A stretch of DNA of 64,000 nucleotides from positions 558,001 through 622,000 of the forward strand of contig NZ_FNFE01000001.1 of assembly GCF_900100335.1 (NCBI RefSeq), written 5' to 3'. Shown here piece by piece: positions 1 to 64,000 of the stretch. This stretch comes from Natronorubrum texcoconense (lineage in GTDB: Archaea; Halobacteriota; Halobacteria; Halobacteriales; Natrialbaceae). Position numbers and translations under genes: made by a program. The notes under the pieces were generated by a model. The model had not been told where the DNA came from. It did no database searches and saw only the letters and a list, made by a program, of their open reading frames with translations. Every line of letters begins with the position of its first letter. The first letter of the stretch is position 1.

Positions 1-2
1 TC

Positions 3-119
3 GTCGAGACGATCCGGGAACTCGAGCGCGCACATCCGGTCCCACACGTCGAAGCCCCGGCGGACGTCGAGCGTCCGGTAGACGTCGAGGGCCCGGCGGA
101 CGCGGAGGGCGGTGAATGA
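3..119 (+). CDS. C-terminal end of an unidentified gene (partial)
   Basis: An open frame enters from the left edge and stops at 117-119. It encodes about 38 residues, the last 20 or so being a low-complexity acidic run rich in Pro, Asp, Glu and Val, typical of haloarchaeal tails. Its TGA overlaps the ATG of the next gene (ATGA at 116-119), the arrangement expected for translationally coupled genes. The fragment is too short to assign a family, so no function is proposed. Confidence 0.4.
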   Translation, partial: VETIRELERAHPVPHVEAPADVERPVDVEGPADAEGGE

Positions 120-1372
120 GCCGGGATCGCGAGACTGAGCCCGCGCTCGTCAGCCTCGAGGACGTCGAGGACGCCCGCGACCGGATCGACGATGTCGTCC
201 ACCGGACGCCGCTCGACACCTCGAGCACGTTCGCCGAGCTGAGCGGCGCCGCGTCGGTCGGGCTCAAACTCGAGAACGTCCAGCGGACGGGCTCGTTCAA
301 GATCCGGGGCGCGTACAACACGATGGCCCAGCTATCCGACGAGGAGCGCGACGGTGGCGTCATCTCATCGAGTGCGGGCAACCACGCCCAGGGCGTCGCG
401 CTGGCCGGTCAGCTGCTCGATATCGAGACGACGATCGTGGTGCCCGAAGTCACGCCCGCCGCGAAGATCGAGGCCACCCGCGGCTACGGCGCCGAGGTCG
501 TCGTCGAGGGCGAGATCTACGAACGGTCCTACGAGTACGCCCTCGAACGGGCCGAGGAGACCGGCGAGACGTTCGTTCACCCCTTCGACGATCCGGCGAT
601 CATCGCCGGCCAGGGAACGATCGGTCTCGAGTTGCTCGAGCAGTATTCGGCGCTCGACACCGTCCTCGTGGCGATCGGCGGCGGCGGGCTGATTTCTGGT
701 ATCGGGACGGTTCTCAAGGCCCGTGATCCGGATACTCGCGTGATCGGGGTCCAGCCCGAAGGCGCGTACCACGCGAAACCGTCGCTCGAGAACGACGAGA
801 TTCGGGAACTCGAGGACGTCGACACCGTTGCGGAGGGCATCGCTGATACGCGGCTGCTCGAGACCACGTTCCTGAACGCTCGCGAGGTCGTCGACGACGT
901 GGTGAGCGTCAGCGACCGCGAGATCGCGACCGCCGTGACGTTGCTCGCCGAGCGCGCGAAGACCGTTGCCGAGAGCGCGGGGGCCGCACCCCTGGCGGCC
1001 GCGTTGTCGGATTCGGTTGCCCTGGACCTCGAGGGCAACCACGTCGGCGTCGTCGTTTCGGGGGGTAACGTCAACCTCTCCGAACACGCCGAACTGACCC
1101 GAACCGGGCTCCACGAACTCGAGCGATACGCTGAGGCCCGGTTGGCCGTTGCAGGCTGGCCGACGACCGTCGGTGAGGTCGTGGAGACTGTGGAATCGGA
1201 AGGGGCTGAACTGGATGTCCTCGAGCGCGCGCGTCGGGGTCCCGACGACGAGCCGAACCGAGTTCCCGTGACGATTGGGCTCGAGGGAAGTGGACGGGAG
1301 CATCTTGCAGGGGTGCTCGAAGCGCTGTCGGACGTAGACGGCGTCTCGGTCCTCGAACACTCGCTCGCGTAA
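116..1372 (+). CDS. ilvA: Threonine ammonia-lyase (threonine dehydratase)
   Basis: Fold-type II PLP enzyme of 418 aa that deaminates threonine to 2-oxobutanoate and ammonia in the cytoplasm. The PLP lysine lies in SFKIRGAYN (K62). The phosphate-binding and substrate loop is SAGNHAQG (residues 86-93), and the glycine loop GGGGL is at 188-192. The last ~90 residues look like an ACT-type regulatory domain, so allosteric control by an amino acid is likely. Length fits the single-ACT class rather than the longer double-ACT biosynthetic form. The start overlaps the stop of the upstream gene. A biosynthetic (isoleucine) and a catabolic role cannot be separated from sequence alone. RidA, which clears the enamine by-products of this reaction, lies about 8 kb downstream on the other strand. 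Confidence 0.93.
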   Translation: MSRDRETEPALVSLEDVEDARDRIDDVVHRTPLDTSSTFAELSGAASVGLKLENVQRTGSFKIRGAYNTMAQLSDEERDGGVISSSAGNHAQGVALAGQLLDIETTIVVPEVTPAAKIEATRGYGAEVVVEGEIYERSYEYALERAEETGETFVHPFDDPAIIAGQGTIGLELLEQYSALDTVLVAIGGGGLISGIGTVLKARDPDTRVIGVQPEGAYHAKPSLENDEIRELEDVDTVAEGIADTRLLETTFLNAREVVDDVVSVSDREIATAVTLLAERAKTVAESAGAAPLAAALSDSVALDLEGNHVGVVVSGGNVNLSEHAELTRTGLHELERYAEARLAVAGWPTTVGEVVETVESEGAELDVLERARRGPDDEPNRVPVTIGLEGSGREHLAGVLEALSDVDGVSVLEHSLA

Positions 1373-1456
1373 GGATCGATTGGCTGCTGGCTACCGGCGC
1401 TCGACTGCGGCGCCAACGCGATTCGAGGAGAACGTAACGAAAGCGGGGAATCGCGC

Positions 1457-1867
1457 TCAGAACGGGCGTTGGTCGACCAGTCCAAGCTGTCGCATAAAGC
1501 CGAGCGCGTCGTCGTTGACCCATCGTTCGACGAGTTTGCCGTCCTCGACACGGTCGAACATCGCGCCGGTGACGTCGATTCGGTTCCCCGTCGGTTCGAC
1601 TCCGAGCAGTTCTCGCTCGTGGGTGCCGGTGGTCCGGAACCGAGTCGCGACGATGTCGTCGTCCTCGATCATCTGCTCGACGGCCATCTCGAAATCCGAG
1701 ACGGCGCCGCGGAAGTTCTCGACGAGCCAGCGGTAGTCTTCGGGTCCGCGGACCGAGTCTTCGATCATCGGATTTCGGTAGACGAATTCGTCGGCGACGA
1801 GCGCATCGATCGCGTCGAAATCACCGCCGTTCCAGACGTCTTCGATGTCCTGTCGGACGGTCTCCAT
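1457..1867 (-). CDS. SnoaL-like / ester cyclase-family protein
   Basis: 136 aa with the alpha+beta cone pattern of the SnoaL/NTF2-like superfamily. It has an N-terminal helix (ETVRQDIEDVWNGGDFDAIDALVADEFVYRNP) and a conserved WVNDDALGFMRQLG tail typical of ester cyclase annotations. A longer GTG start at 1885 is possible. The ATG at 1867 is preferred because family members begin just before this first helix. It is monocistronic, facing the threonine dehydratase tail to tail. Members of this superfamily have very varied substrates, so no reaction is proposed. Confidence 0.75.
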   Translation of the reverse strand: METVRQDIEDVWNGGDFDAIDALVADEFVYRNPMIEDSVRGPEDYRWLVENFRGAVSDFEMAVEQMIEDDDIVATRFRTTGTHERELLGVEPTGNRIDVTGAMFDRVEDGKLVERWVNDDALGFMRQLGLVDQRPF

Positions 1868-2008
1868 CGGTGTTCGTGAGGGCACTGATATTCACCGGAG
1901 TGGTACACGCTCACAGGGAGCATAACCCTTTGCGCCCGCTCCTGATAGGTCTGAAAACGGCACTATATGGGTCGGAACGAAACTGCGGTCCCCCCGACTT
2001 CCGATCGA

Positions 2009-3367
2009 TTACGCTCGAACCGTCGCGCCCGCGGCGTCGATCGCCTCGAGGAAGATGCCGATCCCGAGTTCGATCTCGCGTTCGCTCGAGTCCAGCGGCG
2101 GGAGGAGTCGAATCGTCTTCTTCCCGCAGCCGAGGGTGAGCATGCCGCGTTTCAGCGACTCTTTGACCACGGCAGCCCGTCGCTCGGGCGTATCGAAGGT
2201 CACCGCGAGCATCAGCCCCTTCCCGCGGACGTCCTGGACGTACTCGGGCGAGTCGTCGCGCAGCAGTTCCTTCGCCTGCTCCCCGCGCTGGGTTGCGTTG
2301 TCGAGCAGGTCGTGTTCCTGAATGGCCTCGAGGGTGAACGTCCCCATCATCGATCCCAGGAGATCGCCGCCGCCGAACGTCGAGCCGAGTCGGTTCTTTT
2401 CGCTGGGGAAGATCTCGGAGCGCGAAATCGTCGCGCCGACGCGGAGCGCCTTCGCGGCGGAGATGACGTCGGGCTCGATGGGGTAGTGATCCGAAGCCCA
2501 GATTTCGCCGGTGCGGCCGACGCCGGACTGGATCTCGTCGACGACTAGCGGGATGTCGTACTCGTCGGTGACGTCCGCGATCTCCTGCATGAACGCCTCG
2601 CTGGGGAAGCGGTAGCCGCCGACGCCCTGAATGGGCTCGAGGGTGAGGAAGGCGATCTCGTCGGGGTTGATGTGGCCGCCTTCGGGCGACAGGGAGTTTC
2701 GAAGCTGCGAGCCGGCGCCGGTGAAGAAGCCGCAGTCGCAGGTGCTCGCGTCACAGCCGCGATCGGCACAGAACGGGATCGTCTCGATCCCGTCGATCTG
2801 TGGGTAGTGACGCGTGTAGACCTCCTTCGATTTCGTGATCGAGAGCGTTCCGAACGTACGACCGTGGAAACTCCCCGAAAACGCAACACCGTACTTCGAC
2901 GGCGCACGGTAGTCGTTGGTGATCTTCATCGCGTTCTCCATCGCCTCCGCGCCGGAGTTCGAGAGGAAAACCGTGTCCATATCGTACTGGCTCGAGACCT
3001 CGACGAGTTTGTCCATGAGGTGACTCGAGCCCGGCACGTCCGACTCCTCGGGGGTCGGGCCAGCGCCGAAGTACATGTCTTGGCCGGCGATCTTCATCGG
3101 CTCGACGAGGTCGAACTCCCGAAGCTTGTCGGTGAGCTTCGGGTTGTTGTAGCCGAGGGGTGCAGCGCCGATATGGCAGGTGAAATCGAGCAGTACGTTG
3201 CCGTCGACGTCGGTCACGAACGGGCCGTCGGCCTCTCGGGTCACGTCCCAGACGAACTCGTGAGAGTACTCGCTCGGTGCCGCGTTCGCGCCGTGGAACT
3301 CGACCCACTCCTGGGCGTTGGGGCCGGGGAAGGCATCCACGTTCGGTTCCGCTGTATCCCTATCCAT
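2009..3367 (-). CDS. Class III aminotransferase (GABA/omega-amino-acid type)
   Basis: 452 aa fold-type I PLP enzyme that would transfer an amino group from an omega-amino acid to a 2-oxo acid. Visible motifs are SNSGAEAMENAMK (136-148), the PLP-contacting DEIQSG (277-282) and the Schiff-base lysine in SAAKAL (K306). An unusual insertion at residues 199-213 carries four cysteines (C200, C205, C210, C212), not part of the classical GabT/ArgD core. It shares the DAFPGPN / DSVPGPN-type N-terminus with the second aminotransferase at 9.8-11.2 kb. Substrate is unknown; 4-aminobutyrate, lysine or another omega-amine are candidates. Likely monocistronic with its own AT-rich promoter. Confidence 0.85.
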   Translation of the reverse strand: MDRDTAEPNVDAFPGPNAQEWVEFHGANAAPSEYSHEFVWDVTREADGPFVTDVDGNVLLDFTCHIGAAPLGYNNPKLTDKLREFDLVEPMKIAGQDMYFGAGPTPEESDVPGSSHLMDKLVEVSSQYDMDTVFLSNSGAEAMENAMKITNDYRAPSKYGVAFSGSFHGRTFGTLSITKSKEVYTRHYPQIDGIETIPFCADRGCDASTCDCGFFTGAGSQLRNSLSPEGGHINPDEIAFLTLEPIQGVGGYRFPSEAFMQEIADVTDEYDIPLVVDEIQSGVGRTGEIWASDHYPIEPDVISAAKALRVGATISRSEIFPSEKNRLGSTFGGGDLLGSMMGTFTLEAIQEHDLLDNATQRGEQAKELLRDDSPEYVQDVRGKGLMLAVTFDTPERRAAVVKESLKRGMLTLGCGKKTIRLLPPLDSSEREIELGIGIFLEAIDAAGATVRA

Positions 3368-3374
3368 ACACAGA

Positions 3375-3400
3375 TAATGTGTACGTCATACATTAAATGT
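3375..3400 (-). promoter_or_regulatory. Promoter region of the aminotransferase, with TAATGT-n9-ACATTA dyad
   Basis: An AT-rich patch lies 24-33 nt before the start codon at 3367 on the minus strand (TTTAATG-like), the right place for an archaeal TATA box. Overlapping it is an interrupted palindrome, TAATGT at 3375-3380 and ACATTA at 3390-3395, which would suit a dimeric regulator. Binding is not demonstrated. Confidence 0.4.
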
Positions 3401-3579
3401 TGTTATCGGTTCGCAATAATAACAGCGGCAAACAGTTGCAGGGTTGGTCATCGCGGCGAAAACCGGCCCGCTGTGCTTCGAGTTGCGTTGTGCGTTCGGT
3501 TGGAAAAACGACAGGCTGGTTCAGACGCAATTCTCGACTCCGGCCGGGACAGAAGGTGGGTTATTGGTGTCGCTCAGTC

Positions 3580-4440
3580 TCAATCGGTTTCAACCGTTGG
3601 GCAAGGTCTGCTCGGGCATGTATACCCGTGGTCATCGAGATCGAACGTTTTCGTCTCGGCCGTTACTTCTCGGTTTCCGGTATCGGTAAATGCCTCGAAT
3701 GTGACGGACCCAACCGCATTATCTGGCACCTGAAACCGCATGTTGTGGTAGCCGAAGCCCACCGAATCGTCATCCGAGGTAGACCAACCATCGTTGAACA
3801 CCACCTCCCCAGTACTTTCGTCTTGAAGAACGTTGTGACTCGATGCTCGCGCAACTGTATACAGAAACGCGGGCACGCCGAGTTTCGGATAGAGCACCGA
3901 GCCACCGGCGACGAGGACGTCCCCGAGAGCCGAAAACGCGTCCTCATTGTCTCCGCTCGGGGATGCAGAACCATCGGGATTTGTCTTCCCGCTATCAATA
4001 TTCGAGGAAGAGTCGGGCTGTGGGTCGGGAACGACGGAATCGTCGACGCTCCACCGGAAGCCAAACGTTTTTACGTAATCTGCATCGCCGCGGGAGCCCC
4101 CCGTGCCGTGAGCTTCGTGTAAGCCGGCGAGGTCGAAAGAGTAGGTGACACAGTCGTTGCAGTTGGAACTCGTCCATCCTCTGTAGCCGACGGACAGACT
4201 GGTTTCTCCTTCGATCCTCCGTTCGTGGGGACGATAGTAGTAATCGATTTCTTCGGATGTACTGTCGCAGTCCGTGTATTCACCGTTGTTGAGGTCGGGA
4301 CAGTCAGAGCTCGCTTTTACAGTTCCGCTGAGGCCGAGAACGGACGTCCCGATGACTGCGGTCGTACCAATCGAGCGAAGCACTTCTCGTCGGTCGAAGG
4401 CTCGACTCTTGTCGAGCATGTTCAGATTTTCTGAACTCAT
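3580..4440 (-). CDS. Tat-exported cysteine-containing protein of unknown function
   Basis: 286 aa. The N-terminus carries a twin-arginine motif (DRREVLRSIG) followed by a short hydrophobic stretch and a probable cleavage site after VKAS, so the protein should be exported folded. Cysteines occur in pairs at both ends of the mature part (CPDLNNGEYTDC, CNDC, CPSRPC), suggesting disulfides or metal binding. A hydrophobic segment lies in the middle (around ALGDVLVAGGSVLYPKLGVPAFL). The frame extends by one TTG codon to 4443, but the ATG at 4440 is the more likely start. Base composition is less GC-rich than the flanking genes, hinting at acquisition. I do not recognise the family. Confidence 0.75.
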   Translation of the reverse strand: MSSENLNMLDKSRAFDRREVLRSIGTTAVIGTSVLGLSGTVKASSDCPDLNNGEYTDCDSTSEEIDYYYRPHERRIEGETSLSVGYRGWTSSNCNDCVTYSFDLAGLHEAHGTGGSRGDADYVKTFGFRWSVDDSVVPDPQPDSSSNIDSGKTNPDGSASPSGDNEDAFSALGDVLVAGGSVLYPKLGVPAFLYTVARASSHNVLQDESTGEVVFNDGWSTSDDDSVGFGYHNMRFQVPDNAVGSVTFEAFTDTGNREVTAETKTFDLDDHGYTCPSRPCPTVETD

Positions 4441-4463
4441 CAACTATACTTTAACTCATCTTC

Positions 4464-4473
4464 TATATAAATA
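4464..4473 (-). promoter_or_regulatory. TATA box of the Tat-exported protein gene
   Basis: On the minus strand TTTATATAG lies 24-33 nt before the ATG at 4440, standard archaeal spacing for a leaderless transcript. The surrounding 4440-4530 stretch is strongly AT-rich. Confidence 0.5.
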
Positions 4474-4688
4474 TTCCCGTGGCTAATTTATAATTGATAT
4501 AAAAGCGCAATCAACCGTTGGAAATAGTTACCAGTTAATGAGATAGTGTCGTAGAAGTCAACTGTTCGATATCATTAGACATGAATCCCCGTACTGATCT
4601 CCGGACGGAATTTTCGAAGAGGTAGTGAAAGAAATCAAACGACGTCACAGTCGACGCAGGTCGAACAATGAAGAGAGCCGCGACCGGA

Positions 4689-6371
4689 TCAGTCGTCGTC
4701 GCCAGGTTCGGCGGCCGGCGACGGCTCGTCATCGGACTGGCCTCGAGCCGAGCCGAAGATGACCGTCTTCTCCTGGAGCAAGACGCGGCCTCGCGAGCCG
4801 CTGAAGTCCTTGACCAGACAGAGCACGGCGAGGAAACAGACGATCGCGAACGGCGCGCCCGTGATGATGACTGCGTCCTGCAGGGCGCCGGCACCACCCT
4901 CACCGCCGAGGATCATGAGGATCGCGGCGGTCAGACCGAGGACGATCCCCCAGAAGAGGCGGTTGATGGTGGACGGGGACGCCTTGCCGCCGGTGGTCAT
5001 CATCGAGACGGCGAGCGTCGAGGAGTCCGCCGAGGTGACGAAGAACGTCGTCACGATGACCATGAAGCCGAGTATCAGAATCGAACCGATCGGCACTGTA
5101 AACTCGACGACCAGCAGGTCCAGCGTGAGTGAGAGCGCGTCGAACAGAATGAACCCGGATACTTCTGGACCGGGGCCCCCTGGTGCGATCACTTCACTGA
5201 AGTCGGCGAGGCCTGTGTGTTGTGCCCATACCGCAGTACCGCCGACGAACGTGAACCACGGGACGGTCGCTGCTGACGTCGCGACGATACCGGTAAACGC
5301 GACTTCGCGGATGGTTCGCCCCTTCGAGATACGGGCGATGAACAGCCCCGCGAACGGAGACCACGAGAGCGCCCAGGCCCAGTAGAAGACGGTCCAGTCT
5401 TCGACCCAGCCGGTGGCACCCTCCTCGCCGGCACCGGTGTAGAGGCTCATCGAGACGAAGTCGCTGATCATTCCGCCCATCGCCTGCGAGCCGAGCAACA
5501 GAAGGAACATCGTCGGCCCCACGATGAACGTCGCGATCATGATCACGACGAACAGCCCCATATTAAAGTTCGACAGTCGCCGGATCCCCTTGTCGACCCC
5601 GAGCACCATCGAGATCGTAAACAGGATCGTCATGGTCGTCACCACGATCAGGATGCCGGCGTCGCCCATGTCGATTCCCCACTGGTAATCGAGACCGGAG
5701 ATGAACTGGCTACCGATGAACCCCAGCGAGGTCGCGACCCCACCGATCGTCGCGAAGACGGCGAGGATGTCGATCACCTTGGCGGCCGGGCCGTCGAGGT
5801 TCTCCTTCCCGAGAATCGGCGTGAGCGCCGAGGACACCCGCAACGGGACGTTATCGTAGTTGTACGCGAAGTAGCCGATCGCGATGCCCATGATGGTAAA
5901 CACCGCGAGCTGGGGCAGTGCCCAGTGGAACAGCGTTTGCTGAATCGCGTACGTCATCGCCGCGCTGGATTCGGCTTCGACGCCGAACAGGGGGTTCGGA
6001 TCGGCGTAGTAGAACAGCCCCTCCGTTGGCCCCCAGAACACGACACCCGCGGCGAACCCGGCCGAGTACAGCATCGTGAAAAACGAGAAGAAGCTGTACT
6101 CGGGATCCTCGTCCCCCATCTTGATCTTCCCCCACGGACCGACGATCAGGAACAACAGGAAGACGACGATCAGGAAGACGATCACCAGCAGCGCCCAGTT
6201 CATGTAGCCGACCATCTGCTCCTGGACGGTTCCGATTCCGTCAGCGACGAAGTCCCGATCGATGAAGAATGCGACGATCACCCCGACCGTCAACAACGCA
6301 CCGAACGCGAAGACGATCGGATCGAGCTCGTCGAAGAACCGATCGACTGCCCCCTTCTCGTCGCTGCTCAT
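4689..6371 (-). CDS. BCCT-family betaine/choline/carnitine transporter
   Basis: 560 aa integral membrane protein with about 12 hydrophobic segments. The family tryptophan-rich signature is visible (DWTVFYWAWALSWSPFAGLFIARIS), as is the first unwound helix region (SAGFAAGVVFWGPTEGLFYY). BCCT carriers import quaternary-ammonium osmolytes such as glycine betaine using sodium or proton gradients, a role that suits a haloarchaeon growing under changing salinity. The C-terminal tail is short and acidic (DDEPSPAAEPGDDD), unlike the long osmosensing tails of BetP. It stands alone, with a 510-bp AT-rich intergenic region upstream that could hold control sequences. Confidence 0.92.
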   Translation of the reverse strand: MSSDEKGAVDRFFDELDPIVFAFGALLTVGVIVAFFIDRDFVADGIGTVQEQMVGYMNWALLVIVFLIVVFLLFLIVGPWGKIKMGDEDPEYSFFSFFTMLYSAGFAAGVVFWGPTEGLFYYADPNPLFGVEAESSAAMTYAIQQTLFHWALPQLAVFTIMGIAIGYFAYNYDNVPLRVSSALTPILGKENLDGPAAKVIDILAVFATIGGVATSLGFIGSQFISGLDYQWGIDMGDAGILIVVTTMTILFTISMVLGVDKGIRRLSNFNMGLFVVIMIATFIVGPTMFLLLLGSQAMGGMISDFVSMSLYTGAGEEGATGWVEDWTVFYWAWALSWSPFAGLFIARISKGRTIREVAFTGIVATSAATVPWFTFVGGTAVWAQHTGLADFSEVIAPGGPGPEVSGFILFDALSLTLDLLVVEFTVPIGSILILGFMVIVTTFFVTSADSSTLAVSMMTTGGKASPSTINRLFWGIVLGLTAAILMILGGEGGAGALQDAVIITGAPFAIVCFLAVLCLVKDFSGSRGRVLLQEKTVIFGSARGQSDDEPSPAAEPGDDD

Positions 6372-6881
6372 GCACTCTCACCCCCGGACCTCGAGCAACT
6401 GGTTACCGATTGCACACACCGTCCCCGTGTTGCATCTACCATGCTTCGCGATAGCATACCGGACCAATTGTCAGTCTCTCGCATAAACATTTCCTTTTTG
6501 TATCTAACATACACAGATTACGTTTATTGGATGGGTCTGTTACGGAGAGCCTCAACGATATGCTATACCGCCCGATTGTTTTATTATACTCTCCCTACTC
6601 CACAATCATGGTATATAACTCGAAGGTACGCCAGAGTCATAAATCGATAGCCATGGAATACACACGTTTGCGTGAAAGTGTAGATACACTGACCGTATCA
6701 CATACTGTAGTCACTACGGACGACAGGAGTGAGCCGAGTGGATCGAAACGAGAGCACCCAAGCGGACGGCGTGGTGCTCGAGCCAGCAATCGGGCAGCGA
6801 CGGAAAATCGAAGGGTGAACCGAGACCGAAACGCTCCTCGATGTCTTCGGCTCGAGTCGACGTCACGCCGTCATAGGACAG
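6372..6881. other. Intergenic region, no convincing gene
   Basis: About 510 bases lie between the BCCT gene, which reads away, and the next minus-strand gene, which ends here. The central part (about 6440-6720) is AT-rich with many TATA-like runs. A 121-codon open frame at 6527-6892 has basic, non-haloarchaeal composition and no recognisable motif, so it was not called. I see no RNA gene or repeat here. Confidence 0.5.
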
Positions 6882-7529
6882 TCAGTTCGTGAGTTCCTCG
6901 AGTTTCCGCTCGCGCTCTGCAGCGCTCTCGCTGACCTGACTGGTGTACTCGTCGACGCGGTCTTTGATCTCCTCGCGGGCCGACTCGGGCGAGAACTCGT
7001 CGGACATGGTCAGGAGGCGCACGAACGCACGGAGTTCCTCGTCGGTAAGCTGAGCGAACTCCTCGTTCTCGAGTTTCTCGACGACTTCGTCGACGTCGAT
7101 CTGGCCGACCGGTTCGACGTTGAACTCGACGTTGACCATCCGGTAGTTCGAACCGGCGAGGCGCTGTTCGGCCTGGCCGACGCCCTCCGAGAGCATGTCC
7201 TTGAACGGCGTGTGGTAGCCGATCGTCCCGAGGTGCAGAAAGGCGAGCATATCGGTGATCCCCTGCGTGTAGGCGTCGCGTTCGTCGTCGTCGGGATCGA
7301 AGACGGTCTTGCGGTCTCGCTCTTCCATGTACTCGAACAGAATGCTGAAATCGAGAACCGCGTTTCGGACGCGGCGGCGAATCCGGTTCCGTTTCTGCTT
7401 TTTCGAGTGGTCGGTGTAGTCCGTCTTTCGCCCGAGGAGGAAGTCGCGATCGGAGGGCGTGAGAATACCGCGCGGTCGATCGGCATCGGCTGCCGTCTCT
7501 AAGGACGCCGGCACGTCATCCTGACTCAT
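6882..7529 (-). CDS. Conserved haloarchaeal protein of unknown function
   Basis: 215 aa, cytoplasmic. The N-terminal third has the pattern LTPSDRDFLLGRKTDY followed by a basic helix KKQKRNRIRRRVRNAVLDF. I recognise this as a module shared by many haloarchaeal hypothetical proteins, often taken to be nucleic-acid related because of its Arg/Lys cluster. The C-terminal third is an acidic, helical, probably coiled-coil region (VDEVVEKLENEE to the end). No catalytic motif is visible. It is separated from both neighbours by more than 250 bases and is probably monocistronic. Confidence 0.75.
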   Translation of the reverse strand: MSQDDVPASLETAADADRPRGILTPSDRDFLLGRKTDYTDHSKKQKRNRIRRRVRNAVLDFSILFEYMEERDRKTVFDPDDDERDAYTQGITDMLAFLHLGTIGYHTPFKDMLSEGVGQAEQRLAGSNYRMVNVEFNVEPVGQIDVDEVVEKLENEEFAQLTDEELRAFVRLLTMSDEFSPESAREEIKDRVDEYTSQVSESAAERERKLEELTN

Positions 7530-7789
7530 ACTGGGTACACGAGCATCCCGCGAATTAACTTTTCTGATTCGTCAAACATGTGTTTTGAAAGACAGTTTTG
7601 CGATCGGGAATCGAAATTGCGGTACACGAATACTGTATGCCGGACGAACGACCTTCACAGTCAGATACTACGGTGCACACGACGTCCACTCGTGCAATCG
7701 AGAGCCGCGGGGCACACCTGTGCGGCCGGTAACCGCGGCACGCACTACGCGCAGCCGAGAGTCGCGGGGTACACGAGGTACAGATACGA

Positions 7790-9070
7790 TCAGGGTCGTC
7801 GACGGGCGCACTCGAGGACGGCGTCGGTCAACACCGAGACGCCGATGTCGAGGCTCTCCTCGTCGATATCGAAGGTGGGCGTCTGGTGGTTGGTCGGGTG
7901 GTCCGTTCCGACGAGGACGTACGAGGCGAGTCCGCCGGACTCCTGGACGCGTTCCATCAGGTAGGTCGCGTCCTCGCTCGCGCCGAGATCGGCGGTCTCG
8001 ATGACTTCGTGGACGCCGGTGGATCGCCGCGCGACCTCGCCGACGAGATCCCGCAGCGCGGGGTCACTGTCGACGCTCGGCGACTCGCTGATCATCCGCG
8101 GAGTCACGTCACAGTCGTGCATCTCCGCGGCGGCGTAGCAGACGCGCTCGAGTTCCGTTCGCGTGTACTCCATCAGCGCGGTCGTCTCCCCGCGGACCTC
8201 GCCTTCGATGGTGATCTCCTCGGCGATGACGTTGCTCGCGGTGCCGCCCTCGATGCAGCCGAAATTCACGCGGGTCATCCCCTCGTCGTGGCGCGGAATC
8301 GCGTAGGCGTTCTGAATCGCGGTCGCGACCGCCTGCATCGCGTTGGCTCCCTCGTTGGGGGCCTTCCCCGCGTGTGCGCTCGCGCCCTCGAACGTCACCG
8401 TGATGTGAGCCATCGCGAGCGGCTTCTCGACCCCGGCGACGACGGACCCCGTCGGATGATCGAGCCCCAAATGCACGGCGAGCAGGTAGTCGACGTCGTC
8501 GAGATACCCCCCTTCGGCCATCGCCTTGCCGCCGCCCGAAATCTCCTCGGCGGGCTGGAAAAACACCGTAAACGTCCCCGAAAACTCGCTCGCCGCGACC
8601 GCCTCGAGCGTCCCGAGCGCCATCGCGACGTGGGCGTCGTGACCGCAGGCGTGCATGTAGCCGTCGTGCTCCGAGCGAAAGCTCTCGTCGGCCGGCCGGT
8701 GGCCGGGTTCGTCGGACTCGCTGATCGCGGTGGCGTCCATGTCGACGCGCAGGCCGACCGACGGCCCCTCGCCGCGCTCGAGGACGGCCACGACGCCGGT
8801 GTGTCCGTCGGCCGTCTGCTCCAGTACATCCTCGCGAACGCCGGCCTCGCGGGCACGCTCGAGCCAGGGCTCGATCGCCGCCGCGTCGGGGACGGCCATC
8901 CGCGCATCGGTCGCGAGACAGTCTCGGCCGATCGCGATCTCGTCGACGCCGATCCGCTCGAGTTCTTCGACGATCCGCCCGGTCGTCCGGAACTCCCGCC
9001 AGCCGGGTTCGGGGTAGCGGTGGAACTCCCGCCGGAGGTCGGTCAACCTGTTTCGCACGTCGTAGGCCAT
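7790..9070 (-). CDS. M20-family metal-dependent amidohydrolase (AbgA/HipO-like)
   Basis: 426 aa. The N-terminus FHRYPEPGWREFRT is the standard opening of amidohydrolases acting on N-acyl or aminobenzoyl-glutamate type substrates. The dizinc site is visible as HACGHDAH (140-147) with the catalytic Glu pair in QPAEE (E175-E176), and a C-terminal ligand segment DHPTNHQTPTFD. The insert between residues 50 and 90, containing many Ala and Arg, resembles the AbgA subgroup of aminobenzoyl-glutamate utilisation. It would hydrolyse an amide bond to release an amino acid in the cytoplasm. Real substrate unknown. It reads alone on the minus strand. Confidence 0.88.
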   Translation of the reverse strand: MAYDVRNRLTDLRREFHRYPEPGWREFRTTGRIVEELERIGVDEIAIGRDCLATDARMAVPDAAAIEPWLERAREAGVREDVLEQTADGHTGVVAVLERGEGPSVGLRVDMDATAISESDEPGHRPADESFRSEHDGYMHACGHDAHVAMALGTLEAVAASEFSGTFTVFFQPAEEISGGGKAMAEGGYLDDVDYLLAVHLGLDHPTGSVVAGVEKPLAMAHITVTFEGASAHAGKAPNEGANAMQAVATAIQNAYAIPRHDEGMTRVNFGCIEGGTASNVIAEEITIEGEVRGETTALMEYTRTELERVCYAAAEMHDCDVTPRMISESPSVDSDPALRDLVGEVARRSTGVHEVIETADLGASEDATYLMERVQESGGLASYVLVGTDHPTNHQTPTFDIDEESLDIGVSVLTDAVLECARRRP

Positions 9071-9342
9071 TCTTGCCGGTTGTAAGCGGGGGAGCTACTT
9101 AACCGTGGCCGATACCGGGAGGAGCGACGCGCTGCCGGTCGAGCGTTCGACTTAGCGGCTACGAGGTAACGGCGACGTCGCAGTCCGCTCGGGTGCGGAA
9201 CAAAGTGAATCGTGTACGGGGCCAAAGTGAACCGGGCGATTGGAGTACGGGACGAAACGAATCGGTGAATCGAAAAGGGGGCAGAATCACCGTCGTCACC
9301 GCCGGCGATTCGATCGTCGAACTATCCTGGTTCGGCTGGACG

Positions 9343-9732
9343 CTATCCGAGGTACGCGATCGCGTCCAGCTCGACGCGAACGTCCTCGGGCAGCCGCGAG
9401 ACCTCCACGCAGACGCGTGCCGGTGGTTCCGCGCCGAACTTTGCGCCGTAGGCCTCGTTGACCGCGTCGTAGTCCTCGAGGTCGGTCAGGTAGACGGTGA
9501 CTTTGACGACGTCCTCGAGGCCGTCGCCGCCGGCTTCGTCGACCACGCTCTCGATATTCTCGAGGACCCGGTCGGTCTGCTCTCGAATATCGCCGTCGAC
9601 GACCTCGCCGGTCTCGGGATCGACGGGGCCGTAGCCGGAGACGTACAGCGTGTCGCCGGCCCGGACGCCCTGCGAGTAGGGGTTGTCGTTGCTCGGTGCG
9701 CCGTCGGTTTCGATGGAGTTGGTGTCGGACAT
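9343..9732 (-). CDS. RidA-family enamine/imine deaminase
   Basis: 129 aa with RidA/YjgF features: the N-terminal NPYSQGVRAGDTLYVSG, the conserved Arg in PARVCVEV, and VTVYLTDLEDYDAVNEAY. RidA hydrolyses reactive 2-aminoacrylate and related imines formed by PLP enzymes such as threonine dehydratase. The open frame runs further upstream, but that part is antisense-like low-complexity sequence overlapping the aminotransferase gene. The ATG at 9732 gives a protein of family-typical length. It follows the aminotransferase by 58 nt on the same strand, so the two are probably cotranscribed. Confidence 0.92.
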   Translation of the reverse strand: MSDTNSIETDGAPSNDNPYSQGVRAGDTLYVSGYGPVDPETGEVVDGDIREQTDRVLENIESVVDEAGGDGLEDVVKVTVYLTDLEDYDAVNEAYGAKFGAEPPARVCVEVSRLPEDVRVELDAIAYLG

Positions 9733-9790
9733 GTCAGTCGAATCGGTTTCAGAAGGGAATCGAGGGGGTGGTCGTGGGTCAGTTCGGTCG

Positions 9791-11161
9791 TTACGCGTCG
9801 TCGACTGCGTGTTCGATGCCGTCGACGATGACGTCCAGCGCCGTCTCCGCGAGGTCGTGGGTGAGCACGAGCGGCGGGATGCAGCGCAGGATGTTGCCGT
9901 GGCGGCCGGCCGTCCAGACGAGGACGCCGTGTTCGAAGCAGTACTGCTGGATGTCGTCGACGAGGTCGCCGTCGGGCTTTCCGTCGCTGTCGACGAACTC
10001 CGCACCGATGAACAGCCCCTTCCCACGGATCTGGCCGAGTCGGTCGGTCTCGTCGGCGGCTTCCTGCAGGCGACCCTGGATGTACTCGCCGAGCTCGCGG
10101 GCGTGGGCGAGCAGCTCGTGCTCCTGAATGTACTCGATTGCGCGGGTGCCGGCGCGCATAGCGACGACGTGGCCGCGGTAGGTGCCGGCGTGGTCGCCCG
10201 ATCCCCACGTGTCGAGTTCCTCCTTGTACATCGTCGCGGAGAGCGGGAAGCCGACGCCGCCCAGCGCCTTTGCGGAGGTCATCACGTCAGGCGTGACGCC
10301 CTCCCAGTCGCAGGCCCACCACTCGCCGGTGCGGCCGAGTCCGCTCTGGATCTCGTCGAAAATGAGGACGATATCGTTTTCGTCCGCGATGTCGCGCACG
10401 CCCTGAAGGAACCCCTTCGGCGGCGTGACGATGCCGCCCTCGCCCTGAATCGGTTCGACGATGATGCCGGCCGGATTCGCGAGGCCGCCGTAGGGGTCCT
10501 CGACGATGGCCTTGAGCTCCTCGAGCGCGTGATCGACCGCTTCCTGTGGCGACTTGTCCTGGCGGAACGGGTACGGGTACGGCGCGTGGACGACGTCCGA
10601 AAGCAGCGGCGTGTAGTGGCCCTTGAACTTCTTGTTCCCGGTGACGCTCATCGCGCCGGTCGTCGCGCCGTGGTAGGCGCCGCGGAACGCGATCAGGCCG
10701 TCGCCGCCCGTGTTGTACTTCGCCAGCTTGATCGACGCTTCGACCGCGTCGCTGCCAGTCGGGCCGCCGAAGACGACCCGGTTGTTCCCCTGCATGCCGG
10801 CCGGCGCGATCTCGTCGAGCTTCTCGATCAGCTCGAGTCGCGCTTCCGTCGGGAAGTCCACGGTGTGGACGAACTTGTCGGCCTGCTCGTGGACGGCCTC
10901 CAAGACGTAGGGGTTCGAGTGACCGACGTTGAGCACGCCGATCCCGGCGAACATGTCGATGTAGGTGTTGCCGTCGGCGTCGCGAACCGTCGCGCCTTTC
11001 CCTTCCTCGAAGGCGATCGGGATGTCGTTGGGGTAGGCGACCGCGCTGCTGTCGATGTCCTCCTGTTTCTCGAGCAGCGCTCTCGTGTTCGGTCCGGGAA
11101 CGGAGTCGACGTTCGGTGCGTCATCGAAGTGGATGTCGTCGATCGGCGGTCCTGCCGTCAT
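9791..11161 (-). CDS. Class III aminotransferase (ornithine/diaminobutyrate type)
   Basis: 456 aa PLP enzyme. Motifs: [18 protein letters not shown] (131-148), EPIQGEGG (236-243), DEIQSG (269-274) and the Schiff-base lysine in TSAKAL (K298). The overall pattern is close to 2,4-diaminobutyrate and archaeal ornithine/omega-amino-acid aminotransferases. Context favours ornithine or a related diamine. A proline dehydrogenase is encoded divergently 173 bp away, and ornithine transamination and proline oxidation both yield glutamate-5-semialdehyde/pyrroline-5-carboxylate. RidA follows in the same transcription unit, consistent with imine by-products. The exact amino donor remains inference. Confidence 0.87.
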
Positions 11162-11180
11162 ACGTGACCTCAGGTGAAAC

Positions 11181-11194
11181 AGATATTAATATCT
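11181..11194. promoter_or_regulatory. 14-bp perfect palindrome in the aminotransferase/proline dehydrogenase divergent region
   Basis: AGATATTAATATCT is a perfect palindrome, 20-33 nt upstream of the aminotransferase start at 11161, so it overlaps the expected TATA position. It could simply be the TATA box or a combined TATA/operator site. The divergent proline dehydrogenase starts 141 nt away. Confidence 0.4.
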
Positions 11195-11334
11195 TGTCCA
11201 CAGTATCCATACAGAGCATATACAGATTTTGAACACACTGGTAGCGAGGTCGATCGGGAGCGATCCGCCGCGATGAGACGAACGGGCCGTTCGGCATACA
11301 AACTACCTTAGGACTGGCAGTCCAATTGGGGAAC

Positions 11335-12183
11335 ATGATCCCGCCGATCGCGAACCGCTTCGTCGCCGGGGAATCCCCCGCGCAGGCGCTCGATCACGTC
11401 CGGCAACTCAACGGTCGCAACGTTCGGGCGATCGTCAACCTGCTGGGCGAACACTACGACGACCGCCCGCCCGTCCGCTCGGACGCCGCGGAGTACCGGG
11501 CGCTGGCCGGCGATATCGCCAATTCGAATCTCGACGCCACGATCTCGATCAAGCCCTCCCAACTCGGGCTCAACCTCGGCGAGGACGTCTTCCGCGAGGA
11601 ACTCGAGGAGGTCGTCGCGGCGGCGGCCGACCACGGCGTCTTCGTCTGGATCGACATGGAGGACCACACGACGACCGACGTGACGCTCGACGCGTTCGAG
11701 GACCTCGCTCGCGAGTACGGGAGCGACGACGAGTACCGGGTCGGCGTCTGCGTGCAGGCGAATCTGAAACGCACCCGCGCGGACGTCGAACGGCTCGCGG
11801 ACGTGCCCGGGAAGGTCCGATTCGTCAAGGGAGCGTACAACGAACCCGACGATATCTCGTACTCGAGTTCGGCACGGGTCAACCACGAGTACGAGGCGCT
11901 GCTCGAGTACACGTTCGAACACTACGATCGCGGAATCGCGGTCGGCAGCCACGATCCGGCGATGATCGATCGCGCGATCGACCTCCACGAGGAACACGGC
12001 ACCGAGTTCGAGATTCAGATGCTCATGGGCGTCCGCACCGACGCCCAGTACGAACTCGCCGCGGAGTATCCGGTCTACCAGTACGTCCCCTACGGCGACC
12101 GGTGGAAGTCGTACATGTACCGTCGCCTCACCGAACGGAAGGAAAACGTCTGGTTCGCCCTCCGCGCCATTCTCGGACGCTAA
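11335..12183 (+). CDS. Proline dehydrogenase
   Basis: 282 aa FAD-dependent monofunctional proline dehydrogenase with the PRODH TIM-barrel. Visible are ISIKPSQLG, the WIDMEDHTTTD strand, VQANLKRT, VRFVKGAYNEPD and the C-terminal YQYVPYGDRWKSYMYRRLTER, whose Arg pair binds the proline carboxylate. The product pyrroline-5-carboxylate would be oxidised to glutamate by a P5C dehydrogenase not in this window. A TTG at 11326 extends the frame by three codons. The ATG at 11335 is chosen as the stronger start, and it lies about 30 nt after the AT-rich element around 11300, so the mRNA may be leaderless. Confidence 0.9.
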   Translation: MIPPIANRFVAGESPAQALDHVRQLNGRNVRAIVNLLGEHYDDRPPVRSDAAEYRALAGDIANSNLDATISIKPSQLGLNLGEDVFREELEEVVAAAADHGVFVWIDMEDHTTTDVTLDAFEDLAREYGSDDEYRVGVCVQANLKRTRADVERLADVPGKVRFVKGAYNEPDDISYSSSARVNHEYEALLEYTFEHYDRGIAVGSHDPAMIDRAIDLHEEHGTEFEIQMLMGVRTDAQYELAAEYPVYQYVPYGDRWKSYMYRRLTERKENVWFALRAILGR

Positions 12184-12222
12184 AGGGAAGGGCTCATAAT
12201 CCCCTAGTGTGAGTTGGAGTAC

Positions 12223-12957
12223 ATGGCTTCGTGGAAGCGGGATTTTGCGAGCGGGCTCATCGTCCTCGGCCCGATTCTCGTCACCCTCTACGTAATTTAC
12301 TGGCTCTACGGGCTCGTCGCCGGGCTCACTCCCGGGCTCATCCTCGAGGCGGAAGCCCTCGAGCCGCTGATCCCGGGCGACGGCGGGCAGGCCCAGCAGA
12401 CTCGGGAACAGCTCGCGCAGTTTCTTCGCGTCGTCGTCGCCCTGACCGTCTTCACCATTCTCACCTTCTCCGTCGGCTACCTCATGCGGACGACCGTCGG
12501 CGGCCTCGTCGAACGCGTCGTCGACAACGTCGCGAATCGCGTCCCCGTGATGCGAGTCGTCTACAACGCCTCGAAGATGGCCGCTGAAACGGCCTTCGGC
12601 GAGCAGGACTCCCTCCAAAAACCCGTCAAACTCGAGACCTGGAACGGGCTGCGGATGACGGCGTTCAAGACCGGAAAAGTCACCGACGACGGACGCGAAG
12701 TGCTGTTCCTCCCGACCTCGCCGAACATCACCACCGGGTTCGTCATCGAGGTCGAATCCGACCGGATCACCGAACTCGACGAGGACGTCGAGGACGCCCT
12801 CACTCGCGTGCTGAGCGCCGGATTCGGCGACGCGAACCGAAATCGCGGGATGGAGGCCGGCGTCTCGATCGACGTCGTCGACGAGGCGAAAGCCGGCTCG
12901 CTCGAGGAGTCGAAAAAGGGAGCAAACGACGGCGCAACCGCCGGAAACGACGATTGA
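12223..12957 (+). CDS. DUF502-family membrane protein
   Basis: 244 aa with two strong N-terminal membrane segments (FASGLIVLGPILVTLYVIYWLYGLV and VVVALTVFTILTFSVGYLM). A conserved cytoplasmic domain follows, including the DUF502 hallmark NRVPVMRVVYNASK and FLPTSPNITTGFVIEV. The tail is acidic and low-complexity. A TTG upstream at 12214 would add three residues; the ATG at 12223 is preferred. It begins 39 nt after the proline dehydrogenase stop on the same strand, so cotranscription is possible. The family is widespread in bacteria, plants and archaea, with no established biochemical role. Confidence 0.88.
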   Translation: MASWKRDFASGLIVLGPILVTLYVIYWLYGLVAGLTPGLILEAEALEPLIPGDGGQAQQTREQLAQFLRVVVALTVFTILTFSVGYLMRTTVGGLVERVVDNVANRVPVMRVVYNASKMAAETAFGEQDSLQKPVKLETWNGLRMTAFKTGKVTDDGREVLFLPTSPNITTGFVIEVESDRITELDEDVEDALTRVLSAGFGDANRNRGMEAGVSIDVVDEAKAGSLEESKKGANDGATAGNDD

Positions 12958-13029
12958 CGGCAACACCGACGTAGCAGCTGTCGATCGCGGTACACTTATC
13001 AGTCGGACGGCTGTCATCCCCCAATAGCA

Positions 13030-13338
13030 ATGTTTCCAGTAGCCTCCACCGAATCGATATTCAGCGGCGATATGAACCCGCTCACGCGCGCCTATCGAGA
13101 CGTCGTCATCTACGACGAGGCCGGCGCCGACGCCGAACCGCTCTATGAGGGACCGATCGTCGTTCACGGAAACGGCTGGCTCGAACTCGAGGGCGGTCGA
13201 CTCCTCTCACCGAGTGCGGTCCACCACATCGACATCTACGACGATATCGATGAAAGTGGGGACCGAAACGCCGACAAGCGGAACACGGACAACGACGCCG
13301 GAGACGACTATCGGACCAGTCGGTTCAGTCCTCGCTGA
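13030..13338 (+). CDS. Small conserved haloarchaeal protein, unknown function
   Basis: 102 aa. The first ~75 residues form a compact, probably beta-rich domain (AYRDVVIYDEAG, GPIVVHGNGWLELEGGRLLSPSAVHHIDIYDD). An Asp/Asn-rich disordered tail follows. A leaderless start at the ATG is plausible. The segment resembles small haloarchaeal proteins of unknown role; no catalytic residues stand out. It is codirectional with the DUF502 gene, 72 nt downstream. Confidence 0.6.
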   Translation: MFPVASTESIFSGDMNPLTRAYRDVVIYDEAGADAEPLYEGPIVVHGNGWLELEGGRLLSPSAVHHIDIYDDIDESGDRNADKRNTDNDAGDDYRTSRFSPR

Positions 13339-13431
13339 CGGTCAGTGGTTACCAGTAGTCGGTAATTCGGTTTCGGTGTTGGGAGTTACACACCTTCTGT
13401 GTCTGAGCGGCGAGTATACGTGTGGTGTGCG

Positions 13432-13469
13432 ACGGCCCAGTGCTAGTCGCTCTTTATACCGGCAGAACG
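13432..13469 (+). repeat. Direct repeat, left copy, flanking the DHFR-like gene
   Basis: Three blocks recur in the same order after the next gene: ACGGCCCAGT, CGCTCTTTA and CGGCAGAACG. In this copy the last two blocks are separated by only 3 nt. It also contains the TATA-like CTTTATACC used by the downstream gene. Confidence 0.55.
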
Positions 13470-13492
13470 CTTGCTACATCTCGGTTGTACCG

Positions 13493-14047
13493 ATGAAGAC
13501 CCAATACTACACAGCAACGAGCATCAACGGATATCTCGCCGACGAAGATCACTCGCTCGAGTGGCTCTTCCAGTTCGGAGATATCGGCGAGATCGAGGGT
13601 GTACAGGACGACTACCCGCAGTTCATAGAGCAGGTCGGTGCCGTGGCGATGGGCTCGACGACCTACGAGTGGCTCTTCGAGCAGGAAAACCTACTGGACA
13701 ACCCGGAAAACTGGCCGTACGATGTCCCGGCGTGGGTGTTCAGCAGTCGGGAGTTGCCGGCGGTCGATGATGTGGACATCCGCTTCGTGCGGGGAGACGT
13801 TGCGCCAATCCACGCGGACATGGTAGCGGCCGCAGGCGAGAATAACGTCTGGCTCGTCGGTGGCGGTGACCTCGTCGGACAGTTCCACGACCACGGTTTA
13901 CTCGACGAGATCATCCTCACCGTCGCTCCCGTTACGCTCGCTTCGGGTGCGCCACTATTGCCACGCACGATCGCTACCCCGCCACTGAAATTAGTTAATG
14001 TACAACAGTATGGCGATGTTTTTGCGGTTCTAACCTACGAGGTGTAA
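13493..14047 (+). CDS. Dihydrofolate reductase / RibD C-terminal family protein
   Basis: 184 aa of the RibD_C fold: N-terminal YYTATSINGYLADED, AVAMGSTTYEWLF, and VWLVGGGDLVGQFHDHGLLDEIILTVAPVTLASGAPLLP. The GGG loop and the leucine-rich helix after it bind NADPH in this superfamily. These standalone proteins (YyaP/YwjB type) are reductases of unknown substrate, not the housekeeping DHFR. The ATG at 13493 aligns with family starts, because the preceding open frame has no family similarity. It is flanked by an imperfect direct repeat whose second copy starts at the last base of the gene. Confidence 0.85.
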   Translation: MKTQYYTATSINGYLADEDHSLEWLFQFGDIGEIEGVQDDYPQFIEQVGAVAMGSTTYEWLFEQENLLDNPENWPYDVPAWVFSSRELPAVDDVDIRFVRGDVAPIHADMVAAAGENNVWLVGGGDLVGQFHDHGLLDEIILTVAPVTLASGAPLLPRTIATPPLKLVNVQQYGDVFAVLTYEV

Positions 14048-14103
14048 CGGCCCAGTTCGCGCTCTTTAAAGGAGACAGTCAGCAGACCGATCTCGGCAGA
14101 ACG
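14047..14103 (+). repeat. Direct repeat, right copy, flanking the DHFR-like gene
   Basis: It has the same three blocks as 13432-13469, with a 25-nt insertion between the second and third. The inserted piece contains AGCAGACCGATCT, which recurs identically near 38999. Just downstream (about 14116) is a GTTGGCTCTGTTGA core that recurs with one change near 38622. Confidence 0.5.
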
Positions 14104-14254
14104 TAGTTTCAAACTGTTGGCTCTGTTGACCTCCCTCAGATGACGAGTTCTAGTCGTGCTGAATACAACGCGCGACTGTTGCCCGACATCTGGCTCGATT
14201 TACGACGCTAGCGATCGTCCAGTACAGACGAGTGAATTATCAATTGGCTTGTAA

Positions 14255-14716
14255 TCATCTTGCATACCAAACGATGGTTCCCACGATGTACCCAACCGTT
14301 CCGACGAAGATTGCAAACAGGAAACCAGATTTAACGCCGCGTTCGATCCCACCGATCAATTCCGCATCTGCAGAACTATACGCGTACCCCAACACTCGAG
14401 GGTACGAATACCGAGAGGTTGTTCCCCAGTCACCGGTGAGATAGCCTACGAGCGGGGGAAAAACGTACCACCAGAGGGCGAACAGCCACAGCGAACCGAT
14501 AGTCGGTACGAGACCCGCCCTCACTACTCCTCCTGTAATAGCGATTCCGAGCGCCACTCCGATCCAGCCAAGAGAAAAGCCAACATCTAGCAGTTCGACG
14601 ACAAACCCACCGGAGAAGAGCAGCAAAAGCGCGATCACCGCGAGTAGAAGAAGACCTCCTCTCCGACTTTCCCCGATAACGTGCGGCCAGAAGCGGTCAA
14701 AATCACTCGTCATCAT
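14255..14716 (-). CDS. Predicted haloarchaeal membrane protein
   Basis: 153 aa with four hydrophobic segments (LLLLAVIALLLLFSGGFVVELL, LGWIGVALGIAITGGVV, LWLFALWWYVFPPLVGYL and SGFLFAIFVGTVGYIVGTIVW). Charged residues are few, and the conserved-looking loop SRYSYPRVLGYAYSSADAELIG lies between segments 3 and 4. It resembles small haloarchaeal membrane proteins of unknown function. A GTG at 14737 gives a longer form. The double ATG at 14716/14713 is preferred. Confidence 0.6.
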   Translation of the reverse strand: MMTSDFDRFWPHVIGESRRGGLLLLAVIALLLLFSGGFVVELLDVGFSLGWIGVALGIAITGGVVRAGLVPTIGSLWLFALWWYVFPPLVGYLTGDWGTTSRYSYPRVLGYAYSSADAELIGGIERGVKSGFLFAIFVGTVGYIVGTIVWYAR

Positions 14717-14853
14717 AATACTAACTGTGGTTGTCACTAATGGTCTTTTTCCAGACGGTGGTTAGCTCAAATCTCACCTGTCCACCCTCGAATCGAGTTT
14801 CGGAGCGCAGTGAACCGTAGCCGGACGGCCACTCGAGCGCCCCGCAACCGTCG

Positions 14854-16047
14854 CTACACGCCCTGACTCATCAGGTGACTGCGCAACACGTCGCCTTCCT
14901 TGTTCCCCGAGGCGGTGTTGACGATGACGACCGTCTCGCTCCCGTCGAACTCGCCGCGCTCGGCGAGTTCCCAGACGCCGCTGGCCGCCGCGGCCGGACT
15001 CGGGGCCATCTCGAGGCCCTCGTGCTGGGCCACCTGCACCGCGGCCTCGAGGATGTCCCGGTCCTCGGTGGCGACGGCGCCCCCGTCGGTCTCGCGAAGC
15101 GCCTCGAGTACCCGCCCGCTCGCTGGCGGATCCGAAATCTCGATCTCGCCGCAGATCGTGTCCGGCGTTTCGACCGGTTCGTGTTCGTCACGGTCGTTCT
15201 CGAACGCGTCGACGATCGGCGCACAGCCGTCGGCCTGCGCGGCGTACAGTCCGGGGAGATCCTCGATTAAGCCGAGTTCCCGGAGCTCCGTCGCGGCCTT
15301 GTACGCGCCGACGAGGCCGACGCCGACGCCGGTCGGGTAGACGACGACGTCGGGCACGTCCCACTCGAGGCCCTCCACGATTTCGTAGAGCGTCGTCTTG
15401 GCGCCCTCGTGGCGATACGGCGTGACGAACGACTGCACGGAGTACCAGTCCTCGTTTTCGGCCAGCCCCTCCTCGAACGCGCCGACGGCGTCGTCGTACC
15501 GGCCGCCGACGACGTTCATGTCGCCGCCGTGGACGTTGATCATCGCCTTGTTCGAGAAACTCGAGCGCGAGGGGACGTAGGAGTGTGACTCGAGTCCCGC
15601 TCGGCCGGCGTACGCGGCGGCCGCCTGTCCACCGTTGCCCGTCGTGGCGAGCGCGACGTCGCTCGCGCCGTGCTGGCTGGCGGCCGTCAGGGCGACCGAC
15701 TGGCCGCGATCGGTCGTCGACCCCGTCGGATTCCGCCCCTCGTCCTTGATCAGGAGCCGTTCGACGCCCAGTTCGTCGGCCAGGTCGGGACAGTCGACTA
15801 ACGCCGTCGCGCCCTCGTTCGTCGTCACCGCGGACTCACGCGTGAACGGGAGCAGTTCCTCGTAGCGCCACAGCGAATCGAACGGCCGGGCGGCGAGCGT
15901 CTCCCGATCCAGATCGATCGCGTCGTAGTCGTAGGTCGCGTCGAGCAATCCATCGCAGTCGGGACAGGTGTGGTACTCCGCCGCGGCGTCGAAGGAAGCC
16001 CCGCAGTCGACACAGTCGAGGCCGGCAAAAGCGTCCGTCGTCTTCAT
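14854..16047 (-). CDS. Threonine synthase paralogue lacking the PLP lysine
   Basis: 397 aa fold-type II PLP-family protein. An N-terminal zinc ribbon is present (C12, C15, C28, C31), as in archaeal threonine synthases, followed by the PLP domain. In true threonine synthases the active-site motif is NPTGSFKDRG. Here residues 106-115 read NPTGSTTDRG, so the Schiff-base lysine (position 112) is threonine. The phosphate loop is TTGNGGQAAAAYAGRAG (135-151), also altered from the usual SSGN. The rest of the fold is intact and the reading frame is clean, so this is not an obvious pseudogene. It may be a pseudoenzyme, a regulator or a protein with a different chemistry. Database annotation as threonine synthase would be unsafe. 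Confidence 0.85.
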   Translation of the reverse strand: MKTTDAFAGLDCVDCGASFDAAAEYHTCPDCDGLLDATYDYDAIDLDRETLAARPFDSLWRYEELLPFTRESAVTTNEGATALVDCPDLADELGVERLLIKDEGRNPTGSTTDRGQSVALTAASQHGASDVALATTGNGGQAAAAYAGRAGLESHSYVPSRSSFSNKAMINVHGGDMNVVGGRYDDAVGAFEEGLAENEDWYSVQSFVTPYRHEGAKTTLYEIVEGLEWDVPDVVVYPTGVGVGLVGAYKAATELRELGLIEDLPGLYAAQADGCAPIVDAFENDRDEHEPVETPDTICGEIEISDPPASGRVLEALRETDGGAVATEDRDILEAAVQVAQHEGLEMAPSPAAAASGVWELAERGEFDGSETVVIVNTASGNKEGDVLRSHLMSQGV

Positions 16048-16261
16048 ACGTGGGTGTTCGCGTCCCGGGACTTGTAGCCACTGAAAGGCGATCCGCGTTC
16101 GTCCGGGGGTTAGCTGTGCTCACTCGGTGTGGAGCACACCGAACGCCGCGTTCGAGTTCCGCCGATCGCAGACGCCGACGGTCGAAAATCGACAATCGGG
16201 ACTCGGCAGTGGGAACTCGAGGTCGGTGGAAACAGAAGCGAAGACGGCAGAAACGCCGCGG

Positions 16262-16438
16262 TCAGTTGTCGCCGGTCTTCTTCTGCCACTCGTAGCTGCG
16301 GCGTTTGGCGGATTTGCCGAAGCCACAGGACGAGCAGACTTTCTTCTTCGTGTGATACGATTTCTCTCCGCAGCGACGGCACTTCGTGTGTGTCGTCGTG
16401 TTCTTCTTTCCTTGGCTCGGGGTTCCTGCGCCAGTCAT
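16262..16438 (-). CDS. rpl37e: 50S ribosomal protein L37e (eL37)
   Basis: 58 aa, very basic. It carries the zinc finger [32 protein letters not shown], with C20, C23, C35 and C38 as ligands. This is a component of the archaeal/eukaryotic large ribosomal subunit. It is too short for most gene finders but unambiguous by sequence. Its ATG overlaps the stop of the upstream LSm gene by 4 nt (16435-16438), a pairing conserved in archaea. Confidence 0.95.
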
Positions 16439-16662
16439 GGAGTGATCGAAACGACGTTATCGCCGCGTATAATGGTTGTGTCTTCGGCCGGCGTCTCTGC
16501 GTCCACTTCGCCCTCGAGGGGGATCGTCACGTCCTCGAGCACGAGATTCATGTGCTGATCGTAGCCAGCGAGGTCGCCGTCGTACTCGTCGCCACTCTTG
16601 AGTCGTACCGTGACACGTTCGCCGAGCGACGCCTCGAGGACATCCAGCGGTCGTCCACTCAT
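16435..16662 (-). CDS. lsm: LSm (Sm-like archaeal) RNA-binding protein
   Basis: 75 aa Sm fold that forms heptameric rings binding U-rich RNA. Sm1 motif: [30 protein letters not shown]. Sm2: [12 protein letters not shown]. The ATG at 16662 gives the family-standard length. Longer open frame upstream is non-homologous. It forms a two-gene operon with L37e through the ATGA overlap at 16435-16438. Likely roles are RNA stability and tRNA or small-RNA handling. Confidence 0.95.
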
Positions 16663-16861
16663 ACGAAAGAGCGCAGGTGATGGACACTTAATCGTACCGG
16701 TCCTGACTCCATCGAACCCCATTTCAGGGGCGACTAGACCTTCCGTTCCGACCGTGTTGTGAGCGACTGTACTGACCCACGACAACTTTGCGCACACAGT
16801 ACGGTTCCGATCTGTGACGCCCAGCAAACAGTATAAGTGTCCACTCGTTGAATACCGACGC

Positions 16862-17164
16862 ATGGGAAACACCAAATTCACCCTCATCGAGTTGCATCTT
16901 GACGGCGACACCCAGTTCGGTCTGGGCGCCCTCGACACCGCACTGCCGTTCGGGTCCACCGAGGAGTCGGCGGAGACAGCCGAGTACGAGACCGAAACCG
17001 AGGCGGAGGACGAAGCCGAGGAAGACGGCTCGGGCGGCAAGGCTATCGGCGCAATCGTCGCGCTCGTCTTGCTCGTCGCCGCCGGCGTCGCCGCCAAGAA
17101 GTTCCGCGGCGACGACGAACCCGAACTCGAGGAGGAAGAGCAGCCGGACGTCATCGTTAACTAA
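16862..17164 (+). CDS. Small single-pass membrane protein, haloarchaeal
   Basis: 100 aa. An N-terminal domain (NTKFTLIELHLDGDTQFGLGALDTALPFG) is followed by a Glu-rich spacer, one transmembrane helix (GAIVALVLLVAAGVAAKKF) and a short acidic tail. The ATG at 16862 is used; an upstream start at 16814 would add 16 residues of unlikely composition. A TATA-like CAGTATAAG about 32 nt upstream suits a short leader. Function unknown. It is divergent from the LSm operon and 66 nt before the metallopeptidase gene. Confidence 0.65.
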   Translation: MGNTKFTLIELHLDGDTQFGLGALDTALPFGSTEESAETAEYETETEAEDEAEEDGSGGKAIGAIVALVLLVAAGVAAKKFRGDDEPELEEEEQPDVIVN

Positions 17165-17230
17165 CCCGACCGATCGCCATCGATCCGACCCGGCCGAACG
17201 CTTTTGCGCGTGCTTCCCGTACCGACGAAC

Positions 17231-18193
17231 GTGAACCTCTATCGTAGCGCCCGGGCCGTTGCCGGGGCGTCCGGTGACGACGTAATCGACTGGCAGTCGG
17301 CCGCCGACGCCGCGAAGGCGGTGACCGATCCCGGCTCGCTCGAGCTCGAGCCGGGCGAGCGCGAGGCCTACGCGCGCGACGTTCGGGACGCGCGGGAGGC
17401 CGTGCGAACGGTGGCGGACGTCGAGTTCGACGTCCCCGACACCGTCGAGATCCAGAACCGCCACCACTGGATCGACGCCAACATCGCGACGTTCGAACGC
17501 GTCATGGGCACCCTCGAGAACCAGTTTCAGACCGGCGCCTTCCCCGGCGTCGCCCGGACCGTCAACACGGGGACGATGACCGTCCTCCTCGCCTTCCTCG
17601 GGCGGAACGTGCTCGGCCAGTACGACCCGCTCCTCCTCGCGGAGAACCCCGAAGAGAGCCACGCGCTGTACTTCGTCCGCCCGAACATCCTCAGCGCCGC
17701 CGAGAAGCTCGACGTCGACGCCGACCGGTTCCGCCGCTGGATCGCCTTCCACGAGGTCACCCACGCCGCGGAGTTCGGCGCCGCACCGTGGCTGTCGGAC
17801 CACCTCGAGTCGCGCATGGAAGACGGTATCGCTGCCCTCTCTGACGGCTCGTTCGACCGGAACGCGTTCCGCGACCTCGACGCCGCGATGACCGTCGTCG
17901 AGGGCTACGCGGAGCTCCTGATGGACCACGCCTTCGACGACGAGTACGAAGACCTGCGCCGGAAACTCGATGCCCGCCGCCAGGGTCGCGGCCCGCTCCA
18001 GAAGCTGTTCCGCCGGCTGCTCGGGCTGGGGCTCAAGGAGCGACAGTACGAGCGCGGAAAGCACTTCTTCGAGACGGTCGTCACGGGCCACGGTCTCGAG
18101 ACCGCGACGCTGGTCTGGGAAGGCCCCGAGATGCTGCCGACGCAGGACGAACTCGACGATCCGACGCTCTGGCTCCAGCGGATCGATCGATAG
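17231..18193 (+). CDS. Zincin-like metallopeptidase (F420-biosynthesis-associated / DUF2342-like)
   Basis: About 320 aa. A zinc-binding HEVTH motif sits in RWIAFHEVTHAAEFGAAPWL, with a downstream Glu in VVEGYAELLMDHAF as candidate third ligand. The layout (NTGTMTVLLAFLGRNVLGQYDPLLL before the HExxH) matches the type-2 zincin-like family found in actinobacteria and haloarchaea. That family is called F420-biosynthesis-associated from its phylogenetic distribution, not from biochemistry. The GTG at 17231 is the probable start; the TTG at 17204 extends it by nine codons. Substrate unknown. Confidence 0.83.
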   Translation: MNLYRSARAVAGASGDDVIDWQSAADAAKAVTDPGSLELEPGEREAYARDVRDAREAVRTVADVEFDVPDTVEIQNRHHWIDANIATFERVMGTLENQFQTGAFPGVARTVNTGTMTVLLAFLGRNVLGQYDPLLLAENPEESHALYFVRPNILSAAEKLDVDADRFRRWIAFHEVTHAAEFGAAPWLSDHLESRMEDGIAALSDGSFDRNAFRDLDAAMTVVEGYAELLMDHAFDDEYEDLRRKLDARRQGRGPLQKLFRRLLGLGLKERQYERGKHFFETVVTGHGLETATLVWEGPEMLPTQDELDDPTLWLQRIDR

Positions 18194-18340
18194 CCAGTCG
18201 GTTCCGATCTCGAGAGCAGTATCTGAGCAGTTGGTTCGGTAGACGCCGATTCGAGTCGATCTAGAGGGTGATTTGCACAGTTGCGTCTGTTCCGAGCGCC
18301 GGACGCGGGAGCATAACTGGCGTCACGTGGCGAGTGTCGG

Positions 18341-18607
18341 TCACTCGAGGATCCACAGCATGTACCAGAGCAACGCGCCGCCGGCGACGATGCCAACGAT
18401 CGAGGCCAGTCCGACGGCGGCCAGCGAGGCACCACCTTGTAACGCCATCGTGCCGCCGGAGAGTCCGACGAGCAGGACGAACACCGCTTTGAGTCGGGCG
18501 GAGGGACTCGTGAATCCGTTCGACTCAGCGTGGCCGCGCTCGTCCGGGTCGCGGCTGGAACCGCGCCTCCCGTCTCTGCGGGGGCCACGTCCCGAACTGC
18601 GGCTCAT
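18341..18607 (-). CDS. Small membrane protein, unknown function
   Basis: 88 aa. A basic, Arg-rich N-terminal ~30 residues precede two hydrophobic segments (LKAVFVLLVGLSGGTMALQGG and VGLASIVGIVAGGALLWYMLWIL). It overlaps the upstream SnoaL-like gene by 4 nt (18604-18607, ATGA), so the two are translationally coupled. No family recognised. Confidence 0.65.
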   Translation of the reverse strand: MSRSSGRGPRRDGRRGSSRDPDERGHAESNGFTSPSARLKAVFVLLVGLSGGTMALQGGASLAAVGLASIVGIVAGGALLWYMLWILE

Positions 18608-19008
18608 AGTTCGCCGGCCGTGCTGACGTGCATCGTGGCGAACTGCCACTCGTGCTCGTCCGCCTGTGTTTGTTCCTCCTCGGGCCGGACCAACGTCCCG
18701 CTCCAGCGCGTCTCGAACCGGCGGCGCTCGCCGCTCTCGGTGTCCGTCCAGGCCATCGTCACCTCGTCGGCGAACGTGGCAGCCCCGTCTCGATCCGTCA
18801 CGGTAAGGGATCGGCTTTCGACAGTCCACTCCGCCGTCGTCTCGGTCTGTTCCTGCAGCGCCTCGCTCACCTCGTCGTCGCCGAACAGCACCTCGCTGAT
18901 GCCGAACTTCGCCGTCGACTCGTCGGCGAGGAAGTACGGCTCGAGGGGATCGCCGTTCCGGAGTGCGTCGTAGTAGTCGCGGACGACGGATTCGGGACCT
19001 TCGTTCAT
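18604..19008 (-). CDS. SnoaL/NTF2-like domain protein
   Basis: 134 aa: ESVVRDYYDALRNGDPLEPYFLADESTAKFG, then a beta-sheet half ending WQFATMHVS, the typical order of an NTF2-like cone fold used in nuclear-transport-factor-like and 'nuclear transport factor 2 family' proteins. The ATG at 19008 is chosen because upstream frame has no such pattern. First gene of a two-gene unit with the small membrane protein. A ligand or substrate cannot be predicted. Confidence 0.7.
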   Translation of the reverse strand: MNEGPESVVRDYYDALRNGDPLEPYFLADESTAKFGISEVLFGDDEVSEALQEQTETTAEWTVESRSLTVTDRDGAATFADEVTMAWTDTESGERRRFETRWSGTLVRPEEEQTQADEHEWQFATMHVSTAGEL

Positions 19009-19240
19009 GGGCGTACCGTCGGCGTCGTCGCCCAAAGGCCCACCGGACGCAGACGCAGGTCGCGACTCGACGGAACGGTAGTCCGATGCGTTGCAGGTGC
19101 AGCGCGAACATCCAATTGACGGGTAGTCCGGAGTACCTACCGGAGCCAAGAGACATGTCAGCCACTACTATCCGACGTCGCCTACGAGATGCATCGATCA
19201 GCACCGAATGCGAACGCCAGCGATCGATCTTTTCCACCCG

Positions 19241-20023
19241 ATGACCACGGAAACCGGAACATTCGACATCGACGAACTATCGGAGTCGGAGTGGGAGTCG
19301 TCCGACCGGTCCTCGCAGACGAACGTCGGCCGGTTCGAACGGGCGGTCTCCGCCGTCGTTGGCGGCGCACTCGTGTGGCGCGGCCTCCGGCGCCGGTCGC
19401 TCGGCACGGCGCTCGCCGGGGGTGCGCTGGTCTCTCGCGGCATCAGCGGTCACAGTCGGCTCTATCGCCGACTCGGCATCGATACCGCCACGGATCACGG
19501 AGGACTGGCCGTCGATTCGACGACCGATAGACCGACGATCAAACGCTCAGTGACGGTCGGCAAACCGGCCGACGAACTCGAGGCGTTCTGGCGCGATCCG
19601 GAGCAGTTGAGCCGCATCGTCGGCGAGTACGCCGACGTCTCCCCGACGATGGGGGACGGGGATCATCACCGCTGGCAGGTCTCTCTCCCCGCCGGTCGAC
19701 GGCTCGAGTGGCAGACGCGACTCGTCGAGGAACGCTCCGGCGAACGCCTGCAGTGGGAAACGGTGGGGGGAGCACCGATATCCTACGAGGCGACGATCCG
19801 ATTCCAGCCGGCACCCAACGACCACGGGACGGAGGTCACGCTCGAGATTCGGTTCGACCCGCCGGGCGGGACGCTCAGTGACGGCGCAATGAAGCGCCTC
19901 GGGATCGTTCCGGAGAGTCTCGCGGGCACCGTCCTCGACCGGTTCAAGAGCCTCGCGGAGACCGGGGAAATACCGTCGCTCGAGACGAACCCCTCCAACC
20001 GCGGAAAGGGAGACCACCTCTGA
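19241..20023 (+). CDS. SRPBCC-family protein with N-terminal membrane-associated domain
   Basis: 260 aa. Residues ~30-75 contain two short amphipathic or hydrophobic stretches (VSAVVGGALVWRGLRRRSLGTALAGGALVSRGISG), a DUF2892/YgaP-like pattern. From ~100 to the end is a cyclase/dehydrase-type START fold: TIKRSVTVGKPADELEAFWRDPEQLSRIVGEYADV and QWETVGGAPISYEATIRFQPA. These domains form hydrophobic ligand pockets. The upstream ATG at 19208 is possible. It is monocistronic. Confidence 0.8.
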   Translation: MTTETGTFDIDELSESEWESSDRSSQTNVGRFERAVSAVVGGALVWRGLRRRSLGTALAGGALVSRGISGHSRLYRRLGIDTATDHGGLAVDSTTDRPTIKRSVTVGKPADELEAFWRDPEQLSRIVGEYADVSPTMGDGDHHRWQVSLPAGRRLEWQTRLVEERSGERLQWETVGGAPISYEATIRFQPAPNDHGTEVTLEIRFDPPGGTLSDGAMKRLGIVPESLAGTVLDRFKSLAETGEIPSLETNPSNRGKGDHL

Positions 20024-20107
20024 GCTCATACGGTCTGCTGTAAGTCGTTACCGGAGCGACTGCGAGCCGTCCTGCGGTCGCTCCGGAAAAAGTTACAGCC
20101 AACCGTA

Positions 20108-21301
20108 TCAGTCGGTCGGCCGTTCCTCCGGCCGGCCGAACCGCTCTGACCGGCCGCGGTCGGCAGGTCGTTCTTCCGGGCGCTCGAGCGACCACCCCGA
20201 CTCGGGGCTGCGTTCGCGCGGCTGGCTGGTGTCGGTGTCGCTATCGGCATCGGCTTCTCGACCGGCATCAGCGCCGCGGTCGACTCCGGATCCGCGCTCG
20301 AGTGACGGCTCGCGCGCCGGCGAATCCACGTCCACCCCAATCCGACCGCTCGTCTCGTCGAAGACGTGGTGGGTGTGTGGATAGGCGATTTCGACGTCCT
20401 CGTCTTCGAAAGCGTCCCAGGCTCGTCGGTGGATCGCGGACCGGACTTTCAACGGAAGGTAAGGCGCTTCGATCCAGCACTTGCAGTCGATCAGGATGCC
20501 GTGATCGGCGAACTCGCGGACGAACGCCTTCGGCCCCGCCGGAAACTTCGACCGGCCGACGCGGATCGGCGGGCCGCCGCCGATGACGCCGTCGACGTCC
20601 CGAGCGGCGCGCTCGAGCAGTTCACACGCCCGATCGAGATCGCCCTCGTAGGTCACGCAAACCTCGAGCGAGAGTCTGCTGCGCTCGTCCTCGGCGGAGA
20701 GGTTTCGGACGTCGCGCTCGCGCATCGTTTCGTTGGGGATGACCAGAAACGAGTTCTCGAGGGTGTAGACCCGCGTGTAGCCCAGCGTGATGTCGTCGAC
20801 GTAGCCGCGTTCCTCGCGGTCGACGAGTTCGATCATGTCGCCGACCTCGTAGGGGCGGTGGACGAGGATGAAGAGCCCGCTGATGTAGCTACGGCCGACG
20901 GGAGCCAACACCGCGCCGAGGACGAGCGAGATGACGGTAAACGAGAGGAAGACGTTCTGGGGCCGGAAGCCGAGCAGACCGGCGATGGGGACGAACGCGT
21001 AGGCGACGACGGCGATGCGAGCGCCCAGCAGGACCGCGTTGGCGGTCGACGGCCGGAGCACTCGCTCCTCGAGTCGCGGCCGGAGCCGCTCGGAGAGCAG
21101 TCTCGAGCCGAACCACGCGGCGATCACCGCGAAAATCGCGAGCAGCCAGGAGACGTCCACGATATCGGCAACGCTGCCGATGATGGCAACGTCGCCCGGG
21201 GCGGAGAGCGACAGTGGGAGTGGCGACACTACCGCCCCTATCGTCGGCGGCTGAAAAAGGACGAGCGTGGCAGCAGCCGGGTTACTCCGGCGACTGGTCA
21301 C
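20108..21301 (-). CDS. MscS-family mechanosensitive channel
   Basis: 397 aa. Three N-terminal membrane helices are present. The pore-lining helix and beta domain read VISLVLGAVLAPVGRSYISGLFILVHRPYEVGDMIEL and VDDITLGYTRVYTLENSFLVIPNETM, then the alpha/beta vestibule ends near IAYPHTHHVF. The last ~80 residues are Arg/Asp/Glu/Pro-rich repeats of the type ERPEERPADRGRSERF and are probably disordered. It would release solutes on hypo-osmotic shock, complementing osmolyte import by the BCCT carrier. The start is a GTG; a later start around residue 25 is possible. Confidence 0.88.
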   Translation of the reverse strand: MTSRRSNPAAATLVLFQPPTIGAVVSPLPLSLSAPGDVAIIGSVADIVDVSWLLAIFAVIAAWFGSRLLSERLRPRLEERVLRPSTANAVLLGARIAVVAYAFVPIAGLLGFRPQNVFLSFTVISLVLGAVLAPVGRSYISGLFILVHRPYEVGDMIELVDREERGYVDDITLGYTRVYTLENSFLVIPNETMRERDVRNLSAEDERSRLSLEVCVTYEGDLDRACELLERAARDVDGVIGGGPPIRVGRSKFPAGPKAFVREFADHGILIDCKCWIEAPYLPLKVRSAIHRRAWDAFEDEDVEIAYPHTHHVFDETSGRIGVDVDSPAREPSLERGSGVDRGADAGREADADSDTDTSQPRERSPESGWSLERPEERPADRGRSERFGRPEERPTD

Positions 21302-21321
21302 GACCTACCGTGACGACGCGC

Positions 21322-21873
21322 TCACATGAAGCCGCGATCGACTTCGTCGGTCTCGATCAGATCCTCGAGTTCGGCGCCCAGCAACTCGTCGGCCTCCTCG
21401 AACCGGTCGCCGAGCTCCTCGAGCTGATCGGGCCGGTCGTACTGGTCGTACTCCATCGGCCCGAACGCGGGGCTCTCGATGGCTTCCATCACGTCGTCGA
21501 AGAGATCCTGCGGCCGGGTCGGGGCGTCCGCGTGGGTCTGAAGGACGGTCTCGAGGCGCTTCGAGACCGTCTCGACCTGGTCTTCGTCCTCCGGCGGCGA
21601 CTGGACGGCGAAGCGGCCGCCCGCGTCCTCTCTGGGGAGGAACGAGCCGATTTCGTCGTCCAGGTTGCGGGCGACCCGCGTGCCGACCCCGCGGACCTCG
21701 AATGGATTCTTCGCGTAGGTCTTCAGGAAGAAGACGCCGGCGCGTGGATGCGCGAGGTACATGTCCTCACCGACGCCGCCGGCTCGATCGCCGGCGACCG
21801 CACGCCACCCTTCGGGATCGACGTTCCGCTCCGTGACGTCCTCGAGTACGTCTTGCCACTCGCGAATCCGCAT
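21322..21873 (-). CDS. Conserved haloarchaeal protein, unknown function
   Basis: 183 aa, soluble and acidic. The N-terminal half has an ordered pattern (REWQDVLEDVTE, GEDMYLAHPRAGVFFLKTYAKNPFEVRGVGTRVARNLDDEIGSFLP) suggesting an alpha/beta domain. The C-terminal half is helical (VETVSKRLETVLQTH, QLEELGDRFEEADELLGAELEDLIE). It ends 20 nt before the MscS gene start on the same strand, so the two probably form an operon. I cannot assign a family function. Confidence 0.65.
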   Translation of the reverse strand: MRIREWQDVLEDVTERNVDPEGWRAVAGDRAGGVGEDMYLAHPRAGVFFLKTYAKNPFEVRGVGTRVARNLDDEIGSFLPREDAGGRFAVQSPPEDEDQVETVSKRLETVLQTHADAPTRPQDLFDDVMEAIESPAFGPMEYDQYDRPDQLEELGDRFEEADELLGAELEDLIETDEVDRGFM

Positions 21874-22021
21874 ACGCGACCAATGTGGCGCGGACAGAAT
21901 GAACGTATCGGTCGTGACGAACGATGCCGGCCGACCGACACGTCACCGTCGAAACTGGGCCAAATCGAACCAAAAGGAATAGGATGGTTCCCCCGACAGA
22001 GTGGGTAACCGACGTTTGACC

Positions 22022-22297
22022 ATGTCCGTCAGCCGACCACTCTCGTTCGTCGAACTGTTTCGGGCCACGCCAGCGACGAGTGCGCTTCTCGCGCTCGGTC
22101 CGCTTGGGCTGGCAGTCGGGCAGCTCGCGAACGGCTACGTCAACGGCGTCTCTCCGGCCGTTTCGGTCGGGTTCGCCGCGGTCATGGTCGCGTTCGCCGT
22201 CGTCGCGATGCGCCACCACGCCGCCGAGTATCGGTTGCGGCGGCTCGAGGCCGAGGCGGACGGCGACCGCGAATCGGCGCTCGGCTCGACGCGGTGA
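22022..22297 (+). CDS. Small two-helix membrane protein
   Basis: 91 aa with two transmembrane segments (SALLALGPLGLAVGQLANGYV and AVSVGFAAVMVAFAVVAMRHH) and a charged tail. The GTG at 22001 starts a longer frame; the ATG at 22022 is favoured. It converges on the SPW-repeat gene. Unknown function, common kind of haloarchaeal membrane protein. Confidence 0.55.
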   Translation: MSVSRPLSFVELFRATPATSALLALGPLGLAVGQLANGYVNGVSPAVSVGFAAVMVAFAVVAMRHHAAEYRLRRLEAEADGDRESALGSTR

Positions 22298-22325
22298 TCG
22301 GCGGGCGGTCAGTGTTCCATCGGTT

Positions 22326-22901
22326 TTAGGCGCGCGAGGACTCGGTCGCAACGCGCCGTGCGTCCCGAGCGTCGTACGCGTTGTAGCCGGCCAGCGCCGC
22401 GATGAGCAGTCCGGAGCCGAGCGTGCTCCAGAACGGACTCGTGGTTAGCCCCAGTCCCGCCTGCATCTCGAGGAGCGCGGGCGAGACGATCAACCAGATT
22501 CCCAGCAGCGCGACCAGCCCCGAGACGCCGACGCTGAGCGGGATGTCGTTGACGACGCGGTAGTAGTTGTAGCCGGCCGCGAGGAAGACGACGCTGCCGA
22601 CGAGGACGTTGTTCCAGAACGCCGCCTGCGAGACGTCGTAGAGGGCGACGACCGAGAGGACGACCCACGCACCGATGACGGCGACGATCGCGCTGATAAC
22701 CGAGACTTTGCGCCGCCGTTCCTCGTTCGCGATCTGCGTGGCGTCGTCGCGCGGGTCGCGGCCGGGATCGTCACGGTCGCCGGCGCCGGTTCCGGAGTCG
22801 ACGTCGTCGGCCGGCGCCTCCCCGCGCTCCTCGCGTCCGATTCCGCCGTCGGTTCCGCTCGCCGTCTCCGGATTGCGGTCGTTGCTGTTGGAGTCACTCA
22901 T
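22326..22901 (-). CDS. SPW-repeat membrane protein
   Basis: 191 aa. A disordered acidic first ~65 residues precede four hydrophobic segments arranged as two repeats. The repeats carry the SPW-like signatures SQAAFWNNVLVGSVVFLAAGYNYYR and TSPFWSTLGSGLLIAALAGYNAY, each a helix pair ending in a GYN(Y/A)Y motif. SPW-repeat proteins are small integral membrane proteins of unknown biochemical role. The ATG at 22901 is chosen over an earlier one because the extra 10 residues are unlike the family. Confidence 0.8.
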   Translation of the reverse strand: MSDSNSNDRNPETASGTDGGIGREERGEAPADDVDSGTGAGDRDDPGRDPRDDATQIANEERRRKVSVISAIVAVIGAWVVLSVVALYDVSQAAFWNNVLVGSVVFLAAGYNYYRVVNDIPLSVGVSGLVALLGIWLIVSPALLEMQAGLGLTTSPFWSTLGSGLLIAALAGYNAYDARDARRVATESSRA

Positions 22902-23105
22902 TGGTACTCCCGGCTTCCGCGCCGCCATCAAAAAACGACGACGACCGTTCCGTCACGCGATGGAGACACTCGTCGGTAACCGATCGTTACGATAGTTCGG
23001 ACTGCTGAATTGAGCAGCTCACTGACGATCGGTGTCGCTCCGTTTCGAACGATGAATCATACGCGACCGATAGCGTTTTTGACGCCTCGCTCCTGACGAA
23101 CACTC

Positions 23106-25850
23106 GTGCACGTACGCGGAACCGTCGCGGGCGACGTCGAAGTGAAGTCGGTATCGACGAGCTACGGCGAGAGCGACCTCGCCGAAGTGCCGCTGCGACT
23201 CGAGCGCGACGGCGACGAATCGACGCAATCGGAACCCGTGTCTCGAGACGCCGCGGGCCAGCCCGACAACGCCGACGGCCACGAGACCACGACGGTGACG
23301 CTCTGGAACAAGTGGACGGAGTCGGCGGAGTACTTAGAGCCCGGGCTGGAACTACTCGTCACGAACGCCGAGGAGAAGGAGTACCGGGGCGAGACGCAGT
23401 ACTCGACGACGGGCGACTCCTACGTCGTCGTCGAGCCGACCTTTCTGGTGAACGTGACGTCGATCCGCAACTGGGTCGAATGTCCCCGGCTGTACTTCCT
23501 GAACAAGCTCTCCGGGGTGCCGCTGAACTACCCCGTCGTGAAGGGGACGCTGGTCCACGAGGTCTTCGGCGACCTCCTCCGCGGGCGAGAGTTGGCGGAG
23601 TCCATCGACGCCCGCGTCGATGAACGCGGCCTCGAACTCGGCTTGCTCGGCGAAACGGCCGAATCCGTCACCGAGGACGTTCGGGAGAACGCGAAAGCGA
23701 TCGAGGGCTGGCTCGAGCAGGGCCGCCTGACCGAGGAAGATAGCTGGCGATCCGAGCAGTTGCTCATCAGCGAGACGTTCGGCATCCGCGGTCGCGCGGA
23801 CGCTATCCGACGGGGCGCGCCGGTCGAACTCAAGACGGGGAAGAACCTCAAGAAGGAGCCACGCTTCAAGGACAAGGTGCAGGCCGCCTGCTACGCGCTC
23901 TTGCTCGAGGAACACGGCGGGAGCGTCGACACCGGCACCCTGCTCTACACCAAGAACTCCGCGCTCGACAGGAACGAGGAGACCGGCGACCTCACCCCCG
24001 CGAAGGACTTCTCGATGGGCGACGGCCTGCTGAAGTTCGTCGTTCGGCTGCGCAATGAACTCGCGGCCATGGAGATCAAAGGCGAGATCCCGACGGGGTA
24101 CGAGGGCTCGGCGAAGTGCGAGTACTGCTTCGAGCAGGACACCTGTATGGTCGTCTCGGGCCGACTCGACCAGGAGTCCAAGGCCGGCCAGATCGGACAG
24201 GCCCTCCCCGAGGAGGAACGCGAGTACTTCGACCGGTTCTACCGCGCCATCGAGGAGGAACGACGGGAGGTCCATCGCGAGTACGCTAAACTCTGGGAAC
24301 AAGAGGCTCAGGAACGGGCCGACGACGACCGCGCGCTGATCGACCTCGAGTTCGTCGAGAAACGCCCGCTCGAGGGCGGCCGCTGGGAACTGCGAGCGCG
24401 TCGAACGAGCGGCGCAAACTCGAAGATTCGGGAGGGCGACTTCGTGCTGGCGAGCGACGGTCACCCGGTCCGCGGGAGTTCGGAGCTCGCGATAATCGAG
24501 CGATTGGACGAGGAGGTCGTGCTGACGGCCGACGAGCCGGTCGAAGTGACGCGGCTGGACGTCTACCCCTCCGAACTGACGACCGATCGGCTGCTCGCCG
24601 CGATGCACGACGCGCTTTTGAAGGGCGACGAACGTCGCAAGGACATCCTGTTCGGCCGTGCCGATCCGGAGTTCGAAGATCCCGAAGAGACGTTTATCGA
24701 CAACAACGCGGCCCAGAACGAGGCCGTCACGAAGGCCGTCGGCGCGCGGGACTGCGCGCTGATCCACGGCCCGCCCGGCACCGGGAAGACCTACACCATC
24801 GCTCGCGCCATCCGCGCGATGGTCGAACGCGGCGAGCGCGTGCTACTTTCGGCGTTTACGAATCGCGCGGTGGATAACGCCCTCGAGGCTTTGCTCGAGC
24901 AACTCGAGGAGCACGGTGAGATCGAAACGGACCGCGTAGTCCGCGTGGGTTCCGAAAGCGGCGTTCGAGATGACATGCAACCGTATCGGCTCGAGCGCTC
25001 GGGCGACCCCGAAAAGCGCCTCGCCGAACTGCAGAACGCGCAGGTGGTCGCCGCGACGACGGCGACCTGCGGCTCGCGGGTGATGAAAGAGCAAGCGTTC
25101 GACGTCGCACTGGTCGACGAGGCCGCCCAGCTCACGGAGCCGGGGACCTGCGCGGCGATCAACCTCGCCGAGCGGTTCGTCCTCGTCGGCGACCACGAAC
25201 AGCTGCCGCCGGTCGTCCGCGCCGAGAACGATCTCACCGAGTCGCTGTTCGAGCGTCTGGTCGACCTCCACCCCGACGCGGGCGTGATGCTCGATCGGCA
25301 GTACCGGATGAACCAGCGCATTCAGGCCTTCGCCTCGCGGGAGTTCTACGACGGCGAACTACGTCCGGCGGAGCCCGAGGTCGCGGCGCGGACGCTCGAC
25401 GACCTCGCGGGCGTCTCCCGCGCCGAGTTGCCCGCCGATCTCCGTGATCCCGTCGCGTTCGTCGACGTCGAGGGCACCGGCAGTCAGTACACCGACAGCG
25501 AGGAGGCAGCGCGGATCGCCGACCTCGTCGACACCTACGCGGCGGCGGGCGTCGAGCGCAGCGATATCGGCGTCATCGCCCCCTTCCGCGCGCAGGTGTC
25601 CGAAATCACGAGTCACGTTCCCGACGACGTCGCCGTCGACACCGTCGACCGCTTCCAGGGCTCGAGTCAGGAGATCATCATCGTCTCGTTTACCGCGACG
25701 GGAACGCTCGAGGGACCGATCTTCGAGGACTATCGGCGAATCAACGTTGCCTTGACTCGACCGAAACGCGCGCTTGTACTCGTCGGCGACTCGGCCGCGC
25801 TGGCGTCGGATCCGGTATACGAGCGGATGCTCGAGTGGGCCCGCGGATAG
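23106..25850 (+). CDS. Dna2-like nuclease-helicase (Fe-S RecB-type nuclease fused to SF1 helicase)
   Basis: 914 aa, GTG start. Residues ~1-115 look like an OB-type nucleic-acid-binding region. Residues ~120-350 form a PD-(D/E)XK nuclease with H151, D232 (GRAD), E241 and K243 (ELKTGK) and Q259. It is bracketed by four cysteines (C126, C338, C341, C347) as in Cas4/AddB/Dna2 iron-sulfur nucleases. An SF1B helicase follows: Walker A GPPGTGKT (555-562), DEAAQ (671-675), and C-terminal motifs QYRMN, VDRFQGSSQE and ALTRPKRALVLVG. This order matches eukaryotic Dna2, which trims flaps during Okazaki processing and resects DNA ends. It is monocistronic; no cas genes are near. Confidence 0.93.
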   Translation: MHVRGTVAGDVEVKSVSTSYGESDLAEVPLRLERDGDESTQSEPVSRDAAGQPDNADGHETTTVTLWNKWTESAEYLEPGLELLVTNAEEKEYRGETQYSTTGDSYVVVEPTFLVNVTSIRNWVECPRLYFLNKLSGVPLNYPVVKGTLVHEVFGDLLRGRELAESIDARVDERGLELGLLGETAESVTEDVRENAKAIEGWLEQGRLTEEDSWRSEQLLISETFGIRGRADAIRRGAPVELKTGKNLKKEPRFKDKVQAACYALLLEEHGGSVDTGTLLYTKNSALDRNEETGDLTPAKDFSMGDGLLKFVVRLRNELAAMEIKGEIPTGYEGSAKCEYCFEQDTCMVVSGRLDQESKAGQIGQALPEEEREYFDRFYRAIEEERREVHREYAKLWEQEAQERADDDRALIDLEFVEKRPLEGGRWELRARRTSGANSKIREGDFVLASDGHPVRGSSELAIIERLDEEVVLTADEPVEVTRLDVYPSELTTDRLLAAMHDALLKGDERRKDILFGRADPEFEDPEETFIDNNAAQNEAVTKAVGARDCALIHGPPGTGKTYTIARAIRAMVERGERVLLSAFTNRAVDNALEALLEQLEEHGEIETDRVVRVGSESGVRDDMQPYRLERSGDPEKRLAELQNAQVVAATTATCGSRVMKEQAFDVALVDEAAQLTEPGTCAAINLAERFVLVGDHEQLPPVVRAENDLTESLFERLVDLHPDAGVMLDRQYRMNQRIQAFASREFYDGELRPAEPEVAARTLDDLAGVSRAELPADLRDPVAFVDVEGTGSQYTDSEEAARIADLVDTYAAAGVERSDIGVIAPFRAQVSEITSHVPDDVAVDTVDRFQGSSQEIIIVSFTATGTLEGPIFEDYRRINVALTRPKRALVLVGDSAALASDPVYERMLEWARG

Positions 25851-25932
25851 CGGAAACGGCATCGGGAACGCCGTCTCGATCTCGACCTGGTAGTGGCAGG
25901 GTATTTACCGTTCCCCGACAGAACTGAGCGTA

Positions 25933-26775
25933 ATGCGACTCGAGGAGGAGAGCGCGGTCGTCCGCGACGCGATTTCGGCCGAGTACGCCGATCTCGTCGT
26001 CGCCGTCACCGAACTCGGCAGTCCGACGACGCTCATGGTGATCCTCGCAGTCCTGTTCTGGTGTGGCAGCCGCCGCCGGAGCGCGCTCGTGATCAGCTAC
26101 GGCGTCGCCGGGCTCGGCTTTATTCTGGCCCTCGAGACGCTGCTCGGACTCCCACGGCCGCCGGAATCGGTCTATCTCACGTCGATAGACGTCGAGGGGT
26201 ACGGCTTCCCGAGCGGTCACGCCTTCGCGTCGGTCGTCGTCTACGGCGGACTCGTCTCGGCGTACGACCGACTGCGAGATCCGGTCGCACTTTTGGGTGC
26301 CGGAGCGCTCGTCGTCGCCGTCTCGCTCTCACGGGTCGTCCTCGGCGTCCACTACCTCGGCGACGTGGTCGTCGGTGCGATACTCGGCGTCGCCTTCGTC
26401 ACCGCGATGAGCCGCGTCAGCCGCGGCATGCCGACGGTCGGCTTCGCGGTCGCCCTCGCCCTCGCGATTCCCGCCGTCTACGTCACCGGCGCGGCCGCGT
26501 ACGCAGTTCTCGCGCTCGGCGCGGCCATCGGCGGGCTACTCACCACGGGTTGGATCGATCGGCTGCCGCGGCTTCGGTCCCGACTCGAGGGGGCCGTACT
26601 CGTCGCCGTCGGTATCACGGTCATCGTCGCCCTTCGGATCGTCGAAACGATCGTCGACGTCACGCCCCTCCTCGTCGCCCTCTACGCGGTGCTCGTGGCG
26701 TGGATCGTGTTCGCCCCCGCGCTCGTCGACCGAGTCGGAGGGACGATCCTCGGATCACCAGGGGCGGATTCGTAA
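25933..26775 (+). CDS. PAP2-family membrane phosphatase
   Basis: 280 aa integral membrane protein. The three-part phosphatase site is visible: LPRPP (R75), PSGH (93-96) and SRVVLGVHYLGD (133-144; R134, H140, D144). The first motif lacks the usual upstream lysine (Glu at that position). The last ~120 residues hold four more hydrophobic helices beyond the PAP2 core. Likely removes a phosphate from a lipid phosphate or polyprenyl diphosphate on the outer membrane face. Downstream of the Dna2-like gene by 82 nt, but with its own probable promoter. Confidence 0.88.
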   Translation: MRLEEESAVVRDAISAEYADLVVAVTELGSPTTLMVILAVLFWCGSRRRSALVISYGVAGLGFILALETLLGLPRPPESVYLTSIDVEGYGFPSGHAFASVVVYGGLVSAYDRLRDPVALLGAGALVVAVSLSRVVLGVHYLGDVVVGAILGVAFVTAMSRVSRGMPTVGFAVALALAIPAVYVTGAAAYAVLALGAAIGGLLTTGWIDRLPRLRSRLEGAVLVAVGITVIVALRIVETIVDVTPLLVALYAVLVAWIVFAPALVDRVGGTILGSPGADS

Positions 26776-26966
26776 GACTGCGTCGGGTTACACGCCGTGG
26801 ACGACGTTTCGGACGCGTTCGAGACGGGAAGCGGGATACTTGTGGCACCGGACGCGACGAACACGCTGTTCGTCGATCGATGAACGGGTATCGGACCGAC
26901 GGGGGCGGTACCCCGGAGTGACCACGACCCCATCAGTTTCGCTCGTTCGCCCCGTCACCGCAACCG

Positions 26967-27953
26967 TCAGTTTTCGCTATCGGCTGCCGCCCAGAGCGGG
27001 TAGAGATCGTCTTCGACGGGATCGGTAATCGACTCCCCGTCGAGGACGAGTTCGAACGTTCCCTGGTGAACCGTTCCGATCTCGGCTCCCTCGAGCCCCG
27101 CGTCCGCGAGCGCCGCGAGGCAGTCGTCGACCGTGTCGCTCGGAACGGTCGCGAGCAGTGCTCCAGAGCCGAAGATCCGAAGCGGATCGATGTCGGCCGC
27201 CTCGCACAGCCGTCTCGTCTCGTCGCGAACCGGAACGGCCTCGCGATCGATCTCGAGTCGAACGCCCGAGGCGCGGGCGACCTCGAGGGCACCGGCCGCG
27301 ACGCCGCCCTCCGTCGGATCGTGCATCGCGGTCGCGTACTCGCGGATCGCGCGAGCGTCGGGGGCGACGCTGATCTCCTCGACGAACGTCCGGGCGCGCT
27401 CGCAGGTCTCCTCGTCGATCCCGAGTTCGTCGCCGAAATCGGCCGCGAGAATAGCCGTTCCCTCGATCCCTGCAGCCTTCGTCAGAAGAACGCTGTCGCC
27501 GGGTTCGGCCCCGCCCGTCGGGACGAACGCCTCGGCCGTCCCCATCGCCGTCAGCGAGAGGATCGGTCGCTCGAGTTGATCGACGTACTCCGAGTGGCCG
27601 CCGACGATCGACGCGCCGACATCCCGCGCGGCGGCGTCGAGGTCGCGCGTGATCGCCTCGAGGTCGGTCTCCTCGTTGGGGAGCATGATCACGGCGGTCA
27701 GCCAGCGCGGATCGGCGCCGGAGGCCGCGACGTCGTTGCAGGCGACGGGGACGGCCAAGGTGCCGACCCCCTCCGCCGCGAGCGAGATCGGGTCGGAGCT
27801 GACGACGAGCGTCTCGTCTCCCTCGGAGAGTGCGATCGCGGCGGCGTCCTCGCCGTCCGCCGGTCCCTGCAGGACCGTCTCGTCGTCGGCCGCCGTTCCC
27901 GTGCGGCCGAAGACGTGTGCGAGCAGGTCGTCCGGACTCACCTTACCGGGCAT
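26967..27953 (-). CDS. AIR synthase-related (PurM/HypE-like) protein
   Basis: 328 aa with the PurM two-domain architecture. Features are the N-terminal Gly-poor loop DGEDAAAIAL, TLVVSSDPIS, the dimerisation segment VACNDVAASGADPRWLT, IVGGHSEY, and in the C-terminal domain MHDPTEGGVAAGALEVARASGV and FGSGALLATV. The DPTEGG motif is typical of HypE, the hydrogenase maturation dehydratase, and of thiamine-phosphate kinase relatives. No hydrogenase or other hyp genes are visible, so a HypE role is doubtful. An ATP-dependent reaction on an unknown small substrate is the safest call. Confidence 0.82.
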   Translation of the reverse strand: MPGKVSPDDLLAHVFGRTGTAADDETVLQGPADGEDAAAIALSEGDETLVVSSDPISLAAEGVGTLAVPVACNDVAASGADPRWLTAVIMLPNEETDLEAITRDLDAAARDVGASIVGGHSEYVDQLERPILSLTAMGTAEAFVPTGGAEPGDSVLLTKAAGIEGTAILAADFGDELGIDEETCERARTFVEEISVAPDARAIREYATAMHDPTEGGVAAGALEVARASGVRLEIDREAVPVRDETRRLCEAADIDPLRIFGSGALLATVPSDTVDDCLAALADAGLEGAEIGTVHQGTFELVLDGESITDPVEDDLYPLWAAADSEN

Positions 27954-28284
27954 ACCACGAACTGGGAGGATCTGCGGTTTGTAGCTGTCGGGCCGTCGGC
28001 GTCAGTTTGCTCACCCGATGGTGGTACGTCGGTCCTTCGTTCGGTAGGGGTGACAGCGTTACCGCCACGATCGATCGGACCACGTGCGGTGGCGCGCGCT
28101 GGCTCGTGGTGAGTGTACAGCGAACCACGAGCGAAGTCGTGTGAGGGATGAGCGAGCGACCCCGGAGCGAGCGAATCGGTTGGGGAGGACGTGGAAACCA
28201 CAGCCGCCAGCGCGAACAATACGCCTGGCATCGCTGTCCGCAACCGATTGAGTCGACTGTTCCATTCGCGTATACCGTGTTCAC
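27954..28284. other. Intergenic region with one dispersed-repeat copy
   Basis: About 330 bases between two minus-strand genes. The only structure seen is the dispersed repeat at 28141-28200. Open frames on both strands are short and Arg/Ser-rich and look like chance frames. Confidence 0.5.
28141..28200 (+). repeat. Dispersed haloarchaeal repeat, copy 1
   Basis: Shared core: AGGGATGAGCGAG, then CGAGCGAATCGGTTGGGG, then AGGACGTGG. The same ordered blocks recur at 38552-38605 in the same orientation and at 63601-63673 inverted, with a partial copy at 39345-39366. All four copies are intergenic. Confidence 0.75.
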
Positions 28285-28941
28285 CTACGACCCGGGCCCG
28301 AAGGCCGCGATGTCGGCTCCCACCGTCGCCAGTGCGTCGGCGGGGTTCGGGTCGCTGTCAGCCAGATGCGTGTACCGGTGTTCGGGGATGCTCGAGAGCG
28401 CCGTCGTCACGGCCTCGCTGTAGGTCTCGACGCCCGGTTCCGTCGGGTCGTCGCCGCCCCAGACGTCTCGGATGACCGTCATCGAATCGATGCGGACCTC
28501 CACCCTGCGTGGCTCGTACCGAGCCAACAGCTCGGCGAGCCCGAGTTGGAGGGCGACGTACTCGGCGGTGTTGTTCCCCGCCCGGGAGCCGACCGGTCGG
28601 CCGAGACGGGCGAGCTGGTCCCCCGAAGCGTCCACGATGACAGCGCCCGCCCCCGCGGGACCGGGGCTCCCGCGTGAACTGCCGTCGACGTAGAGCACGA
28701 ACGCGTCGCTCGTCGACTCGGGGACGGGTGGCCGACTGAGTCCAGATTCGAGCAGGCTCTCGAGCGCGCGACGCAGTTCGGCCGGGGTGGTTTCGGGATC
28801 GAATAGGCCGCCGTAGCCGGGGACGGCGTCGTCGACGGCGTCGGTGGCGGCCGCCACCTCGTAACCGACGCCCGCGAGCACCTCGTCGACGAGCGTGGCG
28901 AGCGGCGAGCGGTGTTCGGCCGGGAGCGGGTCGTCAGTCAC
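28285..28941 (-). CDS. rnhA: Ribonuclease HI
   Basis: 218 aa. The type 1 RNase H domain occupies roughly the C-terminal 140 residues: YVDGSSRGSPGPAGAGAVI (first Asp), NNTAEYVALQLGL (Glu), VRIDSMTVI (second Asp) and DSDPNPADALA (final Asp). It cleaves RNA in RNA-DNA hybrids. The ~75-residue N-terminal extension is a haloarchaeal addition. The open frame extends to a GTG at 29019, but a GTG at 28941 is preceded by a clear GGAGG (28951-28955 reversed) at 9 nt spacing and is preferred. Confidence 0.9.
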   Translation of the reverse strand: MTDDPLPAEHRSPLATLVDEVLAGVGYEVAAATDAVDDAVPGYGGLFDPETTPAELRRALESLLESGLSRPPVPESTSDAFVLYVDGSSRGSPGPAGAGAVIVDASGDQLARLGRPVGSRAGNNTAEYVALQLGLAELLARYEPRRVEVRIDSMTVIRDVWGGDDPTEPGVETYSEAVTTALSSIPEHRYTHLADSDPNPADALATVGADIAAFGPGS

Positions 28942-28950
28942 GTCACTTCT

Positions 28951-28955
28951 CCTCC
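28951..28955 (-). promoter_or_regulatory. Shine-Dalgarno site deciding the rnhA start
   Basis: GGAGG on the minus strand, 9 nt before the GTG at 28941. A visible ribosome-binding site supports this internal start over the upstream GTG. Confidence 0.5.
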
Positions 28956-29197
28956 CGGGCTTCGGTTCCAGGAACTCACACTCTCGTTCCCGGGTGATCT
29001 CGTCGGCTTGTCGCACCACTGCATATCGGATCTCGGGGGTCGAGCGGGATAATTCCTTCAGGTGGTGTTAAGAAGAGGATGCTGGATATAGAGCAGTAGT
29101 GTAGCACAACGACCCTGTTTGTTTCGATCCGACAGCGATGAACTATATACTCACTACACCAGAGTACTTTTGCACCCTCAGGTTAGAATTTTCACAT

Positions 29198-29446
29198 ATG
29201 GTCGAAAGTACTTCTGAGACGGAGAACCCTCTTTCTCCTATTCGCCGAATTTTTGTCGCAGTACTCACGATAGCGGGCCTCGCTGGACTCTATTTCGCAG
29301 TTGGTGTTCTTTTTGTCGGAAGTGGTCTGGTGGATATTCTGCTTGGTTTCGTTGGGTTGGTGGTTGCAAGTTCTGCCGCCTACTGGATTTTTCACCGCTA
29401 TACTACTTTGAAAAACTCCAAGAGAGACACTGCGTATGCGGAATGA
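29198..29446 (+). CDS. Small low-GC two-helix membrane protein
   Basis: 82 aa. Two hydrophobic segments (FVAVLTIAGLAGLYFAVGVLFVG and VDILLGFVGLVVASSAAYWIF) and a lysine-containing tail. Codon use is visibly less GC-biased than neighbouring genes, a sign of an accessory or recently acquired gene. The ATG at 29198 is chosen over an earlier one at 29138 because the extra 20 residues are unlike a signal or domain. No family recognised. Confidence 0.55.
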   Translation: MVESTSETENPLSPIRRIFVAVLTIAGLAGLYFAVGVLFVGSGLVDILLGFVGLVVASSAAYWIFHRYTTLKNSKRDTAYAE

Positions 29447-29785
29447 GACTCCTGCACTGGCGGATCACTAATCCTCGCGAATCTCGTCTCAGTCTATACC
29501 ACATCTGTGCCCGGTGTTCAGTACACTCATTCGACTATCTACCAGCCCTAACAAATCGGCTACTCTCCAATAAGCCCCCTCGAGTGAACGCGAGAGTCAG
29601 TTCGCTCGTCGACTATCGAACCCGTGTTACCGGCTACGGAGAGGTATCGTATTCGAGCTAGCCGTTACACACCGCCCGAGCCGTTTTCACGACGACGGCG
29701 ACAACCGCTGCGTACGTGCCGACGCGGCTGAGCCTGTCACGGGCGAACTGCCGATTCCGGCGTTAGGGGACTCCCAATTCCGGCG
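29447..29785. other. Intergenic region, no gene seen
   Basis: About 340 bases between the small membrane gene and the end of the LLM oxidoreductase gene. Only a short open frame at 29443-29661 with non-haloarchaeal composition was seen. A short near-duplicate GATTCCGGCGTTAGGGGACTCC / AATTCCGGCGCTAGGACG occurs just before 29786, probably trivial. Confidence 0.4.
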
Positions 29786-30790
29786 CTAGGACGCGTCGGG
29801 TGCGACGGCTTCCATCGTCTGCTTGACCGTCTCCTCGTCGGCGCCTCGCGGGAAACTGATCGCGATCGAATCGAGGCCGTCGACATTCTCGTAGGCCTCG
29901 AGTTGCTCGCGCGTCTCTTCCGGCGTCCCGAACGCACAGAGGTCGTCGAGAACGCTTTCGCCGACCAATTCGAGCGCGTGCTCGCGGTCGCCGTCCTGCC
30001 ACGCGTCGTGGATCTCGGACGCCTCGTCGTAGCCCTGACGCTCGAGGGCGTCGCGGTAGAACGTACCCATCCCGCCGATGTAGAAGCCGATGTGCTGGCG
30101 CGTGAGTTCGCGCGCTCGATCGGCGTCCTCGAGCGCACAGCAGGTCACGCCGGTCGTGACGTGGACGTCGTCGGGATCGCGGTCGCCGAGTTCCGCGCCG
30201 CGCTCGATGTCCTCGAGGCGGTCGGCCATCCCCTCGGGCGTGAGCATGATGCCGTGCCAGCCGTCGGCGAAGCGGCCGGCGAGTTCGACGGCCTTCGGTC
30301 CCATCCCGGTGACCTCGATCGGCGGGGACGGCTCCGGGGCCTCACAGCGCAGCCGGAAACCCGAGAGCTGAAAGTCGTCGCCGTCGTAGTTGACCGGCTC
30401 TCCGGAGAGCACCTCGCGGACGATTTCGACGGTTTCGCGAGTTCGTCGAAGCGGGTTGCCGTACTCCATCCCGTGCCAGTTCTCGATCACGACGGGGCCG
30501 CTCGGACCGAGTCCGAGGCGGAACCGGCCGTCGGAGACCTCCTGCATCGTCGCGGCCGTCTGGCCCAGCAGGGCCGGCGAGCGCGAGTAGGTGTTGAGGA
30601 TGCTCGAGCCGATATCGATCGACTCGGTCCGTTCGGCCATCGCGGTCAGGACGACCACGCCGTCTCGGCCCCACGTCTCGGGCAGCCAGGCGCAGTCGTA
30701 GCCACCCTCCTCCGCCAGCGTGGTGTAGTCGACGATCGAATCGACGGTCGGTTGGGCCGCGACCGGGAGGTGAACGTCTCTGTCTGTCAT
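29786..30790 (-). CDS. LLM-class F420-dependent oxidoreductase
   Basis: 334 aa luciferase-like TIM barrel: LPVAAQPTVDSIVDYTTLAEEGGYDCAWLPETWGRDG, NTYSRSPALLGQTAATMQEVSDGRFRLGLGPSGP and GKAVELAGRFADGWHG-like segments. This matches the haloarchaeal subfamily of coenzyme F420-dependent oxidoreductases often annotated as NP1902A-like. It would transfer hydride between reduced F420 and an unknown substrate. It lies 93 nt downstream of the SDR gene on the same strand, so cotranscription is possible. Confidence 0.88.
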   Translation of the reverse strand: MTDRDVHLPVAAQPTVDSIVDYTTLAEEGGYDCAWLPETWGRDGVVVLTAMAERTESIDIGSSILNTYSRSPALLGQTAATMQEVSDGRFRLGLGPSGPVVIENWHGMEYGNPLRRTRETVEIVREVLSGEPVNYDGDDFQLSGFRLRCEAPEPSPPIEVTGMGPKAVELAGRFADGWHGIMLTPEGMADRLEDIERGAELGDRDPDDVHVTTGVTCCALEDADRARELTRQHIGFYIGGMGTFYRDALERQGYDEASEIHDAWQDGDREHALELVGESVLDDLCAFGTPEETREQLEAYENVDGLDSIAISFPRGADEETVKQTMEAVAPDAS

Positions 30791-30883
30791 CGTCTTTCAT
30801 AGACGAAACGCGGCCTTTTGGGTGTATGGGAACCGGTGGCGACGGAACGAGCGTTGTTTCGGGCTCGAGGCTCCTTTCGGCGC

Positions 30884-31660
30884 TCAGACGTCGCGCTCTT
30901 CGCTGATCTGCGGGACGCCCTGGACGGTGATCGTCTCGCCGACGACGTACGACGAGGCGGGGCTGGCGAGGAACTGCGTCACGTCGGCGATCTCGTCGAC
31001 GGTCCCGATCCGCCGGGCGACTTCTTCGCGGTCGATGTTGTCGGCGGAGACGCCCATCTGGCTTTCGACGCCGGGCGTGGCGACGAAGCCGGGAGCGATG
31101 CAGTTGACGCGGACACCCTCGTCCGCCCACTCGTAGGAGAGCGTCGTGGTGAGATTGATGACCCCCGCCTTCGAAGCGCCGTAGGGACTCATCAGCGGCG
31201 AACCGCGCTGGCCGGCGACGCTCGCGAAGTTGACGACGGTTCCGCCGTCGTCCTTGAGGTACTCTGCGGCGGCGTGCGTGCAGTTGTAGGTTCCGTGGAG
31301 GTTGATGTCGACGATGGTCTTCCAGCCGTTCTCCGAGACGTCGTCGAAGTCGGCCATGAACGACGCGCCGGCGTTGTTGACCAGCACGTCCAGCCCGCCG
31401 AACTCCTCGACGGTCGCCTCGACGAGCGCCTCGACGGCCTCGCGCTCGGTCACGTCGCACTCGATCGCCAGCGCCTCGCCGGGACTGTCGCTCGCGTTGA
31501 TCTCCTCGGCGACGGGGTCGACGTTCTCCTGTTCGCGCGAGCAGACGACGACGTCGACGCCGTCGGCGGCGAAGCGTTTGGCGATGCCGCGGCCAATTCC
31601 GCTCGAGGAGCCGGTGATAATAGCGACGTCGCCGTCGACGCTGAACTGTGCGGTACTCAT
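30884..31660 (-). CDS. SDR-family NAD(P)-dependent oxidoreductase
   Basis: 258 aa classical short-chain dehydrogenase. It has the cofactor loop TGSSSGIG (16-23), NNAG (95-98), catalytic Ser in NFASVAG (S147) and YxxxK (Y160, K164), and the C-terminal GFVATPGV and VVGETITVQGV. FabG- or glucose-dehydrogenase-like in length. Substrate not predictable. A promoter for this and the LLM gene probably lies in the 197-bp divergent region with the hydroxyacid oxidase gene. Confidence 0.9.
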   Translation of the reverse strand: MSTAQFSVDGDVAIITGSSSGIGRGIAKRFAADGVDVVVCSREQENVDPVAEEINASDSPGEALAIECDVTEREAVEALVEATVEEFGGLDVLVNNAGASFMADFDDVSENGWKTIVDINLHGTYNCTHAAAEYLKDDGGTVVNFASVAGQRGSPLMSPYGASKAGVINLTTTLSYEWADEGVRVNCIAPGFVATPGVESQMGVSADNIDREEVARRIGTVDEIADVTQFLASPASSYVVGETITVQGVPQISEERDV

Positions 31661-31857
31661 GCGCGGTCACCTACGCGCAGCCGGTGAATGGTTACCATTG
31701 TTAGATCCATTCGGATGTATGTAGACACTGTTAATAAATGTGGGCACGAGTACCGTAGTCCGTAGCGTTAAGTGAGTGGCAACCGCTGGCACAGATACAC
31801 AGACGGCGACGGTCCTGGATCGATTATCGACGTCGACGGACCGTCGACGAGCTATCC

Positions 31858-33075
31858 ATGACAGAGGACAACCCAGCGGACACCACACAGTACGGGCCGA
31901 AGCGACAACAGGACGTGTATCGCAAGGGCATGCTCGAGGGGCAACCCCCCGAGTTCCCGGTCGCCTACGAGGAACTGTACGAACGCGCCCGCGAGGAACT
32001 GAGCGACGAGGCATTCGCCTACGTCGCCGGCGGTGCAGGCTCGGAGTCGACGGTACGAGCCAACGACCGAGCGTTCGACGACTGGCAGATCGTTCCCCGG
32101 ATGATGCGGGACGTCTCGAGTCGCGACCTCTCGATCGAACTCTTCGGCCACGAGTATCCGGCCCCGGTCATGCTGGCGCCGATCGGCGTTCAGGGCATTC
32201 TCCACGGCGAGGCCGAACTCGCCGTCGCCCGCGCGGCCGGCGAGTTCGGGATTCCGATGGTCCTCAGCTCGGTCTCCTCGTACACGTTCGAGGAGGTCGC
32301 CGAGGAATTGGGCGACAGTCCCGGCTGGTTCCAGCTCTACTGGAGTTCCGATCGGGATGTCGCGGCCAGCTTCCTCGAGCGCGCCGAAGCGGCGGGCTAC
32401 GAGGCCGTCGTCGCTACTCTCGACACGCCGAAGATGGGGTGGCGCGAGCGCGACATCGAACTCGGCTACCTCCCCTTTCTGCAGGGCCAGGGCCTCAAAA
32501 ACTACTTCGAGGACCCTGCTTTCTGCGAGCGACTCGAGGGCGACGATCCGTGGGCTGACCCCGAGGCGTCGATCGAATCCTGGAGCGAGTGTTTCGGCGA
32601 CGCCTCGCTCACCTGGGACGACCTCGAGTGGTTGGACGAACAGACCGACCTACCGGTCCTCGTCAAGGGCATCCTTCATCCTGAGGACGCCCGCAAGGCA
32701 GTCGAACGCGGCGTCGACGGCCTGATCGTCTCGAACCACGGCGGTCGGCAGGTCGACGGCGCGATTCCCGCACTCGAAGCGCTGCCGGACGTGGTCGACG
32801 CCGTCGACGACGCGACCGACGACGGCGAGGACGTCCCCGTTCTCTTCGACAGTGGAATCCGCCGCGGGAGCGACGTCTTCCGCGCCGTCGCGCTCGGCGC
32901 CGACGCGGTGTTGCTGGGACGGCCGTACGCCCTGGGGCTGGGCATCGGCGGCGAGGACGGCGTTCGCGCGGTCCTCGAGAACCTGCTCGCCGACGTCGAC
33001 CTGACGGTCGGGCTCTCGGGCTGTGCGAGCATCGACGAGGTCGACCGCTCGAACGTACGGAGGGCAGACCGGTGA
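31858..33075 (+). CDS. FMN-dependent alpha-hydroxyacid oxidase (lactate 2-monooxygenase-like)
   Basis: 405 aa TIM-barrel flavoenzyme oxidising a 2-hydroxy acid to the 2-oxo acid. The N-terminal FAYVAGGAGSESTVRANDRAFDDWQIVPRMM, the FMN-binding LAPIGVQGILHGEAELAVARAAGEFGIPMVLSSVSSY, K270 in LPVLVKGIL, catalytic H294 and R297 in VSNHGGRQVDG and FDSGIRRGSDVFRAVALGADAVLLGRPY are all present. The length and the loop between residues 195 and 250 are nearer to lactate 2-monooxygenase than to short lactate oxidases. The start overlaps nothing upstream. Its TGA overlaps the GTG of the HAD gene (GTGA at 33072-33075). Confidence 0.9.
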   Translation: MTEDNPADTTQYGPKRQQDVYRKGMLEGQPPEFPVAYEELYERAREELSDEAFAYVAGGAGSESTVRANDRAFDDWQIVPRMMRDVSSRDLSIELFGHEYPAPVMLAPIGVQGILHGEAELAVARAAGEFGIPMVLSSVSSYTFEEVAEELGDSPGWFQLYWSSDRDVAASFLERAEAAGYEAVVATLDTPKMGWRERDIELGYLPFLQGQGLKNYFEDPAFCERLEGDDPWADPEASIESWSECFGDASLTWDDLEWLDEQTDLPVLVKGILHPEDARKAVERGVDGLIVSNHGGRQVDGAIPALEALPDVVDAVDDATDDGEDVPVLFDSGIRRGSDVFRAVALGADAVLLGRPYALGLGIGGEDGVRAVLENLLADVDLTVGLSGCASIDEVDRSNVRRADR

Positions 33076-33809
33076 GTGGCAGTAACCGTGACAGCGGCGA
33101 CGCTGACGGAAGTAGCACAGCGTGGGACGCCGTCTTCTGGGACATCGGCGGGGTCATCCTCGAACTCGAGTCCGTCCAGGCCGCCCACGCCGCCTTCGTC
33201 GAAGAGTTGGTCGAGGACCACGACCTCGAGCCGTCGGTCGAGGAGGCCGTCGACACGTGGCGAACGGCCGTCGGAACCCACTTTCGCGAGCGCGAGGGGA
33301 CCGAGTTCCAGTCGGCCCGCGAGGCCTACGCGGTGGGTGTCGAGGCGCTCGTCGGCGAGAACCTCCCGCGCGAGCGGTGGGAGCCCGATTTCGAGCGACA
33401 CGTCGAGTCGTCGATCGAACCGATTCCGGGCGCGGTCGAGACGATTGAGGAACTCTCTCGGCGCGATATCCACGTCGGCGTCGTGAGCGACGTGGACGAC
33501 GACGCGGGCAAGGAGATGCTCGAGCGCTTCGGCGTCCGCGAACAGTTCGACTCGATCACGACATCCGAGGAGGTAGGGCGGACGAAACCCGACCCCGCGA
33601 TGTTCGAGACCGCGCTCGCAAAGGCCGGCGCCGCACCCGAGCGGTCGCTGATGATCGGCGACCGCTACGACCACGACGTGAAAGGTGCCGACGAGATGGG
33701 CATCCACGGCGTCGCCTTCGGGGCCGAAGACGGGCCGGCCGTCGCCTATCGAATCGACTCGCCCGAGGAGGTGCTCGGGATCGTCGAGCGCGAGCAGCCG
33801 GGCGGCTGA
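33072..33809 (+). CDS. HAD-family hydrolase
   Basis: 245 aa, GTG start coupled to the upstream oxidase. HAD motif I is WDIGGVIL (D24). The usual second Asp of DxD is Gly, as in phosphatases of the epoxide-hydrolase-N/YihX subgroup. Motif II is in VVSDVDDD, motif III in GRTKPDP and motif IV in MIGDRYDHDVKGADEMGIHGVAFGAEDG. The cap is helical. If cotranscribed with the hydroxyacid oxidase, it might act on phosphoglycolate or haloacids, but that is speculative. Confidence 0.87.
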   Translation: MSGSNRDSGDADGSSTAWDAVFWDIGGVILELESVQAAHAAFVEELVEDHDLEPSVEEAVDTWRTAVGTHFREREGTEFQSAREAYAVGVEALVGENLPRERWEPDFERHVESSIEPIPGAVETIEELSRRDIHVGVVSDVDDDAGKEMLERFGVREQFDSITTSEEVGRTKPDPAMFETALAKAGAAPERSLMIGDRYDHDVKGADEMGIHGVAFGAEDGPAVAYRIDSPEEVLGIVEREQPGG

Positions 33810-33870
33810 GGGACGTACTCGGAACGGAATTCGACTCGAGACGGCGGCGACCGATACCCAAACCCTTTTT

Positions 33871-33880
33871 TGGATATTTT
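33871..33880 (+). promoter_or_regulatory. TATA-like box of the TetR gene
   Basis: TGGATATTTT lies 18-27 nt before the ATG at 33898 in an otherwise GC-rich gap after the HAD gene. Distance suits a leaderless mRNA. Confidence 0.4.
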
Positions 33881-33897
33881 GCGACGGAAGAGATAAT

Positions 33898-34530
33898 ATG
33901 GGGGCCAACGCCGACGGTGAACCCGTCGACACCGAGGAGGCGATCATGCAAGCCACGTACCGTGCGCTCTGCAAACACGGCTACGCGAACCTGACGATGC
34001 AAGCGATCGCCGACGAGTTCGACAAGACGAAAGGCGTCCTCCACTACCACTACGACACGAAGGAGGCCCTGCTCGTCGCGTTTCTCGAGTATCTGCTCTC
34101 GGCGTTCGAGCAGAACATCGCCGTCGAGGGCCGCGGCGACCCCGACGAGCGCCTCGAGGCCCTGATCGACACGCTGCTGTTCGGCCCGCCCGAACGCGGA
34201 ACGTTCGACCACTGGGAGCTGACGACCGCGATGCTCGAGGTTCGCACGGAGGCTCCGCACAACGACGAGTTCCGCCGGCAGTTGAGCCGCAACTACGAGC
34301 GCGTCGAGGCGACCGTGATCGCGATCGTCGAGGACGGGATCGAACGGGGCGTCTTCCGCGACGTCGATCCGGAGCAGGTCGCGACGCTGCTGTTAGCCAG
34401 TATCAACGGCTCGCGAATCTATCAGGTAACTCTCGAGCGCGACGACGTCGCGGAGATCACTCGAGCGAGTCTTCGGGCGATCCTCCGGGAGTGGCTCTAT
34501 CGGTCCGATTCGACCGACGACACCCACTGA
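33898..34530 (+). CDS. TetR/AcrR-family transcriptional regulator
   Basis: 210 aa. The N-terminal helix-turn-helix is ATYRALCKHGYANLTMQAIADEFDKTKGVLHYHYDTKEALLVAFLEYLL, closely TetR-like. The C-terminal domain is the helical ligand-binding half. Members repress transport or catabolic operons and bind palindromes. A perfect inverted repeat lies 3.1 kb downstream, in front of the MFS transporter gene, and is a reasonable candidate target. The ATG at 33898 is the first start after the TATA-like box. Confidence 0.87.
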   Translation: MGANADGEPVDTEEAIMQATYRALCKHGYANLTMQAIADEFDKTKGVLHYHYDTKEALLVAFLEYLLSAFEQNIAVEGRGDPDERLEALIDTLLFGPPERGTFDHWELTTAMLEVRTEAPHNDEFRRQLSRNYERVEATVIAIVEDGIERGVFRDVDPEQVATLLLASINGSRIYQVTLERDDVAEITRASLRAILREWLYRSDSTDDTH

Positions 34531-34611
34531 GGAACGGCGAGCGGTTCGGCGTGCTGTACGCCGATCTATGGCTCGGCGCTACGTCGATGCGGTTTGCGTG
34601 ACTCGCCGGCG

Positions 34612-35472
34612 CTACTCGGAATCGCGCGGTTCTCGGTCCGCACCGATCCAGCTCTCCGTGACGTCCTCGAGCGACTCGCCGATCTTCCGTCCCTGGTAGC
34701 CGAAGATGTCTTCCGCGCCGTCAGCGGACATGATGATCGGCCAAAACGGCTCGTCTGCGGTCAGCTCCTCCCCGTCGACGGTCGCGTAGACGGTCCCCTC
34801 CGGAACGCGTTCGAAATTTTCGACGTGTAACTCGTAGGACTCCCCGTCGGGTTTCGGAACGGGCTCGCCCATGTGGAAGAAGTCCGGATCGGCGTCGGGT
34901 GGCTCGTCGGGAAGCGCGTCCACCCGTTGGAGGAACGCGCGAGCCTGGTATTCGGCCGAATCGGCCGCGTCATCGGAGTCGTCCGCGGCGAGTTCGATCT
35001 CGACGGTGAAGCCACACGTCGTGATCGTGTGCTCGTTCACCCCCCAGTGGTCGACGACGTGCGGAACGGGGAGCTCCGAGGCGAGTTCGAACTCGCGCTC
35101 CTGAGCGCTGTGCACGAGCGCGAACGGCGTCGGCTCGGCCTCGGTACCGTGCAGCGAGAGCGTCGTCCGGCCGTCGACGAACTCGCAGAGCCGGGCGGCG
35201 ATGCGTTCCTCCCGGTCGCCGTCCGGGTCGCCGGGGAACACGCGGTTGAGATCCGAGTCGAGGTAGCGTTCGCCGGCCTCGATAGCCGCCGGATTGGCGA
35301 GGACGAACGCGACGCCACGCTGCAGGTCGAGGTCGGCCTCGCGCAGGCGGCGCACCGCCCGGATGCCGCTCATCTCGTCGCCGTGGACGCCGGCGACGAC
35401 CACGACCTCGGGATCCCCCGGCCCTCGAAACGTCACGTCTAGCGGACCGAAACCCTCGTCTGTTGTACTCAT
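34612..35472 (-). CDS. Aspartoacylase / succinylglutamate desuccinylase-family zinc hydrolase
   Basis: 286 aa M14-like carboxypeptidase fold. Zinc ligands are visible as GVHGDE (H30, E33) and LSLHGTEAE (H108), with the family motif DLNRVFPG (74-81). These enzymes hydrolyse N-acyl amino acids. The C-terminal ~80 residues (HMGEPVPKPDGESYELHVENFERV...ADEPFWPIIMSADGAEDIFGYQG) resemble the lid of the AstE/AspA family. The ATG at 35472 is chosen, as the open frame upstream is Ser/Arg-rich chance sequence. The gene converges on the TetR gene. Confidence 0.87.
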   Translation of the reverse strand: MSTTDEGFGPLDVTFRGPGDPEVVVVAGVHGDEMSGIRAVRRLREADLDLQRGVAFVLANPAAIEAGERYLDSDLNRVFPGDPDGDREERIAARLCEFVDGRTTLSLHGTEAEPTPFALVHSAQEREFELASELPVPHVVDHWGVNEHTITTCGFTVEIELAADDSDDAADSAEYQARAFLQRVDALPDEPPDADPDFFHMGEPVPKPDGESYELHVENFERVPEGTVYATVDGEELTADEPFWPIIMSADGAEDIFGYQGRKIGESLEDVTESWIGADREPRDSE

Positions 35473-35563
35473 TCTGGCCTCGGCCGCAGTAGTCGATCTG
35501 CGGAAAAGACGACGGTGCTTGCATCTGTCGGAAAGTCGGATACCGTTTCGAATGCCGGACCGA

Positions 35564-36901
35564 TCAATCGGCGTGCTCGGACGTTCGACCCGACGCGCGT
35601 GCGGACTCCTCCAGCGCCTGCAGGTTCGGGAGGAATCGGCCCGTCTCCCGGTAGACGCCGCCGAGCAGGATCGCGCCGGCGACGACGGGGAGGATCGCAC
35701 AGGCGACGTAGATCGGCCAGAAGCCGAACAGTTCGACGAGCGGGAGGGAGACGATCGGGCCGAGTCCGCCGCCGATATCACCGAGGACGTTGTTCGTCCC
35801 GACCGCACGCCCCATCCGCTCGTCGGGGGTGAGATCGGCGAGCAGCGCCATCAGGGGACCGCTGGTGCCGCCCTGTCCGGCGCCGATCAGCAGACACGCA
35901 ACCGTGAGCGTGACGACCGAGTCGGCCATCGCGAGCATGATGAAGCCGACGAACGACGTGCCGAGAAACACCAGCAGCGTCGGAATCCGTGACTCCGTCC
36001 GGTCGCTGACGTAGCCGCCGAGGAACATGAAGACGCCGGCGGCGACGACCGTGACGGCCATGAAGATCCCCGACGACGCCTGCGCGTCGAAGCCGAAGAC
36101 GCTGAGATCGTTCCGGTCGAGAAAGAGCACCAGCGTCGCGAACAGCGCGCCGATGTAGGCGAACAGCACAGCGAAGTTCACCAGCCCGACGGTCAGCGCC
36201 GGAACGCTCGTATCGACGTCCCACGGCGAGACCGAGCGGTGTTCGTCGCCCTCGATGTGGGTCTCCGGGATCGTCGCGTAGGCGATCACGCTCGCGAGAA
36301 CGGCGAACAGCGTCGCGACGACGAACGCCGAGACCGTCCCCGAGAGCTCGCTGATGAGCCCGCCGATGACGACGCCGCACGGGAATCCGAAGAGGACGCC
36401 GCCGCGGATGAGTCCCATGTTCGCGCCGCGCGAACTCCCGTCGCTGACGTCGGATGCGATCGTGTACGCGGTCGCGAAGACGGCCGCGCTGCCGACGCCC
36501 CAGATGATCCTCGAGCCGAGGAACCACGCCGCGGGAACGTCCGGGAGGAACCACAGTTCGGGCCGTGCCGAGATCATGGCGACGACGTAGCCGAACGTCG
36601 CGACGGACTGGACGATCATCCCGGCGACGAACGGTTTGCGCGTCCCGACGCGGTCGACGAGCACGCCGGCCGGCGCGTTCGCGAACAGCCGAGAGAACCG
36701 GTTCGCGCTGAGGATGAGTCCGACGAGAAACGGCGAGATGCCGAGGACGATGCCGAGGTTCGGCAGAATCGGGAAGATCACGCCGCCGCCGAAGCCGACG
36801 AAGAACGTACTGAGGATAACCGCGCCGATTACGACCGAGTGACTCGTCTCCGCGCCGCTCACGGCGTCTCGCAGTCGCCGAACGGGGTTTTTCGAGCCCA
36901 C
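35564..36901 (-). CDS. MFS transporter
   Basis: 445 aa, 12 predicted membrane helices. The conserved loop 2-3 motif reads SANRFSRLFANAPAGVLVDRVGTRKP, and the mirror motif is VSDRTESRIPTLL after helix 8. Drug-efflux or sugar-type MFS carriers share this pattern; the substrate is unknown. GTG start. The upstream region holds a TetR-type operator, so ligand-inducible efflux is the most natural reading. It reads in the same direction as the aspartoacylase gene, which starts 91 nt downstream. Confidence 0.9.
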   Translation of the reverse strand: MGSKNPVRRLRDAVSGAETSHSVVIGAVILSTFFVGFGGGVIFPILPNLGIVLGISPFLVGLILSANRFSRLFANAPAGVLVDRVGTRKPFVAGMIVQSVATFGYVVAMISARPELWFLPDVPAAWFLGSRIIWGVGSAAVFATAYTIASDVSDGSSRGANMGLIRGGVLFGFPCGVVIGGLISELSGTVSAFVVATLFAVLASVIAYATIPETHIEGDEHRSVSPWDVDTSVPALTVGLVNFAVLFAYIGALFATLVLFLDRNDLSVFGFDAQASSGIFMAVTVVAAGVFMFLGGYVSDRTESRIPTLLVFLGTSFVGFIMLAMADSVVTLTVACLLIGAGQGGTSGPLMALLADLTPDERMGRAVGTNNVLGDIGGGLGPIVSLPLVELFGFWPIYVACAILPVVAGAILLGGVYRETGRFLPNLQALEESARASGRTSEHAD

Positions 36902-37381
36902 GGCGCTACGACCCGCGTCCGTCGGTTTCGTTCGCTCGGTCAGCGAGACCTCGACGATCGGTCGGCCTCGAGTTGCTGGGGCCGTCGCTGTGTTTCTTCG
37001 CCACTTGACTAACCAGTTAGTCAGTTCCGCTCAAAAGGGTTTGGGATGACGATGGTCGTGTGCAGAGCACTCACTGAACACTCGTTCGTCCGACCGGCCG
37101 AAGCTGTCAGTGCCTCAACTGCGGATCGTCACCGAGGCCAGGCTGTACGCGCCAGCCTGACGCGTCGCGGTCGACACGGAGACGGTCGAAGCAGCCGTAC
37201 GACAGCGGCAACTCGCACGAGAAAATTGGCACCAGCTAATATCCCAACGATGTTAGACTAAATTACACCCAAAACTACTTTCGTTAAGCAGAGAAGTAAT
37301 GGTACCGTACACCATCAGTACGAACCAGCGTTCGAGAGACGACACCACAGTCGTCCGATCGGACGGAGTTCACCAGCCACT
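36902..37381. other. Divergent intergenic region with operator
   Basis: About 480 bases between the MFS gene and the APH-fold kinase gene. It holds the 18-bp inverted repeat at 37006-37023. AT-rich promoter-like sequence lies around 37240-37300, some 80-140 nt before the kinase start. The open frame at 37046-37261 has no coding character. Confidence 0.5.
37006..37023. promoter_or_regulatory. TetR-type palindromic operator upstream of the MFS gene
   Basis: TGACTAACCAGTTAGTCA consists of two perfect 8-bp inverted arms with a 2-bp spacer, 105 nt before the MFS start. ACTAAC/GTTAGT half-sites are typical of TetR/AcrR operators. It is the most regular operator-like palindrome seen in this window. 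Confidence 0.65.
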
Positions 37382-38443
37382 ATGAGCGATACCTACTACG
37401 AACGTCTCGTCGACGAGGACGCGCTCGCCGCGCACCTCGAGGAGCATCTCGGTGAGGCGGACGACTACGACGTCGAGCGGCACCAGGAAGGGCATTCGAA
37501 CGAAACGCTGTTCGTCACGTGGGGTGACCGCGAACTGGTCATCCGCCGGCCGCCGCCGGGCGAGACAGCCGACACGGCCCACGACGTCATCCGGGAGTAC
37601 AGCGTGATGAACGCGGTCGCCGACACCGACGTTCCGGTTCCCACCCCGGTGCTCGCCTGCGAGGATCACGACATTATCGGCAGCGACTTCTACGTCATGG
37701 ATCGACTCGAGGGCGACGTGCTCCGGGAAGGTGAACCGGAGCGGTTCGCCGACCCCGACCAGCGTGAGCGGATCGGCGAGGAACTCGTCGACACGCTGGC
37801 GAAGATCCACCGACTCGACTACGAGGAGATCGGTCTCGGCGAGTTCGGCCGGCCCGCCGGCTACACGCAACGGCAGGTCGACCGCTGGGGCAAACAGCTC
37901 TCGTGGGCGTTCGAAGTCACCGAAGACGAGCGGGAAGTTCCCGTCCTCCACGAGGTCGGCGACTGGCTCCGGGACAACGTGCCCGAGGGACACCCGCACA
38001 CGCTCGTCCACGGGGATTACAAGCTCGACAACGTCATGTTCGCACCGGGCACGCCGCCCGAACTGATCGCCGTCTTCGACTGGGAGATGTCCACCCTCGG
38101 CGACCCGCGCGCCGATCTGGGCTGGATGCTCTCCTACTGGCGCGACGCCAAGGATCCCGAGCCGTCGATTCCCGAACTCACCACCCGCTTTATGGAGCGA
38201 GAGGGGTACTCCAGCCGAGCCGAACTCGTCGCGCGCTGGGAGGAGCTTACCGGACTCGAGTTCGAGCACGAGCGGTTCTACCGCACGCTCGCCGTCTACA
38301 AGCTGGCCGGTCTCGGCGAGATGTTCTTCCGCCGGTATCTCGAGGGCAACAGCGACAACCCGATGTATCCGAAGATGGAGGAGCGCGTGCCCGCGCTGGC
38401 CGATCGTGCGAAGCGGATCATCGACGGCGACGAGCCGCTGTAA
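37382..38443 (+). CDS. APH-fold phosphotransferase (ACAD10/FadE36-type kinase domain)
   Basis: 353 aa. A kinase-like N lobe (GHSNETLFVTWGDRELVIRRPPPG) precedes the catalytic loop HGDYKLDN (210-217) and metal-binding FDWEMSTLGDPRADLGW (D233). Among APH-fold proteins this variant is the one linked to acyl-CoA dehydrogenases in fatty-acid and hydroxy-acid catabolism, in which it phosphorylates 4-hydroxyacids. It lies just before the beta-oxidation-type genes of the phenylacetate region but is separated by 1.2 kb with a mobile-element scar. Confidence 0.88.
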   Translation: MSDTYYERLVDEDALAAHLEEHLGEADDYDVERHQEGHSNETLFVTWGDRELVIRRPPPGETADTAHDVIREYSVMNAVADTDVPVPTPVLACEDHDIIGSDFYVMDRLEGDVLREGEPERFADPDQRERIGEELVDTLAKIHRLDYEEIGLGEFGRPAGYTQRQVDRWGKQLSWAFEVTEDEREVPVLHEVGDWLRDNVPEGHPHTLVHGDYKLDNVMFAPGTPPELIAVFDWEMSTLGDPRADLGWMLSYWRDAKDPEPSIPELTTRFMEREGYSSRAELVARWEELTGLEFEHERFYRTLAVYKLAGLGEMFFRRYLEGNSDNPMYPKMEERVPALADRAKRIIDGDEPL

Positions 38444-38757
38444 CGGGTTTTCGATCGAATACCTTGCTTTCGCGTTACGGCCGACTCCACTCGAGCGATC
38501 ACAGCGAACGCAGTTGGCGCGCTGAACCGCGACCTCGTCGCGGTTCGAATCGCGAGGGATGAGCGAGTGAAACGAGCGAATCGGTTGGGGAGGGCGTGGC
38601 AATCCCTAGTGGCCAGGTTGGCTTTGTTGAAATCCTCTTTTTTGGTTACCTGAATTCATGAAACTACTGCTCACTACACATGCGAATGGATCAGTAACCT
38701 CCAGCAGACCTATAGTGGTGAAATACTAATGTTAGGTCGACAATATTGGAATAGAAC
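38444..38757. other. Intergenic region with dispersed repeat
   Basis: About 310 bases. It contains a short GC-rich dyad near 38525-38545 (CCGCGAC...GTCGCGG), the dispersed-repeat copy at 38552-38605, and then a marked fall in GC content. A GTTGGCTTTGTTGA core near 38622 resembles one near 14116. Confidence 0.5.
38552..38605 (+). repeat. Dispersed haloarchaeal repeat, copy 2
   Basis: GCGAGGGATGAGCGAG followed by ACGAGCGAATCGGTTGGGG and AGGGCGTGG, the same block order as copies at 28141 and 63601. It directly follows a GC-rich dyad. Confidence 0.75.
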
Positions 38758-38985
38758 ATGACTGAAAGTATCATACAGGGACTGAAGTCCCAAAGCTACG
38801 CAGTACAAATACTGGTTATTGGTGTGATTTTTGCCCCAATCGGATTTGGATTAGGGTATCTATTGGGGCCTTCGATAGGCTTCTCGGAACTTGAAGGCGG
38901 GATAATTGGCCTGCTGGCAATTCATACATCGGTTATTTGGTTCTGGGTTACGCGCCAAGCGCAGGCAAGCACTTCACCCGCGTGA
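38758..38985 (+). CDS. Small low-GC membrane protein
   Basis: 75 aa with two hydrophobic helices (VQILVIGVIFAPIGFGLGYLLG and GGIIGLLAIHTSVIWFWVT). Base composition is well below its surroundings and it lies next to a transposase remnant, so it is probably part of the acquired segment. No family recognised. Confidence 0.5.
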   Translation: MTESIIQGLKSQSYAVQILVIGVIFAPIGFGLGYLLGPSIGFSELEGGIIGLLAIHTSVIWFWVTRQAQASTSPA

Positions 38986-39041
38986 ACTGGTTCTATCAAG
39001 CAGACCGATCTACGTCTCGTCTTCACTGTTCGCTTTCGTAC

Positions 39042-39347
39042 TTATGAATTTAACTTGATAAATGGCTTAGTCTGCAAACTGCGGTCTCCTATGGTGGTTA
39101 TACTCAATTTCTCGCGGTACCAGCTTGTTCTGTACTGATCGGTGGAAGGTTCGATCGAGATTATGGACGATACACGAAAAGCAAGTTCACGAAACGGCTT
39201 CCACCAGTGCCGTGAACGGATGAACGCACCGTACGTACGCTCGAGTCGAGCGTTCACCGTATCGCTCTGATTCCGTTGAGCGTAGCGGTCAGCATCCAAT
39301 CGAACGTACCGCGCTTTCTGGAGTGAGGAGAATTCAGGGACTTTCAC
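39042..39347 (-). pseudogene. Degenerate C-terminal fragment of an IS5-like transposase
   Basis: The reading frame encodes RYAQRNQSDTVNARLERTYGAFIRSRHWWKPFREL, which matches the C-terminal end of IS5-group transposases, whose consensus there is a Y-x-x-R-S-x-x-E-T-V-N-x-x-(I/L)-K-R-x-x-G pattern and a W-x-x-(F/Q)-F-R-E motif. After LAF the frame is lost. Shifting by one base restores CIVHNLDRTFHRSVQNKLVP, the usual continuation. The catalytic N-terminal part is missing entirely. This is a dead, truncated and frameshifted element. Confidence 0.7.
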
Positions 39348-39366
39348 GTCCTCCCCGGCCGACTCG
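39345..39366 (-). repeat. Dispersed repeat, partial copy
   Basis: CACGTCCTCCCCGGCCGACT with the following CG, matching the CACGTCCTCCCCAGCCGATTCG end of the copy at 63601-63673. It abuts the transposase fragment, suggesting that the fragment's 5' end is a junction. Confidence 0.5.
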
Positions 39367-39698
39367 CACGCTTACGGGTCGCCCTTCCCCGTCTACTCCT
39401 CACGCGATATCGCCGGCTGACCTCACTTTCGTTCGGCAGCCGATAGCGCGTGCCACCGCAGATCGACTTTCAGCACACGATATGTACAGGATGTCAATAC
39501 CATTCCGTTCATTCTACCAGAGTCCGCTCATTCTGATTAGCATCCGTTACAATATTGGGGGAATAGACTCGAGCCGCCGTTACCGAAGTTCATCCCAACC
39601 CCGAAACACCGTACGCGCGGAACAACCGGAAACAACGTGCTTAACATTGCTAATTCGCTGTCGGTGGTATTAAGACGATTCCGGTAGATCACACGACC
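39348..39698. other. Lower-GC intergenic region, no gene seen
   Basis: About 350 bases between the transposase scar and the hydroxyacyl-CoA dehydrogenase fusion. Open frames here have no coding character. Promoter elements of the fusion gene probably lie in the AT-rich part before 39670. Confidence 0.4.
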
Positions 39699-41657
39699 AT
39701 GTCACTGGACAGCATCGACCGCGTCGCCGTGCTTGGCGCGGGCAACATGGGGCACGGGATCACCGAAGTGACCGCGATGGCCGGCTACGATGTCACGATG
39801 CGTGACATCAAAGACGAGTTCGTCGAGGACGGCTACGAATCGATCGCCTGGAGCCTCGAGAAACTCGAGGAGAAGGAACTGATCGACGAGTCCGCCGACG
39901 AGGTTCTCGACCGGATCGAGACGACGACCGACCTCGAGGCGGCCGTTTCCGACGCCGACCTCGTCATCGAGGCCGCGCCGGAGAACCTCGACCTGAAACA
40001 CGACATCTTCAGCGACCTCGAGGCGTACTGCGACGAGGAGACGCTGCTCGCGACGAACACCTCGAGTCTGCCGATCTCGGACATCGCGGAGGCCGTCGAC
40101 ACGCCCGAGCGCGTGCTCGGTCTGCACTTCTTCAACCCGCCGGTCAAGATGGATCTCGTCGAGGTCATCTACGGCGAGGACACCAGCGATGAAGCGGCCG
40201 AAGCCGGCTACGAGTGGGTCGAGTCGATCGACAAGACGCCGATCTACGTCCGCAAGGACGTCCGCGGCTTCGTCGTCAACACCATCGTCGGCCCCTTCGG
40301 CGGCGAACCCGCGTTCATGGTCTCGGAGGGCGAGGCGACGATCCGAGAAGCCGACGCCACGATGTCCCACGAGCGCGGCTACCCGATGGGGCCGTTCGAA
40401 CTCGCCGACCTCACCGGCATCGACGTCGGCTACCACGTCCGCAAGGAGGGCGGCAGCCCGATCCCGCCGATCACGGAGGAGAAGGTCGAGGCCGAGGAGC
40501 TCGGCCAGAAGACCGGCAAAGGCTTCTACGACTACGAGGACGGCGACGGCGCCGACTACCAGCCCGACGACGTCGACGACTTCGACTGGCTGCGCGTCGA
40601 AGCGCGCATGATCAACCGCGCGGCCTTCCTCGTCGGCGAGGGCGTCGCCACGCCCGAAGAGGTCGATACGGGCGTCCAGCTCGGGCTCGGCTTCCCCGAG
40701 GGCATCTGCCGACGAGGGGATAAGATCGGTCTCGACAAGGTTCTCGAAAAACTCGAGACCCTGTATGAGGAGACCGGCTCCGACCGCTTCGAGCCCCACC
40801 CGTACCTCGAGGAACTCGTCGAGGAGGGCAAGACCGGGGAAGACGCCGGCGAAGGCTTCTACGAGTACGACGGCGACGACGGCGGACTCGACTCCTATCA
40901 CGACCTCAACGCGGAACTCGAGGACGGCGTGCTGCGAGTCGAACTCGACCGGCCGTCCCGTATGAACGCGCTCTCGGGCGACCTGCTCTCCGAGATCGAC
41001 GACCTGTTCTCGTCGGTCGACACCGACGAGGTTCGGTGTGCGGTAATCGAGGGTGCGGGCGACCGCGCGTTCAGCGCCGGTGCGGATATCTCCGGCTTTA
41101 GCGGCGTCGAACCGACCGACCTGATGGACGTCACGCCGGCCTTCGAGACGGTCAACGACTTCCCGCGGCCCGTCGTCGCGAAAGTCGACGGCTACTGTCT
41201 CGGCGCCGGACTCGAACTCGCACTGGCCTGCGATCTGCGACTTGCGACGGAGCGCTCGGAGTTCGGCGCTCCAGAGATCAATCTTGGCCTGATCCCCGGC
41301 GGCGGCGGTACGCAGCGACTCCTCCGGGTCCTCGGCGAGACTCGCGCGAAAGAGATGGTCTTCCGGGGCGAGCACATCGACGCCGACCGCGCCGAAGACT
41401 GGGGCCTGATCAACCGATCCGTCGACCGCGAAGCGTTCGACGAGACCGTCGACGAGTTCGTCGACGACCTCCGCAACGGCCCGCCGATCGGCCTCGAGAT
41501 CGCCAAGAAGGTCATGAACGAGGGCGAAGACGCGAGCCTCGAGGCCGCCCTGACCATGGAGAGCCAGGGCTTCGGGCTCCTGACCAGCACGGACGACGTG
41601 CTCGAGGGGACCATGGCCTTCGCCGAGGACCGCGAGCCCGAGTTCGAAGGCGAATAA
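39699..41657 (+). CDS. 3-hydroxyacyl-CoA dehydrogenase / enoyl-CoA hydratase fusion
   Basis: 652 aa bifunctional enzyme. Residues 1-~390 are an NAD-dependent L-3-hydroxyacyl-CoA dehydrogenase: GAGNMGHG (13-20), FNPPVKMDLVEVI and tandem C-terminal domains ending TGKGFYDYE and AGEGFYEYD. Residues ~405-652 are a crotonase-fold enoyl-CoA hydratase/isomerase: DRAFSAGADISGF, YCLGAGLELALACDLR and EINLGLIPGGGGTQRLLR with its hydratase-type Glu. It would catalyse consecutive beta-oxidation steps, here perhaps the late steps of phenylacetate breakdown (PaaF/PaaH-like). The domain order is opposite to bacterial FadB. The thioesterase gene starts at the very next base. Confidence 0.93.
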   Translation: MSLDSIDRVAVLGAGNMGHGITEVTAMAGYDVTMRDIKDEFVEDGYESIAWSLEKLEEKELIDESADEVLDRIETTTDLEAAVSDADLVIEAAPENLDLKHDIFSDLEAYCDEETLLATNTSSLPISDIAEAVDTPERVLGLHFFNPPVKMDLVEVIYGEDTSDEAAEAGYEWVESIDKTPIYVRKDVRGFVVNTIVGPFGGEPAFMVSEGEATIREADATMSHERGYPMGPFELADLTGIDVGYHVRKEGGSPIPPITEEKVEAEELGQKTGKGFYDYEDGDGADYQPDDVDDFDWLRVEARMINRAAFLVGEGVATPEEVDTGVQLGLGFPEGICRRGDKIGLDKVLEKLETLYEETGSDRFEPHPYLEELVEEGKTGEDAGEGFYEYDGDDGGLDSYHDLNAELEDGVLRVELDRPSRMNALSGDLLSEIDDLFSSVDTDEVRCAVIEGAGDRAFSAGADISGFSGVEPTDLMDVTPAFETVNDFPRPVVAKVDGYCLGAGLELALACDLRLATERSEFGAPEINLGLIPGGGGTQRLLRVLGETRAKEMVFRGEHIDADRAEDWGLINRSVDREAFDETVDEFVDDLRNGPPIGLEIAKKVMNEGEDASLEAALTMESQGFGLLTSTDDVLEGTMAFAEDREPEFEGE

Positions 41658-42134
41658 ATGTCTCCGGAATCTGAACCGGAGCCGAAAGCGGATCCGTCGA
41701 CCGACTGGCCCGAGTGGGCGTCGTTCGTCGAGCGCCACGGCTATCTGTCGTGGCTCGACATCAGCGTCGACCAACTCGAGGACGGGACGGCCGTCCTGAC
41801 CATCGACCACGACGAAGAGTTCGAGAATCCGGTCGGAAACGACGGCTACAATCCGGTCCACGGCGGCATCGTCGCGACCCTGATCGATACCGCCAGCGCG
41901 TTCGCGCTACGGACGACCTTCGAAAAGCCGAGTCAAGCACGCCTGACGACGACCGATCTCAACGTCTCGTATCTTCGCCCGGCGACGGGTAACCTCCGCG
42001 CCGAAGCGTCCGTAGTGCGGGCCGGCGGGACGACCGGTGTCACCGAGGTCTCCGTCACCGGCGCCGACGGCGAGGCGGCCGTCGGTCGGACCACGTATCG
42101 ACTGTTTCGAGACGTGGACGAGAACGAGACGTAA
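41658..42134 (+). CDS. PaaI-type hotdog thioesterase (first of three)
   Basis: 158 aa. Hotdog fold with the PaaI signature NPVHGGIVATLIDTASAFALRT and the C-terminal LRAEASVVRAGGTTGVTEVSVTGADGEAAVGRTTYRLF. PaaI thioesterases hydrolyse stalled aryl-CoA intermediates of phenylacetate degradation and free CoA. The ATG begins immediately after the TAA of the fusion gene, so they are a two-gene operon. Confidence 0.88.
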   Translation: MSPESEPEPKADPSTDWPEWASFVERHGYLSWLDISVDQLEDGTAVLTIDHDEEFENPVGNDGYNPVHGGIVATLIDTASAFALRTTFEKPSQARLTTTDLNVSYLRPATGNLRAEASVVRAGGTTGVTEVSVTGADGEAAVGRTTYRLFRDVDENET

Positions 42135-42192
42135 CCGACCCGGATCCCGGGCGTTCCCTTTCGGTGACGATGCTCGAGCGCGACGGGTCGTC

Positions 42193-42717
42193 CTATTCGG
42201 ACTGTTCTTCTCGTAGCCCCTCGTAGATTCGCGGATCCGTCCGGAACTTCAACACGTTGTGGACCGACGAGTTTCGGATGTTCGCGATCACGTCGCCGTG
42301 TTCCTTGTAGCAGTTGTGGATCCACTTCGAAATCTGTTCGGAGCCGCGGAACATCATGACGGTTTTCCACTGATACTCGCCGTCGGAGAGGAAGAAAAAC
42401 AGGGTGTGTTTGTCCTCTTTGATGTGTATCATCGCGTCTCGCCAGCTGTCGGCGAAGTGTTCGGTGTTGAACTTGAACTCGAACAGCGCGAAGGTGTAGT
42501 ACTCTTCGTTGGGGATAATCGCCTCGCGAAAGACGCCTTCGTCGCGCATTCGGCGGATCGATTCGCTAACGGTAACGTGCGAGACGTCGATGTCGTACTC
42601 TGACTTGAGCACGCTCGTCAGCTCCCGCGAGGAGAGCTGTGGATCGTCCGAGAGCTCACACAAAATGGCGATATCGCGGTCTTTGAAGTCCCAGTTCGGC
42701 GATTTGTCGTCGGTCAT
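42193..42717 (-). CDS. Winged-helix transcriptional regulator
   Basis: 174 aa. The N-terminal winged helix (DRDIAILCELSDDPQLSSRELTSVLKSEYDIDVSHVTVSESIRRMRDEGVF) resembles the Lrp/AsnC DNA-binding domain. The rest (EEYYTFALFEFKFNTEHFADSWRDAMIHIKEDKHTLFFFLSDGEYQWKTVMMFR) is an alpha/beta ligand- or oligomerisation domain without the usual RAM pattern. Its position between the thioesterase and the MaoC/PaaK genes makes it a good candidate regulator of the phenylacetate region, perhaps sensing an aryl-CoA as bacterial PaaR/PaaX do. That role is inference. Confidence 0.83.
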   Translation of the reverse strand: MTDDKSPNWDFKDRDIAILCELSDDPQLSSRELTSVLKSEYDIDVSHVTVSESIRRMRDEGVFREAIIPNEEYYTFALFEFKFNTEHFADSWRDAMIHIKEDKHTLFFFLSDGEYQWKTVMMFRGSEQISKWIHNCYKEHGDVIANIRNSSVHNVLKFRTDPRIYEGLREEQSE

Positions 42718-43551
42718 GCTATCGTCTCCATCTGTAATCTCTGAGTGTGCAGTCGTTCAATCCAGACCGTCTGAGAACCGATCGCCGCAGGCGGCCGGTC
42801 CCGGTCGTGGTTCTACCCGTGTCACATCCCCGATTGGATTTCCATTGTAAAGTTGTTTTGGATGGATTTCGAGGAGTCTGTCGGACCCTCCGATACCACC
42901 TTCTCGTAGAATATTCTCGATCATATATGTGTTTTCGTAGTGAGTAGTACCCTATACACTAAGAAAGCAGTCAGTTATCTACATCTCGACTTCTATGGTG
43001 CCATGTGCTCGAACCGTCCGTGGCCATACAGTGTGGACCATTTTCCGACACATGGGAATCAAATGGGTGTTTGGTGGATGAGTTTGGACTCTTAGCCACC
43101 AACCTACTCGACACGTGGTTCTTTACGCCGAATTAACCACTCGGTTTCGTTCGCTATCTCACGGATTCACCTTCTCTCTGGGCGAATATGCGATTTTCTA
43201 ACTATCTCGGCCCTATCGAAGTACTAGATATTATAATACTCTGTACATTTGGTAATTATGGGTTAACGATGTCATCAAGCGAACGTCTACCAGCCAGGAC
43301 ATAATATGTTATTGATGGAAAGCCGAGCCGCGGAGCGAGAAGGTATCCGCGTCCCTTACCCGATGCAACTGCCTCGAGTGCTCACTCGTCCAATCGAACT
43401 GATCGTGAAATCGTCGGTTGTGAACAATCGTCGTGGAAGTACGAGGCGAAAGCCCGCCCGAGAGGGCGGGGAAGATAGCACGGTCGGATAGACCGTACCG
43501 ATGGCTCTCCCGGACCGTGACCGCACGGCCTCGTCGGTCACGTCGCGTGTG
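42718..43551. other. Large, partly low-GC intergenic region
   Basis: About 830 bases without a convincing gene. GC content drops sharply from about 42830 to 43320. Small open frames (for example 43306-43491) are Arg/Pro-rich without motifs. A very stable hairpin occurs at 43453-43470. The region holds the promoter of the winged-helix gene and probably remnants of mobile DNA. Confidence 0.55.
43453..43470 (+). repeat. Seven-bp GC hairpin with GAGA tetraloop
   Basis: CCCGCCC, loop GAGA, GGGCGGG: a perfect 7-bp stem closed by a GNRA-type loop, in an intergenic region. Similar GC hairpins occur at the right ends of haloarchaeal IS200/IS605 (TnpB) elements, so it may be a scar. It could also be the end of a small RNA. 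Confidence 0.5.
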
Positions 43552-44010
43552 TCACTCCTTTCGCTTGATGAGGAACTTCATGTCGCCCTGGAAGACGACG
43601 GTATCGTCCTGATTCGTCATTTCGGTGTCGAGGACGACGATACCCGCCTCGTCGTGGTCGACGTCTTTCGTCTCGCTGACCTCCATCTCGAGCGAGATCG
43701 TATCACCGATGTACACCGGATTCGGGAGGTCCATGTAGTTCATGCCCAGGAACGCGTACGCCGTGCGCTCGACGATCCCGGATCGGTAAACGAAGCCGGT
43801 CGCGTGGACGAACGTCATCGGACCGTGGGCGATTCGGCCGTCGAAGGGGCCCTCCTCCGCGTACTCCTTGTTCGTGTGCAGTTCCGTCCAGTCGCCGGCC
43901 AGCGCCGAGTGCATGACGAAATCCGATTCGGTGACGGTTCGGCCGACGCTCTGGAACTCTTGACCCGCTTCGAAGTCTTCGAAGTGATGTGGCTCGTAGC
44001 TGTATGCCAT
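43552..44010 (-). CDS. MaoC-family dehydratase
   Basis: 152 aa single hotdog domain: FEAGQEFQSVGRTVTESDFVMHSALAGDWTELHTNKEYAEEGPFDGRIAHGPMTFVHATGFV. The catalytic pair of R-specific hydratases is visible as D in AGDWTELHTN and H in IAHGPM. The ATG at 44010 is used. It sits 127 nt downstream of the first PaaK gene on the same strand. In bacterial PaaZ a MaoC domain opens the oxepin ring, so this protein could serve that step with a separate aldehyde dehydrogenase. No such dehydrogenase is in the window. Confidence 0.87.
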   Translation of the reverse strand: MAYSYEPHHFEDFEAGQEFQSVGRTVTESDFVMHSALAGDWTELHTNKEYAEEGPFDGRIAHGPMTFVHATGFVYRSGIVERTAYAFLGMNYMDLPNPVYIGDTISLEMEVSETKDVDHDEAGIVVLDTEMTNQDDTVVFQGDMKFLIKRKE

Positions 44011-44137
44011 ATGTGGACATCCCAATCACGGTACAAATAGTTTACTTCGACGACGAGAACCGGAGATCCGGCGCAGGATTGATGACGCGTCTCCGTTCGA
44101 ACCGGGTGCGAACACCACTCTCCGACCGTCGTCGCGA

Positions 44138-45424
44138 CTACCGGTGGTCGTAGACGCGTTTTACCTTCCCGACTTCCGTCCGTTCGATGCTGTCCGGATC
44201 GACGATGTTCAGTTCGTCCGGCGTAAACGAGAGGACGTTCGACAGGCGGGTGAGGATGCGATCGCGAAGGTCCTCGACGTCGCCGTCGAACTCGGGTTCG
44301 CGTTCGATCGTGAGCTCGAGGGTGTCCAGGTTGTTCTCGCGATCGAGGTCGATGCGGTAGTAGGGGGCAACGGCGTCGAACTCGAGGACCACGTCTTCGA
44401 TCTCGCTGGGGTAGAGGTTGACGCCGCGGACGATCAACAGGTCGTCGGCGCGGCCGGTAACGTTGTCCATCCGGACCATCGTTCGCCCGCACTCACACTC
44501 GTCGGTGGTCAGCGTCGTGAGGTCGCCGGTGCGGTACCGAAGCGCTGGCAGCGCCTCCTTCGTGAGCGTGGTTAACACGAGTTCGCCCTCTTCGCCTTCG
44601 GGACGCACCTCGCCGGTCTGGGGGTCGATCACTTCGGGGTAGAAGTGATCCTCCCAGATGTGCAGGCCGTCCTGAGCTTCGTGGCACTCGTTGGAGACCC
44701 CGGGGCCGATGATCTCCGACAGCCCGTAGATGTCGATCCCCGTGACGTTGAGACGCTCCTCGATCTCCTCGCGCATCGGATCGGTACAGGGTTCGGCGCC
44801 GAAGATCACCGTCGACACCGGGAGCTCTTCGATGTCGATACCCATCTCCTCGGCCGTCTCCGCGAGGTACAGCGAGTACGACGGCGTACAGGTGAGGACG
44901 TCGCTCTCTAAGTCCTGCAACAGCTCCACCTGCCGCTGAGTCTGCCCACCGCCGATCGGGATCACCGTCGCGCCGAGTTCTTCGATCCCGTAGTGGAGCC
45001 CGAGCCCACCCGTGAACAGGCCGTATCCGTAGCCGTTCTGGACGGTATCCCCCGGCTCGACTCCGGACGCGGCGAGACAGCGAGCGACGACTTCGCTCCA
45101 CACGTCCAGATCACCCTCGGTGTAGGAGACGATTTTCGGCTTGCCGGTCGTCCCCGAGGAAGCGTGAATCCGCCGAAGTTCGTCGTCGTCCACGGCGAAC
45201 AGGCCGTCCGGGTACTCGGCGCGGAAATCCTCTTTCGTGGTAAACGGTAGCTTGTCGATATCGTCGACCGTCTGTACGTCTTCGGGCTCGACGCCCGCCG
45301 CGTCGAGCGCCTCGCGGTAGTAGTCGACGTTCTCGTAGGCGTGGCGCACCGTTTCACGGAGTCGTTCGTTCTGCAGCTCCCGAATCTCCGTTCGAGGGGC
45401 TGTCTCTATCTGCTTATAACTCAT
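44138..45424 (-). CDS. paaK: Phenylacetate-CoA ligase, copy 1
   Basis: 428 aa. AMP-binding ANL enzyme that activates phenylacetate to phenylacetyl-CoA with ATP. Key motifs are SSGTTGKPK, FGAEPCT, GVSNECHEA, YGLSEIIGPG, RYRTGDL and the hinge and C-terminal RADDLLIVRGVNLYPSEIEDVVLE. It is shorter than the usual ANL length because PaaK has a trimmed C-terminal domain. ATG at 45424 preferred over GTG at 45430. A second, highly similar copy is at 56.1-57.4 kb on the opposite strand. Confidence 0.94.
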   Translation of the reverse strand: MSYKQIETAPRTEIRELQNERLRETVRHAYENVDYYREALDAAGVEPEDVQTVDDIDKLPFTTKEDFRAEYPDGLFAVDDDELRRIHASSGTTGKPKIVSYTEGDLDVWSEVVARCLAASGVEPGDTVQNGYGYGLFTGGLGLHYGIEELGATVIPIGGGQTQRQVELLQDLESDVLTCTPSYSLYLAETAEEMGIDIEELPVSTVIFGAEPCTDPMREEIEERLNVTGIDIYGLSEIIGPGVSNECHEAQDGLHIWEDHFYPEVIDPQTGEVRPEGEEGELVLTTLTKEALPALRYRTGDLTTLTTDECECGRTMVRMDNVTGRADDLLIVRGVNLYPSEIEDVVLEFDAVAPYYRIDLDRENNLDTLELTIEREPEFDGDVEDLRDRILTRLSNVLSFTPDELNIVDPDSIERTEVGKVKRVYDHR

Positions 45425-45450
45425 CCTCACTCAACAATCCGAAGGGGCCC

Positions 45451-45460
45451 GATAAAAATC
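45451..45460 (-). promoter_or_regulatory. TATA box of paaK copy 1
   Basis: GATTTTTATC on the minus strand, 27-36 nt before the ATG at 45424; ideal position for a leaderless transcript. Confidence 0.55.
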
Positions 45461-45649
45461 ATGGGGTATGCACACGTGTCACTGACTAACATCGTGGGTG
45501 ATACAACGCGGGCGGTCGAGCGCTCGCTGTCGGTTCCGAGAGGCACGACCATCGTCACTCAGCCGTATACAACTGCCCGAACCCGACTACAGCGGTGCTG
45601 CCCGAAGAATCTCCCTTCGAAGCGATGTTCACCATCGCGTTGCCGTCGA

Positions 45650-46240
45650 TCAAGTCGGTCGCTCCGCGGGAGGCAACTGAACCGTCTCGACGATCGGTTC
45701 GTCGAACGGGAGCCGCATTCGGAGATCGTTCCCGTTGCGCTCGACCGTCTCGAATCCCATTCGGCGGTAGACGTGGACGGCTCGTTCGTTCGCCGCATCG
45801 ACGTCCAACACGAGCGCCTCGTGTCCGGCGTCGGCGGCGACAGCGATAACGTGCCGACAGAGTTCGCTCCCGATTCCGCGATCGTGAAAGGCCGGATCCA
45901 CGAACACGACGAACTGGGGCTCGAGGCTCGAGCGCGGCGAGTACGCCGCGTGGCCGATAACGCGGCCCCCGTGGACGGCGACGACGGTGAAGCCCCGCTC
46001 GAGTAGCCGCTCGAGCCAGTCTTCGATCCGAGCGCGCGTGGCCGGCGGGATCCCCATCGAACGGTGGCGCTGGGGGTAGTCGACGTACATGGAAACGAGA
46101 TCCTCGAACCGCGAAGCCGAGTACGGTTCGACGAGGACGGGGTCACCGCGTTTATCGATAAACCGGGGACAGCGAGGCGGACACCCCTCGGTTCCCGTAC
46201 AGTTCGTCGGATCCCACGCGGAGCAGGTGTCGGTCGTCAT
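45650..46240 (-). CDS. GNAT-family N-acetyltransferase
   Basis: 196 aa. A cysteine-containing N-terminal tail (TCSAWDPTNCTGTEGCPPRCP), possibly metal-binding, precedes a GNAT fold: VVAVHGGRVIGHAAYSP, EPQFVVFVDPAFHDRGIGSELCRHVI with the acetyl-CoA loop R-G-I-G, and LDVDAANERAVHVYRRMGF. The acceptor is unknown. It lies between the phenylacetate genes and the transporter genes, reading on the minus strand alone. Confidence 0.82.
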   Translation of the reverse strand: MTTDTCSAWDPTNCTGTEGCPPRCPRFIDKRGDPVLVEPYSASRFEDLVSMYVDYPQRHRSMGIPPATRARIEDWLERLLERGFTVVAVHGGRVIGHAAYSPRSSLEPQFVVFVDPAFHDRGIGSELCRHVIAVAADAGHEALVLDVDAANERAVHVYRRMGFETVERNGNDLRMRLPFDEPIVETVQLPPAERPT

Positions 46241-46389
46241 GAGCGGTCACACTCGAACGATGGTGTCGAGACCACATTACGGTCGACCCGTGTATTTACA
46301 GCAGTTATAAGCGACGAGGCACTGGTCGCTCGTGGGGGTCGAGACCGTACCGGCAACGGTCGCCCACGCTCGAGGTGCCCAGTCAACCG

Positions 46390-46785
46390 TTACTCGTCCG
46401 GACTGACGGTGACGACCGGCCTGTTGGTTCCGAGAATAACCGACTGGGTGACGCTCCCGAAGACGACTTTTCCCGTCGGCGACCGTTTACGCCCGGAGAG
46501 ACAGAGCATGTCGACGTCCAGTTCGTCGGCTGCCGCGATCAACTCCGGTGCTGGGTCGCCGCTCGCTTCGTAGTACTCGTAGTCGATACCGCGTTCGTCG
46601 AACGCCGCGGCCGCGTGGCGAACGCCGTTGAGTTGCGGTATCGACCGTCCTTCGGGGTTGTTCTGAAACACGTGCACGAGTATCGCCGTAACCTCGTCGT
46701 TCGCCCCCGGAAGCGATTCGATCATCGACGCCTGTGCCATCGCCCGGTCTTTGTCGGTTTCGACCCCGACCAGTATCCGATACAT
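46390..46785 (-). CDS. UspA-family universal stress protein
   Basis: 131 aa. N-terminal MYRILVGVETDKDRA and the C-terminal nucleotide-binding loop SGRKRSPTGKVVFGSVTQSVI, a G-x2-G-x9-G-type pattern as in ATP-binding Usp proteins. The ATG at 46785 gives a family-standard length. It is divergent from the ABC transporter operon. Usp genes often accompany transporter genes in haloarchaea. Confidence 0.87.
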   Translation of the reverse strand: MYRILVGVETDKDRAMAQASMIESLPGANDEVTAILVHVFQNNPEGRSIPQLNGVRHAAAAFDERGIDYEYYEASGDPAPELIAAADELDVDMLCLSGRKRSPTGKVVFGSVTQSVILGTNRPVVTVSPDE

Positions 46786-47168
46786 AGAACGGCAATTGTG
46801 GACGTTCCACATAACGTTGCGGTCTCGTTCCCACACACTGGGCCGTTGCAGCGGTATCGAAGCCGGACACCGGCGGGCGCAGTTGCACTCGAAAGCGGCG
46901 TCAGCGTCCGCAGTCTGTCGAGGGTACACTCGTGCAAGCCGTCTGAACGACCGTCACGAGAACCAGTTCGCCGGGCGTGAACTAGACCTTCTCGCCGGAC
47001 GCGTCCGAGCGGGGTCAGTCGTTCTGTTAGAATTCATACGGTACGTGGCGAACCAGTGGATACGGACAGCTGTACACCGATGGAAGGTCCGTATATCGCC
47101 GAGACGTACTTATAAAACCGCCATAAACCGGGGTCGATTTTTATAGTCGGGTGTAATCTACTGAAGGT
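46786..47168. other. Divergent promoter region of the Usp gene and ABC transporter operon
   Basis: About 380 bases. No gene seen. AT-rich stretches at 47105-47120 and 47133-47147 include two TATA-like boxes for the rightward operon. Confidence 0.5.
47138..47146 (+). promoter_or_regulatory. TATA box of the transporter operon
   Basis: TTTTTATAG lies 23-31 nt before the ATG at 47169. A second TATA-like CTTATAAAAC is at 47109-47118, about 20 nt further up. Confidence 0.5.
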
Positions 47169-48434
47169 ATGACTCGAGGTGGCAAGTCACAGGGGCGTAG
47201 ACGTGATATTCTCAAGGCGATTACCGCCGGTGGGGTCGCCGGAATCACCGGGTTAGCCGGCTGTGTCGGCGATCCGGACGAGATGGGGAACGGCGACGAC
47301 GACGACTTCGATACGGTGCAGTTCGGAGTCCTCGAGCCGTTTACAGGGGAGTTCGCCGACCTCGCGGAAGAACGACATCAGGGGACCGAACTCGCGATCT
47401 AGGAGATCAACGAGAGCGACGAGTACGAGTTCACGATCGAGTACGACGACTACGACACGCAACTCGACCCGGCGACGGCGACCCAGCGGGCCGAGCAGGC
47501 GGTCCAATCCGACGGAGCGCAGTTCATCACCGGCTGCATCTCGAGTTCGGCCGCACTCGCGATCAACGACTTCGCACTGGAGAACGAGGTGCTATACACG
47601 CCCGGCGCGGCGGACACCTCGATCACGGGCTCGAACTGTAACGAATACGTGTTCAGGTTCGAGACGAGCACGGCACAGATCGCGGAAGTGATGGCCCAGT
47701 GGACCGCCGACGAACTTGGCGATCAGATCGTCTACCACATCGCGGACTACGCCTACGGCGAGTCGGTGCTGAACGAGGTCGAGACCCGAATGGAGTCGAT
47801 CAGCGACGATTACGAACAGGTCGGTGTCACGCGCTCCGATCCGGGATCGACGGACTTCGAGGCGTTCATCAGCCAGATCGCGGACGTTAGCGACGAGGCT
47901 GACGCGCTAGTCGTCGGGATGACGGGAGCCGACCTCGGCATCTTTCTCTCGCAGGCCGGCGCACGCGGATTACAGGACGAGATTCCGATCGTGACGACGA
48001 CCGGTTCGTTCCGAGCCGTCCGGGCGGGCGCCGGCGAGGGTGCCTACAACACCTACAGCGGCGTTCGGTACATTCCAGAGATCGAAACCGGCGACAATCA
48101 GGAGTTCGTCGAGGCCTACGAATCCGAGTACGACGATCCGCCGGACAACTTCTCGCGCGTCGGCTACGAATCGATCCGGATGGTCGCCAACGGCATTCGC
48201 GAGGCTGGGTCGCGAAATCCGTCGACGGTCGCGGAGACCCTCTCGGGGATGGAACACGACACGATCTTCGGCCCGAACGAGTTCCGCGAGTGCGATCAGC
48301 AGGCGATGAACCCGGTCTGGATGGGCGAGTGCGTCGAACCGGATTCAGGTGAACTCGCCGACGTCGAACTCCTCGAGGAACTGTCCGGTGAAGAGGCCGC
48401 ACCCGACTGTGAGGACACGGGCTGTGAACTGTAA
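47169..48434 (+). pseudogene. Branched-chain amino-acid-type ABC substrate-binding lipoprotein, interrupted by an amber codon
   Basis: The intact frame would be 421 aa. The N-terminus has a Tat motif (RRRDILKAITAGG) and a lipobox (LAGC), so the product would be a Tat-exported lipoprotein. TAG at 47400-47402 stops it after residue 77 in ELAI-stop-EINES, where homologues have LAIEEIN. A single GAG-to-TAG change explains it. After the stop the frame stays open and conserved to 48434: SGAQFITGCISSSAALAINDFALENEVLYTPGAADTSITG, and on to LSGMEHDTIFGPNEF. Restart at the ATG at 47589 would yield a 281-aa protein without signal or lipid anchor. This is the only SBP gene of the operon. Confidence 0.87.
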
Positions 48435-48465
48435 TACGAGTGTCTGTTCCTCGATTCGGTAACCT

Positions 48466-50427
48466 ATGATAGGCTCACTCTCACAGGCACTGTTCGACGG
48501 GTTGACGATCGGCGTCGTGTACGTGCTGTTGGCCGCCGGACTCTCCGTCATTTTCGGCGTCATGCACGTCATCAACTTCGCTCACGGCGAACTGTTCGCG
48601 CTGGGTGCGTACTTCGCACTGGCGTTAGTCGTTCCGTTCGGTGGAACGGCGTTTTTCGTCGCACTGTTCGTCGCGCCGCTGCTCGTCGGCATCGTCGGCG
48701 TCGCGATCGAACGATACACCGTGCGGCCGCTGTACGGGCGAAACCCGCTATATCACATCCTGCTCACGTTCGGACTGGTACTGGTGATAAACGACCTGAT
48801 CTACCTGGTCTGGGGGCCGGGGAGCGTCAGTCTGCCGCGGCCGGCGGTCCTCACGGGGACGATCGACATCCTCGGAATCAACGCGAGCGTGTACAACACG
48901 TTCATCATCGTCTTCGGTGGCGCGATGGCGCTCGCCGTCTGGGCGACCCTCGAGTACACGAAGTACGGGCTGATCATCCGCGCCGGCTCGCAGGATCGCC
49001 AGATGGTCCGCAATCTCGGAATCGACATTGACCGCTACTATTCGCTCGTGTTCGGCATGGGTGCGGCGCTCGCCGCCTTCGCCGGGATCATCCTCGGTGG
49101 CTACCAGACTGTCAGCCCCGAGATGGGGATGTCGGTCATTATTCCGGCGTTCGTCATCGTCGTCCTCGGCGGACTGGGGAGCTTCAAGGGTGCCGTCGTC
49201 GGCGGTCTCGCCGTCGGCATCATCCAGACGCTGTTACGCCATTACGCACCGATCTTCGAAGGGCTGGTGATATTCCTGCTGATGATCGCCGTCCTCCTCT
49301 TCCGGCCCCGCGGACTGTTCGGCGTCGAAACGGAAGAGGAAGGTGGCGACTTACTGACCGGCACCGACGGCGGACTCCTCGACAATCGGACCCGCAAACG
49401 GCTCGGACTCGCCATGGTAGCCCTGTTAGCGCTGGTTCCCCTCGGTGCGGGGACGCTGTACTCGACGTACGCCGTCACGCTCATGATCGAGATCATCATC
49501 TGGGGGCTGTTCGCGCTCAGCCTGGACTTCGTCATGGGCTACACGGGACTGGTGTCGCTCGGTCACGCTCTGTTCTACGGGCTCGGCGCCTACGCCGTCG
49601 CGATCACGCTGTTACACGTAAGCCAGTCCGCGTTCGTCGCGATCGCCCTCGCGATACTCATCTCCGCGGCCATCGCGTGGTTCGTCGGCTTCCTCTCGAT
49701 CCGGGTCGGCGGCGTCTACTTCGCGATGATCACGCTCGCGTTCGCGGAGCTGTTCTACAACATGCTGTACCGGCTCGACATCACCGGCGGCTCCGAGGGG
49801 CTGTTCGGCATCTCGACGTACTACGGCCTCGCCGGAATCGGCATCGATCTCGGCGACATCGGGTTGTTCGTCGGTCCGGTGGCGCTGACCGGTCAGTCGC
49901 TGTTCTACTACATCGCACTGGGAGCGCTCGTCGCGTCGTTCCTGCTCACTCGCCGGATGCTCAACTCGCCGTTCGGCTCCGTGCTCAAATCCATCCGCGA
50001 GAACGAACAGCGGGCCACGTTCATCGGCTACGAGACGACCATCTACAAGCGACGCGCGTTCGTGATCAGCGGGGCGCTGGCCGGTCTGGCCGGCGGACTC
50101 TTCACGCTCAACTCGGGCTACGCGACGCCCTCGTTCGCCTACTGGCTCCACTCCGGTGAGGTGATCGTGATGGTCATCCTCGGCGGGATGGGAACGCTGT
50201 ACGGACCGATCATCGGCGCGGGCGTCTTCTTCGGCTTAGAGGAGATCCTCACCGGCTTTACCGGCCGCTGGCGGCTGGTCCTCGGGACGATCTTCGTCCT
50301 GTTCGTGATCTTCCTCCCGCGCGGGCTGGTCTCGCTGCCGGCCCAACTCGCCCCGTACGTAACGGGTGGCTCCGGTCCCGGTCCGGAGCCAGCGGCGGAC
50401 GAATCGGGCGTTAAGGGTGACGACTAA
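48466..50427 (+). CDS. Fused LivH-LivM ABC permease
   Basis: 653 aa, integral membrane. Residues 1-~280 match LivH (QALFDGLTIGVVYVLLAAGLSVIFGVMHVINFAHGELFALGAYFA, EYTKYGLIIRAGSQDRQMVRNLGI). Residues ~310-630 match LivM (LVSLGHALFYGLGAYAVAITLL, RMLNSPFGSVLKSIRENEQRATFIGYETTIYKRRAFVISGALAGLAGGLFTLNSG). The two halves, separate proteins in bacteria, are joined by a ~30-residue Gly/Asp/Thr linker (281-310). It forms the channel of a hydrophobic amino acid or aromatic acid importer. It follows the broken SBP gene by 31 nt and its TAA overlaps the ATG of the ATPase gene by 1 nt. Confidence 0.93.
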   Translation: MIGSLSQALFDGLTIGVVYVLLAAGLSVIFGVMHVINFAHGELFALGAYFALALVVPFGGTAFFVALFVAPLLVGIVGVAIERYTVRPLYGRNPLYHILLTFGLVLVINDLIYLVWGPGSVSLPRPAVLTGTIDILGINASVYNTFIIVFGGAMALAVWATLEYTKYGLIIRAGSQDRQMVRNLGIDIDRYYSLVFGMGAALAAFAGIILGGYQTVSPEMGMSVIIPAFVIVVLGGLGSFKGAVVGGLAVGIIQTLLRHYAPIFEGLVIFLLMIAVLLFRPRGLFGVETEEEGGDLLTGTDGGLLDNRTRKRLGLAMVALLALVPLGAGTLYSTYAVTLMIEIIIWGLFALSLDFVMGYTGLVSLGHALFYGLGAYAVAITLLHVSQSAFVAIALAILISAAIAWFVGFLSIRVGGVYFAMITLAFAELFYNMLYRLDITGGSEGLFGISTYYGLAGIGIDLGDIGLFVGPVALTGQSLFYYIALGALVASFLLTRRMLNSPFGSVLKSIRENEQRATFIGYETTIYKRRAFVISGALAGLAGGLFTLNSGYATPSFAYWLHSGEVIVMVILGGMGTLYGPIIGAGVFFGLEEILTGFTGRWRLVLGTIFVLFVIFLPRGLVSLPAQLAPYVTGGSGPGPEPAADESGVKGDD

Positions 50428-51227
50428 TGGCCATGGAAACCACCGAAACGAATCAACGAACCGTCGGAGAAACGATCCTCGAGACGGACAACCTGGTCAA
50501 GAAATTCGGCCAGTTCACCGCGACGGATCGAATCAATCTGACGGTCGAACGCGGCGAGTTCCGAAGCATCATCGGACCGAACGGCGCCGGCAAGACCACG
50601 CTGTTCAACCTCATTACCGGCGCACTGCCCGCCACCGACGGCGCGGTGTACTTCGACGGCGAGGATATTACGACCCTCTCGCCGTCGGAGCGCGTTCGCC
50701 GCGGCATCGGCCGCTCGTTCCAGATCTCGAATATCTTCGGCGGGCTCACCGTCCGCGAGAACATCAGGCTGGCCTCCCAGTCGATCGATCGCGACCGGTA
50801 CAACTTCGTCGAATCGCTGTTCAAACCGACCGACCGGTACGACCAGATGAACGAACGAACCGATCGCATCCTCGAGCGGATCGGACTCGAGGACGTCGCC
50901 GACGAGACGGCGGATGCACTTCCCTACGGTGACAAGCGACGCCTCGAGATCGGCGTCGTTCTCGCGACCGAACCCGAACTCGTCCTGTTCGACGAACCGA
51001 CGGCGGGCATGAGCGTCGAGGAAACGCAGGCGACGATCGAGCTGATCGAAGAGGTGCTGGTCGATCAGACGCTGTTGCTCATCGAACACGACATCGAACT
51101 CGTCATGGAACTCTCGGACCGCATCACCGTATTGAACCGGGGCGAGATCCTCGCCGAGGGAACGCCCGACGAAATCGCCGCGGACGGGGACGTCCAGGAC
51201 GCCTACCTCGGGGGGATGATGGAATGA
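50427..51227 (+). CDS. livG: ABC transporter ATP-binding protein LivG
   Basis: 266 aa cytoplasmic ATPase of a branched-chain-type importer. Walker A GPNGAGKT (50-57), LivG-type signature LPYGDKRRLEIG and Walker B LVLFDEPTAGMS, with the H-loop in LLIEHDIE. The first ATG overlaps the permease stop; a second in-frame ATG lies 6 nt later. The downstream livF start overlaps its stop by 4 nt. Four genes thus form one tight operon. Confidence 0.93.
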   Translation: MAMETTETNQRTVGETILETDNLVKKFGQFTATDRINLTVERGEFRSIIGPNGAGKTTLFNLITGALPATDGAVYFDGEDITTLSPSERVRRGIGRSFQISNIFGGLTVRENIRLASQSIDRDRYNFVESLFKPTDRYDQMNERTDRILERIGLEDVADETADALPYGDKRRLEIGVVLATEPELVLFDEPTAGMSVEETQATIELIEEVLVDQTLLLIEHDIELVMELSDRITVLNRGEILAEGTPDEIAADGDVQDAYLGGMME

Positions 51228-51946
51228 GCGCACTGCCGCTGCTCGAGGTCGAAGGGATCTACTCGGGCTACGGCGAGACGCAGGTCCTGCGAGACCTGTC
51301 GCTGTCGGTTGGCGAGGGCGAGATCGTCTCGCTCGTCGGCCGCAACGGGGCGGGCAAGACGACGACGCTTCGAACCATCATGGGGATTCTCACGCCGACG
51401 AGCGGCCGCGTCACCTACCGCGACGAGGATATTTCGACCCTCGAGGCCACGGAAACGGCGAAGAAGGGGCTCGCATTCGTTCCGGAAGAACGCCAGATCT
51501 TCCCGGAGCTGACCGTCCGCGAGAACCTCGAACTCGCCGCCCACGGCGGCGCGCCGGACGTCGACTCGCTCTCGGTTGGCGAGGCGCTCGAGATGTTCGA
51601 GAACCTGCAAGCGCGGGCGACCAACGCCGGATCGTCGCTGTCGGGCGGCGAACAGCAGATGCTCGCGATCGCTCGCGCCCTCGTCGGCGGCGCCGATCTC
51701 ATCCTGCTCGACGAACCGACCGAGGGGCTCGCTCCCTACATCGTCCAGGACGTGATGGATATCATCAACGAGCTCAACGACCGGGGAATCACCGTCTTAC
51801 TGGTCGAACAGAACGTCCACGTCTGTCTCGAGCTCGCCGACCGCAACTACGTCATCAATCAGGGCGAGGTCGTCTACGAAGGCACTTCCGAGGAGCTGCG
51901 AGCGGACGAGGAGATCCTCGACAAGTACCTCGGCGTCACGGCCTGA
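51224..51946 (+). CDS. livF: ABC transporter ATP-binding protein LivF
   Basis: 240 aa. Walker A GRNGAGKT (39-46), signature LSGGEQQMLAIARALV, Walker B LILLDEPTEGLAP, H-loop substitute VEQNVH. Pairs with LivG to energise the fused permease. ATGA overlap with livG. Tail-to-tail with the second thioesterase gene only 22 nt away. Confidence 0.93.
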   Translation: MSALPLLEVEGIYSGYGETQVLRDLSLSVGEGEIVSLVGRNGAGKTTTLRTIMGILTPTSGRVTYRDEDISTLEATETAKKGLAFVPEERQIFPELTVRENLELAAHGGAPDVDSLSVGEALEMFENLQARATNAGSSLSGGEQQMLAIARALVGGADLILLDEPTEGLAPYIVQDVMDIINELNDRGITVLLVEQNVHVCLELADRNYVINQGEVVYEGTSEELRADEEILDKYLGVTA

Positions 51947-51968
51947 ACGCGAACAAATTTTCCGCGAT

Positions 51969-52361
51969 TCAGGGCTTGTACACCCGTCCGCGGAAGGTCG
52001 CGATCCGGTCGTCGTCCTCGTCGGTGACGACGACTTCGTACTCGGCGGTTCGCGTGCCGCCGTGGGTTTCCTCGGCCGTCGCGGTTAGCACGGTCCCCAC
52101 CTCGACGGCCTCGAGGTACGAAACGTTCGTCTCGAGCGCGACTGCCGTCTCTCCGTCGGCGTTCGAGGCGGCGGCGAACGCCGCGTCGGCGAGCGAGTAG
52201 ATCGCCCCGCCGTGGGGCGTTCCGTGAAAGTTCGTTAGCGCTTCGGTGAGTTCGAGTCGGGTACTCGCCGCCCCCGACTCGAGCGAGACGAGGTCGATCC
52301 CGAGCGTGTCGCAGTAGGCGTCGCTCTCGATACGCTGGCGAACGGCGTCTGTGTCTGCCAT
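51969..52361 (-). CDS. PaaI-type hotdog thioesterase (second of three)
   Basis: 130 aa: DTLGIDLVSLESGAASTRLELTEALTNFHGTPHGGAIYSLADAAFAAASN and TETNVSYLEAVEVGTVLTATAEETHGGTRTAEYEVVV. The HGG(A/I)IYSLADAAF motif is classical for PaaI. ATG at 52361 used. It lies 48 nt after the HTH-10 regulator's stop on the same strand and may be cotranscribed. Confidence 0.9.
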   Translation of the reverse strand: MADTDAVRQRIESDAYCDTLGIDLVSLESGAASTRLELTEALTNFHGTPHGGAIYSLADAAFAAASNADGETAVALETNVSYLEAVEVGTVLTATAEETHGGTRTAEYEVVVTDEDDDRIATFRGRVYKP

Positions 52362-52409
52362 ACGGCACCACACCACATCAAGGATCAAGTATGTAGCGAA
52401 GCCAGAACC

Positions 52410-53048
52410 TCAACTGAATATCTGCTGGAACAGCGCCGCCTCGCCGCGTCGGAGTCGCTCGAGAAACGCCGATTTGCTGATCCCGAGTTCGTCGGCGACC
52501 GCCTCCGAGGTGGTCTCCCGCGGAATCGAGAAGTAGCCCAGTTCGAGGGCTGCACGGATGCACTCCTCCTGGGCCGGCGTGAGGTCCCACCGATGGCTGG
52601 GCGATTCTTTCGCTTCGGACTGTAAGGGATAGACGCGCTCGAGTTTGACGCCGACGGTTTCGCCGGCCGCCTCCATGACGCCCTTGAGGACGTCGCGACC
52701 GACGACCGCGCCGAAGATCATCGCGGCGCCGTCGCGATATCGAAGCGTCTCCACGATGAGGCCGCCGTCGATCAGCCGGTGGACGACGCAAGGCTCCTTC
52801 GAGAGACAGCGATACCGGTAGCGACCGTCGGTCCTCGAGACGTGCAGGTACGAGATTCGGTCGTCGTCGTCCAGGACGCGAGTGAGTTCCTCGCTCTTGG
52901 GCGACCCGAACTGGAGCAGATCGTAGCCGTCGCTGCGGTGTTGTGGCGGCTGGGCACCGACCTCGACGTCGACCGCTCGAGTCGCGTCCGAAAGCGGGCA
53001 ATCGTCGTTCTGAACGCGGAATTCGACCGCGAGACATTCGTCGATCAT
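52410..53048 (-). CDS. HTH-10 (bacterio-opsin-activator-type) transcriptional regulator
   Basis: 212 aa. A C-terminal HTH-10 domain (WDLTPAQEECIRAALELGYFSIPRETTSEAVADELGISKSAFLERLRRGEAALFQQIF) is the haloarchaeal Bat-type DNA-binding motif. The N-terminal ~150 residues form a beta-rich sensory domain (ISYLHVSRTDGRYRYRCLSKEPCVVHRLIDGGLIVETLRYRDGAAMI). Divergent from paaA with a shared AT-rich promoter, so it probably controls the epoxidase operon in response to phenylacetyl-CoA or similar. ATG at 53048 is preferred because the TATA box would be too close for the earlier ATG at 53081. Confidence 0.88.
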   Translation of the reverse strand: MIDECLAVEFRVQNDDCPLSDATRAVDVEVGAQPPQHRSDGYDLLQFGSPKSEELTRVLDDDDRISYLHVSRTDGRYRYRCLSKEPCVVHRLIDGGLIVETLRYRDGAAMIFGAVVGRDVLKGVMEAAGETVGVKLERVYPLQSEAKESPSHRWDLTPAQEECIRAALELGYFSIPRETTSEAVADELGISKSAFLERLRRGEAALFQQIFS

Positions 53049-53080
53049 GCGGGACGTATGGGCTCCGTTACCAGCCACCA

Positions 53081-53101
53081 ATATATAAAACCTCGTTATA
53101 T
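53081..53101. promoter_or_regulatory. Back-to-back TATA elements between the HTH-10 gene and paaA
   Basis: ATATATAAAA at 53081-53090 (readable as TTTTATATAT on the minus strand, ~33-42 nt before the regulator start) and GTTATAT at 53095-53101 (48-54 nt before paaA). The 100-bp gap must carry both promoters, so opposite control is likely. Confidence 0.45.
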
Positions 53102-53148
53102 GGCGGTCAATTTCTAAGGGTGTATACAGCGTTCATTCGGATGAAACG

Positions 53149-54090
53149 ATGGACCTGGACACAGTCAAAGATCGAGCGGGGCCGCGGGAGTTTAGCCCCG
53201 CCGACGACCTCCCCGAGGAGTACCGGAAGGCGGCGACCCGGATGATCGAATTCCACGCGAACAGCGAGATCATGGGCGCGTACCTGGAGCGTCCGTTCAT
53301 CCGGCAGGCGCCGAGTATCGATCGAAAGCTGGCGTGCTCCGCGAAGGTCCAAGACGAGATCGGCCACGGACAGTTGCTCTACCGCGCCGCGGAGTCCCTC
53401 GGCGTCAAGACCCGAGAGGAGATGCTGGACGACCTCGCGAACGGCGACGGCAAGTTCCTGAACTGCTTTCACTACGAGATGACCGACTGGGTCGAGACGC
53501 CGATGATCGCCTTCTTCGTCGACGGCGCGGCGATGCGCCGACAGGCGACGCTTCGCCGGACGAGCTGGGAGCCCTACGCCCACGCGATGGACAAAGTGTG
53601 TTTCGAGGAAGGGTTCCACGTCAAACACGGCGAGGACATCCTCCGCGAGCTCATGTCGGGCTCGAAGAAAGAACAGGAGCTGACACAGGCGGCCTTCGAG
53701 GAGTGGTGGCCCCGCATCATCCAGTTCTTCGGCCCGACCGACGACAAGAGCACCCACCACGACTTCGCGGCCTCGGTGGGGCTCAAACAGCAGTCCAACG
53801 ACCAACTGCGCAACGCCTTCCTCGATCAATACATCCCGAAGGCGCGGAGTTACGGCCTCGAGATTCCCGACGAACCGCGCATCCGCGAACTGGACGACGG
53901 CACCTACGAGGTCGAAGAGGGCGACCTCGACTGGGACGAGTTCTTCACGATCGCGAAGAACGACTACGAGCCCGGCGTGGGTCAGATCAACGGTCGCAAG
54001 GCTGCCCAGGAGGCCGTCCAATGGGTCCGCGACACGATCGAAAGCGACGCCACCGCCGCCGGCGGCCACGCGCCGCAGGCGGCCGACTGA
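53149..54090 (+). CDS. paaA: 1,2-phenylacetyl-CoA epoxidase subunit PaaA
   Basis: 313 aa, catalytic subunit of the ring-epoxidising multicomponent oxygenase. It has the ferritin-like diiron site of bacterial multicomponent monooxygenases, with E70-x-x-H73 (DEIGHG) and E154-x-x-H157 (EEGFHVKHG) helices, and a conserved RTSWEPYAHAMDKVCFEEGFH core. It converts phenylacetyl-CoA to the 1,2-epoxide with O2 and reducing power. First gene of the paaABCD unit. Confidence 0.96.
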   Translation: MDLDTVKDRAGPREFSPADDLPEEYRKAATRMIEFHANSEIMGAYLERPFIRQAPSIDRKLACSAKVQDEIGHGQLLYRAAESLGVKTREEMLDDLANGDGKFLNCFHYEMTDWVETPMIAFFVDGAAMRRQATLRRTSWEPYAHAMDKVCFEEGFHVKHGEDILRELMSGSKKEQELTQAAFEEWWPRIIQFFGPTDDKSTHHDFAASVGLKQQSNDQLRNAFLDQYIPKARSYGLEIPDEPRIRELDDGTYEVEEGDLDWDEFFTIAKNDYEPGVGQINGRKAAQEAVQWVRDTIESDATAAGGHAPQAAD

Positions 54091-54092
54091 TC

Positions 54093-54410
54093 ATGATCTG
54101 GGAAGTGTTCCGTCAGGAGAAGACCGGCCAGTATCACACCCACTGCGGTAACGTCCACGCCCCGGACCGCGAGATGGCGAAGCAGTTCGCCGCAATCCAG
54201 CACGGCCGACGCAAGCCGACTAACAGCCTCTGGGTCGTCCCCAGAGACGAGGTCGGTGAGATCGATGCCGAAGACGTCGCGTTCGGCGGGACGACCGACA
54301 AGGCCTACCGCTGGGCGACGACGTACAAGACGACCGGCGAGGACGCCCGCGAGGTCGTCGAATCCGAAGACGAACAGGCGACCGCCGAGCGACAACGAGG
54401 TGACGACTGA
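54093..54410 (+). CDS. paaB: Phenylacetyl-CoA epoxidase structural subunit PaaB
   Basis: 105 aa: MIWEVFRQEKTGQYHTHCGNVHAPDREMAKQFAAIQHGRRKPTNSLWVVPRDEVGE. The N-terminal W-E-V-F and L-W-V-V-P motifs are diagnostic of PaaB, a small bridging subunit of the oxygenase. The ATG lies 2 nt after the paaA stop and its own TGA overlaps the paaC ATG. Confidence 0.94.
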   Translation: MIWEVFRQEKTGQYHTHCGNVHAPDREMAKQFAAIQHGRRKPTNSLWVVPRDEVGEIDAEDVAFGGTTDKAYRWATTYKTTGEDAREVVESEDEQATAERQRGDD

Positions 54411-55282
54411 TGGCGACGAGCCTCGAGAACCCCGACGAACTGGACGAGCGCGAGCGGAGGGCCCTCGAGACGCTGCTGAAACGGCTGGCCGACGACGAGT
54501 TCGTGCTGGCCGAGCGCTACACGGAGTGGCAGGTCCGCGCGCCGACGCTCGAGTCCGACCTCGCGCTAGCGAACAACGCCCAGGACGAACTCGGCCACGC
54601 CCGCCTGTGGTACGACGTCCTCGGCGACATCGGTTTCGAGGAGCGAGAACTGGTCTACGAGCGCGATCCGGCCGACTTCCGGCACAGCACGCTCGTCGAA
54701 CGGCCCTTCGAAGATGGCGACTGGGCCGACGCCGTCCTTCGGTCGTACCTGTACGACGCCGCCGAGGAGATCCGGCTCGAGTCCCTCGTCGACTCCACCC
54801 ACCCGAAGATCGCCGACCGCGTTGGCAAGATTCGAAGCGAGGAGGCGTACCACTTAGAGCACGCCCAGAACTGGCTCGAGCGGCTCGCCGACGGCGACGA
54901 AGGCCACGAGCGCCTGCAGGACGCGCTCGACAGGCTGTTCCCGTACGCGTTCACCCTGTTCGAACCGGTCGATCCGGATGTCGAGGAAGATATCGTCGAT
55001 CTCGGCCTTCGCGACGCGACCCTCGAGGAGATGGGCGAGGAGTGGCTCTCGATCGTCGTGCCGTACCTCGAGTCGCTCGATCTCGAGCTACCGGCAGACG
55101 GCCGCGTGGGCGACGGTACCGACGAGTTCGAGTTCGAAGTAACCGAGGAGATGCTCCCCGAGGAGCGCGGTCGTGACGGAACCCACACCGACGCGTGGTT
55201 CGACCTCTACGACGAGTTCACCCGCACCTACCGCGAACTCGGGCGAACCGAGACGACCAGAATCATGGACAAACCAGAGTAA
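54410..55282 (+). CDS. paaC: Phenylacetyl-CoA epoxidase structural subunit PaaC
   Basis: 290 aa ferritin-like helical protein that pairs with PaaA: AERYTEWQVRAPTLESDLALANNAQDELGHARLWYDVLGD with E60 and H63, and EAYHLEHAQNWLERL. PaaC lacks catalytic iron in bacteria and stabilises PaaA; the retained E/H motif here is normal for the family. TGATG overlap with paaB (1 nt). Confidence 0.95.
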   Translation: MATSLENPDELDERERRALETLLKRLADDEFVLAERYTEWQVRAPTLESDLALANNAQDELGHARLWYDVLGDIGFEERELVYERDPADFRHSTLVERPFEDGDWADAVLRSYLYDAAEEIRLESLVDSTHPKIADRVGKIRSEEAYHLEHAQNWLERLADGDEGHERLQDALDRLFPYAFTLFEPVDPDVEEDIVDLGLRDATLEEMGEEWLSIVVPYLESLDLELPADGRVGDGTDEFEFEVTEEMLPEERGRDGTHTDAWFDLYDEFTRTYRELGRTETTRIMDKPE

Positions 55283-55287
55283 TCGTA

Positions 55288-55704
55288 ATGAGTAGCAATA
55301 TTCCGGACGACACCGACGCCACGCCCTGTGCGTACACCGACTACCGCGAGGGCGAGACGAACGACGACCTTCCCGCGACCGGCGACGACGCGACCGGCCT
55401 CGCGGCCGACGTGTGGGACGCCCTCTACGGGATCGAAGACCCCGAGATGCCGATCAGTATCGTCGATCTCGGCCTGATCTACGGCGTCAGCGTCGACGAC
55501 GGCGTCGCGAGCGTCGACATGACGCTCACCTACTCGGGGTGTCCCGCTCGAGACATGCTCACGGAAGACGTCGAAGACGCGGTCGCCGCAGTCGACGGCG
55601 TCGACGACGCCGAGTTGCGACTCGTCTGGAGTCCGGAGTGGACCGTCGAGATGGTGACCGAACGGGGCAAAGACGACCTGCGAGAGTTCGGGCTCAGCAT
55701 ATGA
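55288..55704 (+). CDS. paaD: PaaD, N-terminal MIP18 (DUF59) part
   Basis: 138 aa. The first ~45 residues are an acidic leader. Then comes the MIP18/DUF59 domain: LAADVWDALYGIEDPEMPISIVDLGLIYGVSVDDG, the Cys in TYSGCPARDML and WSPEWTVEMVTERGKDDLREFGL. PaaD is an assembly factor, related to Fe-S cluster scaffold proteins, needed for a functional epoxidase. Bacterial PaaD continues with a zinc ribbon, which here is encoded by the next, overlapping gene. Confidence 0.93.
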   Translation: MSSNIPDDTDATPCAYTDYREGETNDDLPATGDDATGLAADVWDALYGIEDPEMPISIVDLGLIYGVSVDDGVASVDMTLTYSGCPARDMLTEDVEDAVAAVDGVDDAELRLVWSPEWTVEMVTERGKDDLREFGLSI

Positions 55705-55871
55705 GACGGGACCTCGATCCGAGCGTCACGACCAGCGGGGAGACGACGGGTGCCGAGTGTCCCTACTGCGAGTCGACCGACACCGTCCGCGAGCATCCGA
55801 AGGGACCGTCGCTCTGCCGGTCGATGCACTACTGCAATAGCTGCGACCAACCGTTCGAAAAGTTCGAGTGA
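55701..55871 (+). CDS. PaaD C-terminal zinc-ribbon part, separate gene
   Basis: 56 aa. C20-P-Y-C23 and C39, C45-N-S-C48 (CPYC...LCRSMHYCNSCDQPFEKFE) match the cysteine-rich tail of bacterial PaaD, whose ribbon ends in a Y-x-C-x-x-C-x-x-P-F-x-x-F motif. Its ATG overlaps the paaD stop by 4 nt (ATGA at 55701-55704). Too short for many gene finders. The split leaves both parts in-frame-compatible with translational coupling, so the two polypeptides probably act together. Confidence 0.85.
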   Translation: MRRDLDPSVTTSGETTGAECPYCESTDTVREHPKGPSLCRSMHYCNSCDQPFEKFE

Positions 55872-56096
55872 GCCGTTCGCGGTCTCGGTCCAGTCGCTCG
55901 GCACGTTCGCGCTCCAGGTCGCTCGGCGAGTGGTCCCCCAGGTCCGTCGCCCGCTCGAGCGATCGAGAGCGTCGTCCGCACCGTTTGTTCCGGGCCACTC
56001 GATCCCGTAGCGTGCCGTCGACAACCGATGCTGACGGCCGAGTCGTCGAAAAACCAAATTCTTTGGTACTCGATACCGTCCCTCGAGTACGGGCAC

Positions 56097-57377
56097 ATGG
56101 CAGACACTACCCAGTACAGGTCTCGAGACGAACTGCGGGAGTTGCAGTCGGATCGGCTTCGTGACACCGTCGAGTACGCCTTCGATAACGTGCCGTTCTA
56201 CCGGCAAGCCCTCGACGACGCCGGAATCTCCCCCGCGGACGTCGACTCGATCGATGACATCCGGTCCCTGCCGTTTACGACGAAAGCCGACTTCCGCGAG
56301 ACGTATCCCGACGGCCTGTTCGCCGTCGACGACGACGAACTCCGGCGGATCCACGCCTCCTCGGGGACCACCGGCAAGCCGAAAATCGTCTCCTACACCG
56401 AAGGAGACCTCGAACTGTGGAACGAGGTAATGGCTCGTTCGATGGCCGCGGCGGGACTCGATGCGAGCGACACGGTACAGAACGCCTACGGCTACGGCCT
56501 GTTTACGGGCGGCCTCGGTTTTCACGGCGGCGCCGAGGAACTCGGCGCGACGGTGATTCCGACCGGGAGCGGCGACACGCAGCGGCAGGTCGAACTCGCA
56601 CGCGACCTCGAGAGCGACGCGCTCGCGTGTACGCCGTCCTACGCCCTGTACTTCGCCGAGACGGCCGCGGAGATGGGCGTCGACCCGCGCGAACTGCCGC
56701 TCTCGACGGTGCTGTACGGGGCCGAGCCCTGCACCGAACCGATGCGCGAGGCGATCGAGGACCGACTCGGCGTCAGGGGGTACGAGAACTACGGCCTCTC
56801 CGAACTGATCGGCCCCGGCGTCGCCGTCGAGTGCGAGGTCCAGGCCGGCATGCACGTCTGGGAGGATCACTTCTACCCCGAGGTGATCGATCCGCAGACC
56901 GGCGAGCCGGTTCCCGAGGGCGAGGAGGGCGAACTCGTTCTGACGTCGCTGACGAAGGAAGCCCTGCCGGTGCTTCGGTACCGCACCGGCGACCTCACGA
57001 CGCTCACGCGGGAACCGTGCGACTGCGGTCGATCGATGGCCCGCATGGACGGCGTCACCGGCCGCGCCGACGATCTGCTGATCGTCCGCGGCGTCAACCT
57101 GTATCCGAGTCAGATCGAGGCCGTGATCCTCGAGTTCGATGCTATCGCTCCCTACTACCGCATCGACCTCGATCGCGAGAACGACCTGGACACCCTCGAG
57201 TTGGCCGTGGAACTCGTCGAGGCGTTCGACGGCGACGTCGACCGACTTCGCGACGAGGTTCTCGAGCGGTTACAGAGCACCCTGTCGATTACGCCAGACG
57301 AACTCGAACTGGTCGAGTACGGGACGATCGAGCGCACGGAAGTCGGGAAGGTAAAACGCGTCTACGACCACCGCTGA
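56097..57377 (+). CDS. paaK: Phenylacetate-CoA ligase, copy 2
   Basis: 426 aa. It carries all the motifs of copy 1: SSGTTGKPKIVSYTEGDLELWNEVMARS, YGAEPCTEPMREAI, YGLSELIGPGVAVECE, RYRTGDLTTLT and GRADDLLIVRGVNLYPSQIEAVILEF. The two proteins match over nearly their whole length with many conservative differences, which implies an old duplication or import rather than a very recent one. The ATG at 56097 is used since the longer frame upstream is unlike the family. It lies downstream of paaABCD with a 225-bp gap. Confidence 0.94.
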   Translation: MADTTQYRSRDELRELQSDRLRDTVEYAFDNVPFYRQALDDAGISPADVDSIDDIRSLPFTTKADFRETYPDGLFAVDDDELRRIHASSGTTGKPKIVSYTEGDLELWNEVMARSMAAAGLDASDTVQNAYGYGLFTGGLGFHGGAEELGATVIPTGSGDTQRQVELARDLESDALACTPSYALYFAETAAEMGVDPRELPLSTVLYGAEPCTEPMREAIEDRLGVRGYENYGLSELIGPGVAVECEVQAGMHVWEDHFYPEVIDPQTGEPVPEGEEGELVLTSLTKEALPVLRYRTGDLTTLTREPCDCGRSMARMDGVTGRADDLLIVRGVNLYPSQIEAVILEFDAIAPYYRIDLDRENDLDTLELAVELVEAFDGDVDRLRDEVLERLQSTLSITPDELELVEYGTIERTEVGKVKRVYDHR

Positions 57378-57421
57378 TCGAGCGTTCGAGCCGGAGCGAC
57401 GGTCGTTCGCTCGCCCTAGTA

Positions 57422-57450
57422 CTTTTATTACGACTCGTGGGAAACGAGTC
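57422..57450 (+). promoter_or_regulatory. TATA box and inverted repeat before the third thioesterase
   Basis: CTTTTATTA at 57422-57430 is 25-33 nt before the ATG at 57455. Between them, GACTCGT (57432-57438) and ACGAGTC (57444-57450) form a perfect 7-bp inverted repeat with a 5-nt spacer. A repressor bound here would block initiation. Confidence 0.5.
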
Positions 57451-57454
57451 ACGC

Positions 57455-57841
57455 ATGGACACCGAAGCGTTCTTCGAAGGCATGCCGTTCGCATCCCTGC
57501 TCGGAATCGACGTCACCGACTGCGCCGACGGCCACGCCGAGGGTCGCCTCGAGATGACCGAGGAGCTCTCCTGGAACGAGGACCGGTTGATGGCCCACGG
57601 CGGCGTCACGTTCACGCTGGCGGACACCGTCGGGGGCGCGGCGCTGGTTTCGGAGGTCGACCAGCCAGTTCCGACGATCGATATGCGGATCGACTATCTC
57701 AGCGCCGGCACCGGCGACCTCTACGCGGAGGCCGACGTCGTTCGCTGCGGCAGCGACGTCGGCGTGGTCGACGTGGACGTCTACGCTGAAGACGACGAGA
57801 CGCTGATCGCGGACGCACGCGGCGTGTACAAGACGGGATAG
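57455..57841 (+). CDS. paaI: PaaI-type hotdog thioesterase (third of three)
   Basis: 128 aa: MPFASLLGIDVTDCADGHAEGRLEMTEELSWNEDRLMAHGGVTFTLADTVGGAALVS and RIDYLSAGTGDLYAEADVVRCGSDVGVVDVDVY. The catalytic region AHGGVTFTLADT is the PaaI type. With its own promoter, immediately downstream of paaK copy 2. Of the three hotdog thioesterases here this is the one most directly linked to a PaaK gene. Confidence 0.9.
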   Translation: MDTEAFFEGMPFASLLGIDVTDCADGHAEGRLEMTEELSWNEDRLMAHGGVTFTLADTVGGAALVSEVDQPVPTIDMRIDYLSAGTGDLYAEADVVRCGSDVGVVDVDVYAEDDETLIADARGVYKTG

Positions 57842-58287
57842 CTCGCATCGGCGTATTCTCGCGGTCGCTCGACCGAAAGCGACGCGTCGAACGACCGCTG
57901 AATGTCGCTCCAAATTCCCGATCCTCGAAGACGGTCCGCGAATCAATTCTCGTCGATCGGTTTCGTCCAGCCCCCATCCGACAGCCGCCATGTCTCGCGC
58001 AACTATTAAGTGTCATCTCCACGATTGTATACGATATGGCAACCGCCAGTCGGCAGGAAGGACGCGCCGTGACCGAGCGACTCCGACATCTCGTCACCGA
58101 TTTCAGCGCGACATTCCCAATTACGTTCAACCTGGCGGCCGACGCACCGATGCGAGGCGACACACGCGCTCGCGTCGGTCACACGCTCTGGTCCTGACTC
58201 GCGGGCGTCGTTCTCACCGACCCCCGGGTCACCCAGACCGACCGTGGTACCGCACGACGACCAGCCGCCGGTCCACTACCACCATCA
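57842..58287. other. Intergenic region with one possible small gene
   Basis: About 446 bases between paaI and the E1 alpha gene. The only candidate is the 53-codon frame at 58036-58197. Otherwise no structure seen. Confidence 0.5.
58036..58197 (+). CDS. Possible small leaderless gene
   Basis: 53 codons: MATASRQEGRAVTERLRHLVTDF and following. An AACTATTAAG box lies 26-35 nt before the ATG, correct spacing for an archaeal leaderless promoter. The composition is not strongly acidic and no family is recognised, so this is weak. It may instead be an mRNA or small-RNA start. Confidence 0.3.
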   Translation: MATASRQEGRAVTERLRHLVTDFSATFPITFNLAADAPMRGDTRARVGHTLWS

Positions 58288-59436
58288 ATGAGCACACAAG
58301 AAGACGTAGACGCGAGTAAGGCGAACGAACTCGCACGAACCGACGACGAACCGATTCGGATTCTCGACGCGGACGGGAACGTCCTGCCGAACGCGTCGGT
58401 GCCCGACCTCTCGGCCGAGGAACTCCGCTCGATGTACGAAGACATCGCGCTCGCGCGCCGATTCGACGAGCGGGCGATCAGCCTCCAGCGACAGGGACGG
58501 ATCGCGACCTACGCGCCGATGACGGGACAGGAAGGCGCACAGGTCGCGACGGGGTACGCCCTCGAGGAGCGAGACTGGCTGTTCCCCACCTACCGGGAAC
58601 ACGCGGCTAAGTACGTCCACGGGATGTCCCTCGAGTCGCTGTTGAAGCCGCTTCGCGGCCACCGCGACGGCTACGCGATTCCGGACGACGTCAACGTCCT
58701 GCCGGAGTACATCCCGATCGCGACGCAGTTGCCACAGGCCGTGGGGATGGCGTGGGGCCACCAGCTACAGGGTCGGGTCGAGGAGGCCGTGCTGTGTCAC
58801 TTCGGCGACGGAGCGACCTCCGAAGGCGACTTCCACGAAGGGCTGAACTTCGCGGGCGTGTTCGACGTGCCCGCGGTGTTCGTCTGCAACAACAACCAGT
58901 GGGCGATCTCGGTCCCCCGCGAGCGCCAGACGGCGAGCGAGACGTTAGCCCAGAAGGCACAGGCCTACGGAATCGAGGGCGTTCGCGTCGACGGACTGGA
59001 CCCGCTGGCTACGTACGAAGTCACGCGAGCGGCCCTCCGGAAGGCGAAAGAGCCGACCGACGGCGAGCGACGACCGACGCTCATCGAGGCGGTGCAGTAC
59101 CGCTACGGGGCGCACACGACCGCCGACGACCCGTCGGTCTATCGCGAGGACGACGAGGGCGACGCGTGGCGCGAGAAGGATCCGCTCGAGCGCCTGCGAA
59201 ACTACCTGTACTCGGAGGGAATCCTCGACGACGAACGCGACGGCGAGATCACCGAGCGCGTGGAGACCAAAATCGACGACGCGATCGCCGCGGCCGAGTC
59301 GGCCGAGTCAGACCCCGATAGTCTCTTCGAACACGTCTACGACGAACCGCCGGCGCGACTCCGCGAGCAGCGCGAGGAACTGAACGCGCTCCGAGAAAAG
59401 TACGGCGACGACGCGTTCTCCGAGGTGTTAGAATGA
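58288..59436 (+). CDS. 2-oxoacid dehydrogenase E1 component, alpha subunit
   Basis: 382 aa thiamine-diphosphate enzyme subunit. The ThDP/Mg motif reads CHFGDGATSEGDFHEGLNFAGVFDVPAVFVCNNN (GDG...NN). Also present are RQGRIATYAPMTGQEGAQVATGYAL and YRYGAHTTADDPSVYR. With E1 beta it decarboxylates pyruvate or a branched-chain 2-oxoacid and passes the acyl group to E2 lipoate. E2 and E3 are not in the window. Haloarchaea hold several E1 pairs; substrate is not fixed by sequence. Confidence 0.92.
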   Translation: MSTQEDVDASKANELARTDDEPIRILDADGNVLPNASVPDLSAEELRSMYEDIALARRFDERAISLQRQGRIATYAPMTGQEGAQVATGYALEERDWLFPTYREHAAKYVHGMSLESLLKPLRGHRDGYAIPDDVNVLPEYIPIATQLPQAVGMAWGHQLQGRVEEAVLCHFGDGATSEGDFHEGLNFAGVFDVPAVFVCNNNQWAISVPRERQTASETLAQKAQAYGIEGVRVDGLDPLATYEVTRAALRKAKEPTDGERRPTLIEAVQYRYGAHTTADDPSVYREDDEGDAWREKDPLERLRNYLYSEGILDDERDGEITERVETKIDDAIAAAESAESDPDSLFEHVYDEPPARLREQREELNALREKYGDDAFSEVLE

Positions 59437-60503
59437 GTTCGGCCAGCTCCGCCGAGTCGGACGAGGATGGCTCCGGCCAATCCACCGAATCCACTGGATC
59501 CGGCGAATCCACCGAGTCCGGCGATGAGCGTCTCACACTCGTCGAAGCGGTTTGCGATGGGCTCTACACGGAGATGTCGGCGGACGACCGCGTCGTCGTC
59601 CTGGGCGAGGACGTCGGCAAGAACGGCGGCGTCTTCCGCGCCACCGAGGGCCTCTACGAGGCGTTCGGCGATGATCGGGTCGTCGACACGCCGCTAGCGG
59701 AGTCCGGGATCGTCGGCACGGGGATCGGGCTGGCGCTGTCCGGCATGCGGCCGGTCGCGGAGATACAGTTCATGGGCTTTTCGTATCCCGCGTTCGATCA
59801 ACTCGTCAGTCACGCCGCCCGATTTCGGAGCCGGAGCCACGGCGCGTACACGGTGCCGATGGTAGTCCGGATGCCCTACGGCGGTGGGATTCGAGCGCCG
59901 GAACACCACTCCGAGTCCAAGGAGGCGTTCTTCGCCCACGAACCCGGACTGAAAGTCGTCGCCCCGAGCACGCCGTCCGACGCGAAGGGGCTGCTCACCG
60001 CGGCGATCCGGGATCCCGATCCGGTCGTCTTCCTCGAGCCCAAACTGATCTACCGCGCGTTTCGGGAGGCCGTCCCGACGGGCTCCTACGAGGTCCCGCT
60101 GAGCGACGCCGCGATCAGGCGGGAAGGGAGCGACGTCACGGTGTACGCGTGGGGCGCGATGACCCGGCCGGCGCTCATCGCCGCGGACAACGTCGCCGAC
60201 GAGTACGGCGTCGACGTCGAACTCGTCGACCTGCGGACGCTGTCGCCGCTGGACGTCGAGACCATCGTCGATTCTTTCGAAAAGACCGGCCGGGCCGTGA
60301 TCGTCCACGAGGGGCCGAAGACCGGCGGCCTCGGCGCCGAAGTGGCGGCGACGATCCAGGAGCGCGCGGTCCTCTACCAGGAGGCGCCGATCAAGCGGGT
60401 GACTGGCTTCGACGCGCCGGTCCCGCTGCACTCGCTGGAGGACTTCTATCTGCCCCAGGCGGTCCGTATTCAGGACGGCATCCTCGAGACCGTCGCGTTC
60501 TGA
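59433..60503 (+). CDS. 2-oxoacid dehydrogenase E1 component, beta subunit
   Basis: 356 aa. The first ~30 residues are a Ser/Glu/Thr/Gly repeat (about residues 1-31), unusual for the family and built from short imperfect direct repeats in the DNA at about 59470-59525. The E1 beta core follows: LTLVEAVCDGLYTEMSADDRVVVLGEDVGKNGGVFRATEGL, FAHEPGLKVVAPSTPSDAKGLL, LEPKLIYR, VDLRTLSPLD, VHEGPKTGGLGAEVAATI. The ATG overlaps the alpha stop by 4 nt. Confidence 0.92.
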   Translation: MSSASSAESDEDGSGQSTESTGSGESTESGDERLTLVEAVCDGLYTEMSADDRVVVLGEDVGKNGGVFRATEGLYEAFGDDRVVDTPLAESGIVGTGIGLALSGMRPVAEIQFMGFSYPAFDQLVSHAARFRSRSHGAYTVPMVVRMPYGGGIRAPEHHSESKEAFFAHEPGLKVVAPSTPSDAKGLLTAAIRDPDPVVFLEPKLIYRAFREAVPTGSYEVPLSDAAIRREGSDVTVYAWGAMTRPALIAADNVADEYGVDVELVDLRTLSPLDVETIVDSFEKTGRAVIVHEGPKTGGLGAEVAATIQERAVLYQEAPIKRVTGFDAPVPLHSLEDFYLPQAVRIQDGILETVAF

Positions 60504-60552
60504 CGGCTCGCGTTACAGTCGCACCATCCGAAACGACTCGAGTCTCCGCTCG

Positions 60553-61569
60553 TCACCGAAGCTGCGGGGCGACTTCGTCGCCGAGTTGGTGGACGCAGTC
60601 GATCATCTCCTCGGTGCCGACGCCCGGATGATAGGTTCGAAAGATGAAGTGGATATCGTCGCCGAGCGCGTCGCGATAGCGCTCGAGTTCGTCGGCCACC
60701 TGCGCCGGCGTGCCGAAGATCGCCTGCTCTTTTAGTTCGGCCTTGCGTTCGTCCTCGAGTTCGTCGACGGCCTCGCCCGAGAAGATCTCCGCGTAGCGTC
60801 GTTGAATGTAGAAGTAGCCGTCCCGCATCGTCTCCCAGGCGTCCTCGCGGGAGTCGCCCACCCAGCCGTGCTGGAGGACGTAGATCGTGAAGTCGTCGTC
60901 CCCGTCCGCGAGGCCCTCCTCCTCGCGGACCCAGCGGATGTCCTCGACGCGCTTGCGGACGCCCTCTACCGAGAGCGACGACGGGGCACACCAGCCGTCC
61001 GCCGTTCGCGCGGCACGTCGAACGGCGGGTTTCGCGCCGCCGCCGAGCATAATCGGCACCGACTCGTCGGTCGGTTTCGGCGTGATCGAGACGTCCGGAG
61101 GGACGTCGTGAATCGAAGACTCGTAGTCGAGGTCGCCCTCGCTCCAGCCGGCCCGAAGGAAGGGGACGAGATCCTCGAGTCGGTCGGCTCGTTCGTCCCG
61201 CGGAACCCCGAAGACGTCGAACTCCCGCGGGTTCGAGCCGATCGCGAGCCCCAGCGTCAGTCGGCCGTCGGCAAGCAGGTCGACGGTCGCGGCGTCCTCC
61301 GCGAGCCTGATGGGGTTGTACAACGGCCCGAGCGCGACGCAGCTGCCGATCTCGAGATCGGTCGTCTCGGCGGCCATCGCCCCCAGCGTCGGCATCGTCG
61401 CCGAGAGGTAGCCGTCGTCGGCGAAGTGGTGTTCGGACACCCACGCGCTGTCGAGCCCCGCGGCCTCGATCTCGCGGGTCAGCGTCAGTATCTCGTCGTA
61501 GATCTCGCTCGCCTCGCGGTCGTCGTCGGGCCGCTGCTGGGCGGTGAACAGGCCCGTCCCGAGTTTCAT
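60553..61569 (-). CDS. LLM-class (luciferase-like) oxidoreductase
   Basis: 338 aa TIM-barrel: LGTGLFTAQQRPDDDREASEIYDEILTLTREIEAAGLDSAWVSEHHFADDGYL, CVALGPLYNPIRLAEDAATVDLLADGRLTLGLAIGSNPREFDVFGV and PIMLGGGAKPAVRRAARTADGW. Resembles flavin- or F420-dependent monooxygenases/reductases of this class. Substrate unknown. Convergent with E1 beta, with its stop 50 nt away. A second LLM protein at 29.8-30.8 kb is not closely similar. Confidence 0.86.
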   Translation of the reverse strand: MKLGTGLFTAQQRPDDDREASEIYDEILTLTREIEAAGLDSAWVSEHHFADDGYLSATMPTLGAMAAETTDLEIGSCVALGPLYNPIRLAEDAATVDLLADGRLTLGLAIGSNPREFDVFGVPRDERADRLEDLVPFLRAGWSEGDLDYESSIHDVPPDVSITPKPTDESVPIMLGGGAKPAVRRAARTADGWCAPSSLSVEGVRKRVEDIRWVREEEGLADGDDDFTIYVLQHGWVGDSREDAWETMRDGYFYIQRRYAEIFSGEAVDELEDERKAELKEQAIFGTPAQVADELERYRDALGDDIHFIFRTYHPGVGTEEMIDCVHQLGDEVAPQLR

Positions 61570-61666
61570 ACTCCTATCATCCAGTGTGACCGGCTTAATT
61601 GTTGGTGCCTCGGCTAGTCGTCGTATGCTTATTTGGATCCGATCGTTGTTTCGTCGTTGCGACCAC

Positions 61667-61781
61667 TACGAAAGCCCCTGGCACGCTCGACTCCCCGGGG
61701 CTTGCTGCGGTCCTCGCTTCGCTGCGGTCCTTACTGCGCCCGGGAGGGATCGACTGTACCAGCCCCTTTCATTCCCACCCG
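61667..61781 (+). repeat. Inverted repeat, left arm
   Basis: It begins ACGAAAGCCCCTG and ends with CAGCCCCTTTCATTCCC (61760-61776) plus five bases. The opposite arm carries the same ends inverted. In between, the arms share C(G/T)CGACTCCC but diverge elsewhere. Short GCTTCGCTGCGGTCC-type runs are internal. Confidence 0.75.
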
Positions 61782-61806
61782 TGTCGGCTGACCGGTCTGG
61801 CCACCG

Positions 61807-61919
61807 CGGGCGGGAATGAAAGGGGCTGACTCGCTCGAGGAACCCGGCCGACGTAAGCACGCGACCGAAGGGAGCGCGCGCAACGAGGCCTGGGAGTCGA
61901 GCGAGTCAGGGGCTTTCGT
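61807..61919 (-). repeat. Inverted repeat, right arm
   Basis: Reverse complement of the left arm at both ends: GGGAATGAAAGGGGCTG at 61812-61828 (17-bp perfect match) and CAGGGGCTTTCGT at 61907-61919 (13-bp perfect match). The 25-bp centre at 61782-61806 separates the arms. A transcript could fold into a ~250-nt branched hairpin. Confidence 0.75.
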
Positions 61920-61968
61920 GGTGTTCGTAATGGACGCAACACCGTTTGAAGTGCCTCGAGTCGAGCGA

Positions 61969-63243
61969 TCAGTGATCGATAACCGTAATCTCCTCAACCG
62001 GCCACTGGCTGAGGATCTCGACGCCGTTCTCGCGGACGACGACCATCTCCTCGACGCGGACGCCCTGTCGACCGGCGGGTTCCTGGGTCTCGACGGCCAT
62101 CGTCATCCCCTCCTCGATCTCGATGGGGTGATCGGGCGAGAGGCCGCGCCAGATGAGCGGGACCTCGTACAGCTGGAGCCCGAGCCCGTGGGCCCAGTGG
62201 TTCGTGGTCATCTGCCAGTGGTCGTCGGCGCCGTAGTAGTCGGCGTGTTCGCCCTCCATATCCGGGAACGCTCGTGCGATTTCGTCGGTCGTCGCACCGG
62301 GTTCGATGCGCTCGAGGACGTCGTAAAGGTTGTCTCGAGCCGTCTCGTAGGCCTCCCGCTGCTCCTGGGTCGGCTCGCCCATCGAGAACGTGCGGTAATA
62401 ACACGATCGGTAGCCGAGGTAGCCGATGTTGTAGAAGTCGGCGTAGACCAGATCCCCCGGACGGATCGCCCGATCGGTGGTGTTGGCCTGGTGTTTGGGC
62501 CACGTGTTCGGCCCGGCGGTGAGGTAGCCGCCGCCGACGAACGCGCCGTGACGCCACAGTTCGCGGACCGCCTCGCCCCAGACTTCGGTCTCGCGCATCC
62601 CCGGCTTCGCGGCGTCTTTGATCGTCTGGAAGCCCGCCTCGCAGATCGACGCGACCATCCGCAGACACTCGATCTCGTCGTCGGTCTTGATCTTGCGGGC
62701 ATCTTCCATGACCGCGTTGCAGGTCTCGACGTCGGTCTCGAGGCCCTGGTCCTCGAGCGCGGCGAGCAGCCCTCGGTTGCCGACGTCGACGCCGAGCGTC
62801 TCGTCGGCGACGCCGTAGTCGTCCATCGCCTCGGCGATGCCCTCGGCCATCGTCGAGAGCAGGAAGTCGCGGGCCGAATTCCGGCCGGACGCTCGCGGAA
62901 CGTTTCCGAGCCCGGGGCAGGCGTAGCGGATGTCGTGCAGCCAGGGACAGTTGAACCGCTGGTTGCTCGCGTGGTCGGCGGTGTCCCAGTGAACGATGTC
63001 GCCGCTCTCAGTGAGGAGGGTGTAGTGGTCCGCGCCGCTCCCGCCGGTCATCGCCAGCCCCGTCACGTAGCGGATGTTGGGATCCGAGACGAAGAGCATC
63101 GCACTGAGGTCCGTCTCCCGGAGGCGCTCGAGCGCTCGTTCCTTGCGCTCATCTCGGAGTCGCTGCGTGTCGATCCGTTGCTCCCAGTCGACGGCCTGCG
63201 TGCCGCGCGTGCCTTCCATGAACTCCCGCTCGTAGAACGTCAT
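61969..63243 (-). CDS. M24-family peptidase-fold protein with altered metal site
   Basis: 424 aa, creatinase/aminopeptidase-P fold: an N-terminal creatinase-like domain (~1-175) and a C-terminal pita-bread domain. The usual five metal ligands D, D, H, E, E map to D269, C281 (in GYRSCYYRTF where GYxSDxTRTF is usual), H352, E385 and E398. The second histidine of the HE motif is Tyr (LYE, Y359). A plain Xaa-Pro dipeptidase is therefore unlikely. The dimethylsulfoniopropionate lyase DddP is a known M24 relative of non-peptidase function and should be compared. ATG at 63243 is preferred over the GTG at 63258. Confidence 0.85.
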   Translation of the reverse strand: MTFYEREFMEGTRGTQAVDWEQRIDTQRLRDERKERALERLRETDLSAMLFVSDPNIRYVTGLAMTGGSGADHYTLLTESGDIVHWDTADHASNQRFNCPWLHDIRYACPGLGNVPRASGRNSARDFLLSTMAEGIAEAMDDYGVADETLGVDVGNRGLLAALEDQGLETDVETCNAVMEDARKIKTDDEIECLRMVASICEAGFQTIKDAAKPGMRETEVWGEAVRELWRHGAFVGGGYLTAGPNTWPKHQANTTDRAIRPGDLVYADFYNIGYLGYRSCYYRTFSMGEPTQEQREAYETARDNLYDVLERIEPGATTDEIARAFPDMEGEHADYYGADDHWQMTTNHWAHGLGLQLYEVPLIWRGLSPDHPIEIEEGMTMAVETQEPAGRQGVRVEEMVVVRENGVEILSQWPVEEITVIDH

Positions 63244-63339
63244 GTACTGACGTATCACTGCAGCCCACTAAATCGTACCGCTGGCGGTGACCGGCGACGG
63301 ACACCGGAGTATAAGGGATATCGCGTGCTACAGATACAC

Positions 63340-63516
63340 ATGCCTATCCCCGGCTACGATCCCGAAGACATCGACGAACAACTCGAGTCGCGTCTGGACG
63401 ACGGCGAGATCGAACGGAAGCTGACCGATTCGGAACTCGAGGCCTACCGCGACGGCGACGCGAACCTGATCGACTTCCTCGACGAGGAGGAGATCGAAGG
63501 GATTCTCGGTCGCTAG
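63340..63516 (+). CDS. Small conserved haloarchaeal protein
   Basis: 58 aa: MPIPGYDPEDIDEQLESRLDDGEIERKLTDSELEAYRDGDANLIDFLDEEEIEGILGR. Highly acidic, helical, with no Cys. ATG preceded about 30 nt upstream by GTATAAGGGATAT, a TATA-like box. Similar tiny acidic proteins are common in haloarchaeal genomes; no function is known. It is divergent from the M24 gene. Confidence 0.65.
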   Translation: MPIPGYDPEDIDEQLESRLDDGEIERKLTDSELEAYRDGDANLIDFLDEEEIEGILGR

Positions 63517-63600
63517 TAGCGTAGACGCCTGGCGCGAGACGTACGTGAGCGGACGAGTGCTCGAGTGGAGGAAATGAGTGAACAGGGCGTTCTACAGTCG

Positions 63601-63673
63601 CTGGCAACGGTGAGAGCCACGTCCTCCCCAGCCGATTCGTTCGCTCGCTGCGCTCGCTCACTCATCCCTCGCG
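63601..63673 (-). repeat. Dispersed haloarchaeal repeat, copy 3 (inverted)
   Basis: Longest copy seen. Reverse-complemented it reads CGCGAGGGATGAGTGAGCGA, continues with GAGCGAATCGGCTGGGGAGG-type blocks and runs on to GCTCTCACCGTTGCC, a tail absent from copies 1 and 2. It lies between the small protein gene and the amine oxidase gene. Confidence 0.75.
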
Positions 63674-63784
63674 TGGCGTCGAGCGGCGACTCACTGATCG
63701 TTCGTCGCCGCTCAGCACGCGCCACCACGTATGGACGAACGTCCGAACTGAGAAACGTGACCAAATCGGACAGTCCGCCGACGA

Positions 63785-64000
63785 TCAGTCGTCGTCCGCG
63801 TCCGCCTCGCAGCCGCCGTGACCGTGACCCGGCACGTCCTGGCCCTCGATCGCGTGCTGGGGCGGGACGTCGATCGCCGGACTCTCGTCGAAGAAGTTGG
63901 CCGGCTGGAGTTTGAAGCTGTAGACCTGCACCGGGAGGATCGGCCAGTCCTCGGGTCGCGTCACGTGGTTCACGCCGAGCGTGTACCAGCAGACTAGGTC
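63785..64000 (-). CDS. Copper amine oxidase, C-terminal end (partial)
   Basis: The frame enters from the right edge and stops at 63785-63787. The 71 residues read DLVCWYTLGVNHVTRPEDWPILPVQVYSFKLQPANFFDESPAIDVPP and end in an acidic His-containing tail. This is the conserved C-terminal end of quinone-cofactor copper amine oxidases (consensus YTLGVNHVPRPEDWPVMP and FFDRNPALDVP). These enzymes oxidise primary amines such as phenylethylamine or tyramine to aldehydes with O2. The active-site Tyr (TPQ) region lies off the window. Its nearness to the phenylacetate genes suggests phenylethylamine use. Confidence 0.88.
   Translation of the reverse strand, partial: DLVCWYTLGVNHVTRPEDWPILPVQVYSFKLQPANFFDESPAIDVPPQHAIEGQDVPGHGHGGCEADADDD

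Follow-up and report, generated by a model that had tools for sequence, protein, structure and literature searches.

What could a protein with the fold of threonine synthase be doing without the lysine that forms the Schiff base with PLP? The question is raised by a gene at positions 14854–16047 of the window (the whole 64,000-nucleotide stretch of Natronorubrum texcoconense DNA that was analysed). It lies on the minus strand, as do all of its features described below. As the original prediction had stated, the reading frame is uninterrupted: it runs from an ATG at 16047 to 14854 with no internal stop, and encodes 397 residues plus the stop codon. The product matches the PALP domain (PF00291, E = 4.7e-61) and has an N-terminal zinc ribbon (C12-x2-C15 and C28-x2-C31; 15955–16014), all four cysteines of which are present, as was also claimed. 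The AlphaFold2 model has the full fold (pLDDT 95.9, pTM 0.94), in agreement with the claim of an intact core. Its best matches in the PDB are threonine synthases (TM 0.78/0.89), which are the closest PDB entries by sequence as well.

Residues 106–115 (15703–15732) read NPTGSTTDRG where the lysine loop used to be. In an alignment with solved threonine synthases Thr112 stands directly opposite the Schiff-base lysine, which upholds the central observation of the original prediction. Its codon, ACC (15712–15714), is two base changes away from AAG. The protein scores 329.8 bits with the NCBIfam model for threonine synthase, NF006050, for which the curated cut-off is 303, so annotation pipelines would give the gene that name and the predicted misannotation is real.

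The family and its relation to threonine synthase

The window's genome contains a second, canonical threonine synthase with the motif NPTGSFKDRG (L003, G000:C10:205344). The normal copy that had been proposed as a check is therefore present, and the cell has not lost its sole threonine synthase. Canonical enzymes 75–93% identical to L003 are found in 20 of 20 other genomes tested, both with and without a lysine at position 112 of the family described here, and of 21 genomes, the window's among them, 20 match the strict lysine motif of that enzyme. The Schiff-base lysine is present in every other archaeal threonine synthase retrieved. Two further relatives occur in the same genome: a threonine synthase paralogue which keeps the lysine but is shortened before NPTG and has no K..EG.N stretch (L007, G000:C2:182889), and, at about 188–1063 of the window on the plus strand, a threonine/serine dehydratase-type PALP enzyme with the ordinary lysine motif TGSFKIRG (L002, G000:C2:558188-559063).

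When genome contigs were scanned, 80 loci related to the window gene were obtained, all of them haloarchaeal. These threonine-synthase-fold proteins form a haloarchaeal family, nearly always with one member per genome. Residues 166–176 (NKAMINVHGGD, 15520–15552) are a family signature common to members with and without the lysine. In the form K-A-M-I/V-N-x-H-G-G, the signature is carried by 219 of the 294 Halobacteria genomes, and 218 of these have a single match. Lys112 is present in frame in 83 of the 219 genomes and absent from about 136, so that roughly 60% of the surveyed species with the protein are without it. More than half of the family genes in Halobacteria would thus carry the name threonine synthase, almost certainly wrongly, which affects reconstructions of amino-acid pathways. 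No description of the family was found in the open-licence papers searched. Disruption by a transposon of thrC3 (HVO_2969) of Haloferax volcanii, a gene that may belong to either the canonical or the present family, produces an auxotroph that is rescued by glycine, serine and threonine.

In a wider tree, the members with and without the lysine together form a separate clade on a long stem. The window protein has TTGNGGQ and SFVTPYR where STGNTS and NS.NPYR, the phosphohomoserine-binding motifs, would be expected. These stretches are changed in the lysine-bearing members too, which also lack the canonical GNTS, NS.NPYR and GNAGN motifs and have SAGN-xxQ and GGGxG patterns closer to those of amino-acid dehydratases. 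Since the substrate motifs are missing even where the lysine is kept, the ancestral enzyme probably had a substrate other than that of threonine synthase.

Addition of 134 further loci to the first set gave 194 distinct sequences, 74 with Lys112 and 120 without. Lysine is found at this position in Natronococcus, Halorussus, Haloarchaeobius and most Natrialba; the remaining loci of the first scan have T, A, R, D, L, V, Y or F. Conservation of the TTD motif among orthologues, which had been suggested as a test, is not observed, as the exact form occurs in 6 of 294 genomes and in two genera only; it is the absence of the lysine itself that is widespread. Twelve different residues replace the lysine in the 120 sequences, which rules out one new conserved residue at position 112. 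The four zinc-ribbon cysteines are retained in 72 of the 74 lysine-bearing and 105 of the 120 lysine-less members; cysteines of the ribbon are missing from some lineages, those of Halobellus, Haloquadratum and Halomarina (L061, L066, L087, L088, L052, L053).

On a tree built by a quick method without the trait columns, on which the number of losses depends, there are at least 10 switches of the Lys112 state and at least 43 substitutions at residue 112 itself, and 15 lysine-less clades are counted if lysine is assumed never to have been regained. Among the 51 lysine-less members of the first set, columns 111 and 112 lie at the 94th and 88th percentile of entropy, and N106, T108, D113 and R114 of the same motif are invariant. 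The old lysine motif keeps its frame, but not its cofactor anchor.

The remainder of the PLP site

The lysine is not the only part of the cofactor site to have changed. In the window protein the asparagine loop facing PLP (residues 133–141, LATTGNGGQ; 15625–15651) retains N138 but differs from that of lysine-bearing orthologues by A136T and A139G. Residue 216 (15400–15402), a lysine in most lysine-bearing members, is alanine, and the PLP-phosphate loop (residues 237–245; 15313–15339) is eroded from YPTGGGVGL to YPTGVGVGL, so that it reads GVGVG and fits neither GNAGN nor GGGxG. Thr378 (14914–14916), the counterpart of the threonine synthase residue that contacts the ring nitrogen of PLP, is retained, and the C-terminal tail (residues 386–396, with D386, R389, S390, L392, M393 and G396; 14860–14892) is conserved.

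The same pattern extends across the family. Lysine-bearing members have SAGNAGQ, HEGKKTM and YPTGGGVGL almost without exception, and lysine-less members mostly have S/T-T-G-N-G/S/D-G-Q, HEGAKT and PTG-x-G. The GGGxG loop is found in 70 of 74 lysine-bearing proteins versus 1 of 120 without the lysine, and K216, which is lost together with K112, in 68 of 74 versus 2 of 120. A136T and K216A recur in most lysine-less lineages, replacement of G241 is also recurrent, and separate lineages show a similar substitution of I184 by Y or F. In a smaller set, and with the loops defined after the alignment had been viewed, the changes that accompany lysine loss cluster in the cofactor loops (p about 1e-4 by permutation).

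Support for joint loss of the loop and the lysine is modest and borderline, limited by eight independent pairs: the loop follows the lysine in about 5.5 of them and never goes in the opposite direction (sign test, median p 0.031, range 0.031–0.063). An earlier co-change test on 82 sequences yielded 7 pairs only and no significance. Intermediates exist in both orders of change. One member has lost the lysine and nothing else of the site (L077), four have the lysine and an already changed loop (L014, L052, L181, L246), and another has arginine at position 112 and a partly changed loop (L200). Loss of the phosphate loop alongside the lysine, like the recurrence of the loss, was not part of the original prediction, and neither was the poor resemblance of even the lysine-bearing members to true threonine synthases.

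The explanation judged probable is that a PLP enzyme has repeatedly been converted, in place, into a PLP-free pseudoenzyme which keeps the fold and part of the ligand pocket. The proposal of a pseudoenzyme, or of selection for a role that dispenses with the standard aldimine, is thereby supported, with lysine loss widespread and no lysine gained in exchange. A different outcome of the same changes would be a new, PLP-independent enzyme, its old pocket rebuilt to act on a related substrate with no cofactor. The recurrence of A136T, K216A and I184 to Y or F in separate lineages would fit such a rebuilding, as would a set of polar residues invariant in lysine-less members (N106, T108, D113, R114, Q141, K167, H173, R212, E303, D329, R389 and S390). 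All of these residues are, however, shared with the lysine-bearing members, and no new conserved residue of catalytic type is common to all of the lysine-less ones, so this explanation is considered unlikely.

Slightly less likely still is that PLP continues to be bound and used, either non-covalently or through K101, K167 or K217, by an active if unusual PLP enzyme. These three lysines are conserved in lysine-less members (0.97, 1.0 and 0.95, respectively), N138 is retained in 95 of 120, and T378 in 74 of 120. The lysines are nevertheless equally conserved in the lysine-bearing orthologues, and largely so in ordinary threonine synthases, and so have a role of their own. No lysine has been gained in the lysine-less members, and K216 has gone with K112. 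On this comparison, takeover of the aldimine by a pre-existing lysine, which would have overturned the original prediction, is unlikely. Moreover, the phosphate loop is changed in 119 of the 120, with residue 241 widely varied (H, T, V, I, L, D, E, R or S), and T378, present in 74 of 74 lysine-bearing members, is lost in 46 of the 120. As both N138 and T378 are retained in the window protein, weak non-covalent binding of PLP by this particular member is possible.

Selection, locus and probable role

In Natrialbaceae, lysine-bearing and lysine-less genes alike lie downstream of LSM-L37e, and in other groups both lie between an amine oxidase gene and DtxR/LysE/HD genes (neighbouring reading frames were filtered by codon-usage scoring). 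As both types occupy the same locus, they are orthologues that changed in place. In the window, the LSM and L37e genes (16262–16662, minus strand) overlap by 4 bases and adjoin the gene on its upstream side; nearly all sampled Natrialbaceae loci have both of them, or one, upstream of the orthologue, with or without the lysine.

Under an alternative account, the gene is an unneeded enzyme in decay, with relaxed constraint and a pseudogene under way. Once the lysine is lost, lineages do evolve faster (root-to-tip distance 2.48, against 1.72 in lysine-bearing ones), which fits relaxed constraint also, and every genome tested carries a canonical threonine synthase in addition. However, reading frames are intact in full-length loci, and pairwise dN/dS (Nei–Gojobori) is far below 1, at 0.07–0.26 in lysine-less pairs, mostly 0.07–0.2, and 0.07–0.22 in lysine-bearing pairs. 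In addition, 53 positions are at least 97% conserved across the 120 lysine-less sequences, and the gene is kept at a fixed locus in about three quarters of genomes. Decay is thus largely refuted and very improbable. A sequencing or assembly error, or a mutation confined to this strain with orthologues keeping the lysine, is refuted, with nothing found in its favour: many independent genomes show the loss, 120 of the 194 distinct sequences being without the lysine, and ACC is two changes removed from AAG.

Selection has held the gene in place through many independent losses of the lysine. Retention through repeated loss suggests that the protein has a job which probably no longer needs vitamin B6. 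The lysine-less members keep an enzyme fold, lack an essential catalytic residue and have been under long-term purifying selection (dN/dS 0.07–0.26; 219 of 294 genomes), as expected of pseudoenzymes. In the favoured pseudoenzyme explanation, the family ancestor would have been a PLP enzyme with a substrate probably other than that of threonine synthase, and its PLP site was dismantled separately in many lineages, the window's included. Replaced are the Schiff-base lysine, the neighbouring lysine 216 and the phosphate loop with its glycines. What is kept is the fold with its two-domain cleft, the C-terminal tail and, in most members, the zinc ribbon, together with part of the pocket that faces the substrate (R212, K217, H173-G174-G175, E303 and Q141).

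The sequences suggest that such proteins bind no PLP, no longer carry out PLP chemistry or other catalysis, and have a binding or regulatory role. They are most likely non-catalytic binding proteins. Like other pseudoenzymes on PLP folds, they could be partner subunits by which another enzyme is stabilised or regulated; alternatively, they could sense or carry a small ligand, either an anion or an amino acid. A lysine-bearing family copy was considered as the partner in the same genome and was not seen, there being a single signature match in all but one of the signature-bearing genomes. Neighbourhoods differ among lineages, with no neighbour common to all and no consistently linked partner gene, so gene context gives a regulatory role no positive support. 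In Natronomonas, Halorientalis, Halorarius and Halomarina (L056, L059, L054, L073, L060 and others) a LysE-type exporter gene lies 45–170 bp downstream on the same strand, an arrangement absent from Natrialbaceae; an operon there, and with it a hint of function, is possible. Elsewhere in the window there is an amino-acid catabolism cluster (7790–11161, minus strand, and 11326–12183, plus strand), consisting of an M20-type amidohydrolase, a RidA-like protein, a class III aminotransferase (PF00202) and, on the opposite strand to these, a proline dehydrogenase (PF01619).

A broader claim, put forward tentatively as a little short of an even chance, is that a single-copy PLP family has become cofactor-free at least 10 times within one archaeal class, with similar active-site changes and no prior duplication. 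If true, either PLP was already dispensable for the main function of the family, or repeated selection for an emptied cofactor site came from a new ligand or partner common to these lineages.

Comparison with known systems

Threonine synthase (ThrC; NF006050/TIGR00260; PDB 6nmx, 1uim, 2zsj) is like the window protein in its fold and archaeal-type zinc ribbon, and the two have in common the NPTG..DRG frame, the PYR.EG.KT segment and a database name. Unlike ThrC, the window protein has no Schiff-base lysine, no GNAGN phosphate loop and neither GNTS nor NS.NPYR, and a separate canonical ThrC is present in its genome.

In core eudicots, TSB-like is a non-catalytic paralogue of tryptophan synthase beta, a fold-type II pseudoenzyme which activates tryptophan synthase alpha (PMC12727527). 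The likeness is that of a non-catalytic protein on a PLP beta-synthase fold, kept in the case of TSB-like by selection for allosteric activation of its partner (PMC12727527). TSB-like arose in one plant group, after gene duplication, through two key changes, E190A and D386E (PMC12727527), whereas the haloarchaeal family has lost cofactor lysine and phosphate loop many times from a single-copy gene.

LCB1/SPTLC1 of serine palmitoyltransferase, a homologue of the PLP subunit without the PLP lysine, is likewise a required partner (PMC3794620). It belongs to a different PLP fold class and forms an obligate heterodimer with a lysine-bearing paralogue; the haloarchaeal protein, unlike it, has no lysine-bearing family paralogue in the same genome.

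Antizyme inhibitor has also lost its cofactor. It is an animal protein of a different fold class with an active paralogue alongside. It is described as an ornithine decarboxylase homologue turned regulatory binding protein (PMC3084279).

Repeated conversion of a single-copy orthologue in place sets the haloarchaeal family apart from these known cases. Pseudoenzymes usually follow gene duplication; here, proteins with and without the cofactor site stand at the same locus in sister species, and, with intermediates in both orders, the sequence of steps by which a cofactor is lost becomes readable and testable.
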